Translations under genes and position numbers: made by a program | Notes under the pieces: model-generated | Told to the model about the DNA's origin: nothing | The model's database searches: none | What the model saw: the letters and a program-made list of their open reading frames with translations, nothing else | DNA from: a bacterium | GTDB taxonomy: Bacteria; Armatimonadota; Zipacnadia; Zipacnadales; UBA11051 | Direction of reading: 5' to 3' | Length of the DNA stretch: 32,970 nt | NCBI GenBank assembly: GCA_021372615.1 | Contig: JAJFUB010000142.1 | Coordinates: 1-32,970 of the forward strand | In this document: positions 1 to 32,970 of the stretch, in pieces | Layout of the letters: each line of letters opens with the position of its first letter | Numbering within the stretch: the stretch's first letter is position 1

Positions 1-40
1 CGCACACGACGCGCCACCCACGGCCCTCGTCCCACCATGC

Positions 41-75
41 AGACAGGCCCGACGGTTTCAAGGTCGGGCCTGTCT
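41..75 (-). terminator. hairpin downstream of the pseudopilin gene
   Basis: A perfect 13-bp stem (41-53 with 63-75) encloses a 9-nt loop. It lies about 64 nt beyond the stop of the minus-strand pseudopilin gene, so it is a likely transcription terminator for it. There is no clear T-run on either side, so Rho-independent termination is inferred from the stem alone. Confidence 0.5.
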
Positions 76-138
76 GTTCGTCTGAGCCGCCGGGACTGGG
101 AGGAACCGGCGGCGGTGGTGCCGGGGCTGCTGATGTCC

Positions 139-837
139 CTACTTGCCGTCGTAGTAGCCGTCCACGTCCCCGTTGACCGGCGGCAAGTCGCCCAGCGAGG
201 GGTCGCTGGCGCTCGGATTGACCTTCGTGGTCATCGCCTTGGCGTGACCGTCAGCGAAGGCGCAGTTCGCGACGCCGTTATGACGGAACTGGACCTGCCG
301 ATGGTACGTCTGCGAGGCCGCATTGAGGCAGTTGTTGCCAATGGTGGCCGTGTCGGTCCAGTCCCGGGTGGCACTGTCGCACACCACGACCGTCCGCGCG
401 GCGTCAGCGACGTTCCCCAGACTCATCGGCGCGAGGTAGTTGCCCAGGTACGTCGCGTTGTACGCGTAGCCGGTCTGGTTGTTGCGTGAGGCGTCCGCCA
501 CCTTGAAGCTGGGACAGGCCCTGAGCTGGCCGTTCTTGGTGTATGGATCAATGAGGCCTGGACCGCCGTACGAGACCCAGTCACTCGCGACCGTGACGTC
601 CCAGTAGTGCAACCAGTCGTCGTAATAGGCCATCGGGAACGTCTCGTCGTAGTCCTGCGTATACATCATGAACGCCACGCTGATCTGTTTGAGGTTCGAC
701 AGACAGCTTGTCTGTCGCGCCTTCTCTCGGGCCTTGGCGAACACGGGAAACAGTATCGCCGCCAGGATGGCAATGATGGCGATGACGACCAGCAGCTCGA
801 TGAGCGTGAAACCTCGACGACTTGCCGTACGGAACAT
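139..837 (-). CDS. pseudopilin-like exported protein with H-X9-DG motif (DUF1559-type)
   Basis: Predicted 232-aa protein. The N-terminus is a class III (type IV pilin) signal: short basic leader RTASRRG, then [19 protein letters not shown], the hydrophobic helix cut and methylated by prepilin peptidase. After it comes [13 protein letters not shown] and a C-S-L-S-N-L-K-Q-I segment typical of Armatimonadota/Planctomycetes pseudopilins. The C-terminal part has H-N-G...A-D-G, the H-X9-DG motif. The ATG at 837 is chosen over an upstream in-frame start because AAGGAGG lies 8 nt before it and the signal then begins at residue 1. Such proteins are expected at the cell envelope; their function is unknown. 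The gene follows a cobalamin riboswitch and terminator in the same orientation, which suggests control by vitamin B12 and is unusual for this family. Confidence 0.9.
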
Positions 838-938
838 CGGAACGCCTCCTTGCGCGACTGCCCTGGAGCCGCGTGGGTTGCCGGAAGGCGGGCTTCGTGC
901 CCGCCCCGGCCGGCTCCATCGTCCCGAGGAAGCGAACA

Positions 939-967
939 AGCGCCACCTTCGTGGAGAAGGTGGCGCT
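939..967 (-). terminator. riboswitch-linked intrinsic terminator
   Basis: A perfect 12-bp stem (939-950 with 956-967) has a 5-nt loop. Read on the minus strand it is followed by TTGTTCGCTT, a moderately U-rich run. It sits between the cobalamin aptamer and the pseudopilin start, about 100 nt before the ATG, where an attenuation terminator is expected. Its 5' arm can instead pair with 986-995. Confidence 0.65.
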
Positions 968-997
968 CTGGTAACGCAAAACGCTCACCCTCTCCCC
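953..997 (-). promoter_or_regulatory. candidate antiterminator helix
   Basis: On the minus strand GGAGAGGGTG (995-986) can pair with CACCTTCTCC (962-953) through 10 consecutive pairs, one of them G-U. The second segment is also the 5' arm and loop of the terminator at 939-967, so the two helices exclude each other. This is the geometry of a transcription-attenuating expression platform. Seen in sequence; not folded computationally. Confidence 0.5.
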
Positions 998-1039
998 TCG
1001 AGAAGATGAAACCGTGCGCCCTGGTCAGGGCGCCTGCGC

Positions 1040-1222
1040 TCGCGGCGTCGTCTCCTGGCTTCCGGTTCGACCTACTGGCCCGCACCTTCCCGATCCCGCT
1101 CGGGATCAGTGGTCGCCCCGGGGCTCTCCCGAGGCTTGCGGACGTTCGTACCGGTCACAGTTGCGGGGCAGCGACGGCTTGTACCGTCTTCCGACCTCCG
1201 CGAGCTGGTACGTATTCAGTTG
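1040..1222 (-). promoter_or_regulatory. cobalamin (B12) riboswitch aptamer
   Basis: Reading the minus strand 5' to 3', the conserved core blocks appear in order. GGAAG and a small GACGG...CCGTC hairpin are followed directly by GCTGCCCCGCAACTGTGA (core, 1173-1156). Then come CCACTG, a GATCCC/GGGATC hairpin (1092-1107), GGGAAGG, AGTAGG and finally the B12 box AGCCAGGAGAC (1060-1050). GTACC at 1211-1207 pairs with GGTAC at 1152-1148 to close the core arm. Just 3' is a 7-bp hairpin (1016-1033). This matches the RF00174 consensus as I know it. It lies 30-45 nt beyond the stop of the 1267-1662 gene and leads into the pseudopilin gene. A weak TTGCAC (1256-1251) with TAAGGT 17 nt on could be its promoter. 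The rest of 838-1266 holds only this leader. Confidence 0.9.
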
Positions 1223-1266
1223 TGGCCTGACCTTACCACATGCGGGGGCCCAGTGCAACCCCTGCG

Positions 1267-1662
1267 TCACTGGCTCCGCAGCCCGCCGGAGGCCTGAGCC
1301 CCGGGCAGCCCATGCCGGCGCAGATACTGCATTGCCCGCCGCACCCACGCCATGCCGCACGGCTGGTCGCATTCCTCCAGGCTGCTCTCCGCCAGGCAGT
1401 ACTTGCGGCACCGCTCGGTCCCGTACAGAAGCTCCTCGTGCCTGGGGCCCCCGTACAGCGGCAGCAGGTCTCGCGCCTCGAGCGCCAGGGTCGTCCGGCA
1501 CCCCTCGGTAGAATGCAGGAGCACGAGTACTCCCTCTTCGGGGCGGTCAGCGCGGGCCTGGTAGCCGAGAAGCTGAACTGTCGGGTCCAGGACAAGCTCC
1601 TCGATGCTAGCCCACCGGGTTCCACACATGGGGCAAGCCTTGAACGGGGCGTCTTCGGGCAT
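1267..1662 (-). CDS. small Cys-rich putative zinc-binding protein, copy 1
   Basis: 131-aa protein of an uncharacterised family. Near the N-terminus is a zinc-ribbon-like knuckle C10-P-M-C13-G followed by W, then the block DPTVQLLGYQ. Further conserved ligand candidates are H50, C55, C85, C89, C98 and C102, giving seven Cys and one His. A hydrophobic strand GVLVLLH, then TTLAL and DLLPLY, recurs in the family. No signal peptide or membrane segment is visible, so it is probably cytoplasmic. It is about 45% identical by eye to the protein encoded at 1806-2189, with every Cys and the His conserved in register, so the pair arose by tandem duplication. AGGA lies close before the ATG. Role unknown; metal or redox binding is inferred from the Cys pattern. 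Confidence 0.8.
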   Translation of the reverse strand: MPEDAPFKACPMCGTRWASIEELVLDPTVQLLGYQARADRPEEGVLVLLHSTEGCRTTLALEARDLLPLYGGPRHEELLYGTERCRKYCLAESSLEECDQPCGMAWVRRAMQYLRRHGLPGAQASGGLRSQ

Positions 1663-1805
1663 ACTTCCTACTCTGTCGGGAGGAATTGCCGGTCAGCGCA
1701 GGAGCGTGACGCCCCGCACTCTACCACATCATCCCCCCGCGCGGCAACCGTAACAGGATAGCCTACCGCCGCACAATGCCCGCCAAGGACGCGCCCCCAT
1801 GGTGT

Positions 1806-2189
1806 TCACGCCTCCTCCGGCACCTCGTGCGCCCGCAGGCACTGCATCACCGAGCGTACCCACGCCATGGCGCAAGGCGCGTCGCATTCCTCCAGGCGCC
1901 GCCGGTCCAGACACAGCCGCCGGCAGTCGCTGCCGCCCTTGCGCAGTTCGGGGTGGACCGGACCACGGTGCAGCGGGAGCAGTCGGGCCGCGGGAATGGT
2001 CATGGTCGTGCCGCACCGCCGCGGTCGGTGCGTCACGAAGACCAGGCCTCGCCCCGGATCGTCAAACGCGGCTGTGTAGCCCTCCAGCGCCAGCAGCCGG
2101 TCCTGCACGAAGTCCTCCAGGGTAGCCCAGTGTTCACCACACAGCGGACACGTCTTGAACCCCTCCGGGTTCGTGTCTTCGCCAGCCAT
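1806..2189 (-). CDS. small Cys-rich putative zinc-binding protein, copy 2
   Basis: 127-aa paralogue of the neighbour at 1267-1662. It shares C14-P-L-C17-G, H54, C59, C89, C93, C102 and C106 in the same spacing, plus matching GLVFVTH, TTMTI and LLPLH blocks. The ATG at 2189 is chosen because AAAGGGGGA lies just upstream and the protein then aligns end to end with copy 1; a much longer in-frame reading upstream is antisense to the oxidoreductase gene. It is divergent from that gene, with the 126-nt region 2190-2315 between them presumably holding both promoters; I see no convincing -35/-10 pair there. The 143 nt between the two paralogues contain no obvious terminator, so they may be co-transcribed. 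Function unknown. Confidence 0.8.
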   Translation of the reverse strand: MAGEDTNPEGFKTCPLCGEHWATLEDFVQDRLLALEGYTAAFDDPGRGLVFVTHRPRRCGTTMTIPAARLLPLHRGPVHPELRKGGSDCRRLCLDRRRLEECDAPCAMAWVRSVMQCLRAHEVPEEA

Positions 2190-2315
2190 GCGTCCCCCTT
2201 TCGCCAGGCTGTGCACATTTCCCCCACGCGCGGCAGAGGTCCTCCTTGCCCGGTGACGAAACCTCCCCGCCGTAGACAACCATCCTGTTCGGGTGACGAA
2301 GGGAAGTCGGTACAC

Positions 2316-3281
2316 ATGAAGGTGGCCGTGATCGGTCTGGGCGGCATCTCCGCCACACACATCACTCAGTGGCAGAAGCTCTCGGTGGACCTCGCCGCGG
2401 GCTCTGATATCAGCCCGGAGGCCGTGGCCCGGGCCGAGGAGAAGGGCCTCAAGGGCTATGCGGACTGGCGCCAGATGCTCGACGAAGTCCAGCCGGAAGT
2501 CGTCAGCATCTGCACCCCGCCCTTCCTGCACCGCGAGATGGCCGTTGAGTGCCTGCAGCGCGGCATCCATGTCCTGTGCGAGAAGCCGATGGCGGCTACG
2601 CTGGAGGACGCCGAGGCCCTGGCGGCGGCCGCGGCGCAGGCCAAGTCGAAGCTCATGATCGCCTACTGCCACCGCTTCCACGGGCCGGTCATGAAGCTCA
2701 AGGAGGTCCTCGACACCGGCATTCTGGGCCAGCCCGTGTTCTTCCGCGGGGCCTTCACCGGCGTGATTCAGTTCACCACCAACCACCGCGCCAACTTGCG
2801 CATGGCCGGCGGCGGCTCCCTGATGGATAACGGCTCTCACGCGGCCGACCTGTACCAGTACCTGCTGGGCAAGTTCGCCCGCGTGTCCTGCCGCGCGGGG
2901 ACTCTGCTCCAGGACATGGAGACCGACGACGTCGGCATCATCCTGTTCACGGGCGAGAACGGCTGCTTCGGCGAGATCATCGCGGGGTACTCGCTGCCGG
3001 GCGAACTGACCGAGTGGATCATCACGGGCGAGAAGGGCATCCTGACGCTGCCGAACTACTTCGCCGGCCCGGTGCGCTTCCGCGCGCACGACGCCAAGGA
3101 GTGGCAGGAGTTCGAGTGCGACAACTCCGAGACGCGCTTTGACCGGATGTTCCGGCACTTCGTGGAATGCGTCGAGAACGACCAGGAGCCGCTGAGCAAT
3201 GCCCAGACGGCCCTGCACATCCAGCGGGTCATCTGCACGGCCTACGAGGAAGCCAAGACAGCGGGGCTGGCGGTGTCGTAG
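2316..3281 (+). CDS. Gfo/Idh/MocA family NAD(P)-dependent oxidoreductase
   Basis: 321-aa predicted cytoplasmic dehydrogenase, usually acting on sugars, inositols or related polyols. The N-terminal Rossmann fold begins MKVAVIGLGGI (dinucleotide-binding glycines). The family motif E89-K90-P91 occurs in VLCEKPMAATLED and carries the catalytic lysine. The C-terminal domain has the G-S-H175-A-A-D178 motif typical of the active site. Length is normal for the compact members of the family. The ATG at 2316 follows GAAGGGAAG and places the glycine motif at the N-terminus; the longer upstream reading crosses the divergent gene. It converges on a pseudopilin remnant, with a strong hairpin after its stop. 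Substrate cannot be told from sequence. Confidence 0.92.
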   Translation: MKVAVIGLGGISATHITQWQKLSVDLAAGSDISPEAVARAEEKGLKGYADWRQMLDEVQPEVVSICTPPFLHREMAVECLQRGIHVLCEKPMAATLEDAEALAAAAAQAKSKLMIAYCHRFHGPVMKLKEVLDTGILGQPVFFRGAFTGVIQFTTNHRANLRMAGGGSLMDNGSHAADLYQYLLGKFARVSCRAGTLLQDMETDDVGIILFTGENGCFGEIIAGYSLPGELTEWIITGEKGILTLPNYFAGPVRFRAHDAKEWQEFECDNSETRFDRMFRHFVECVENDQEPLSNAQTALHIQRVICTAYEEAKTAGLAVS

Positions 3282-3307
3282 CGCTGCTGCAGCCAGCCGG
3301 AATCAGC

Positions 3308-3345
3308 GCGGGCGGCATGTCCCCTCTGGGGGTCGTGCCGCCCGC
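3308..3345. terminator. bidirectional hairpin between convergent genes
   Basis: A 10-bp stem GCGGGCGGCA/TGCCGCCCGC (3308-3317 with 3336-3345) holds an inner CCCC/GGGG stem. It sits 27 nt after the oxidoreductase stop and 26 nt from the end of the convergent pseudopilin fragment. Position and strength suggest a shared terminator; no strong T-tract is present. Confidence 0.6.
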
Positions 3346-3370
3346 ATCGTCATCCCGACCCGCGTACGAC

Positions 3371-3781
3371 TCACCGCTTGCTCATGAAGTAGTCCAACTG
3401 TGTCTGGCCGTCGGGAATGGCCTTCAGCCACTTCACGTGCCCATCCAGGAAGAGGATGTTGTTGCCGGCGTTGTGCGGCCCGGGGAAGATCAGATCCACC
3501 CAGCTTGTGCTCCCACTCACCGCGTTCTCGTTGGTCGGATCGGCGTCCATGCTGCTGTCGGTGATGTCCGCGACGCCGTCGGTGATGTACTTCGCCGCGT
3601 CAAAGGCCCAGATGGCTCCCGCGGGGTCCTCCGCGTCGTCCTGCGAGTACAGGCTGAGCGTGCCCCACGACGACGACCAGTAGGCTGAGGTCCACGACAT
3701 GGCCCAGGCGTTCATGCTGTAGCCGATGGCCGACACGCCGTCCGGGCAGCGGTGCGTCTCCCCTGCTCTGCGCGTACCCAC
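3371..3781 (-). pseudogene. truncated pseudopilin (DUF1559-type) remnant
   Basis: The open frame encodes 136 aa, of which about the last 120 match the C-terminal half of pseudopilins like that at 139-837. It has C-P-D-G-V-S-A-I-G-Y-S-M-N-A, then an H-N-A-G...L-D-G H-X9-DG motif, and ends in a family-like FMSKR tail. The N-terminal pilin signal and hydrophobic helix are absent. No FTLIELL-like segment exists in any minus-strand frame between 3740 and the next gene at 3864. I read it as a 5'-deleted remnant. A functional short protein without the export signal cannot be excluded. The first residues before CPDG look like unrelated sequence brought in by the deletion. Confidence 0.7.
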
Positions 3782-3863
3782 GCCCCCCGGAAACGCTGCA
3801 GGGCAGGCCCTCAGAGCGGAACATGCGGCGGAGGACCTGCCCTACTACCCCGGGACGGTGCAT

Positions 3864-4133
3864 CTAGTTGTTGGGCGGCGGTTCCGGGCGCGGCAGTTCG
3901 GCCGTCGCCAGGACCTTGAGCGTGTCCGGGTCGAGCTTCATGACCTGGCCTCCGCTCACGACATAGACCCCGCCGGCGCTGACGGCGATGGCGGCGCCGC
4001 CGCCACCGGGCGGGCCACCCATCATGCCCGGCCCCATGCCGCCGCCGGGCGGCTGAGCCAGCGCGTAGGACAGCACACCGGCGAGAACCAGTACGACACA
4101 CACTGCGGCAACCACCAACACCCGCTTGCGCAT
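3864..4133 (-). CDS. small exported Met/Gly/Pro-rich protein with one propeller-like repeat
   Basis: 89-aa protein. Residues 1-26 form a classical signal peptide (MRKR, hydrophobic core, YALA cleavage site). A flexible PGGGMGPGMMGGPPGGGG segment follows, then one strand-rich repeat, AVSAGGVYVVSGGQVMKLD with DPDTLKVLATAELP, resembling a single beta-propeller blade. The end is Pro/Asn-rich. AGGAGG lies 7 nt before the ATG, so translation should be strong. It is divergent from the two-component system that starts at 4275, with which it shares a 141-nt promoter region, so it is a candidate target of that system. Methionine-rich segments of exported proteins can bind copper or silver; that role here is an inference. 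It is not a recognised named family. Confidence 0.75.
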   Translation of the reverse strand: MRKRVLVVAAVCVVLVLAGVLSYALAQPPGGGMGPGMMGGPPGGGGAAIAVSAGGVYVVSGGQVMKLDPDTLKVLATAELPRPEPPPNN

Positions 4134-4212
4134 CTGTTTGCCTCCTGATTGCGGGTTAGCTCACTGTGCTGGCACGATATCCGATGCCGATGACAGGAGC
4201 CCCCACGGCAAC

Positions 4213-4240
4213 ATGACGAATCTGTAATCCGACGCATACT
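4213..4240 (+). promoter_or_regulatory. possible operator and -10 region for the two-component operon
   Basis: ATGACGAATCTGTAAT (4213-4228) is an imperfect dyad of the kind bound by OmpR-family regulators. CATACT (4235-4240) is a 4/6 match to a -10 box, 34 nt before the regulator ATG. The site lies in the shared divergent region 4134-4274. Weak evidence, by eye only. Confidence 0.25.
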
Positions 4241-4274
4241 TGTGAGGTACCACCCCTTCTGCTACCATCGCGCC

Positions 4275-4961
4275 ATGCACATCCTGTTGGTTGAGGACGA
4301 GAGGAAGATCGCCACCTTCGTCCGCCGCGCGCTGGAGGAACAGGGCTTCACGGTCGAGTACGTGGCCGACGGTGATGAGGCCTACGTACGCGCGCATGGC
4401 GGCCAGTACGACCTCATCGTTCTCGATATCATGATCCCCGGGCGCGACGGTCTGAGCATCCTGCGCAGCCTCCGCGACGAGCGCAACGCCGTACCAGTCG
4501 TCCTGCTGACCGCCCGCGGCGCCCTCGACGAGCGCCTCCATGGCCTGAACATCGGCGCCGATGACTATGTAACCAAACCCTTCTTCATTGAGGAACTGGT
4601 CGCCCGGGTACATGCCGTCATCCGGCGCTCCTCGGGGGAGAGTCTGTCGGTGCTGCAGGCCGACGACCTGACGGTCAACCTCATCACCCGGGAGGTGACA
4701 CGCGGGGGCCAGCCGATCGAGCTGACGGTCCGCGAATTCAGCCTCCTGGAGTTCCTGATGCGCGCCCCCGGGCGTGTTCTGCCCCGCACCCAGATTCTCG
4801 AGCACGTCTGGGGCTATGACTTTGACCCCTGCAGCAACCTGGTGGATGTCTACGTCCAGCGCGTCCGCAAGAAGCTCAGCCCCCGCGGCGAGCCGCAGCT
4901 CATTGACACCGTGCGCGGGGTCGGCTACCGCTTCCGCAGCACGCGGGGGAGCGCGCCATGA
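4275..4961 (+). CDS. OmpR/PhoB-family response regulator
   Basis: 228-aa cytoplasmic transcription factor. The receiver domain (about 1-115) has the acidic pair E7-D8, phospho-acceptor D51 in IVLDIMIPGRDG, T79 in LLTAR and K101 in YVTKPF. The C-terminal winged helix (about 130-225) contains LTVREFSLLEFLM, the recognition-helix region NLVDVYVQRVRKK and DTVRGVGYRF. Length is standard. The ATG at 4275 is preferred because the receiver starts there; an in-frame GTG at 4242 would add 11 non-conserved residues, and neither has a strong Shine-Dalgarno. Its stop overlaps the kinase start (ATGA), so the two are translationally coupled. The arrangement is like CusRS/CopRS, but the signal is unknown. 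Confidence 0.95.
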   Translation: MHILLVEDERKIATFVRRALEEQGFTVEYVADGDEAYVRAHGGQYDLIVLDIMIPGRDGLSILRSLRDERNAVPVVLLTARGALDERLHGLNIGADDYVTKPFFIEELVARVHAVIRRSSGESLSVLQADDLTVNLITREVTRGGQPIELTVREFSLLEFLMRAPGRVLPRTQILEHVWGYDFDPCSNLVDVYVQRVRKKLSPRGEPQLIDTVRGVGYRFRSTRGSAP

Positions 4962-6475
4962 AGCGCCCGCGCTCGTTCCGTGCGCAGATCGTCCTGTCCA
5001 CCGTCGGCATCTCGGGTGTCGTGCTGCTGCTCTTTGCGCTGGTGACGTGGAACACGGTCCGCCTTGCCGGCCTGCAGCGCCTGGACCGCGACATCGCCAG
5101 CGACCTGGAGCCCCAACTGGCGGTGGACAGCGACACCGGGCGCTGGGGCGGCTTCGAGCGGGCCCTGCAGATGGTCTACGGCGGCCGCCAGCCGCACGCC
5201 TTCATCCTGCTGGTCAAGGACGCCCAGGGCCAGGTGGTGCGCCAGTCGAGTGACTGGCCGGCGGAGATCTCCGTTGACAGCTTCCCGGCGCCTATCACGA
5301 ACGACCCGCGTCTGCGCCCGGCCTCGCCCCCGACCAGCATTCCGCCCCCACCGCCCCCGCATCACCAGCCCATCAACACTCCCGGGGCGCGACAGTGGAG
5401 GCCTGAGGCGCAGCCACCCCGCCTGGCGCCGAAGATGCGCCTGGTGACCCCGGCCACGTTCTCGGCGCACTGGGGCAATGGTGTCCACTGGCGTCTGGGC
5501 ACAATGGCCAACGGGTCGGTGCGCGTGGTGCTGGGCCTGAACCTGACCCGTCTGGACGCGGAGATGGCCCGGCTGGGGACGGCCTTCGCACTGGCGCTGC
5601 TGGCAGCCCTGGCGGCCATCGCGGCGGCCAGTTGGGTGCTATCGGGACGTTCGCTCCGGCCCCTGGGGCGCCTCAGCGACGTCGCCGAGGCCGTCACGGC
5701 CACCCGCCTGGACCACCGCCTCCCCACCGCAGGCACCGAAGTCGAGCTGCTACGCCTGGTGACGGTCTTCAACGAGATGCTAGACCGCCTGGAGCGGAGC
5801 TTCCATCAAGCCGTGCGGTTCAGCGCCGATGCCGCCCATGAGCTGCAGACCCCCCTCACGATTCTGCAGGGCGAGTTGGAGCAGGCACTCCAGGCCGCCG
5901 ACAGCGGCGACGACCAGCGCGTCTACGCCGAGCTGCTCGAGGAGGTCCAGCGGCTCAAGAACATCGTCCGCAAGCTGCTGCTGCTCTCCCGCGTGGACGC
6001 CGGGGAGATGCAACCCGCCCTCCACCCCGTCAACCTCTCCCAGGCCGCCGAGGCGATCCGCGAGGACACCGATGCGATGGCGCCCCACCTCACGCTGACG
6101 ACCGATCTGCAGCCGGACGTGTGGGTCATGGCCGATGCCGACCTGCTCCAGCAGGTCCTGGCCAACCTCGCCAGCAACGCCATGAAGTACAACCGACCCG
6201 ACGGGAGTATCGAGGTGGCCCTGAGCGCTGCCCCGCCGATGGCCCGGCTAGGCTTCGCCAACACAGGCCCGCAGATTGCGCCGGAGAACCGCGAACGGGC
6301 GTTCGATCGTTTCTACCGCGCCGACCCCGCTCGTGGCCGGGACGTGGACGGTGTCGGGCTGGGCCTGAGCCTGGCGCGCGAGATCGCCCGTCTCCACCGT
6401 GGTGACGTGACCATCCAGGAGAGCACCCAGGAGCGGACGGTCTTCGTCCTCACCCTCCCCCTGGCCCCGCGATAG
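4958..6475 (+). CDS. membrane sensor histidine kinase, cognate to the upstream regulator
   Basis: 505-aa sensor kinase. Transmembrane helix 1 is about residues 10-32 and helix 2 about 207-230, enclosing an extracytoplasmic sensor region of roughly 170 aa. This region includes a striking Pro/His stretch, SPPTSIPPPPPPHHQPI. HAMP-like sequence follows (SLRPLGRLSDVAEAV). The dimerisation domain has phospho-accepting H294 in SADAAHELQTPL. The ATPase domain has N-box NLASNAMKYN, F-box DRFYRADPAR and G-box GVGLGLSLAREIARLH. It should autophosphorylate and transfer to D51 of the regulator. The His-His pair in the sensor loop and the divergent Met-rich exported protein hint at metal sensing, which is inference. 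The DNA after its stop holds a repeat element. Confidence 0.95.
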   Translation: MKRPRSFRAQIVLSTVGISGVVLLLFALVTWNTVRLAGLQRLDRDIASDLEPQLAVDSDTGRWGGFERALQMVYGGRQPHAFILLVKDAQGQVVRQSSDWPAEISVDSFPAPITNDPRLRPASPPTSIPPPPPPHHQPINTPGARQWRPEAQPPRLAPKMRLVTPATFSAHWGNGVHWRLGTMANGSVRVVLGLNLTRLDAEMARLGTAFALALLAALAAIAAASWVLSGRSLRPLGRLSDVAEAVTATRLDHRLPTAGTEVELLRLVTVFNEMLDRLERSFHQAVRFSADAAHELQTPLTILQGELEQALQAADSGDDQRVYAELLEEVQRLKNIVRKLLLLSRVDAGEMQPALHPVNLSQAAEAIREDTDAMAPHLTLTTDLQPDVWVMADADLLQQVLANLASNAMKYNRPDGSIEVALSAAPPMARLGFANTGPQIAPENRERAFDRFYRADPARGRDVDGVGLGLSLAREIARLHRGDVTIQESTQERTVFVLTLPLAPR

Positions 6476-6491
6476 GTCGCGTGCGACGTCC

Positions 6492-6554
6492 GGTACGCCC
6501 GACACTCCTGTCGGGCGGTGTCGTCGGTCGCCCCACAAGAGTGTCGGGCGTACC
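6492..6554. repeat. palindromic repeat element P1 (intergenic)
   Basis: Outer 16-bp perfect inverted repeat (6492-6507 with 6539-6554; arm GGTACGCCCGACACTC). The left half also folds on itself as GCCCGACA-CTCC-TGTCGGGC (6497-6516), so alternative structures are possible. Its first 25 nt recur exactly, in the opposite orientation, at 21871-21895. It lies between the kinase stop and the ftsK promoter, where it could also end the two-component transcript. Confidence 0.8.
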
Positions 6555-6577
6555 ACAGCCCACGGCAGCCCCTACCC

Positions 6578-6605
6578 TTGCTTTCCCCCCCGGTTGTGCT
6601 ATAAT
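6578..6605 (+). promoter_or_regulatory. sigma70-type promoter of ftsK
   Basis: TTGCTT at 6578-6583 and a perfect TATAAT at 6600-6605 are separated by 16 nt. Transcription would start near 6611, giving a leader of about 80 nt before the TTG start codon of the translocase gene. Confidence 0.65.
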
Positions 6606-6610
6606 CACTC

Positions 6611-6634
6611 CTGACAGCCCGGCAAAGCTGTCAG
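6611..6634 (+). other. 5' stem-loop in the ftsK leader
   Basis: CTGACAGC/GCTGTCAG (6611-6618 with 6627-6634) is an 8-bp stem with an 8-nt loop. It would lie at the very 5' end of a transcript from the promoter at 6578-6605. It may stabilise the mRNA; no known riboswitch fits. Confidence 0.4.
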
Positions 6635-6689
6635 GCTTCACCCGCCATCTACCGCAACACTTTCGACGACGCCTGGAGGGTGGGCAAAC

Positions 6690-9383
6690 TTGCCGAAGAG
6701 CAACACCCCGCGGAACGGCGAAGACCGACTCCGCAAAGATCTTTTCGCCATCGCGTTTCTCACGTTGGGCGCGTTCGTCCTCGCGGCGCTGATCTTCAGC
6801 GCCCGTGGCGGCGTGCTGACCGAGGCCCTGGCCCATGGTCTGACCGTCCTGCTGGGCGTCGGGGCCTTCGGCGTCCCCATTGTCGCCTTCGCTCTGGCCG
6901 CCTTCTACGGCCTTGAACACCCGCCTGTCACCCCCACCCGCGCGCTCATCGGCATCGCCCTGCTGTTCGTGGCGGTGCTCACCGCCGTGCACATCCAGAC
7001 CCCCGCCCCGCTGCCGACCGACGACGCTGCCGCCCACGACACGCTCCGGGAGCGCTTCGCGTACCTCTTCGAGGAGGACACGCTGCTCAGCCGCGGCGGC
7101 TACCTGGGGGCCGGGTTCGCCTTCGTCTTCCTGACCACTGCGGGCCCGCTGGGGAGCTACATCATCCTGTGCGGCGTCGCAGCCATGGCGCTGGTGCTGA
7201 TCACCCAGGGCACGATGCCCCTGTTCATCGGCTGGTTGCGTCGCGCGGCCGGGCGCGGCTGGCAGGCGGCCAACGGGGGCCTCAACGGCCTGCAGCAGCG
7301 CCGCCGGCCGTCATCCCCCCGAGCGCCCAACAGCACCAAGCGAGGTGCTTCCCGCCGCGCCCCCCCGTCCGGGCCCATCGTGGACCTGGAAGATGACCTG
7401 CCCGAGCGCGTGCCCGAGCCCGACCCGGCCCCGGCTGAGCCGGAGCCGCCGGTCCCCGAGCCGCTGCATGGCACCTCAGCCACGCCGCTCGCGCCTGCCC
7501 CTCAGGCGCCGCCCGCCCGGGAGGCCCCCGCCGGCGCCGTTCCCGACACCGACCCCCTGCCGGGCAACCATACCGAAGCCTCGGCCCGGGGTGGGCCGGC
7601 CTCGGTAGCAGTGATGGAGGCGCCCACGAAGGCCAAGAGCGCCCCGCGCGGCAAGGCGACCCAGCCTACCTTGCTTTCCGGCGACGCGCTCTACCAGCTC
7701 CCCCCCACCAGCCTCATGACGGAGTACCCTGAGGAGGAGGAGAGCAAGGAAGACCGGGCCATCGCCGCCGAGAACATCATCAAGCTGGAAGACACCCTCG
7801 AGAGCTTTGGCATCCACGCGAAGGTGACCCACTACGAGCGCGGGCCGGTGCTGACGCGCTACGAGGTGGAGCCGGAGCGCGGCATCCGCGTCAACCAGGT
7901 GGCCCGCCACACCGATGACCTGCGCATGGCCATGGCGGCCTGGGACGTGCGCGTGGAGGCCCCCATCCCTGGCAAGTCGGCCGTGGGCATTGAGGTCCCC
8001 AACAAGAAGAAGACCATCGTGGGCCTGCGCTCGCTCATCGAGTGCCAGGACTTCCGCGGCCACAGCTCCTCGTTGGCGGTCGCGCTGGGCCGGGACATCG
8101 CCGGCTACCCGGTCGTCTGCGACCTCGTGCAGATGCCCCACCTGCTCGTCGCCGGGGCCACCAACGCCGGCAAGAGCGTCTGCCTGCACTCGATCATCGT
8201 CAGCCTGCTCATGAGCGCCCGCCCCAGCGAAGTGCAGCTCATCATGATTGACCCCAAACGGGTCGAACTGAACCTGTACGAGGGCATCCCGCACCTCATG
8301 TCGCCGGTCGTGCACACCGTTCAGCAGGCCTCGGATGTGCTGCGCAAGGCCATCCGCGAGATGGAGAAGCGCTACGACCAGTTCGCGCGGGTCAGCGCGG
8401 CCAACATCGCCGAATACAACTTCTTCACCGCCGGGGCGCAGTTGGCTGCCGGACGCCAGGAGATCGGCCTGGACACGCTCCAGAAGCGCCTGAAGCTCGA
8501 CGAGTCCAAGTCGCGCCGCCTGATGGACATGATGGAATGGGGCGGCGTGGTGCTGGAGAACGTGGAGAAGGACGAGATGTGGCGCGTCTGCATTGACGAG
8601 AACGACGCCCGCACCGTGCCGCTCCCGCGTGTCGTGATCGTCATTGACGAGTTGGCCGACCTGATGATGCAGGCCCGCGCGGAGTTTGAGTTCAGCATCT
8701 GCCGCATCGCCCAACTCGCTCGCGCCACCGGCATCCACCTGGTCATCGCCACCCAGCGCCCCTCGGTCAAGGTGGTCACCGGCAACATCAAGGCCAATAT
8801 CCCCTCCCGCATCGCGTTGTCGGTGGCGTCGCAGGTAGACTCGCGCACGATCCTCGACGGCATCGGCGCCGAACGCCTCATCGGCCGGGGCGACATGCTC
8901 TACGCGCCCATTGACGCCAGCAAGCCCCGCCGCGCGCAAGGCGCGTTCGTGTCACGCCAGGAGATCGAGACCATCGCCGAGTTCTGCCGCCGTCAGGGCG
9001 AGCCGGCCTACTCGATCATTCCCGAAGTGCCCGAGGAAGAGGACTACTCCGGCGACGCCGAGCCCAGCGACGCCCTCTATGCCGACGCCGTGCGGTATGT
9101 TGTGGCCGAGGGCGAGGCTTCCGTCTCGATGATCCAGCGCCGCTTCAAGGTCGGCTACGCGCGCGCCGGGCGACTGATTGACATGATGGCCCAACGGGGC
9201 GTCGTCGGCCCCAGTCAGGGCTCCAAGCCGCGCCAGGTGCTCATCGGCACGGCCTTTGTGGACGCCGCCCTGGGCCTGGCGCCCACCGCGACCGAGGCCC
9301 CCACCTCGGCCTTCGACGACCTGCCGGAGCCCAAGCTGGACGAAGACGAAGCCGAGTTGCTCGAGCAGGCGGACGACGACTAG
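6690..9383 (+). CDS. ftsK: FtsK/SpoIIIE-type DNA translocase
   Basis: 897-aa membrane-anchored ATPase that pumps DNA during chromosome segregation. About four transmembrane helices occupy residues 18-185. A Pro/Ala-rich linker follows to about 340. The motor has Walker A G489-A-T-N-A-G-K495-S and Walker B VVIVID653-E654, with LARATGIHLVIATQRPS after it. The C-terminal winged-helix gamma domain (about 800-850) contains IQRRFKVGYARAGRLIDMM. An unusual insertion of about 65 residues (578-645) between IAEYN and the Walker B strand carries LQKRLKL...RRLMDMMEWGGVV, which resembles the gamma domain itself. The start is TTG at 6690, supported by GGAGG 10 nt upstream and a promoter with a perfect -10. 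No in-frame ATG precedes it. Confidence 0.93.
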   Translation: MPKSNTPRNGEDRLRKDLFAIAFLTLGAFVLAALIFSARGGVLTEALAHGLTVLLGVGAFGVPIVAFALAAFYGLEHPPVTPTRALIGIALLFVAVLTAVHIQTPAPLPTDDAAAHDTLRERFAYLFEEDTLLSRGGYLGAGFAFVFLTTAGPLGSYIILCGVAAMALVLITQGTMPLFIGWLRRAAGRGWQAANGGLNGLQQRRRPSSPRAPNSTKRGASRRAPPSGPIVDLEDDLPERVPEPDPAPAEPEPPVPEPLHGTSATPLAPAPQAPPAREAPAGAVPDTDPLPGNHTEASARGGPASVAVMEAPTKAKSAPRGKATQPTLLSGDALYQLPPTSLMTEYPEEEESKEDRAIAAENIIKLEDTLESFGIHAKVTHYERGPVLTRYEVEPERGIRVNQVARHTDDLRMAMAAWDVRVEAPIPGKSAVGIEVPNKKKTIVGLRSLIECQDFRGHSSSLAVALGRDIAGYPVVCDLVQMPHLLVAGATNAGKSVCLHSIIVSLLMSARPSEVQLIMIDPKRVELNLYEGIPHLMSPVVHTVQQASDVLRKAIREMEKRYDQFARVSAANIAEYNFFTAGAQLAAGRQEIGLDTLQKRLKLDESKSRRLMDMMEWGGVVLENVEKDEMWRVCIDENDARTVPLPRVVIVIDELADLMMQARAEFEFSICRIAQLARATGIHLVIATQRPSVKVVTGNIKANIPSRIALSVASQVDSRTILDGIGAERLIGRGDMLYAPIDASKPRRAQGAFVSRQEIETIAEFCRRQGEPAYSIIPEVPEEEDYSGDAEPSDALYADAVRYVVAEGEASVSMIQRRFKVGYARAGRLIDMMAQRGVVGPSQGSKPRQVLIGTAFVDAALGLAPTATEAPTSAFDDLPEPKLDEDEAELLEQADDD

Positions 9384-9447
9384 CACGGGGCGCAGCGGCC
9401 TGCCGCTCCCGGTGCCCGCAGCAGACATCACAGCCTGAGACATAGCC

Positions 9448-10476
9448 ATGTCTGAACCCACCGCCGACGCCCGCGCGACGACCGCCTCCGAGGCTGCCCC
9501 CGGGGGCCGCAAGCACCGTCGCAACACCCTCAATGACCTCACCGGGCGGGACTGGATCAAGTTCACAAAGTCCTGGTTCATCTGCGACTCGCGTCGCTAT
9601 CTGAAGAACAAGGCCACGGAGCTGCACCCGGCGCGCTACCCTGAGGAAATGGTGAGCGAGTTCATCCAGTTCTTCACCAAACCGGGCGAATGGGTGCTGG
9701 ACCCCTTCTGCGGCAGCGGCGCCACGCTGGTCGCCTGCCAGGAGACAGGCCGGCATGGTGTCGGGATCGAGCTATCGGCGGAGTACGCGCAGGTAGCTCG
9801 CCGGCGGCTCCTGTCCCTGGATTGCGAGACAGAGTGGCACGTCCTGGAAGGCGATTCCCGCGACGTCTCCTCACTGCTGGGCAGTGCGGGCTTCCAGCCC
9901 GCCAAAGGCCAGGAGACGAGCGACTCAGGACGGGCTGGAAGCCCGCACTACGCCGAGGCAATCGGCGAGTTGGATACCCCGCCCGGTCTCCCGGCCTCCC
10001 CTCTCCCCCACCAGTACGACTTCATCATCACCTCCCCGCCCTATTTCGACATGCTCCGCAAGAGCCGGGGCGGGGTGGACTCCGCCGCCAAGAAGCGTGC
10101 CCGCGCCGGCCTGGGCACCCACTATGGCGATGATCGCCGTGACCTGGGCAACATCACCAGCTACGAAGACTTCGTGGAAGCCCTGGGCCTGATCTTCGAC
10201 GACATGCACGACCTGCTGCGGCCGGGGCGCTACCTGGTCGCCGTGATCCAGAATCTGCGTGACACCGACGGCGAGGTGCGGCCGTTGGCGTGGGACCTTG
10301 CCCGCCGCCTGTCGCAGCGTTTCAGCTTCCAGGGCGAACGCGTCTGGTGCCAGAACAGCAAGCCCCTGGGCATCTGGGGCTATCCGACCGTGTTTGTCCC
10401 CAACGTGCACCACCATTACTGCCTGATCTTCCGCGTCAGGCCGGACGCCTTTGCCGGGGGTAGAGAGCACCGATGA
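9448..10476 (+). CDS. orphan DNA methyltransferase (N6-adenine or N4-cytosine)
   Basis: 342-aa S-adenosylmethionine-dependent methyltransferase. The AdoMet motif D85-P-F-C-G-S-G91 follows HPARYPEEMV, and the catalytic motif is T195-S-P-P-Y199, so the order is motif X, I, then IV. No separate long target-recognition domain is evident. An extra segment at about residues 146-168 (SAGFQPAKGQE...RAGSPHY) is encoded by a 19-bp inverted repeat inserted in frame (9883-9949) in the loop between motifs I and IV. Its 3' end overlaps rimO by ATGA, so the two are translationally coupled. No restriction endonuclease is nearby, so it is probably a solitary methylase. Target sequence unknown; an RNA substrate is a less likely alternative. 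Confidence 0.85.
   Translation: MSEPTADARATTASEAAPGGRKHRRNTLNDLTGRDWIKFTKSWFICDSRRYLKNKATELHPARYPEEMVSEFIQFFTKPGEWVLDPFCGSGATLVACQETGRHGVGIELSAEYAQVARRRLLSLDCETEWHVLEGDSRDVSSLLGSAGFQPAKGQETSDSGRAGSPHYAEAIGELDTPPGLPASPLPHQYDFIITSPPYFDMLRKSRGGVDSAAKKRARAGLGTHYGDDRRDLGNITSYEDFVEALGLIFDDMHDLLRPGRYLVAVIQNLRDTDGEVRPLAWDLARRLSQRFSFQGERVWCQNSKPLGIWGYPTVFVPNVHHHYCLIFRVRPDAFAGGREHR
9883..9949. repeat. palindromic repeat element P2, in frame inside the methyltransferase gene
   Basis: A perfect 19-bp inverted repeat (9883-9901 with 9931-9949, arm AGTGCGGGCTTCCAGCCCG) has a 29-nt spacer. It keeps the reading frame open and adds the peptide SAGFQPA...RAGSPHY to the methyltransferase, in a loop that is not part of any catalytic motif. 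Confidence 0.85.
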
Positions 10477-11804
10477 GCAATGACATCAAGGTCGCCCTGG
10501 TATCGTTGGGGTGCCCCAAGAACCTGGTCGACTCCGAGCACATCCTGGGGGCCCTCACGGCCCAGGGCTACACGATCGTCGAGGAGAACGAGCAGGCGGA
10601 CGTCATCATCGTCAACACCTGCGCCTTCATCCGGCCGGCGGAGGAAGAGGCGGTCGAGGCGCTGCTGGACCTGGCGGACCTCAAGCAGGGCCAGGCGAAG
10701 GCGCTCATCTGCGCGGGCTGTCTGACGCAGCGCCGCGGGAGCGACCTGCTGACGGCCATGCCGGAGGTGGATGCCTTCACGGGCGTTGGCGTCGGGGCAC
10801 GGATGCCCGAGGTGGTCGAGCGCGTCCTGGCCGGGGAGCGCCTGTACCTGGAGTCCGACCTGGGTTGCCTCGAGACGGCCGCTTCGCCCCGCTGGCGGTC
10901 GGCCCCTGAGTGGTCGGCCTACCTGAAGATCGCTGATGGCTGCTCCAACCGCTGCTCTTACTGCACCATCCCGGACATCCGCGGGGAGTACCGCAGCCGT
11001 CCCCCAACTGACATCGCCGACGAGTTCGGGCAGTTGGTCGCGGGCGGGGTCCGCGAGGTCTGCCTCATCGCGCAGGACACCACGATGTACGGCTACGACC
11101 TATCGGAGCGCGTGAATCTGGCCGACTTGTTGCACCGTCTGGCCGAGGTGCCCTTCGACGGGTGGGTGCGCGTGATGTACATGCACCCCGAGCACGTGTC
11201 CGACGCGCTGCTGGAGGCGATGGCCGCGCTGCCCGTTGTCGTCGCCTACCTCGACATCCCGCTGCAGCATGTCTCCAAGAGTGTCCTGTACCGCATGGGA
11301 CGGCGGGGCACGAAGGATGACTGCCTGGAGCTCGTCCGCCGCGTCCGCAGCTTCATGCCGGAGGCCGCGATCCGCACCACCTTCATGACCGGCTTCCCCC
11401 AGGAGACCGAGGGCGACTTCGAGGCCCTCCTCGACTTCCTGCAGGAGGCCCGCCTGGATCGTGTGTCGGCCTTCCGCTTCTGGCCCGAGGGGGGCACGCC
11501 GGCGGCGGTCATGCCCAACCAGATCCCCGACGAGGTGCGCGATGAGCGGTTGGCGCGCCTCCTCGCGGTCCAGGAGATGATCTCCCTGGAGAAGAACCGC
11601 GAGTTCGTGGGGCACCGCCTCCGGGTGCTGGTGGAAGAGCAGGTCGAGGGTCTCTGGAAGGGCCGGTCGTATCGCGATGCTCCCGAGATTGACGGCGAGG
11701 TCAAGATCATCGTCCCGCCCGGAGGCGCCGCCCCGGCCGCCGGGCAGTTTGTGGAGGTCGAGATCACGCGCGCGGAAGTGCACGACGTGGAGGGCACGCT
11801 CTAG
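10473..11804 (+). CDS. rimO: ribosomal protein S12 methylthiotransferase RimO
   Basis: 443-aa radical-SAM enzyme that adds a methylthio group to an aspartate of ribosomal protein S12. The N-terminal UPF0004 domain begins KVALVSLGCPKNLVDSE, with cluster ligands C14, C50 (VNTCAF) and C83 (CAGC). The radical-SAM motif is C157-S-N-R-C161-S-Y-C164, in the DGCSNRCSYCTIP context. The C-terminal TRAM domain (about 375-440) binds the substrate. SLGCPKN with VDSE distinguishes RimO from the tRNA enzyme MiaB. Length is typical. The ATG at 10473 overlaps the methyltransferase stop; an SD-like GGGGGTAGAGAG lies upstream. Confidence 0.96.
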   Translation: MSNDIKVALVSLGCPKNLVDSEHILGALTAQGYTIVEENEQADVIIVNTCAFIRPAEEEAVEALLDLADLKQGQAKALICAGCLTQRRGSDLLTAMPEVDAFTGVGVGARMPEVVERVLAGERLYLESDLGCLETAASPRWRSAPEWSAYLKIADGCSNRCSYCTIPDIRGEYRSRPPTDIADEFGQLVAGGVREVCLIAQDTTMYGYDLSERVNLADLLHRLAEVPFDGWVRVMYMHPEHVSDALLEAMAALPVVVAYLDIPLQHVSKSVLYRMGRRGTKDDCLELVRRVRSFMPEAAIRTTFMTGFPQETEGDFEALLDFLQEARLDRVSAFRFWPEGGTPAAVMPNQIPDEVRDERLARLLAVQEMISLEKNREFVGHRLRVLVEEQVEGLWKGRSYRDAPEIDGEVKIIVPPGGAAPAAGQFVEVEITRAEVHDVEGTL

Positions 11805-11849
11805 GGCAACCCCTCCCCCGCCGCACCACGCGCCAAGGACGGGGACCAC

Positions 11850-13604
11850 ATGCTCAGGGATCAGGTTGCAGCGCACTACCTGGCCGATGTGGCGTGTGAG
11901 GTGCTGTTCCGGTATCCGGGCCCGATGCCCTGGAACGACCTGTGGCGCCGGGTGACGGCCCTCGCGCCGGTGGATGGGGACACGCTGGAAGCCGTTCTGG
12001 CGGAGGACGTACGCTTCGTGCCGCTAGCCGGACGGTGGGACCTGGCGCCACGCCTGGAGGCCCAGGAGCGGCCGCTCGGGGGAGCACTGGAGGGGCTATT
12101 GGAGTGCTATGGCAAGCCCATGCCCCGGGTCGTACTGATCGCCGAGCTGTGCCTTGGCCGCCCTGGTTCGCCTCCCCAGACGGACCAACTGCTGGCCCGC
12201 CTGCTCGCCTCCAGCCGCGATCTCGCGGCCTTCGATGATTGCCTCTATTGCACCAGTTGGCTGCCCCGCCTGGGCGCTAACGATCCCCAGGGCCTCCTCT
12301 TCATCAACCAGTTGACGGATGACGAGGCCTTCCGGTCCCTCCACCGCAAGCTGCTGGCCGCGCAGCACCGCCAGCGCCAGATCCTCGACACCGCCGAGGC
12401 GGTGCTGAAGGCCGCGCGCGTGCCGTTGCACAACCGCGCGCTGGGGCTGGTGCTCCATGCCCACCATGCTGAGCGCTTCGCCCCGGCCACGACCCTCGCC
12501 GACATGGCTTCCGACGACCGCTTCGTGTGCCTGAGCGGCCCGGCGTGGGCCCTAAGCACCCAGGAGAAGGCGTGGCGCAAGGCCCTCGCCCCCAGGGAAG
12601 CCCCCGCGCCGACCCCAGAGCGCCCTCTCGACTTTGTCCAGATCCTGCAGGCTCCGGCCTCCGAGCGTGTCCGGCTGGGGGAGGAGGACATGGAGGCGCT
12701 GCAGCAGTTCGCCGAGGCCCTGCGGACCCCCATCGGGGTCCTGGAGGCTGTCCAGGGCGCACTGGGCCTGCGCCCGCGCCAGCGCCACTTCCCCGGAGCC
12801 GTCCATGCCGTGGAGGGAGCCTTCGCCGCCGACCTGTCACTGACCCGCCTGCGTCCAGGGACGTACCTGCGCCGCCGGGCTGTGCCCCCGTGGGCCAATG
12901 AGGTGCCCGAGGCATTGCGTCCGGTGCACGGGCCGCTTACCCTGGGTGAGACCGACGAGGCGCTAGTCCCGATCGCCGAGTTGCCTGCCCAGCTGGCCGA
13001 CGAGGTCCTGGACCCCGCCTACGAAGACATCGGTGAGACCGAGTTGACGGTCGTCGAGGAGCCGCTGACGGAGATCAGCCTCACCATTCCCTGGCACCAC
13101 TGGCGCTGCGGCACCCTCATGCTGCGCCAGCGCGATCGCAGCTTCTTCCGTCTGCCGGCATCGCTGACTCTGCTGACCCTACACACGCCCGACGACCGCC
13201 GCCTCCCCGTGTGGGCCAACAGCCAGACTTCCCTGCTCTACGGCCTGCTGACCTGGTATGATGAGGTCCTGCCGCCGTCGGGGGCCATCGTGACACTCAG
13301 CCGGACGGATGAGCCGGACGTGCTGGTCCTGGAGTACAACGAGGAGACAGACCACGCGGCGCGGATCGGGGCAGACCGCATGGCGCAGCTCCTGGCCCTG
13401 CGCGACCGTCTCCAGCGCCGCCCGACGACCCTGGCGGAGACCGTGGCGACGGTGCTTCAGGGCCACGCCAAGGGCCTGGCCTTCGATCCGCTCTGGTTCC
13501 AGCTCAACATCGTGCGCCGCACCACCCGCCACCAGCTGGCTTCGGCGCTGATGCTGGCCGAGGCCCTGCAGCAGGCCGAGGGGGGCCGGTGGCGCGCGCT
13601 GTGA
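11850..13604 (+). CDS. uncharacterised protein with tandem winged-helix-like repeats
   Basis: 584 aa, probably cytoplasmic (no signal or membrane segment). The N-terminal two thirds appear to hold four divergent repeats of about 60-90 aa. Each has a helical half ending in a beta-hairpin-like motif: DVRFVPLAGRWDL (about residue 49), FDDCLYCTSWLP (about 128), DDRFVCLSGPAWAL (about 218) and LTRLRPGTYLRRR (about 330). This pattern recalls HARE-type winged helices such as that of the RNA polymerase delta subunit. The C-terminal region (about 405-580) is beta-rich (LTIPWHHWRCGTLMLR, AIVTLSRTDEPDVLVLEY), then helical. I infer a nucleic-acid-binding role. It starts 45 nt after rimO, with AAGGACGGGG before the ATG, and is followed after 20 nt by the glycosidase-like gene. 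No named family recognised with certainty. Confidence 0.7.
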   Translation: MLRDQVAAHYLADVACEVLFRYPGPMPWNDLWRRVTALAPVDGDTLEAVLAEDVRFVPLAGRWDLAPRLEAQERPLGGALEGLLECYGKPMPRVVLIAELCLGRPGSPPQTDQLLARLLASSRDLAAFDDCLYCTSWLPRLGANDPQGLLFINQLTDDEAFRSLHRKLLAAQHRQRQILDTAEAVLKAARVPLHNRALGLVLHAHHAERFAPATTLADMASDDRFVCLSGPAWALSTQEKAWRKALAPREAPAPTPERPLDFVQILQAPASERVRLGEEDMEALQQFAEALRTPIGVLEAVQGALGLRPRQRHFPGAVHAVEGAFAADLSLTRLRPGTYLRRRAVPPWANEVPEALRPVHGPLTLGETDEALVPIAELPAQLADEVLDPAYEDIGETELTVVEEPLTEISLTIPWHHWRCGTLMLRQRDRSFFRLPASLTLLTLHTPDDRRLPVWANSQTSLLYGLLTWYDEVLPPSGAIVTLSRTDEPDVLVLEYNEETDHAARIGADRMAQLLALRDRLQRRPTTLAETVATVLQGHAKGLAFDPLWFQLNIVRRTTRHQLASALMLAEALQQAEGGRWRAL

Positions 13605-13624
13605 CCTCCTGAAGGATGCTCACC

Positions 13625-15496
13625 ATGGCCACTGACCGTCTTGCCTGCCTCGCGCTGGTCCTCGTCTGCGGCCTGGGCCACGCCCGTGACCTATCGGGCC
13701 TCAACCCTCCCTTCCCCCGCATCGGCAACTGCTATGGCGCCGGGCTGGGCTGGCGCACCTGGGAGCAGGGCGCTGAATACTGGTCGAAGCTCGACCTGTT
13801 CGTCGGCGGCGGCTACGACCTGCACTATGACTGGGACAACCCGCGCTGGGACAAGACCCTCCAGACGCTGGCGGCCAACATCCAGCGCCTGCGCCAGACC
13901 AACCCGAACGCGCTCGTGCTGCCGTACGTGGACGTCATCGAGGGGGTTGAGAACCCCGCTACCCCGGCTCACTGGTGGGACCTGAACGCCCAGGGACAGC
14001 GCTGGAGCGGCTGGCCGGGGATGTACCGCATCAACATGAAGCTGCCGGAGGTGCTGCAGTACAACCTGGACATGGCGCGTGAGCGCGTCCTGGCCCGCGA
14101 GATGTTCGACGGCATCTTCTATGACTGCTGGAGCCCCGACGACTGGCTCTGTCCGCGCACGGCGCAGTTGCGCGACGGTAAGGCAGTCGTGATGCTCAAT
14201 GCCTGGAACCTACCCACCCGGGGCTTTGCCGACCTCAACGGCGTGCTGTCCGAGGACGAACTCAACCGCGTCGTCGCCGGCAAGGTGGACTTCGACGACT
14301 TCATGCGCCGCTATCTGCGCTGGTGCCGCGAGAGTCGCAAGCCGGTCGTCACGATGATCGTCTGCCATCCCGAAGGCATTGACGACGATCCGTGGCGCTG
14401 GAGCAAGTTGCCCCGGGCCGAGCGCCAGCAGATCGGCGAGAGGATGCGCACCGACGAGCAGACCATGCGCTTCGGCCTGACGGCCACGCTGATGGGCGAC
14501 GGCTACTTCGGCTACGACCTCGGCACGATGGGTCGGGGGAACTGGTGGTGGTACAAGGAGTACGACGCCCCGCTGGGCAGCCCCAGGGGCGACTGCCGCC
14601 GCGATGCGGACGGGACCTATCAGCGCGAGTTCGACGGTGGCACGGTGGTCACCAACGGCTCCCCCTACGACGCCGTGGTGCGCCTGCCGGGGCAGCGGCG
14701 GGACATGAGCACCGGCCGCGTCAGCACTACCTTCACCATCCCGATGTATGACGGGCGCATCTTCCTGCCCACGCAGGAGCCCGAGACCACGACACCCGAC
14801 GTCGCGCCGCGCCTGACCGCCTCGCCCCCGACACAGCTCCGGCTGGCCCGCCTGCCTGGCGACAACATCGTCGTCCAAACGCCGCAGTCCCTCGACCTGC
14901 GGTTCGACGGCCGCGGGGAGCTGCGCAAGATCATGTGGCGAGGGCAGACCATCATGACGGGCGGCTTCCCGGTCGTCGCTACTCCCCCCTTCCGCCTCTT
15001 CGCGGTCCAGCAAGTGACCGCCGAGAGCCCTGAGCCGACGCCGGGCGGACCGGTGAAGCTGCTGTACCGTGGGAGCTTCGTCTCCGAGGAGCAGCGCGCG
15101 GACTTCGTGGAGACCGTCACGGTCCAGCCGGACGGGCGCTTTACGCTGCGCTTCGACAGCACCGCCGCCTCGGACCTGAACATCCGCATGTGGCGCCACT
15201 ACTTCGCCTTCCCGACACGCCTCTACGCCGGGGCGACGGCGGAAGCGGACGGGAAGAGCCTCGTGCTCCCGGAGGCGCTGGGGCAGGACCAACTGCTCCC
15301 CCCCACCAAGCGCTTCGTGCTCAAGGGCCAGGCGGCGACGATCGCCGTGGACAGCGCGCTTCCCCTGACTCTCGTGGACCACCGCAAGTACGGCACCGAC
15401 GAGTACCTGCTGGCAGGCTATCCTGTCGGCGGGACTGTGAAGCAGGGCGCGCAGTGGTCGGTGGAGATGACGGTCGCTATCGCCGATGTGAAGTAG
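13625..15496 (+). CDS. secreted putative glycoside hydrolase (GHL15-like)
   Basis: 623-aa protein with an N-terminal signal peptide (LACLALVLVCGLGHA). The first 350 residues look like a TIM-barrel glycosidase. They include LDLFVGGGYDLHYDW, then YVDVIEG, DGIFYDCWSPDDW, in which acidic residues could be catalytic, and the late block GDGYFGYDLGTMGRGNWWWYKEYDAPLG. The last block is characteristic of hypothetical glycosyl hydrolase family 15 (GHL15) as I know it. The C-terminal half is beta-rich, possibly substrate binding. The ATG at 13625 is used because GAAGGA lies 8 nt upstream; an ATG at 13616 overlaps that site and would add three residues. Substrate unknown. Confidence 0.75.
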   Translation: MATDRLACLALVLVCGLGHARDLSGLNPPFPRIGNCYGAGLGWRTWEQGAEYWSKLDLFVGGGYDLHYDWDNPRWDKTLQTLAANIQRLRQTNPNALVLPYVDVIEGVENPATPAHWWDLNAQGQRWSGWPGMYRINMKLPEVLQYNLDMARERVLAREMFDGIFYDCWSPDDWLCPRTAQLRDGKAVVMLNAWNLPTRGFADLNGVLSEDELNRVVAGKVDFDDFMRRYLRWCRESRKPVVTMIVCHPEGIDDDPWRWSKLPRAERQQIGERMRTDEQTMRFGLTATLMGDGYFGYDLGTMGRGNWWWYKEYDAPLGSPRGDCRRDADGTYQREFDGGTVVTNGSPYDAVVRLPGQRRDMSTGRVSTTFTIPMYDGRIFLPTQEPETTTPDVAPRLTASPPTQLRLARLPGDNIVVQTPQSLDLRFDGRGELRKIMWRGQTIMTGGFPVVATPPFRLFAVQQVTAESPEPTPGGPVKLLYRGSFVSEEQRADFVETVTVQPDGRFTLRFDSTAASDLNIRMWRHYFAFPTRLYAGATAEADGKSLVLPEALGQDQLLPPTKRFVLKGQAATIAVDSALPLTLVDHRKYGTDEYLLAGYPVGGTVKQGAQWSVEMTVAIADVK

Positions 15497-15523
15497 CTCT
15501 GCTCAGGCCGAAAGGGAGCGCAC

Positions 15524-16651
15524 ATGACTAGCACCTGGAGATGGCTGGCCGTCGTCCTCGGGCTCATGAGCGTGGGGGGCGCATGCGTGGGTCAGGACGC
15601 GGAGGCCGGCAGCTCCTACGTGCTTGACCGCGACGCCCCGCACGTCCCGCAACAGTGCCTGCGCCCGGCCGGGCCCGTGCCGTGGGCCCAGGCGATGGCC
15701 TGTGGGGACTTCACCGGCGACGGCCGACCGGATGTTATCGTGCCCACCCCCGTCTTCACCCCGAACGCAATGCCACTGCAGTTCTACGTCGGCCAGCCCG
15801 ACGGCACCTACAGGCTGGATCAGTCCTGCTTCGCCGACGCTATCCCCGGCACCGTCCATGCGGCCAAGGCCATCGTGGGCGACTACAACGAAGATGGCGC
15901 GCCGGATGTATTGGTTGCCGATCACGGCTACGACCAGCCGCCCTTTCCGGGCGGCATGCCTGTGCTCTTGCTGTCGGGGCCGCCCGGCAAGCTACACCAG
16001 GCCCCCCTGCCGGCTGACATGAATGCACCCAACCACGGCGGGGCGTCGGCAGACATCAACGGCGACGGGCATCTCGACCTGTTCCTGACGCGCGTGGGCA
16101 CGTTCTACATGGGTGACGGGCAGGGGCAGTTCACCCGGGACGCCTCCCGGGCGCCGGACGACCTCGCCCAGGCCACCTTCACCTGCGAGGTGCGGGACGT
16201 GGACGAGGACGGCTATGTGGACCTGCTACTCGCCGGACACGAGCACCAGGGCCGCCGCTGCAGCATCCTGTGGGGCACTGCCGAGGGCGTCTTCTCCCAC
16301 GACAACGAGACGCTGCTGCCGGCGCGGGACGGCTACGGCGTCGTCCTAGACATTGATGCCGAGGACCTCGACGGCGACGGCCGCCGCGACCTCATCCTCA
16401 CCCGCACCGGCTCGGATCTTTTCTACCAGGGCTATTGCCTGCAGCTTCTGCACACCAACGAGGACTGGTCCTTTGCCGACGAGACGGACCGGCGGCTGGC
16501 TTCGGGTACCGACCCGCAGGGCCAGTGGATCGCCAGGGTGCGGCTGGTGGACCGTGACGGCAATGGGGCGCCGGACATCGTCGTGGATGACGCCAAGCGC
16601 GACCTGGCCTGGATGAACGACGGCAACGGGTACTTCTGGCGACGCCAGTGA
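15524..16651 (+). CDS. secreted FG-GAP/VCBS repeat protein
   Basis: 375-aa protein with a signal peptide (about residues 1-24, ending in a Cys-containing GGACVGQ). It is built from integrin-alpha-like propeller repeats, each with an acidic calcium-binding loop: DFTGDGRPDVIV, DYNEDGAPDVLV, DINGDGHLDLFL, DVDEDGYVDLLL, DLDGDGRRDLIL and DRDGNGAPDIVV. Six such loops suggest a near-complete beta-propeller. The Cys near the cleavage site is not in a clear lipobox, so secretion rather than lipid anchoring is favoured. AAAGGGAG precedes the ATG. It lies 27 nt after the glycosidase-like gene and is likely co-transcribed. Role unknown; calcium-stabilised binding or display at the cell surface is typical. 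Confidence 0.88.
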   Translation: MTSTWRWLAVVLGLMSVGGACVGQDAEAGSSYVLDRDAPHVPQQCLRPAGPVPWAQAMACGDFTGDGRPDVIVPTPVFTPNAMPLQFYVGQPDGTYRLDQSCFADAIPGTVHAAKAIVGDYNEDGAPDVLVADHGYDQPPFPGGMPVLLLSGPPGKLHQAPLPADMNAPNHGGASADINGDGHLDLFLTRVGTFYMGDGQGQFTRDASRAPDDLAQATFTCEVRDVDEDGYVDLLLAGHEHQGRRCSILWGTAEGVFSHDNETLLPARDGYGVVLDIDAEDLDGDGRRDLILTRTGSDLFYQGYCLQLLHTNEDWSFADETDRRLASGTDPQGQWIARVRLVDRDGNGAPDIVVDDAKRDLAWMNDGNGYFWRRQ

Positions 16652-16660
16652 TGCGCCCCC

Positions 16661-16689
16661 TCGCTTCCGGCGCCCAAATGCTGTAGAAT
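16661..16689 (+). promoter_or_regulatory. candidate gltX promoter
   Basis: TCGCTT (16661-16666), a 17-nt spacer and TAGAAT (16684-16689, 5/6 match). The -35 resembles the TTGCTT used before ftsK. Transcription would start near 16696. Confidence 0.5.
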
Positions 16690-16705
16690 ATGTCCGTTCC
16701 GTTCG

Positions 16706-16725
16706 GGCGCCACGACCGTGGCGCC
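16706..16725 (+). other. stem-loop in the gltX leader
   Basis: GGCGCCAC/GTGGCGCC (16706-16713 with 16718-16725) forms an 8-bp stem on a GACC loop, 24 nt before the gltX ATG and about 10 nt after the inferred transcription start. It recalls the hairpin at the 5' end of the ftsK leader. No T-box features are present. Confidence 0.4.
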
Positions 16726-16749
16726 TGTAGCACTTCCTGGAGAACTCCC

Positions 16750-18204
16750 ATGTCTGACATCCGCGTTCGCTTCGCCCCGTCGCCGACAGGCTTCATGCAC
16801 ATCGGCAATGTCCACACCGCGCTGTTTGACTACCTGTTCGCTCGCCATGTGGGCGGGAAGTTCATCCTGCGCATCGAGGATACCGACGAGTTGCGCTCCA
16901 CCGACGCCGCGCTGGATGTCATCTACGGCGGCCTGAAGTGGCTGGGCATGGACTGGGACGAGGGGCCGGACGTGGGCGGGCCGCACGCCCCCTATGTGCA
17001 GTCCGAGCGCCTGGACATCTACCGCCAGTACCTCGACCAGCTCCTGGCTGAGGGCAAGGCCTACAAGTGCTACTGCACCCGCGAGGACCTCGAGGAGCAG
17101 CGCCGGATCCAGCAGGCCCGCAGCCTCCCGCCGCGCTACGACGGCCGCTGCCGCACGGCGGAACACCGCCCCGGCGCGGAGTACTGCATCCGCCTGAAGA
17201 TGCGCGAGGTCGGCTCCACGGTGGTCAATGACCTGATCCAGGGCGACGTCACCTACGAGAATGCGCTGGCGGGCGACCCGGTCATCTGCAAGACCTCCGG
17301 CTTCCCGACCTACCACTTCGCGGTCGTCGTGGATGACTACCTGATGCAGATCAGTCACGTGATCCGCGCCGTGGAGCATCTGCCCAACACGCAGATCCAC
17401 ATGCAGCTCCAGGACGCCCTGGGCTTCCCGCGGCCGGTGTATGCCCACCTGCCCATCATCCTGGGCACGGACCGCACCAAGCTCTCCAAGCGCCACGGTT
17501 CGGTCAGCGTCGTCGAGTACCAGGAGCAGGGCTACCTGCCTGAGGCGTTGTTCAACTTCCTCGCGCTGCTCGGCTGGTCGCCGGGCAGCGAGGAGGAAGT
17601 CCTGCCGCGCGAGGAAATCATCAAGCGCTTCAGCCTGGAGGCGTGCAGCAAGTCGCCGGCCGTCTTCGACATCGAGAAGGCCGAGTGGATGAATGGCGAG
17701 TACATCAAGGCCATGGCGGGCGAGGCGCTGGCCCACCGCGTGCTGCCGCTGCTCGTCGAGGACGAGTTGTTCGAGGCCGACCCTGAGGCCGAGCGCTGGG
17801 ACTGGCTGGTGCGGGTCGTGGACCTGATGAAGGAGCGCGCCCGCGTGCTGACCACCTTCACCACCTGGGCCCGCTACTTCTTCACCGATGAGTACGAGTA
17901 CGAGGATCGGGCGAAGGAGAAGTGGCTCACCCGCGAGGACACGCCCGTGAAGCTCGCGCTGCTAGCCGAGCGGCTGGGCGCCCTCCCCGAGTGGACACCC
18001 GAGGCCATTGAGGCCGTGGTGCGCCGCGCTGCTGACGAGCAGAACCTGAAGGCCGCCGAGATGATCCACCCGCTGCGCGCCGCCGTCACCGGCACGACCA
18101 TCGGCCCGAGCCTGTTCCAGCTGCTGGAGCTGCTGCCGCCGGCCACGGTCGTGGGGCGGCTGCAGAAGACGGCGGAGCTGTGCCGCAGCGGGGCGTTCGC
18201 GTAG
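16750..18204 (+). CDS. gltX: glutamyl-tRNA synthetase
   Basis: 484-aa class I aminoacyl-tRNA synthetase that charges tRNA-Glu. The N-terminal catalytic domain starts VRFAPSPTGFMHIGN, containing the HIGH-like motif at H17-I-G-N. The KMSKS-like loop is K244-L-S-K-R in DRTKLSKRHGSVSV. A small C-Y-C...C cluster (about residues 112-137) sits in the acceptor-binding insertion. The C-terminal helical domain for anticodon binding is complete. Length is normal. The ATG at 16750 is chosen over an upstream one at 16690 because the catalytic domain starts there and GGAG lies 8 nt upstream. It has its own candidate promoter, so it need not depend on the upstream FG-GAP gene. Confidence 0.97.
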   Translation: MSDIRVRFAPSPTGFMHIGNVHTALFDYLFARHVGGKFILRIEDTDELRSTDAALDVIYGGLKWLGMDWDEGPDVGGPHAPYVQSERLDIYRQYLDQLLAEGKAYKCYCTREDLEEQRRIQQARSLPPRYDGRCRTAEHRPGAEYCIRLKMREVGSTVVNDLIQGDVTYENALAGDPVICKTSGFPTYHFAVVVDDYLMQISHVIRAVEHLPNTQIHMQLQDALGFPRPVYAHLPIILGTDRTKLSKRHGSVSVVEYQEQGYLPEALFNFLALLGWSPGSEEEVLPREEIIKRFSLEACSKSPAVFDIEKAEWMNGEYIKAMAGEALAHRVLPLLVEDELFEADPEAERWDWLVRVVDLMKERARVLTTFTTWARYFFTDEYEYEDRAKEKWLTREDTPVKLALLAERLGALPEWTPEAIEAVVRRAADEQNLKAAEMIHPLRAAVTGTTIGPSLFQLLELLPPATVVGRLQKTAELCRSGAFA

Positions 18205-18235
18205 GGGTCCCGCCCTGCCGCACCTAAGCCAGGTC

Positions 18236-18298
18236 AGTAGGGCGGGCGGCCTCGCCCGCCCGTGGCTGGCTTGCGCGGGCGAGGCCGCCCGCGCTACT
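18236..18298. repeat. palindromic repeat element P3 (intergenic)
   Basis: A 24-bp inverted repeat with one mismatch (18236-18259 with 18275-18298) and a 15-nt loop. The arm begins AGTAGGGCGGGCGGCC. It starts like the elements at 21837 and 27164 (GTAGGGCGGG). It lies 32 nt after gltX, where it can also act as a terminator. Confidence 0.8.
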
Positions 18299-18367
18299 AG
18301 GGGAGGTGGCCAGTTACGGGACACCAAACGAGGTTCGGCCCACTCCGATGCGCGGGGAAGGTATGCC

Positions 18368-20611
18368 ATGTTCCGTCCACTGAGCGCCTGTCTGGCGGTA
18401 CTCGTCCTCATGGGAGTGATGCCGGTGCAGGCGCAGCAGACGGCGTACACGGGCCTCGTATGCCGGGGTGTGGAGGAGTCCGGCCGGCTGATCATCGGCC
18501 AGCCGGGCTTCGGCCCCCACCTCATCAGCATCTTCGCCACCGGGCCCAACCCGCTCTCGGCCTCCCAGACCATCACCCAGCATGTCGCCTGGGTGACGGA
18601 CCCGCTGCACTCTTACGTCCCCGACGGCTTCGGCGCCATGTGCATCTGGGCCCATCCGGACGGCCAGAAGCCCGAGACGCTGCTGGCCCTGCCTGGGCTC
18701 AGCGGCTTTGAGCTGAACTACGCCGGCTGGGGCGCCAGGTATGACGCGCTGGCCGATGGGGTCTGGCGGGCCTGCGTGGCCGCCCAGCGCCCTTTCCTGT
18801 GGGGCTACGCGGCCGACGACACCCATGCCAGCGGCGCGAAGGGGCTCTCCTGGTTCGCCGCCCGCCTCCCCGAGCGCACCGAGAAGGCACTCAAGCACGC
18901 CCTGCGCACGGGCGCGTTCTATGTCAGCAACGGCCCCACCATCGCCAACATCACCGGCACCAATGACAGCCTGACCATCGCGCTCGACCAGCCGGGCGAT
19001 GTCTGCTGGCTGCGCGACGGCCAGTTCCTCGCCGCGGACAAGGACGAGCCCATCCCCGTGCAAGTCGCCGCCGAGGCGGGCACGAACCGTTGCCTGCAGA
19101 TGGACCGAGGCGTCACCACCTCGACCCTCACGCTGGGCAAGCTGCCCGTGCCGAGGGCCCAGCTGCAGTTCGTCCGGGCCGTCGTCGGCATGCAGCCGAC
19201 CAAGATGGCGCAGACGCAGCCCTTCCGCCTCCTCCCCGACGGCCAGATCGCCAACCCCTATCCCGCCGCCGGCGCATGGGTGCGCGGCCAGACGCACAAC
19301 CACAGCGACACGCCGCCATGGTCGAACGTCGGGCTGCAGCGCTTCCGTCTGGGCTACCAGGAGAAGGGCGAGGCGGCGAGCTTCTGCACCGACTACAGCT
19401 ACTGGGAGTCGCCGTACCAGTGGGCGCCGGAGGACGGGACGCCGCAAGTGCTAGCGGTGCAGCCGAGCCGCCTCGCTGCCGGGGCGTCGCAGCCCGTGAC
19501 GATCACCGGGTTGAACTTCGGCGAGGCGCCGCGCGTCCAGTTCGGCGCCCAGGCGGCACAGGTGCTGGAACATGCCCCCAACCGCCTCCGCGTGGCTCTC
19601 CCCGGGGGCCTGGCGCCCGGCGCGTACGATGTCGTCGTGGACAACGAGCGCTTCCGGGGCGCGCTGACCCTGGGCTTCGCGGTCCAGAAACCGGATGCCG
19701 ACACCAGGGGCTGGACCAGCGTGACCTCCGCGGATGGCCTATGCTATGACCGCTGTGTCGCGATCGCCTGCCGGGGGAGCGAAGTCTGGGTGGGCACGAT
19801 GAACGGGCTGGGGATGCTGCGCGATGGCCAGTGGCGCACCGTGACGACGGAGATGGGCGCTCGCTCGGTCTATGCCATGGCGGCCGACCCGGACGGCTCG
19901 GTGTGGGTGGCGACTGAGCGCGGCCTGGCGCACTGCGACGTGACCGGCGCCTGGAAGGCCGAGACCGTCGGGCAAGTGGAGAAAGTGGACAAGAACCGCG
20001 CCACCGAGCGCTGGGGCCGCATGCTCTTCGACGGCCAGGGCGCGCTCTGGACGATCAACCGCTGGAGCGCGGGCCTGGGCGTCCGGCGCGACGGCCAGTG
20101 GCAACGCCTCACCGCCGCGGCCGATGGCATCCCCACGAACGCCCCGAACACCATTGCCCGCGACAAGTCGGGGACGGTGTGGCTGGGGTACGGCGGCCTG
20201 GCGCGGCTGGTGAACGGCACGTGGGAGAAGCTGGCCATCCCGGCGGAGGCCGGCGGCACGACCGTCGCCGCCCTGGCGCCCCTGGCCGATGGCGCGATGC
20301 TCGCGGCCATCAACTCTGACCCGGACAAGGGCGCGCTGGTCGTCTTCCGGGACGGCAAGGGGGAAGTCATGCCCCTGAGCCAGACCCGCCTCCCCTCCCC
20401 GCGCGTGCGCGATGCGTTGGCCGCGCGCAGCGGTGACATCTGGATCGCCACGGACTACGGCGTCACCCGGTGGGACGGGCGCGGCCAGTGGCGGCACTAC
20501 GACACGTTGAACAGCGGCCTGGGCTGCAACATCGTCCTGGGCCTGGCCGAGGACGACCAAGGGCGCATCTGGATGGCCACGGCCCGCGGCGTGAGTTCGT
20601 TCGCACCGTAA
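18368..20611 (+). CDS. secreted protein with PHP-like segments, IPT/TIG domain and propeller
   Basis: 747 aa with a signal peptide (residues 1-22). Residues 27-190 resemble the later part of a CehA/McbA-type PHP metal-dependent phosphoesterase: IWAH96PDG, GYAAD150-D-T-H153 and the ending ALRTGAFYVSNGP. The HxH that normally opens such a domain is missing there but appears later, VRGQTH310-N-H312-SD with CTDYSYW, just before the next domain. The PHP parts are therefore permuted or derived from two copies. Residues 358-440 form an IPT/TIG immunoglobulin-like domain (PVTITGLNFGEAPRVQFG). Residues 450-747 are regulator-type propeller repeats (VWVGTMNGLGMLRDGQW, VWVATERGLAHCD, IWIATDYGVTRWDG, IWMATARGVSSF). 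GGGGAAGG precedes the ATG. Extracytoplasmic; enzymatic activity uncertain. Confidence 0.75.
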   Translation: MFRPLSACLAVLVLMGVMPVQAQQTAYTGLVCRGVEESGRLIIGQPGFGPHLISIFATGPNPLSASQTITQHVAWVTDPLHSYVPDGFGAMCIWAHPDGQKPETLLALPGLSGFELNYAGWGARYDALADGVWRACVAAQRPFLWGYAADDTHASGAKGLSWFAARLPERTEKALKHALRTGAFYVSNGPTIANITGTNDSLTIALDQPGDVCWLRDGQFLAADKDEPIPVQVAAEAGTNRCLQMDRGVTTSTLTLGKLPVPRAQLQFVRAVVGMQPTKMAQTQPFRLLPDGQIANPYPAAGAWVRGQTHNHSDTPPWSNVGLQRFRLGYQEKGEAASFCTDYSYWESPYQWAPEDGTPQVLAVQPSRLAAGASQPVTITGLNFGEAPRVQFGAQAAQVLEHAPNRLRVALPGGLAPGAYDVVVDNERFRGALTLGFAVQKPDADTRGWTSVTSADGLCYDRCVAIACRGSEVWVGTMNGLGMLRDGQWRTVTTEMGARSVYAMAADPDGSVWVATERGLAHCDVTGAWKAETVGQVEKVDKNRATERWGRMLFDGQGALWTINRWSAGLGVRRDGQWQRLTAAADGIPTNAPNTIARDKSGTVWLGYGGLARLVNGTWEKLAIPAEAGGTTVAALAPLADGAMLAAINSDPDKGALVVFRDGKGEVMPLSQTRLPSPRVRDALAARSGDIWIATDYGVTRWDGRGQWRHYDTLNSGLGCNIVLGLAEDDQGRIWMATARGVSSFAP

Positions 20612-20622
20612 GGGGTCGTCCC

Positions 20623-21801
20623 CTACAGTTCCTCGAACCGCGGGATCTCCACGTAACGTCCCTCGTCCAGCGAGACGCGGGTCGCAACGCCGATGGCGGC
20701 ACTCTCGTAGCCGGCCTGCAGGTTGCACAGCGGCTCGCGTCCCTCCTGGCACGCCGCCGCGAAGTCCGCCAACAGCGCCGGGTCGGCTCCCCCATGGCCG
20801 GTGTCGCGCGTCGGTCGCTCGCGCCGCTGGTCGCGGTTGCCGTAGCGGCGCGTCACCTCGATGTACGCCACGCCCGTGTCGTGGTTGGCCTCGACATCGA
20901 GCTGCGCCTGCGACCCAAACAGCGTCATGTGCATCCCGTAGTACGGCGCGAAGTGGATCTCGTGGTAGCTGCCGACGACGCCGGAAGCGTACTCGATGTT
21001 CACGAGGCTGACGTCCTCGACATCGGCGGCCTGTGACCACACGCAGTAGTCCTCGCCCTGCTCCAGCTCCACGCCGGGTGGGTCGAGCCAGCGCTTGTCG
21101 TCCATGACGTGCTCGCACGTCTCGCGCCGGTCACAGTCGCGGCAGTGCTTGTCGGCCGGCTCGTCGCCGCCGAAGAAGCGCCTCGCGCCGACGGCCGACA
21201 CCTGTCGGGGGCTCGACGCCACCAGCCAGTTCATCAGGTCCAGCCCGTGCACGCCCTTCTGCAGCACGAGGCTGACGACGTTCTCTCGCGAGCGTGTCTT
21301 GCCGCGCCCGAAGAACTGGCCCTTGTCCCGGCCGACGTACTCGGCCAGGGTGGCGCTGAGCACGGTGCCGATCTCGCCGCTGTCCACGATGGCCTTCACG
21401 CGCCCCCACAGCCCCGAGAAGCGCAACTCCAGGAACGTGCCGACCACCAGGCCGCTCTCGCGCCGCAGATGCGCGATCTCCCGCATGTCCTCGAAGGACT
21501 GCGCCAGCGGCTTCTCGATGAGCACGTGCTTGCCGTGCCGCAAGCCCTCGCGGGCGTTGCCGGCATGGAAGCGGTCGCCGGTGCCGATGAGCACCGCCGC
21601 GATGTCCGCCTCGCGCGCCATGTCCTCGCCGGACCCGTAGAAGGCGATGTCCGGGAACATCATACGGGCGATGTCCAGCATCCTGGGGTTCATGTCCGCG
21701 ACGGCTTGCAGTTGCGTGTGGGCGCCCTCATTGGCCATGCGCGCGAGCCACAGCCCGCGAATGCCCAGACCGACGACGCCGACCTTCAGTTGCTCCGGCA
21801 T
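20623..21801 (-). CDS. Gfo/Idh/MocA family oxidoreductase with Cys cluster
   Basis: 392-aa predicted NAD(P)-dependent dehydrogenase. The Rossmann start is VGVVG11-L-G13-IRG, and E96-K97-P98 carries the catalytic lysine. G-V-H-G-L-D-L-M-N is the active-site HxxD-like segment. A Cys-rich insertion, C-R-D-C-D-R-R-E-T-C-E-H, could bind a metal and is found in a subset of the family. The ATG at 21801 is preceded by GGAGGG; the longer upstream reading runs through a palindromic repeat and is rejected. The stop is only 11 nt from the stop of the convergent secreted PHP-like gene, leaving no room for a separate terminator. Probably part of a minus-strand sugar-related cluster reaching back to 25168. 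Substrate unknown. Confidence 0.9.
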   Translation of the reverse strand: MPEQLKVGVVGLGIRGLWLARMANEGAHTQLQAVADMNPRMLDIARMMFPDIAFYGSGEDMAREADIAAVLIGTGDRFHAGNAREGLRHGKHVLIEKPLAQSFEDMREIAHLRRESGLVVGTFLELRFSGLWGRVKAIVDSGEIGTVLSATLAEYVGRDKGQFFGRGKTRSRENVVSLVLQKGVHGLDLMNWLVASSPRQVSAVGARRFFGGDEPADKHCRDCDRRETCEHVMDDKRWLDPPGVELEQGEDYCVWSQAADVEDVSLVNIEYASGVVGSYHEIHFAPYYGMHMTLFGSQAQLDVEANHDTGVAYIEVTRRYGNRDQRRERPTRDTGHGGADPALLADFAAACQEGREPLCNLQAGYESAAIGVATRVSLDEGRYVEIPRFEEL

Positions 21802-21836
21802 GTCTGACGTACCCTCCGCTTCTGACGTAGGCCCCT

Positions 21837-21911
21837 CTGTAGGGCGGGGGCTTGCACCCCGCCGTACAGAGCCCGACAGGAGTGTCGGGCGTACCCCCCC
21901 CCGCCCTACAG
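21837..21911. repeat. nested palindromic repeat element P4 (intergenic)
   Basis: Outer 14-bp perfect inverted repeat (21837-21850 with 21898-21911, arm CTGTAGGGCGGGGG). Inside are two further hairpins: GGCGGGG/CCCCGCC (21843-21849 with 21857-21863) and GCCCGACA/TGTCGGGC (21871-21878 with 21883-21890). The second, with the following GTACC, is an exact reverse complement of 25 nt of element P1 at 6492-6516. The first 27 nt nearly equal the arm of element P6 at 27163. One element therefore seems inserted into another. Confidence 0.85.
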
Positions 21912-21916
21912 GGCCC

Positions 21917-22993
21917 CTACTGCGCCGCCCTGGCCGCGGGCCGCATGTCCGGCACCGCGACCGGCTGGCTGCCGTTCTCGGCCGACATGTGCGCGCAGAC
22001 CCCTGGCAGTGTCTGGTCGAGGCCCTCGTACACGTCAATGGCGGGCTTGGTGTCATCCAGGATGCAGCGCACGAAGTCATCCACCATGTAGTACTCGCTG
22101 GTGCCATGGCCGCCGAGGGTGGCTTCCGGCGGCGCGCCCCGGTGGTTGGTGCCCAGGGGCAACGGGATCTGTGAGGTCAGGCTCGGGTGCCCCTCCAGCC
22201 ACAGCAGGTGCTTGCCGTCGGGCGTGCGCGGGCTCTCGATCTGGCCCTTGGTGCCGTAGATGCAGAACCAGTGGTGCGCCGGCTCCTTGGCCACCGAAAA
22301 GCCGCACAGCTCCTTGATGACGTTCCCCTTGGCGGTCTTGAAGATGCCGACTTCCATGTCGATGTTGCCGATCTCGGGGCGCCGGCGGCAGCCCGTGTGC
22401 ATGCCCACGGCCGTGACGACGCGGTCCTGCATGATCTGCAGGATCGGGCCGAGGTCGTGCGTCGGGTACAGGATCGGGGGGAGCCGCGTGCGCCAGGTGA
22501 GTTTGCCGTCCTGGTCGTACATCAGCCCGCCGAGGTCGTGGATGTACTCGCCTTCGGCGTAGACGATCTCGCCCAGGTCCCCCCGGTGGGCCATCTCGCG
22601 GTAAGCCTGGACCCACGCGTAGTAGCACATGTTCTCGGCGAACATGTACTTGAGCTTCGGCGCGGCCTCGACCGCGGCGACCAAGTCGTGGGCCTGCTGC
22701 AGGTCGTAGCACGCGGGGACTTCGGACAGCACGTGCTTGCCCTTCTGCATCGCCTCGACGACGCAGGGCACGTGGACCGGCGCGGGGGTGGCGACCAGGA
22801 TCGCGTCGAGGTCGGCCTCGCAGAACTTGCTGTAGTCATCGAACCAGTAGGGGACGTTGTTCTCCTGCGTCCACTGCTGGGCCAACTCGGTGCGCAGGTC
22901 GCAGCCGGCGACGACCTGGCACTCCTTGTGGTGCAGAAAGACGCGGGCGACGCCCGCGCCACGGCGCAGACCGGCGACACCGACTCTCAACAT
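21917..22993 (-). CDS. Gfo/Idh/MocA family protein with variant EVP motif
   Basis: 358-aa member of the sugar-dehydrogenase family. The nucleotide-binding loop is VGVAGLRRGAGV. Where relatives have E-K-P, this has E91-V92-P93 in HVLSEVPACYD, so the usual catalytic lysine is replaced by valine. The rest is normal: CYYAWVQAYREMAHRGDLGEIVYAEGEYIHD and the PTHDLGPI segment with a His-Asp pair. Such EVP members exist among uncharacterised relatives; the protein may use another base or act without redox chemistry. AGGTGA precedes the ATG, 10 nt after the stop of the 97-aa gene. The C-terminus ends in an Ala/Arg-rich tail. Likely co-transcribed with neighbours; substrate unknown. Confidence 0.88.
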   Translation of the reverse strand: MLRVGVAGLRRGAGVARVFLHHKECQVVAGCDLRTELAQQWTQENNVPYWFDDYSKFCEADLDAILVATPAPVHVPCVVEAMQKGKHVLSEVPACYDLQQAHDLVAAVEAAPKLKYMFAENMCYYAWVQAYREMAHRGDLGEIVYAEGEYIHDLGGLMYDQDGKLTWRTRLPPILYPTHDLGPILQIMQDRVVTAVGMHTGCRRRPEIGNIDMEVGIFKTAKGNVIKELCGFSVAKEPAHHWFCIYGTKGQIESPRTPDGKHLLWLEGHPSLTSQIPLPLGTNHRGAPPEATLGGHGTSEYYMVDDFVRCILDDTKPAIDVYEGLDQTLPGVCAHMSAENGSQPVAVPDMRPAARAAQ

Positions 22994-23003
22994 GCCTAAT
23001 CAC

Positions 23004-23297
23004 CTACTTCTTCATCTCATCGGAGCGGCGAGCGATCTCGTCCTCCAGTTGGCGTAGCGGCCCGTCCGGCTTCTCTTCCTTCAGGATGCCCTTCCGCCGG
23101 AGCACCCATAGCAGACCGATGGTCAGCAGCATCCCCACGAGCACGAGCACCAGGATCATCATGGCCGCCCGGCTGCGCTCGGCCTGCGTCACGACCGGGC
23201 CCGGCGGGTCAAGCTGCGCCCAGGCCGGGAGCAGCGAGAGACACGCGGTGGCGGCGACGACTGCGGCTCTGCAGAGCCGCGTTCCTACGGCGGTCAT
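23004..23297 (-). CDS. small membrane protein of unknown function
   Basis: 97 aa. A signal peptide-like segment (about residues 1-27, ending PAWA) is followed by a short extracytoplasmic stretch LDPPGPVVTQAERSR. Then come a transmembrane helix (about 46-66, MILVLVLVGMLLTIGLLWVL) and a charged cytoplasmic tail rich in Lys and Glu that may form a short coiled coil (LRQLEDEIARRSDEM). Its start overlaps the stop of the preceding propeller gene by ATGA, so the two are translationally coupled and probably work together, perhaps with this protein as a membrane anchor for the propeller. No known family recognised. Confidence 0.75.
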   Translation of the reverse strand: MTAVGTRLCRAAVVAATACLSLLPAWAQLDPPGPVVTQAERSRAAMMILVLVLVGMLLTIGLLWVLRRKGILKEEKPDGPLRQLEDEIARRSDEMKK

Positions 23298-25168
23298 GGC
23301 TTCACTCCCAGGTCATAGCTCCACAGGCTCGCGCGCGAGGCGAAGTAGAAGCGGCCGTCCTTGAGCACCGGGCCAGCGGTGATGCCCATCGGCGCGTCCG
23401 CGACCTTCGTGACCGTGCAGGAGCCCGGCGCGATCTTCACGATGCCGCTGGTGAAGGCTGCGTAGATCATCTTGTCCGGCCCCAGCACCATCCCCGGCCG
23501 CACGATGCTGCCATGCTCGCCCAGGTCAACGTCGTTGTGGACGAGCTTCCGCTGGGCGGGGTCGAACGCGAAGAGACGCCCGCCGGCGAGGCCGTATACG
23601 AGGCCGTCGGGGCCGAGCACCAGGCTCGGCACCTCCGCGGCGCCTGCCTGCGGCGCGACCTGGAACACGACCTGCTTGGTCTTCCAGTCCAGGATGTAGA
23701 TGACGGCCTCCTTCGCCAGCGCATGGCCGCCACCCGGGGTCGCGATGCTCGTCCCGCCCACGACGCGGCCATCGGGCAGCGCCACCAGCGCAATGGTGCT
23801 CTGATTGGGGACCAGATGCTCATGGTCAATGAGCGTGGCCTGCTCGGTCCTGAGGTTGTAGATCCCCAGGCCCCCGCCGCATAGCCCGTAGCCCGCGAAG
23901 CCCGCCATCATGACGTCCTCGCCATTCGGGTGGGCCAGGCAGGCGCGGGGGCGACAGATGTCGCTGTGCCACTCGGCGACCTCGCGCGGGTTCGGGTCAT
24001 TGCCGAAGCCGCCGTTGAAGGTCTTCGTCGTGTCGTAGAGGTGGAAGATGCCGCTGGAGTACGACGCGGCGGCCAGGATCCTCCCCTGCACCGCCATGGC
24101 GCAGAAGTTGCCCCCGCCCACGCGCCGGACCGGCCCCAGGTCAGTCAGCTTATTCTGCGCGGGGTCGTAGCCGAAGAAGTGCATCGGGTGGGCCGACGAG
24201 CCATAGATGACGCCATCCGGCCCGGCGACCAGCGAGGTGAGCATGGCGCCGCCCGACTTGAAGTCCAGCGCAACTGCCTTGGTCTCGGCCGTGCCGGGGG
24301 TCGTGACCGTGATCGTGCGCTCGGGGAGGTCCAGGCGCACCGTGCGCTTGTCGGGCAGCGTCCCGCTGGATACGCCCCAGCCGAACGGCCCGGGGACCCT
24401 CGCGGCGCGCTCCTCGGCCTTGATCGGCTCAGCCTTGCCCTCGAACAGGCGCAGCCACTGCCCACCGGCGCAGCCGTACGCCTTGCCGTCCACGCCGCTG
24501 TAGACCGTAGCCGTCCCCGTCTTGCGGTCGGCCTCGTTGAGCAGTTGCCGCCGTTCCTTCGTCTGCGGGTTCAGCGCCGCGATGTTCCACCGTGCGGTAC
24601 CGATGCCCCCGTAGATCCACCCGGCGCTGTCCACCGCGAGGTAGCTCAGGTACTTCTCGTCCGGGTCGAGCTGCCCGATCTCGACCGTCTCCTTCGTCTT
24701 GGTGTTGAACGAGTACACGCGGCTATCGGGATACGTGCCGATGTAGATGAGGTCGCCCGGCCCGTCGCAGAAGGCCTCCCCCACGAAGCAACCGGCCTTG
24801 GGGTTGGGCACGCCGTGGTACAGGTACTGGCGCGTGGCGGGGTCGAACTCCAGCAGCGTGGGGCCCGCGCCCGTGTAAAAGCGCCCGTTGCGGCTCATCA
24901 TCGAGGCGAAGGGGTCGGAGTTCGGCACCCCCTCGGGGTACCAGACCTGCTCGGTGGTGTTCTTGTCGAGGTCCACGACCAACAGGTAGCCACGCGGGCT
25001 CTGATCGGTGGTTAGGACGATGGCCAGATTGGCGCCCGAGGCGGCCTGCAGGACCACCAGCCCGCGGCTCTCGGTGACCGGGGCCCCAATCCCCAGGTTC
25101 TTGAACCCCGGTTGCGCTACGGCGCCGGTCAAAGCAGTCAGCAAAGCCATGATGAGGACACTCCGCAC
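23294..25168 (-). CDS. secreted beta-propeller protein
   Basis: About 624 aa with an N-terminal signal (VLIMALLTALTGAVAQ). The mature part is made of repeated blades of the SMP-30/PQQ/WD40-like kind: LIYIGTYPDSRVYSFNTKT, IYGGIGTARWNIAALNPQT, IYGSSAHPMHFFGYDP, IFHLYDTTKTF, LVYGLAGGRLFAFDPAQ and IYAAFTSGIVKIAP. At least seven are visible, and the closing blade is FYFASRASLWSYDLG. The start is uncertain. GTG at 25168 has AAGGAG 10 nt upstream and begins at the signal; an ATG at 25195 lacks a clear site and would add nine residues. It is divergent from the glycosyltransferase gene. Likely a ligand-binding or sensing protein outside the cell; ligand unknown. Confidence 0.82.
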   Translation of the reverse strand: MRSVLIMALLTALTGAVAQPGFKNLGIGAPVTESRGLVVLQAASGANLAIVLTTDQSPRGYLLVVDLDKNTTEQVWYPEGVPNSDPFASMMSRNGRFYTGAGPTLLEFDPATRQYLYHGVPNPKAGCFVGEAFCDGPGDLIYIGTYPDSRVYSFNTKTKETVEIGQLDPDEKYLSYLAVDSAGWIYGGIGTARWNIAALNPQTKERRQLLNEADRKTGTATVYSGVDGKAYGCAGGQWLRLFEGKAEPIKAEERAARVPGPFGWGVSSGTLPDKRTVRLDLPERTITVTTPGTAETKAVALDFKSGGAMLTSLVAGPDGVIYGSSAHPMHFFGYDPAQNKLTDLGPVRRVGGGNFCAMAVQGRILAAASYSSGIFHLYDTTKTFNGGFGNDPNPREVAEWHSDICRPRACLAHPNGEDVMMAGFAGYGLCGGGLGIYNLRTEQATLIDHEHLVPNQSTIALVALPDGRVVGGTSIATPGGGHALAKEAVIYILDWKTKQVVFQVAPQAGAAEVPSLVLGPDGLVYGLAGGRLFAFDPAQRKLVHNDVDLGEHGSIVRPGMVLGPDKMIYAAFTSGIVKIAPGSCTVTKVADAPMGITAGPVLKDGRFYFASRASLWSYDLGVKP

Positions 25169-25258
25169 TGAAGTCACACTCCTTCGCGCAGCCATTTCGC
25201 GCTTCGCCCGGGCATTCCTTGTTCGCAAGCAGGAAGCGCGTGACAGGCGCGGGAACTG

Positions 25259-27157
25259 ATGGCTATGCACTCCCGGAAGGCATGGGCGGCCCTGATCGCG
25301 ATCCTGGCCCTGGCCCTGGTGCTCCGCACCGTCGGCCTGCGCCGCCTCGTGTACACCAACCCGGACGAGGCCCTCTGGTCGTACTTCATCGTCACCGGAG
25401 CCCAGTTGTCCTGGCTGTCACCCCACCCGTCCACCAATGCCCTCGCCCACATCCTGAGCTGGGACTACGGCTACCCGCTGTTCGTGGTGGATGATCTGTA
25501 CGTCCGGGCGCTACAGGCGGTCGGCTTCCCGGTCAACGAGGCGACGCTGCCCCTGCCGCTGGCAGTGTTCGGCACGCTCAACTGCCTGCTGGTCTTCCTG
25601 ATCGCCAGCCGCGTCGGACTGTGCCGCGTCGGACTGTGCCGCGTGGGGGCGCGTGTCCCCACGCGCCCATGCGGGCGTGAGGACACGCCCGCCCACGCGA
25701 CCCTCCCCGCTCACGCGACGTGCGCTGCCCTTGTCGCCGCTACGCTCATGGCCGTCATGCCCCTGGCCGTCGGGCGCTCGCGCTCCATCGGCGGCGCGGA
25801 GGCCTGCAGCGGCTTCCTGCTGCTCCTGGCGATGCTCCAACTGATGCGCCATATGGAGCGACCCCACGACCGCCGCCGGCAATGGCTCGCCGGGCTGTGT
25901 GTGGGGCTCTACCTGTGCGGGGATGTGCAGTTCGTGCTCGGCGGGGCGGTGCTGCTCGGGCTGCTGGCGCTGTGGCCGGTGGGGTCGCGGTCGGTGACCG
26001 CTCCCACGCCCGAGGCGGAGGGGGAGGCCGCGGCAGAGCCCGCCGGGGAGCGACCGGTGGACGTCGGCTGGCGTGAGCGGCTGCGCCTGCTCTGGCGGCC
26101 CGGGGTGCTCCTGCCGCCACTCGTTCTGTTCGCTCCCTATGTGCCGGCCTGGCTGTATGCCATCCACCTGGGCTATCGCAACCAGACCTACCTCGGCACC
26201 GTCCTGGCCGAGCACAAGGCCGACTGGGGCTTTCACCTGCTGCCCTTCGGCCGCGATCTGGCCCAGAACCTGGGGGTCTTCCCGTTCCTGGCCCTCCCGG
26301 TGCTGCTGTGGTACTTCGCGCGCCACTGGCGCCGCCCCCAGCAATGGCTCCTGCTGTGGATCGGCGTGACTGCGCTCCCGTTCATCTTCGCCATCACGAG
26401 CACCGTGACAGAGGCCTCCGGCTACCACGAGCACCTGGCGGCCGCGCTGGCCATCGCGCTGGGCCTGGCGCTGAGCGCCCTGTCGAGGCCGTTGGAGGGG
26501 CCGGCTATCAGCCGGCCCGTCGTGGGCTGCTCGAAAGGCGCGGGCCGGCTAGTAGCCGGCCCCTCCAACGGCACCGCCCGCGGCCTGGCGGCTGCCATGC
26601 GGGCCGTCACCGCGCTGGTAATTGTGGCGACGTTGCTGGTCACGCTCGGGGGGGTGTTCCGGGTGACGCCGCTGGTGCCGCTGTGGCCGGCGACGAAGAT
26701 CCCCTACGGGGGCCTCGTGCCCAATAGCGGCATGAAGGCGGCAGGCTGGTGGGTGCGGCAGAGCCTGCCGCCCGACGCGCCGGTCTTCGCGGCCCACGAC
26801 CCGGCCGTGGCCTACTGGTACATGGGGCGGGAGTGCGTGACGGGCGGCCTCGTCCCCACCCCCCAGCGCAAGCAGGCCCTGCTGGCGAACGCCCCCCGAC
26901 TGGCGGCCGCGGTCATTCCAGGGCAATTCGCCGCCTACCCGCCGGACTTCATGCGGCAGCTTGGCTTCACGGGCCGCATCTGCGTACTGGAGGGTGGCGT
27001 GGAGCGGCTCAACATCTACACCCGCACCGGCACCCAGGTCACGCTCACGACCGAGGCCACCGATCCGCTCTACAACGCGGCCATCCGCACTCCCCTCGCC
27101 ATCATCCCCCCCGGCTGGCCCTACGCCCCCGGCAAGCCAGTGAACGCTGGGCCGTAG
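25259..27157 (+). CDS. GT-C family integral membrane glycosyltransferase (PMT/ArnT-like)
   Basis: 632 aa with roughly ten membrane helices and a C-terminal extracytoplasmic domain. The first loop has YTNPD36-E37-ALWSY, the acidic motif of GT-C enzymes that transfer sugar from a polyprenyl-phosphate donor. A helical core follows, with YHEHLAAALAIALGL near residue 395. The soluble C-terminal part begins about residue 490 (ATKIPYGGLVPNSG). Two low-complexity Arg/Pro/Gly-rich stretches (about 118-147 and 411-438) are encoded by palindromic repeats inserted in frame, both at predicted ends of membrane segments. ATG at 25259 is chosen; ATG at 25265 is also possible. Acceptor unknown; lipid or protein glycosylation is typical. 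Confidence 0.82.
   Translation: MAMHSRKAWAALIAILALALVLRTVGLRRLVYTNPDEALWSYFIVTGAQLSWLSPHPSTNALAHILSWDYGYPLFVVDDLYVRALQAVGFPVNEATLPLPLAVFGTLNCLLVFLIASRVGLCRVGLCRVGARVPTRPCGREDTPAHATLPAHATCAALVAATLMAVMPLAVGRSRSIGGAEACSGFLLLLAMLQLMRHMERPHDRRRQWLAGLCVGLYLCGDVQFVLGGAVLLGLLALWPVGSRSVTAPTPEAEGEAAAEPAGERPVDVGWRERLRLLWRPGVLLPPLVLFAPYVPAWLYAIHLGYRNQTYLGTVLAEHKADWGFHLLPFGRDLAQNLGVFPFLALPVLLWYFARHWRRPQQWLLLWIGVTALPFIFAITSTVTEASGYHEHLAAALAIALGLALSALSRPLEGPAISRPVVGCSKGAGRLVAGPSNGTARGLAAAMRAVTALVIVATLLVTLGGVFRVTPLVPLWPATKIPYGGLVPNSGMKAAGWWVRQSLPPDAPVFAAHDPAVAYWYMGRECVTGGLVPTPQRKQALLANAPRLAAAVIPGQFAAYPPDFMRQLGFTGRICVLEGGVERLNIYTRTGTQVTLTTEATDPLYNAAIRTPLAIIPPGWPYAPGKPVNAGP
25611..25698. repeat. composite palindromic element P5a with 15-bp tandem repeat, in frame
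   Basis: Begins with two copies of GCGTCGGACTGTGCC (25611-25625, 25626-25640). GCGTGGG at 25641-25647 can pair with CCCACGC at 25692-25698. This encloses GCGTGGGG/CCCCACGC (25641-25648 with 25657-25664, an alternative) and a perfect 9-bp hairpin GCGGGCGTG/CACGCCCGC (25671-25679 with 25684-25692). It is translated in frame as VGLCRVGLCRVGARVPTRP and onward. Confidence 0.75.
26489..26571. repeat. palindromic repeat element P5b, in frame inside the glycosyltransferase gene
   Basis: A 31-bp inverted repeat with two mismatches (26489-26519 with 26541-26571; arm starts CCGTTGGAGGGGCCGGCTA) and a 21-nt spacer. It is read through in frame as LEGPAISRPV...GRLVAGPSN, and the flanking sequence resumes a membrane helix. 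Confidence 0.85.
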
Positions 27158-27163
27158 GTGTCC

Positions 27164-27240
27164 TGTAGGGCGGGGGCTTGTACCCCGCCCCCTGTGGCAC
27201 TCACTGAACGGATGGGCGGGGTACAAGCCCCCGCCCTACA
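27164..27240. repeat. palindromic repeat element P6 between convergent genes
   Basis: A perfect 27-bp inverted repeat (27164-27190 with 27214-27240; arm starts TGTAGGGCGGGGGCTTG) with a 23-nt spacer. The left arm also folds as GGCGGGG/CCCCGCC. It matches the outer portion of element P4 in 26 of 27 positions. It lies between the stops of the glycosyltransferase and the DUF4838 gene, so it may also terminate both. Confidence 0.88.
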
Positions 27241-27253
27241 CAGGACCGTCCGC

Positions 27254-29725
27254 CTACAGCCCCACCAGCACCCTCCCCGGGTCCGTGGACAGGAACGGCG
27301 GGAGCTTCGGGTCCAGGAAGACCCGCAGGTCTTCACAGGCCCCCGTCGCCGCGGCGCCGACCTTCAGCGACCAGACCTTGCCGTCCATGCCCGGCTGGAC
27401 CTTCACGGTCACCGCCGTCTGGCCGGTCTGGATGGTGTCACCTGTGCCCGCCACCGTGCCGTCCGGGGCGAAGACCTGCAGCTTGCCCGTCTCGCCGGGG
27501 GCGTCGGTCTCGAGGCGGAGGGTGAACTCCGCCATGCCGGCCGGGACGCTGAAGTACAGCGTGGGCTGCCCGCCCAGGAACGAGAATTCGCGCCCTGCAG
27601 CGGCCATGCCCCTGAGCGGCGAGATGATGCGGGCCGCGTTCGAGCCGGACACGGCGATCACTGTATACACGCCCGGTGCGGCGTCCCGGAGGTCCACCTT
27701 GCCCGACTCCTCCAGGTTGGCCTCGCCCTGCGCGACGGTCTTGCCGGCTTCGTCCAGCACCACATAGGCGACCGGGTTAGTGTAACGGCCCAGCCGGCGC
27801 AGTTGCACTTCGGCGCTGAGCTTCTCACCAGGCGAGACGACCAGCGCCGCGACCTGCTGTGTGCGGATGACCGGGGACACCGCCAGCGCCTTCTCCCCCA
27901 CCTTCGCGTCCGGCAAGGCCAGCCGCACCTTGCCCACCAGGCGCTTCTCGGGCTCCTTGATCGGCGCGGCCTTCGCTCGGGACATAAAGTTGTGCTTGAA
28001 CATGACTGTATCGAGCGTGAACTGCTGGTTCTGCTCCACGCCGGCCACGAGGGCCTCGATCTCGTCGCGCGTGGCCTTGACCGGCCGCAGGCTGTACTGG
28101 TGCAGCAGCGAGGTGAACTTCAGGAAGTCCTGCGTCATTCTGATGCGCCGACGCTGCCTGTCGGTGGCGGCGAGAGGCGCGATCTTGTCCAACTCCCCCG
28201 CCAGTAGGCCATAGTCCTCGTCCCCCAGCAGGGGGCTGCGGTTGCCGCGCTCGCGGCACTTCTTCACGATCCCCTGGAAGAACGCCCGCATGCCGGGGCC
28301 GGCCGGGCCGTACATGCCACTGTAGTAGTCGGCCAGGATCGGCTCCAGCGGCTGGCGGGAGTTCCACATGAGCTTGGCGGCCAGGTAGAAGTTGATGGCC
28401 GCCGAGCCACATTCCGGCTCGGCCTCGGCGCTGGCGCCGATGAACCCCCGCTTGACGAGCAGGGGGAGGTCGTCCGCGAGGCTGTAGCCGGCGCAGACGC
28501 GCGCCATGCCGTCCTCCTCGCCCACCAGCGACACCCAGTACTCGCGGATCATCATCTTCTGCGCGACCTTGTCCCAGCCGTCCATGATCCCCATGAACTT
28601 CGCGTTGTTGGGGCACGAGGGGTCGGCCATGGCGTGGATGTTGCAGCCCACGTAGCCATAGTGCGCCAACGCAGTCAGGACATTCGGCTCGGCCTTCACG
28701 TCGGTGGGCGGCTCGACGGTCCCGGCGTACGCATACCAGGCCAGGACCTTGCCGGGGTGCTTCCTGGCGATCTCCCGCGCGACGGCGTTGACGAACAGCA
28801 GCGTGCGGCGGGCCTTGTACTGGTTGCGCTGGTCGCGCTGCTCGGGCGGGTCCTGGGCCTTGCAGGCGTCGCACTGGCACCAGCCGTAGCCGTCGTTGGG
28901 CGACAGCGAGAAGCTCGCGGCCTCGGGGTGTTCGGTGAAGTGCCTGTCCGCGGCGGCGACGGCCAGGGCGATGACCTCGGGGTTGCTCGTGCAGGGCTGC
29001 CAGGCCTCCTGCTCACCCGGCACATGGCGCTCGGCTCCCCACAGCGGGAAGTACTCCGGGTGGGTCTTGCCATGCTGCGCCGGGGGGACGACGCGGGCCA
29101 GGTTGTGCCCGGCGCTGAAGCCTACCCCGCCCATCCGGTTGCGCTTCTGCCACAGGCGATAGCCGCCGATCTGCCATTGGGGCCGTCCGCCGTACGCATA
29201 CCACATGTTGCGGTCAATCATGTCGGGGTTCTGGACCTCGCTCAGGGCCGGGAAGGAGACCGTGGGCTTGTTCGGGATCTCCTCGCCCAGGTCGCCGGGG
29301 AAGAACCAGCGACAGCCGAGGCGCTGAAGCACCTCGTACGCGCCGAAGACCAGCGCGGTGGGCTTCCGGGCGGTGATGACGAGGCGGCCCTTGCCGTCGC
29401 AGAACAGCACGAAGCCGTCGTCCCTGACCTGGGCAGCGAGGGCCATGGCCTCGCGTGAGCCTGCGACCGCGGGCAGGTCGGAGGCGGAGGCCACGATGAC
29501 GAGGCCGCCGGAGGGCGCCTCCGGCATCTCGGCGGCGAGCGTGAAGGCTCCGCCGCTCATCTTGCCCAGGAAGGTCTGCACGGCCTGGCCGGCTTCCAGG
29601 GCCTCGGGCGCCTGACCGACCACGACGATGGTGGCCTCAGGCTTGCCCTCGCGGGCGAGCGAGAGGTCCGCAGAGGCGATGGTTACCGTCAGCAGGGCGG
29701 CAGCCAGGATGAGTGTGGTGCGCAT
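27254..29725 (-). CDS. secreted DUF4838 (alpha-glucuronidase-like) protein
   Basis: 823-aa exported protein. A signal peptide (MRTTLILAAALLTVTIASA) is followed by an N-terminal domain resembling the glycoside hydrolase 67 N-terminus: GLVIVASASDLPAV and YEVLQRLGCRWFFPGDLGE. A barrel-like central domain has LSPNDGYGWCQCDACK, typical of DUF4838, and AHYGYVGCNIHAM. The helical segment IRMTQDFLKFTSLL follows. The C-terminus is beta-sandwich-like (AEFTLRLETDAPGE, TVKVQPGMDGKVW). The ATG at 29725 is used because GAGGTGG precedes it and the signal starts there; an upstream extension lacks these. Likely acts on plant or microbial polysaccharide. Downstream of the LamG gene on the same strand, with about 137 nt between. 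Confidence 0.88.
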   Translation of the reverse strand: MRTTLILAAALLTVTIASADLSLAREGKPEATIVVVGQAPEALEAGQAVQTFLGKMSGGAFTLAAEMPEAPSGGLVIVASASDLPAVAGSREAMALAAQVRDDGFVLFCDGKGRLVITARKPTALVFGAYEVLQRLGCRWFFPGDLGEEIPNKPTVSFPALSEVQNPDMIDRNMWYAYGGRPQWQIGGYRLWQKRNRMGGVGFSAGHNLARVVPPAQHGKTHPEYFPLWGAERHVPGEQEAWQPCTSNPEVIALAVAAADRHFTEHPEAASFSLSPNDGYGWCQCDACKAQDPPEQRDQRNQYKARRTLLFVNAVAREIARKHPGKVLAWYAYAGTVEPPTDVKAEPNVLTALAHYGYVGCNIHAMADPSCPNNAKFMGIMDGWDKVAQKMMIREYWVSLVGEEDGMARVCAGYSLADDLPLLVKRGFIGASAEAEPECGSAAINFYLAAKLMWNSRQPLEPILADYYSGMYGPAGPGMRAFFQGIVKKCRERGNRSPLLGDEDYGLLAGELDKIAPLAATDRQRRRIRMTQDFLKFTSLLHQYSLRPVKATRDEIEALVAGVEQNQQFTLDTVMFKHNFMSRAKAAPIKEPEKRLVGKVRLALPDAKVGEKALAVSPVIRTQQVAALVVSPGEKLSAEVQLRRLGRYTNPVAYVVLDEAGKTVAQGEANLEESGKVDLRDAAPGVYTVIAVSGSNAARIISPLRGMAAAGREFSFLGGQPTLYFSVPAGMAEFTLRLETDAPGETGKLQVFAPDGTVAGTGDTIQTGQTAVTVKVQPGMDGKVWSLKVGAAATGACEDLRVFLDPKLPPFLSTDPGRVLVGL

Positions 29726-29777
29726 AGGTCCACCTCGAGGCTTGGTCTGTGACATCATCGTCAGGGCCTGCGGCCAA

Positions 29778-29797
29778 CCGTCCCGCGGACGGGACGG
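29778..29797 (-). terminator. hairpin between the LamG and DUF4838 genes
   Basis: Perfect 8-bp stem CCGTCCCG/CGGGACGG (29778-29785 with 29790-29797) on a CGGA loop, 65 nt beyond the stop of the LamG gene. There is only a short T-run after it, so termination is tentative. Confidence 0.4.
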
Positions 29798-29832
29798 CAC
29801 CATCCCCGGCCCCGACCCAGGAGTGTTCCCGA

Positions 29833-29860
29833 CTTACCGTTCCCGCCTTACCGTTCCCGC
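29833..29860. repeat. 14-bp direct tandem repeat
   Basis: CTTACCGTTCCCGC occurs twice in direct succession (29833-29846 and 29847-29860), immediately before the end of the LamG gene on the opposite strand. A partial third unit (GTTCCCGA) precedes it. Role unknown. Confidence 0.8.
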
Positions 29861-29862
29861 CG

Positions 29863-32571
29863 TCATCCTTCCCAATACGACTGCAACTCCAGGAAGTTGC
29901 ACAGGATCTCCTGGCCCGATGTGGCGCCCTCGGCGCCGTCGCTGATCACGACCGTCGCCGTGGGGCCTGTCGCACGGAAGGTGATGTTGTGCATGTTCAG
30001 GCCGGCCGGGTTCTTGGCGTTGAAAGGACCCACAGTGTGCGAGTAGCAGCTCTTGAAGGGGTACTGGAAGGTGTGGGCCGGGACGAGTTCCGCGCCCTGC
30101 ACTTCCACCCGCACCGGCAACACCGCCGACCGCGAGAGGCCCTTCTGCAGGTCTGTGTAGTCGGCGCTGATCATCTTGAGCGAGTACATGCGGCCCGGCT
30201 TCAGGCCCCGCGCCGTCTGCACGACACGGTTGGTCTGCCCCTCGACGCGCTTGAGCAGCAGGAAGTTGTCGCCCCGATGGGTCATGGGATAGCGCCCCTC
30301 CAGGAAGCTCAGGCCCGCCATGCTCCCGGTCGTGATGGCGCCGGGGGCAGCGGGATGTGCTTCCCAGCCGTCCAGGCCACGGTCGAAGTCCGGGTTCTGC
30401 AGGTGTGTCAGTTCGTAGGTGTCAGTGAGACGGTCGCCACGCCCCTCGATGCAGTAGTGGCGGTAGAGCTTGCCGGTCCAGCGGATGATCTCCTCCTCGG
30501 AGTAGGCCGACAGGTACGAAGTGACGCCGTACAGCCCAAACAGCGCCGGATCGTTCGCCAGGACGTTCATCTGCAGGTCCATGAAGGCTTTGTAGTCCAC
30601 CGCGGGGTCAATGTTGCAGCCCTCGGGCGGAGTGGAGATGAGGAAGCCCGTGACGATGAGCAACCGCGGCACAATGCCGGGCTGGGCCTTCGCCCATTCC
30701 TGAACGGTCGCGACCAGCGGGCCCTGGATGGCCGCCCGGGCGTCCACTTCCGTGTGCTCCTCGGGCAGGTAGCGCTCCAGCGCGCAGGCCCACCCGGCGT
30801 CGAGACAGGTCTGCGCAAACTCGCGGCTGGCCTGGGCCGGGTAGAGTGGCCCGCAGTAGGGGTAGAAGACCTTGCTCTTGAAGCGCGGATCGTCGCGCAG
30901 GCGCTTGAGGGCGGCGTGCCAGGACTGCCAGACGGGCTGGTCGCCGGCGCCGAACTCGTCCACGATCATGCCGTCCAGCAGGGCCTCGTCTACCCGGCCG
31001 TTCTTCTCCCACGCGGCGAAGACCTCATCGGCCGTGGGGACCTCGGGCTTACCCAGACCCGGCAGTGGTGTCTCGACGATCCAGCGCTTGCCCTGGCGCT
31101 TCCACTCGCCCCAGCGCTCGCGCTCCGTGTCGGCCCCGCGGCTGACTGCCAGGTTGATATTCGGCAGGATATGTTTCTGCAGGAACTCCCAGTCCGTCGG
31201 CCCGTAGGGCTTCAGTTGTGGGCCGCAGTCCACGCGGCAGTAGCCGATCTCGGGGATCGAGCGCACGACCACGCGGGCGGCCTTGCCTCCGCCCAGGCAG
31301 CGGATCACCAAGTCGTGCGGGCCCTTCCCGAGCCGCCGCATGGCCTCTGAGGGCGTCGCCGTCGCGCAGTCGTGGGTGAACAGCTTTGCGGTGTCACCGG
31401 CGTCGGGCACCGTAGCCTCGACCGAGCCGCCCTTCCCCGCTCCGGCCACCTGGACGTACACCCACCCCTCACGCGGGTTGGTGAAGCGAATCCGTGTGTC
31501 CTTGCTGATGTTGCTGACGTTGCGCAGCTCGCTGACGAAGTTGTTGAGCACCTTGATGTTGGGGTCGGTGGTGGCCCACGACGGGGGCTTCGGCCAGTTC
31601 ACCGTCACACTTGCCGGGAGGCCAAGGGCGCCCTTCGCGGTGACGGCGACGGCTGTGAGCGTGTAGGCGCCCGGCTTGAGGCTCTCGGCCTTCAGGACGG
31701 CGGTGGTCCGGGCGTAGCTCTCCATACCGGGGAGGCGCTGCTGGACCACCGGGCTTCGGCCACCGGCCGGGGTGAGGGCCAGTTGCAGGGCGGTGCCCGC
31801 CGGAACCTCGCCCAGGCCGCGCAGGTCGAGACGGGCGATGATCTGCCGGGCGGCATACGCGGCGACGGCGGTCATCTCGACCCGGTGGGTCAAGTTGGTG
31901 GTGAGGTAGGCGTGATGCACCTCCTCGGCCGACAACGCCCGGTCGTAGACCTGGACCTCGTCAATCAGCCCGCAGAACGTCTTGCCCTTCGTCCACTGGG
32001 TGGAGCCCTTGCTGGTGCCCAGGAAGAAGCTCTCGGTCGCGGGGATCTTCCCCGCCTTGCCCTGCACCGAGCCGGCTAGCTCGCCATCTACGTACAGGCG
32101 CATCAGGCCGTCGCCGTACGTACCGACCACGTGGTGCCACGCCCCGGGCGTGACGGGGGCCTTGACGTTGACCTCGCTGTTCCCGGTGTACCACCAGACC
32201 TTCCCATCAGTGTAGTAGGTCAGGCCGTAGTTGTGGTAGGCCTTGCCGGCAATCCCGGGCTCACCCACGGCCGGGATCTTCTCCGGGCGTACCCAGACGG
32301 CCAGGGAAATGGCCTGTTCGGGCGCCAGGGCCGGGGCGGGCGGGCACTCCACGAAGTCGTCCACCCCGTCGAAGCTCAGGCACCAGCCGTCACCGTTCTT
32401 GACCCACGCGGCCCCGTGGATCGTCGCCGTCAGGCCCACGACGGTGTCCCTGGTGGTGGTGCCAGAACCCTCATCGCACTTGAAGTCCGCCAGCAGGCCC
32501 TGTTGGGCCAGACACGGCAGGGCCAGGATCAGGGGAAGCACGACAGCCAGCACGAGCCGACAGACGCGCAT
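29863..32571 (-). CDS. secreted LamG-domain protein with glycosidase-like centre
   Basis: 902-aa protein with a signal peptide (residues 1-23, LVLAVVLPLILALPCLAQ). Residues about 25-210 are a LamG/concanavalin-like domain (DFKCDEGSGTTTRD, LSFDGVDDFVECP, WHHVVGTYGDGLMRLYVDG, IDEVQVYDRALSAEEV), usually carbohydrate binding. A beta-rich linker follows. Residues about 430-720 look like a TIM-barrel glycosidase: DGMIVDEFGAGDQPVW, VFYPYCGPLY and FGLYGVTSYLSAY, in which D/E of VDEFG could be catalytic. The last 180 residues, starting NPDFDRGLDGWEAH, resemble a carbohydrate-binding module. ATG at 32571 is supported by AAGGAGG 9 nt upstream. Activity and substrate unknown. Confidence 0.82.
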   Translation of the reverse strand: MRVCRLVLAVVLPLILALPCLAQQGLLADFKCDEGSGTTTRDTVVGLTATIHGAAWVKNGDGWCLSFDGVDDFVECPPAPALAPEQAISLAVWVRPEKIPAVGEPGIAGKAYHNYGLTYYTDGKVWWYTGNSEVNVKAPVTPGAWHHVVGTYGDGLMRLYVDGELAGSVQGKAGKIPATESFFLGTSKGSTQWTKGKTFCGLIDEVQVYDRALSAEEVHHAYLTTNLTHRVEMTAVAAYAARQIIARLDLRGLGEVPAGTALQLALTPAGGRSPVVQQRLPGMESYARTTAVLKAESLKPGAYTLTAVAVTAKGALGLPASVTVNWPKPPSWATTDPNIKVLNNFVSELRNVSNISKDTRIRFTNPREGWVYVQVAGAGKGGSVEATVPDAGDTAKLFTHDCATATPSEAMRRLGKGPHDLVIRCLGGGKAARVVVRSIPEIGYCRVDCGPQLKPYGPTDWEFLQKHILPNINLAVSRGADTERERWGEWKRQGKRWIVETPLPGLGKPEVPTADEVFAAWEKNGRVDEALLDGMIVDEFGAGDQPVWQSWHAALKRLRDDPRFKSKVFYPYCGPLYPAQASREFAQTCLDAGWACALERYLPEEHTEVDARAAIQGPLVATVQEWAKAQPGIVPRLLIVTGFLISTPPEGCNIDPAVDYKAFMDLQMNVLANDPALFGLYGVTSYLSAYSEEEIIRWTGKLYRHYCIEGRGDRLTDTYELTHLQNPDFDRGLDGWEAHPAAPGAITTGSMAGLSFLEGRYPMTHRGDNFLLLKRVEGQTNRVVQTARGLKPGRMYSLKMISADYTDLQKGLSRSAVLPVRVEVQGAELVPAHTFQYPFKSCYSHTVGPFNAKNPAGLNMHNITFRATGPTATVVISDGAEGATSGQEILCNFLELQSYWEG

Positions 32572-32654
32572 CGTGGTGTCCTCCTTGGGGCGTGCTGGCA
32601 TGGCTTTCGCCGCCGGCGGCGGGCGCTCCTGCGCCCACTAGGGGGGCGCAGCTA

Positions 32655-32684
32655 TTGACAACCGGCGGGTGGGGCTGGCAAAAT
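32655..32684 (+). promoter_or_regulatory. candidate promoter for the terminal gene
   Basis: Perfect TTGACA (32655-32660), an 18-nt spacer and CAAAAT (32679-32684, 4/6). It lies in the 195-nt divergent region before the gene that starts at 32767 and would give a leader of about 75 nt. Confidence 0.5.
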
Positions 32685-32694
32685 GTTAGGATTG

Positions 32695-32742
32695 CGGTTC
32701 AGGAAACCGTCAAGAAGGCCGGGGGAGCTCGAACTTCCGGCC
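32695..32742 (+). other. structured leader of the terminal gene
   Basis: Two potential hairpins lie between the promoter and the ATG: CGGTT/AACCG (32695-32699 with 32705-32709) and GGCCGG/CCGGCC (32717-32722 with 32737-32742). They match no riboswitch class I can recognise. Confidence 0.3.
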
Positions 32743-32766
32743 ACGGCGTTTGTCTAAGAAGCAGAG

Positions 32767-32970
32767 ATGAAGAAGATGAATACGCTCAAGCGTGCGACCG
32801 TCGCGGTCGCATGCACAGTGATGATATGCCTTCTGGCTTGGCTGCCGGTGCTGGTCTACGGAGCCACGCCGCGGCCTGCTGCCCCCGCCCGGCCCGACAC
32901 CGGAGCGGCGACGGCGGCGGTCCCGTCCAATCCCCTCGTGGAAGCCCTCCCGCAGGCCTGGGGCAACCCC
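32767..32970 (+). CDS. exported protein, 3' end beyond the window
   Basis: The first 68 codons of a gene cut by the window end. It begins with an N-terminal signal peptide: basic MKKMNTLKR, a hydrophobic core VAVACTVMICLLAWLPVLV, and a likely cleavage after YGA. An Ala/Pro-rich stretch (PRPAAPARPDTGAATAAV) follows, typical of a linker at the start of a secreted or periplasmic protein. No domain is reached, so the function cannot be named. Two start codons are possible, ATG at 32767 or 32776. Divergent from the LamG gene, with a candidate promoter at 32655. Confidence 0.7.
   Translation, partial: MKKMNTLKRATVAVACTVMICLLAWLPVLVYGATPRPAAPARPDTGAATAAVPSNPLVEALPQAWGNP

Follow-up and report, generated by a model that had tools for sequence, protein, structure and literature searches.

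The window, the whole 32,970-nucleotide stretch of DNA that was analysed, encodes a complete FtsK of 897 residues in the open reading frame at positions 6690–9383 of the forward strand. The alpha (E-value 1e-29), beta (FtsK_SpoIIIE, 6e-59), and gamma (FtsK_gamma, 3.5e-32) subdomains were all identified in the expected order in a Pfam scan, and the N-terminus has a weak match to FtsK_4TM (E-value 0.25). The segments of the gene that are discussed below are located in the window as follows:

6690..9383 (+): ftsK, with TTG start as called; N-terminal region, linker, alpha, beta (RecA motor), and C-terminal gamma (Pfam and PDB matches)
7698..8003 (+): FtsK alpha subdomain, residues 337–438 (Pfam)
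8154..8177 (+): Walker A, GATNAGKS, residues 489–496 (sequence)
8406..8447 (+): predicted helix 1 of the winged helix, running on from the 'NIAEYN' helix of the motor, residues 573–586 (AlphaFold2 motor model)
8421..8621 (+): inserted gamma-like winged helix, residues 578–644 (loop lengths, profiles, and predicted fold)
8469..8492 (+): predicted helix 2, LDTLQKRL, residues 594–601 (AlphaFold2 motor model)
8502..8540 (+): predicted helix 3, the equivalent of the recognition helix, ESKSRRLMDMMEW, residues 605–617 (AlphaFold2 motor model)
8577..8588 (+): predicted wing strand, MWRV, residues 630–633 (AlphaFold2 motor model)
8631..8651 (+): Walker B strand, VVIVIDE, residues 648–654, intact (sequence)
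9063..9245 (+): ordinary C-terminal gamma, residues 792–852, with the QRRFKVGYARAGR signature (Pfam, E-value 3.5e-32)

The nearest solved structures are the FtsK motors of Escherichia coli and Pseudomonas aeruginosa (2iut and 2ius, E-value 3e-110 or better). As in the FtsK/SpoIIIE translocases of these bacteria (2iuu and 6t8b), the alpha, beta, and gamma subdomains are accompanied by intact Walker A, Walker B, and arginine-finger positions, and equivalents of R620, R632, S634, V635, G640, K643, and R661 are found in the motor, where the numbering of catalytic and DNA-contact positions follows PMC7321959. The model of the motor superposes on chain A of 6t8b over 392 of 397 residues with a Z-score of 43. 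The C-terminal gamma retains its signature and, judging from that, can perform the ordinary function of the domain. The position of K657, a loop I DNA contact in P. aeruginosa FtsK, is occupied by glutamine in the window protein (SQVDSRT compared with SKIDSRT, positions 8829–8849).

The gene that follows ftsK (9448–10476, forward strand) encodes a DNA-methylase-like protein in which the match to N6_N4_Mtase is limited to residues 38–117 (E-value 1.8e-25), and which is possibly a modified or partial methyltransferase. A gene for a MiaB/RimO-type radical SAM protein (10473–11804) is also located downstream. From its gene context, the window ftsK looks like an ordinary chromosomal ftsK.

Position and distribution of the insertion

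In the beta motor, the insertion follows the 'NIAEYN' helix and precedes the Walker B strand VVIVIDELADLMM. The original prediction had placed it at residues 578–645 (positions 8421–8625), which maps correctly onto the 897-residue reading frame, and had described it as absent from usual FtsK motors, which the loop lengths bear out. Counted from the asparagine of 'EYN' up to Walker B, the loop has 72 residues in all six testable members of the family that includes the window genome, as opposed to 21–25 residues in 74 other FtsKs, mainly from Ignavibacteria, Bacteroidota, Calditrichota, and Bacilli. The loop before Walker B has 13–29 residues in a sample of 38 genomes from across the phylum Armatimonadota. 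It is also short in the sister FtsKs of the class that were read directly, so that the net gain relative to them is approximately 50 residues. The longest such loop outside the insert-bearing family, with 29 residues, belongs to a member of the class (L160 in genome G042). The FtsK matches shown by phmmer break at the same spot, from residue ~584 to residues ~636–645.

A query spanning the junctions aligned through the insert solely in genomes G000, G001, G002, G004, G005, and G006. These six are all the testable genomes of one GTDB family of Zipacnadia-type Armatimonadota and belong to three genera; the contig of the seventh member, G003, ends at Walker B, and this genome was left out. Among the best-scoring matches listed for the phylum Armatimonadota (291 genomes, 271 of them with an FtsK match), none from a further genome extended across the insert. 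Conservation across the phylum, raised together with the original prediction, is therefore restricted to one family among the matches listed. The loops were short in the other FtsKs that came from a scan of contigs with patterns specific to the family. The class Zipacnadia appears in PMC10290634, and named relatives are metagenome-assembled Armatimonadetes or Candidatus Zipacnadia (L042–L046). A literature search, which is weak evidence, found neither a second FtsK gamma domain nor a domain insertion in an FtsK motor among the papers covered.

Every genome seen with the insert is a metagenome assembly, which speaks for an artefact of assembly or reading frame; however, the insert recurs in six separate assemblies, spread over three genera, in diverged form and without stops or frameshifts. 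These independent copies refute the artefact, the probability of which is practically negligible.

The genome contains a second FtsK-like protein on contig C41 (L122:5181–7376, forward strand), with an N-terminal TIR domain (TIR_2, E-value 3.4e-21), no match to FtsK_4TM, and a C-terminus with two gamma domains in tandem; its loop before Walker B is short, as is normal. The composition of the contig fits the genome (tetranucleotide r of 0.987), no plasmid record covers 80% of it, and no second FtsK match was found in other genomes of the class. The protein may be a defence-type TIR-translocase fusion.

Relationship of the insert to the FtsK gamma domain

The segment LQKRLKL...RRLMDMMEWGGVV of the insert had been proposed to align with IQRRFKV...GRLIDMMAQRGVV of the C-terminal gamma; the match is real and runs in a single gap-free register. 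When the inserts were scanned individually against Pfam, FtsK_gamma was matched by all six of them, with a best E-value of 7.3e-6, and the next-best family by two, with a best E-value of 0.017. The insert of the window matches FtsK_gamma (PF09397) with an E-value of 7e-4 and 19.8 bits. Because this is under the gathering score of 30.6 bits, the insert is called gamma-derived here rather than a gamma domain proper. Alignment of the inserts with 73 C-terminal gammas by hhalign has a probability of 96.5% and a score of 50.1 over 60 columns, whereas the highest score among 200 column shuffles is 17.5. When the register was fixed over 50 residues without gaps, the six inserts scored against the gamma profile with z-values of 6.2–7.9 over shuffles of their own composition. 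The insert of G002, used as a query, also matched the C-terminal gamma of its own protein (E-value 6.8e-4). A chance match is ruled out by the shuffles, and the profile comparisons indicate that the insert is homologous to the gamma winged helix of FtsK.

The insert alone was predicted by AlphaFold2, from an alignment of six sequences without gamma rows, with a pLDDT of 84.9 and the order helix-strand-helix-helix-strand. Within the motor, predicted from 34 sequences, the pLDDT across the insert is 81–94. In this model, a helix that belongs to the motor (residues 573–586) doubles as helix 1 of the winged helix, the fold of which therefore begins a few residues ahead of the insertion. A disordered loop is ruled out, since the insert is predicted to be ordered both alone and in the context of the motor. 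The top six Foldseek matches in the PDB are all gamma domains (2ve8, 2j5p, and 2j5o, TM-scores 0.60–0.77), and so are the top three of VIA-align (2j5p, 2ve8, and 2ve9, Z-scores 9.6, 8.9, and 8.8). Other winged helices are close behind with Z-scores of 7–8.8, and the fold alone would therefore not name the family; the sequence does. An unrelated winged helix of an IclR-, MarR-, or Zalpha-like type, captured by the motor and resembling gamma through convergence of fold, could account for these additional matches. Its probability is very low, because only FtsK_gamma is matched by all six inserts in Pfam, gamma domains are at the top of both fold lists, and the gap-free sequence match to gamma extends over approximately 50 residues.

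The predicted structure of the insert has a winged-helix fold of the gamma type. Profiles, AlphaFold2, and the fold searches lend good support to the proposal of a gamma-like winged helix within the motor: a winged-helix match was found, and no disordered loop was predicted. A folded insertion derived from gamma is near certain by sequence.

In a tree computed from 50 columns, with long branches, the inserts group together, apart from all C-terminal gammas. This is consistent with a single insertion event in the ancestor of the family, by copying of a gamma. The inserts score about equally against gammas of Zipacnadia and Ignavibacteria, and similarity scores do not tell the source; the C41 protein, a candidate source, gives scores similar to those of other gammas. 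A recent copy of the gamma of the same protein is unsupported. An insert resembles the gamma of its own protein no more than it does other gammas, which indicates that the duplication is old or that its trace was erased by evolution of the surface.

Contact surface of the insert and selection acting on it

In gamma, KOPS and XerD are bound by the same surface, which is formed by helices 2 and 3 at their ends and by the connecting loop, and R1289 of E. coli is the critical XerD contact (PMC5052618). The residues of the inserts were judged against these published contacts, the KOPS positions R1300, E1303, and E1306 (PMC2680272), and S766 of P. aeruginosa gamma (PMC9764985). In the inserts, the position of R1289 is occupied by lysine or glutamate, that of R1292 by lysine, glycine, or aspartate, and that of N1296 by serine, glycine, arginine, or glutamine. 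The G1294-Y1295 pair, invariant in gamma, is replaced by aspartate or serine followed by glutamate or aspartate. The position equivalent to S766 is acidic (aspartate or glutamate) in four of the six inserts, and the GP of the gamma wing is lost. Q1288 is retained in five inserts, R1300 in four, with histidine in the other two, and the glutamate of position 1306 in four. Position 1303 is aspartate in all six, as it is in the C-terminal gamma. The 61-residue winged helix has a net charge of −3 to −7 in the inserts, negative in all six, whereas that of their own C-terminal gammas is +2 to +5.

The insert thus resembles FtsK gamma (PF09397; 2j5p, 2ve8, and 2ve9 with KOPS) in its predicted fold, sequence homology, conserved core, and helix 3 aspartate. 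It differs from gamma in being internal, between two motor elements instead of at the C-terminus on a flexible linker; in the replacement of the XerD patch, most of the KOPS contacts, and the GP wing; and in its negative charge. Of the surface that contacts XerD and KOPS (the RQFRIGYNR region, R1300, and E1303), the inserts retain only Q1288, R1300, and the aspartate of position 1303, the first two of them not in every insert. The inserted copy lacks most of the DNA-reading and XerD-activating surface and has probably taken on another use, and we infer that DNA reading was lost.

Selection was compared by a simple counting method, in which several dS values are near saturation. In five pairs, the dN/dS of the insert is 0.25–0.50, compared with 0.02–0.16 for the C-terminal gamma and 0.02–0.12 for two stretches of the motor core. 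The insert is under purifying selection that is several-fold weaker than that on the neighbouring domains. Its mean identity is 0.54, in comparison to 0.77–0.85 for the surrounding motor, yet the core and some positions outside it (A31, D83, and R85 in alignment A1) are invariant in the inserts. The recognition helix varies between genera in the insert and is nearly invariant in the C-terminal gamma.

The original prediction regarded the insert as a second DNA-reading module that could alter the recognition of polar sequences such as KOPS. In such a motor, up to six extra winged helices fixed to the beta ring would touch DNA near the pore and modify or extend the recognition of polar sequences, with altered specificity. 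The gamma fold and homology of the insert and the partial retention of R1300, E1303 (as aspartate), and E1306 speak for this reading; however, the replacement of the remaining contacts apart from Q1288, often by acidic residues, the loss of the GP wing, the negative net charge, and the dN/dS several-fold above that of the C-terminal gamma speak against it. In a domain that reads bases, conservation of the recognition helix would be expected, and the variation of the helix in the insert counts further against the reader. The proposal as a whole is only partly supported; its DNA-reading part is unsupported, and a second reader is rather unlikely.

The weaker constraint on the insert also fits a tolerated relic, an intragenic copy of gamma in a loop that accepts insertions, selected only for folding and for not disturbing the motor. 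The faster evolution of the insert than of the motor around it and the variable length of the same loop elsewhere agree with a relic. By contrast, all six testable genomes, which span three genera, have kept the insert intact and of equal length, although synonymous changes are near saturation in most pairs; the dN/dS indicates purifying selection, and the invariant positions include some outside the core. A relic is unlikely, albeit with a real share of the probability.

Putative role of the inserted gamma copy

The explanation that we favour, with modest confidence, is that the gamma duplicate was recruited as a structural or docking module anchored in the ring and making contacts with protein. 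In the ancestor of one Zipacnadia-type family, a copy of the gamma winged helix would have entered, in frame, the loop that leads from the NIAEYN helix to Walker B, with its helix 1 becoming fused to this motor helix; neither the motor nor the C-terminal gamma was disrupted. The copy has retained its hydrophobic core and predicted fold; the surface that in ordinary gamma binds KOPS and XerD (the end of helix 2, the turn, the start of helix 3, and the wing) has been replaced; and weaker, yet purifying, selection has acted on it since. Each subunit may display one folded winged helix fixed to the beta ring. Through contacts with an adjacent subunit, with the mobile gamma at the C-terminus, or with a partner protein, this helix could tune the assembly of the ring or directional loading. 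The role in protein contacts follows mainly from the loss of the known binding surface. Counted against a contact module are the retained R1300 and aspartate at position 1303, which might still touch DNA.

FtsK is among the most conserved DNA motors and is the fastest known translocase; its gamma is normally tethered outside the ring. Unlike other FtsKs, which have a loop without a winged helix before Walker B, the window FtsK has one there that is predicted to be ordered. In TrwB-type coupling proteins, an all-alpha domain is inserted between Walker A and Walker B of a RecA-type hexameric DNA motor, and the window FtsK is similar in having a helical domain between the Walker motifs of a hexameric motor. 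However, no gamma-like character is known for the TrwB domain, and TrwB represents another branch of the FtsK/HerA superfamily.

The position of the insert indicates that a folded domain can be accommodated in the loop ahead of Walker B, which may offer a natural site for fusing engineered modules to the motor. It is improbable that the protein is a dual-reader FtsK, in which the mobile C-terminal gamma is joined by six gamma-derived winged helices that are built rigidly into the beta ring and either read DNA or hold this gamma. If this were the case, sequence sensing would be tied directly to the ATPase cycle and not just to loading. The gamma copy within the ATPase core, kept in three genera, represents a natural experiment on the coupling of sequence sensing, ring assembly, and translocation.

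Follow-up and report, generated by a model that had tools for sequence, protein, structure and literature searches.

A probable mosaic REP doublet built from two hairpin repeat families in an armatimonad genome

Genomic setting of the composite element

The window, which is the whole stretch of 32,970 nucleotides analysed here, comprises the entire contig C142 of a draft genome of 6,412,752 bases in 171 contigs. It carries a 75-bp composite element between two genes that run in the same direction, and the parts of this element are drawn from two repeat families, designated A and B (Table 1). The upstream gene is one that we take to be oxidoreductase-like. In 29 loci from relatives, which extended past the first gene by about 1.5 kb at most, the second gene was beside the first in none (0/29), and no empty site was found. 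A plasmid search found no plasmid. An Rfam scan of the window returned nothing but one cobalamin riboswitch, which lies away from the composite at positions 1050-1192 on the minus strand (65 bits, gathering score 31.5).

The window also contains other palindromes. A 32-nt inverted repeat (94%, arms 21 nt apart) is located within an open frame at 26488-26572, and GGAGGGGCCGGCTA, taken from this repeat, occurs 9 times in a 0.83-Mb sample of contigs that were picked by length and may hold fewer repeats. A further hairpin pair, AGTAGGGCGGGCGGCCTCGCCCGC, is located at 18236-18298, and the related 14-mer AGTAGCGCGGGCGG occurs 14 times in the sample. The most frequent 14-mers in the genome sample (L038-L077) together with the window were GTCACCGACCGCGA (24) and CGGTGACCGCTCCC (22), which probably represent another palindromic family.

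Table 1. Coordinates of the composite element, its neighbouring genes and the free doublets of both families in the window
Feature	Position	Strand	Basis or comparison
Downstream gene, co-directional, with its likely start 35 nt beyond the composite	20623..21801	-	ORF list
Family A REP arm, complete (CT, GTAG head and GGCGGGG/CCCCGCC hairpin)	21837..21863	+	26/27 against 27163-27189
Spacer of 7 nt, GTACAGA, from A arm to B arm; occupies the usual place of the 25-nt A loop	21864..21870		Sequence; canonical A loops
Family B arm, minus-strand sequence GGTACGCCCGACACTCCTGTCGGGC	21871..21895	-	Exact reverse complement of 6492-6516
Outer half of A right arm (CCCCCGCCCTACAG, 21898-21911), preceded by two extra C	21896..21911	-	Compared with 27215-27239
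Upstream gene, ending in a stop codon 5 nt away from the composite	21917..22993	-	ORF list; 64% identity in nearest relative
Free B doublet	6492..6554		Arms 6492-6516 (+) and 6530-6554 (-)
Uninterrupted REPIN-like A doublet with family-type loop	27163..27241		Arms 27163-27189 (+) and 27215-27239 (-)

Layout and fold of the composite

The initial annotation had described the inner part of the element (21871-21895) as the exact reverse complement of 6492-6516, and the two are identical at 25 of 25 positions. It had also matched the flanks of the element to the arm at 27163-27189; this is true of the left flank (21837-21863, 26 of 27 positions), whereas the right flank holds only the outer half of an arm. 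The composite lacks the 25-nt A loop as well as 13 nt on the inner side of its right A arm. The 3' part is a run of C followed by GCCCTACAG, ending at 21911. On reading the sequences, GTAC and GCCCTACAG are 8 nt apart in the composite, the same spacing as in a normal A right arm. The nested-hairpin fold of the composite reached -32.3 kcal/mol against a shuffle mean of -21.3 (n = 200, z -4.3), and no shuffle equalled it.

An assembly chimera of two repeats might be suspected in a draft of 171 contigs. However, a 75-bp element is below the usual read length and both flanks are same-direction genes with open frames, and this explanation is considered extremely unlikely.

Family A

Family A is a GTAG-headed REP, in which, as the definition of GTAG REPs demands, a GTAG head stands next to a short hairpin. 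Its arm has 142 genome matches at up to 3 mismatches (reversed control 0), and at least 65 exact GTAG copies are present among the matches listed. A census of stretches totalling 1.01 Mb, with 4 mismatches allowed, gave at least 116 arms, and the numbers given for A forms are minimum values. Most often the arms form a convergent pair spanning about 77 bp. Thirty-five pairs were found at unlike sites, none of them with B, and most share a like 25-nt loop near CCGCATGGCACNNACCGAACGGATG. These A doublets agree with REPINs, as inverted REP pairs with a spacer that are repeated as a unit, while the window composite is a partial doublet only.

Of 251 genomes from the phylum, 21 carry A, own genome counted, and 20 of these 21 belong to the order of the window; the highest copy number among the 251 genomes searched is that of the own genome. 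Relatives carry stem-preserving variants of A, with GTAG retained in most of the copies listed. Exact A was also found in 32 stretches of species genomes, from four record sets titled candidate division WS1, Armatimonadetes or plain bacterium. In the records of four relatives, none of 35 exact A arms belonged to a convergent pair, so the doublet form of A is not general.

Of 26 A/B clusters, 14 were wholly intergenic, 4 partly so, and 8 lay within genes called by a crude gene caller, the last figure being due in part to the caller picking the longest start, as at the composite itself (21837-21911). Random 77-mers were wholly intergenic in 235 of 5000 cases (4.7%).

Family B

The B core has 121 genome matches at up to 2 mismatches (reversed control 1), with at least 96 arms free of any mismatch among the matches listed. 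The census of B covered 118 arms in 1.01 Mb of stretches, against the 121 cores of the whole genome at up to 2 mismatches. The consensus is G-GTAC-GCCCGACA-CTCYTG-TCGGGC, and G precedes GTAC in 110 of 118 arms. B forms convergent pairs, in which the gap is mostly 12-16 nt, as well as longer runs and singles. With 142 matches for A and 121 for B against reversed controls of 0 and 1, a chance origin of the match is rejected, and two families do meet at one intergenic spot, as had been proposed from the window.

The head of B in the own genome is GTAC, and the absence of a GTAG head there counts against its assignment to the GTAG REPs and against the preferred reading given below. B-like hairpins in three further genomes (G001, G023 and G033) have GTAG or GGAG heads. 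B is REP-like, and a RAYT partner is presumed for it. It was detected in 4 of 251 genomes, with 157 matches in the own genome and 38 in the other three combined, both strands being counted, so that near-palindromic B arms may score twice. The exact B pattern had 0 matches in species genomes, a set that may leave out the record of the window itself. A thus looks old and shared, and B young and local, which supports a recent spread of B. This spread is likely. Recent mobility had originally been claimed for the composite; the evidence carries it for the B family only, which is nearly confined to the own genome and has the many mismatch-free arms given above. Taken together, A and B are small non-autonomous hairpin repeats and are probably mobile.

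B hairpins within A repeats

The outer A half was sought in the outside flanks of 62 B loci (124 flanks) in shells of 45 nt. With up to 2 mismatches allowed, 14 of 62 loci had an outer A half directed toward B, in 17 of the 124 immediate flanks; in 4 flanks it was directed the opposite way, and the five further shells gave 1, 2, 0, 0 and 0 halves directed toward B. The drop from 17 to between 0 and 2 indicates that B lies inside A beyond chance. At up to 3 mismatches, 23 of 124 flanks were positive against 4.3 in shuffles, and random 45-mers were positive in 384 of 20000 cases. Four B loci have outer A halves on both sides (C67:34525, C19:78932, C161:51989 and C95:16415). It could be argued that REPs land independently, side by side, in permissive intergenic space, and the intergenic enrichment of A/B clusters fits this idea. 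It is nevertheless very unlikely and was rejected on the strong orientation bias and the sharp drop past 45 nt around B loci.

The element might also be the standard form of a single family, and one hybrid arm is indeed common to a few loci, with 5 matches at up to 3 mismatches. Against this, 48 of 62 B loci have no outer A half (up to 2 mismatches) and 35 A pairs have no B. Free copies of both kinds, which the initial annotation had proposed to look for, are present: A pairs without B, and B pairs, runs and singles without A. Because each family is found without the other, the composite is not a standard form. The single-family explanation is refuted by these free copies and has next to no probability.

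The way in which the two families are joined varies. At several loci the join is direct, of the form GGGC-GGGG-GTAC (the hybrid arm, with its 5 genome matches at up to 3 mismatches), while the composite in the window has 8 bases from GGGC to GTAC, which is the normal distance of an A arm. Because joins differ among loci, no single joining event is fixed. The suggestion that B was inserted into the loop of A stands insofar as B occurs within A far beyond expectation, but no intact A loop surrounds B. With the 25-nt loop lost together with 13 nt from the inner side of the right arm, the composite points to a replacement or a join and not to a clean insertion.

B could have been inserted cleanly into the loop while the A doublet was still intact, with the loop and part of the right arm being deleted later. 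At a similar locus, C92:196709, a B arm follows a degenerate A left arm and is separated by 7 nt from an A right arm, and hairpin C, described below, nests cleanly in one A arm in most of its 11 copies. In the window, however, the loop and 13 nt are missing, yet the distance from GTAC to the outer end is normal. This normal distance favours a join at GTAC over an insertion with a chance deletion, and the two-step course is rather unlikely. A tentative alternative is that template switching or recombination joined the A and B hairpins, with no transposase at the joining. Both families have GTAC and G-rich runs in common, the join points vary, and the A-clade RAYT is absent from the own assembly, all of which agree with it. 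Template switching alone leaves B within A at 14 of 62 loci unexplained, unless A hairpins are hot spots.

The preferred reading, which is held to be probable, is that the composite is a mosaic REP doublet, in which a B-type REP hairpin occupies the place normally taken by the A loop and by the right A arm's inner half. The lack of an A-clade RAYT in the own genome and of an empty site in the relatives' loci (0/29) counts against it, as do the differing joins and the unpaired exact A arms of relatives.

RAYT transposases

RAYTs are HUH/Y1 single-strand transposases. The own genome encodes seven Y1 proteins. Five of the seven match the NF047646 model (REP_Tyr_transpos) best, at 65-89 bits, and two of the seven pass its curated cut-off of 80; the remaining two are IS200-like. 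Neither A nor B adjoins any of the seven Y1 genes, with one A copy at a distance of about 1.3 kb.

Matches to the RAYT model were present in 33 of 41 genomes of the order. The A-clade RAYTs comprise L234 and four others with 52-60% identity to it, and other RAYTs reach at most 41%. All 5 A-clade RAYT loci in relatives have A-type repeats (up to 6 substitutions) next to them, against 0 of 34 other RAYT loci, which include 4 repeated places and correspond to 30 distinct ones. Three of the five A-clade RAYTs form a 100/100 clade in the tree. No A-clade RAYT was found in the own assembly, where the best match had 34% identity. On the basis of sequence association, the putative cognate RAYT clade for A has been identified in relatives and not in the own genome. 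The gene may be lost, may fall in the part absent from an assembly that is roughly 97% complete, or may be replaced in trans.

Hairpins at RAYT loci in L251 (1419-1442 and 2080-2103) and L253 (1379-1402) have the same 12-nt tip as B, GACACTCCTGTC, with a different stem, and offer a lead to the B transposase.

A second case of nesting

Hairpin C, about GTAGAGAYCGCNNGCGRTCTCA, has 18 matches, of which 11 lie in A, 6 in a palindrome called D, and 1 is probably due to chance. The 11 copies in A are at unlike sites, and in these C is located within one A arm, at the GGGC/GGGG boundary. Its insertion mostly took place without loss of A sequence, although the copy on C31 lost some. Among 10 A-C copies examined by eye, the loop faced one way in 4 and the opposite way in 5, and 1 was unclear. 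In L035 (1270-2070), reading of the sequence revealed a RAYT gene with a C-bearing D palindrome on either side and, between these, a D-like copy that is uninterrupted.

Because C occurs within both A and D, hairpin nesting looks like a habit of the own genome. It can be tentatively hypothesized that REP hairpins in this lineage are favoured REP targets, that nested products themselves can multiply, and that layered REP-in-REP elements may depend for their movement on RAYTs of other clades acting in trans. The evidence for this is the presence of C at the same place of the A arm in 11 copies, with both loop orientations, and the repeated B-A joins.

Proposed mechanism and relation to known systems

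During replication, a RAYT would cut the single-stranded REP hairpin next to a GTAG-like head. The cut REP would then be rejoined at a new place, and other REPs would be favoured for joining. The join in the window falls at GTAC, which is common to the A arm and the B head, and would have arisen either through strand transfer by a RAYT or through a template switch between hairpins. Because the composite lies 5 nt after a stop codon, any transcript that spans both same-direction genes would contain it in hairpin form.

For GTAG REPs, the part of the report by Di Nocera et al. (2013, PMC3733652) considered here describes hybrid dimers of different families, which make up about 10% of the S. maltophilia dimers, and REP dimers within other palindromes. 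The repeats of the own genome resemble those REPs in being short GTAG-headed hairpins of high copy number, with inverted dimers and a mostly intergenic location. They differ from those covered there in sequence and phylum, in the loss of half an A arm at the join, and in the GTAC head of B. In the portion of Bertels and Rainey (2011, PMC3116915) consulted, REPINs consist of inverted REPs with a spacer that form one long hairpin, which the A doublet of about 77 bp resembles. Unlike the REPINs of that portion, A has no cognate RAYT in the own genome, the composite is a partial doublet, and the case here is known from sequence alone. Hybrid BIMEs with REPs of two RAYTs have been described by Nunvar et al. 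(2010, PMC2817692), and RAYT genes flanked by inverted REPs are common to that account and the present one; the match between REP and RAYT was made here in relatives, outside the genome of the window, which sets it apart from that account. A literature search for nested, chimeric or hybrid REPs yielded nothing closer than these three papers, and a search pairing 'Armatimonad' with 'repetitive extragenic palindrom' found no paper.

The composite is thus a fresh example of a known repeat type and no new kind of thing, and its interest lies in the layering of hairpins. The link between one REP family and one RAYT clade extends over several bacterial families, and the specificity of this pairing is therefore testable. 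The composite itself provides a sequence-level example of what is probably mosaic REP formation, with both parent families intact close by.
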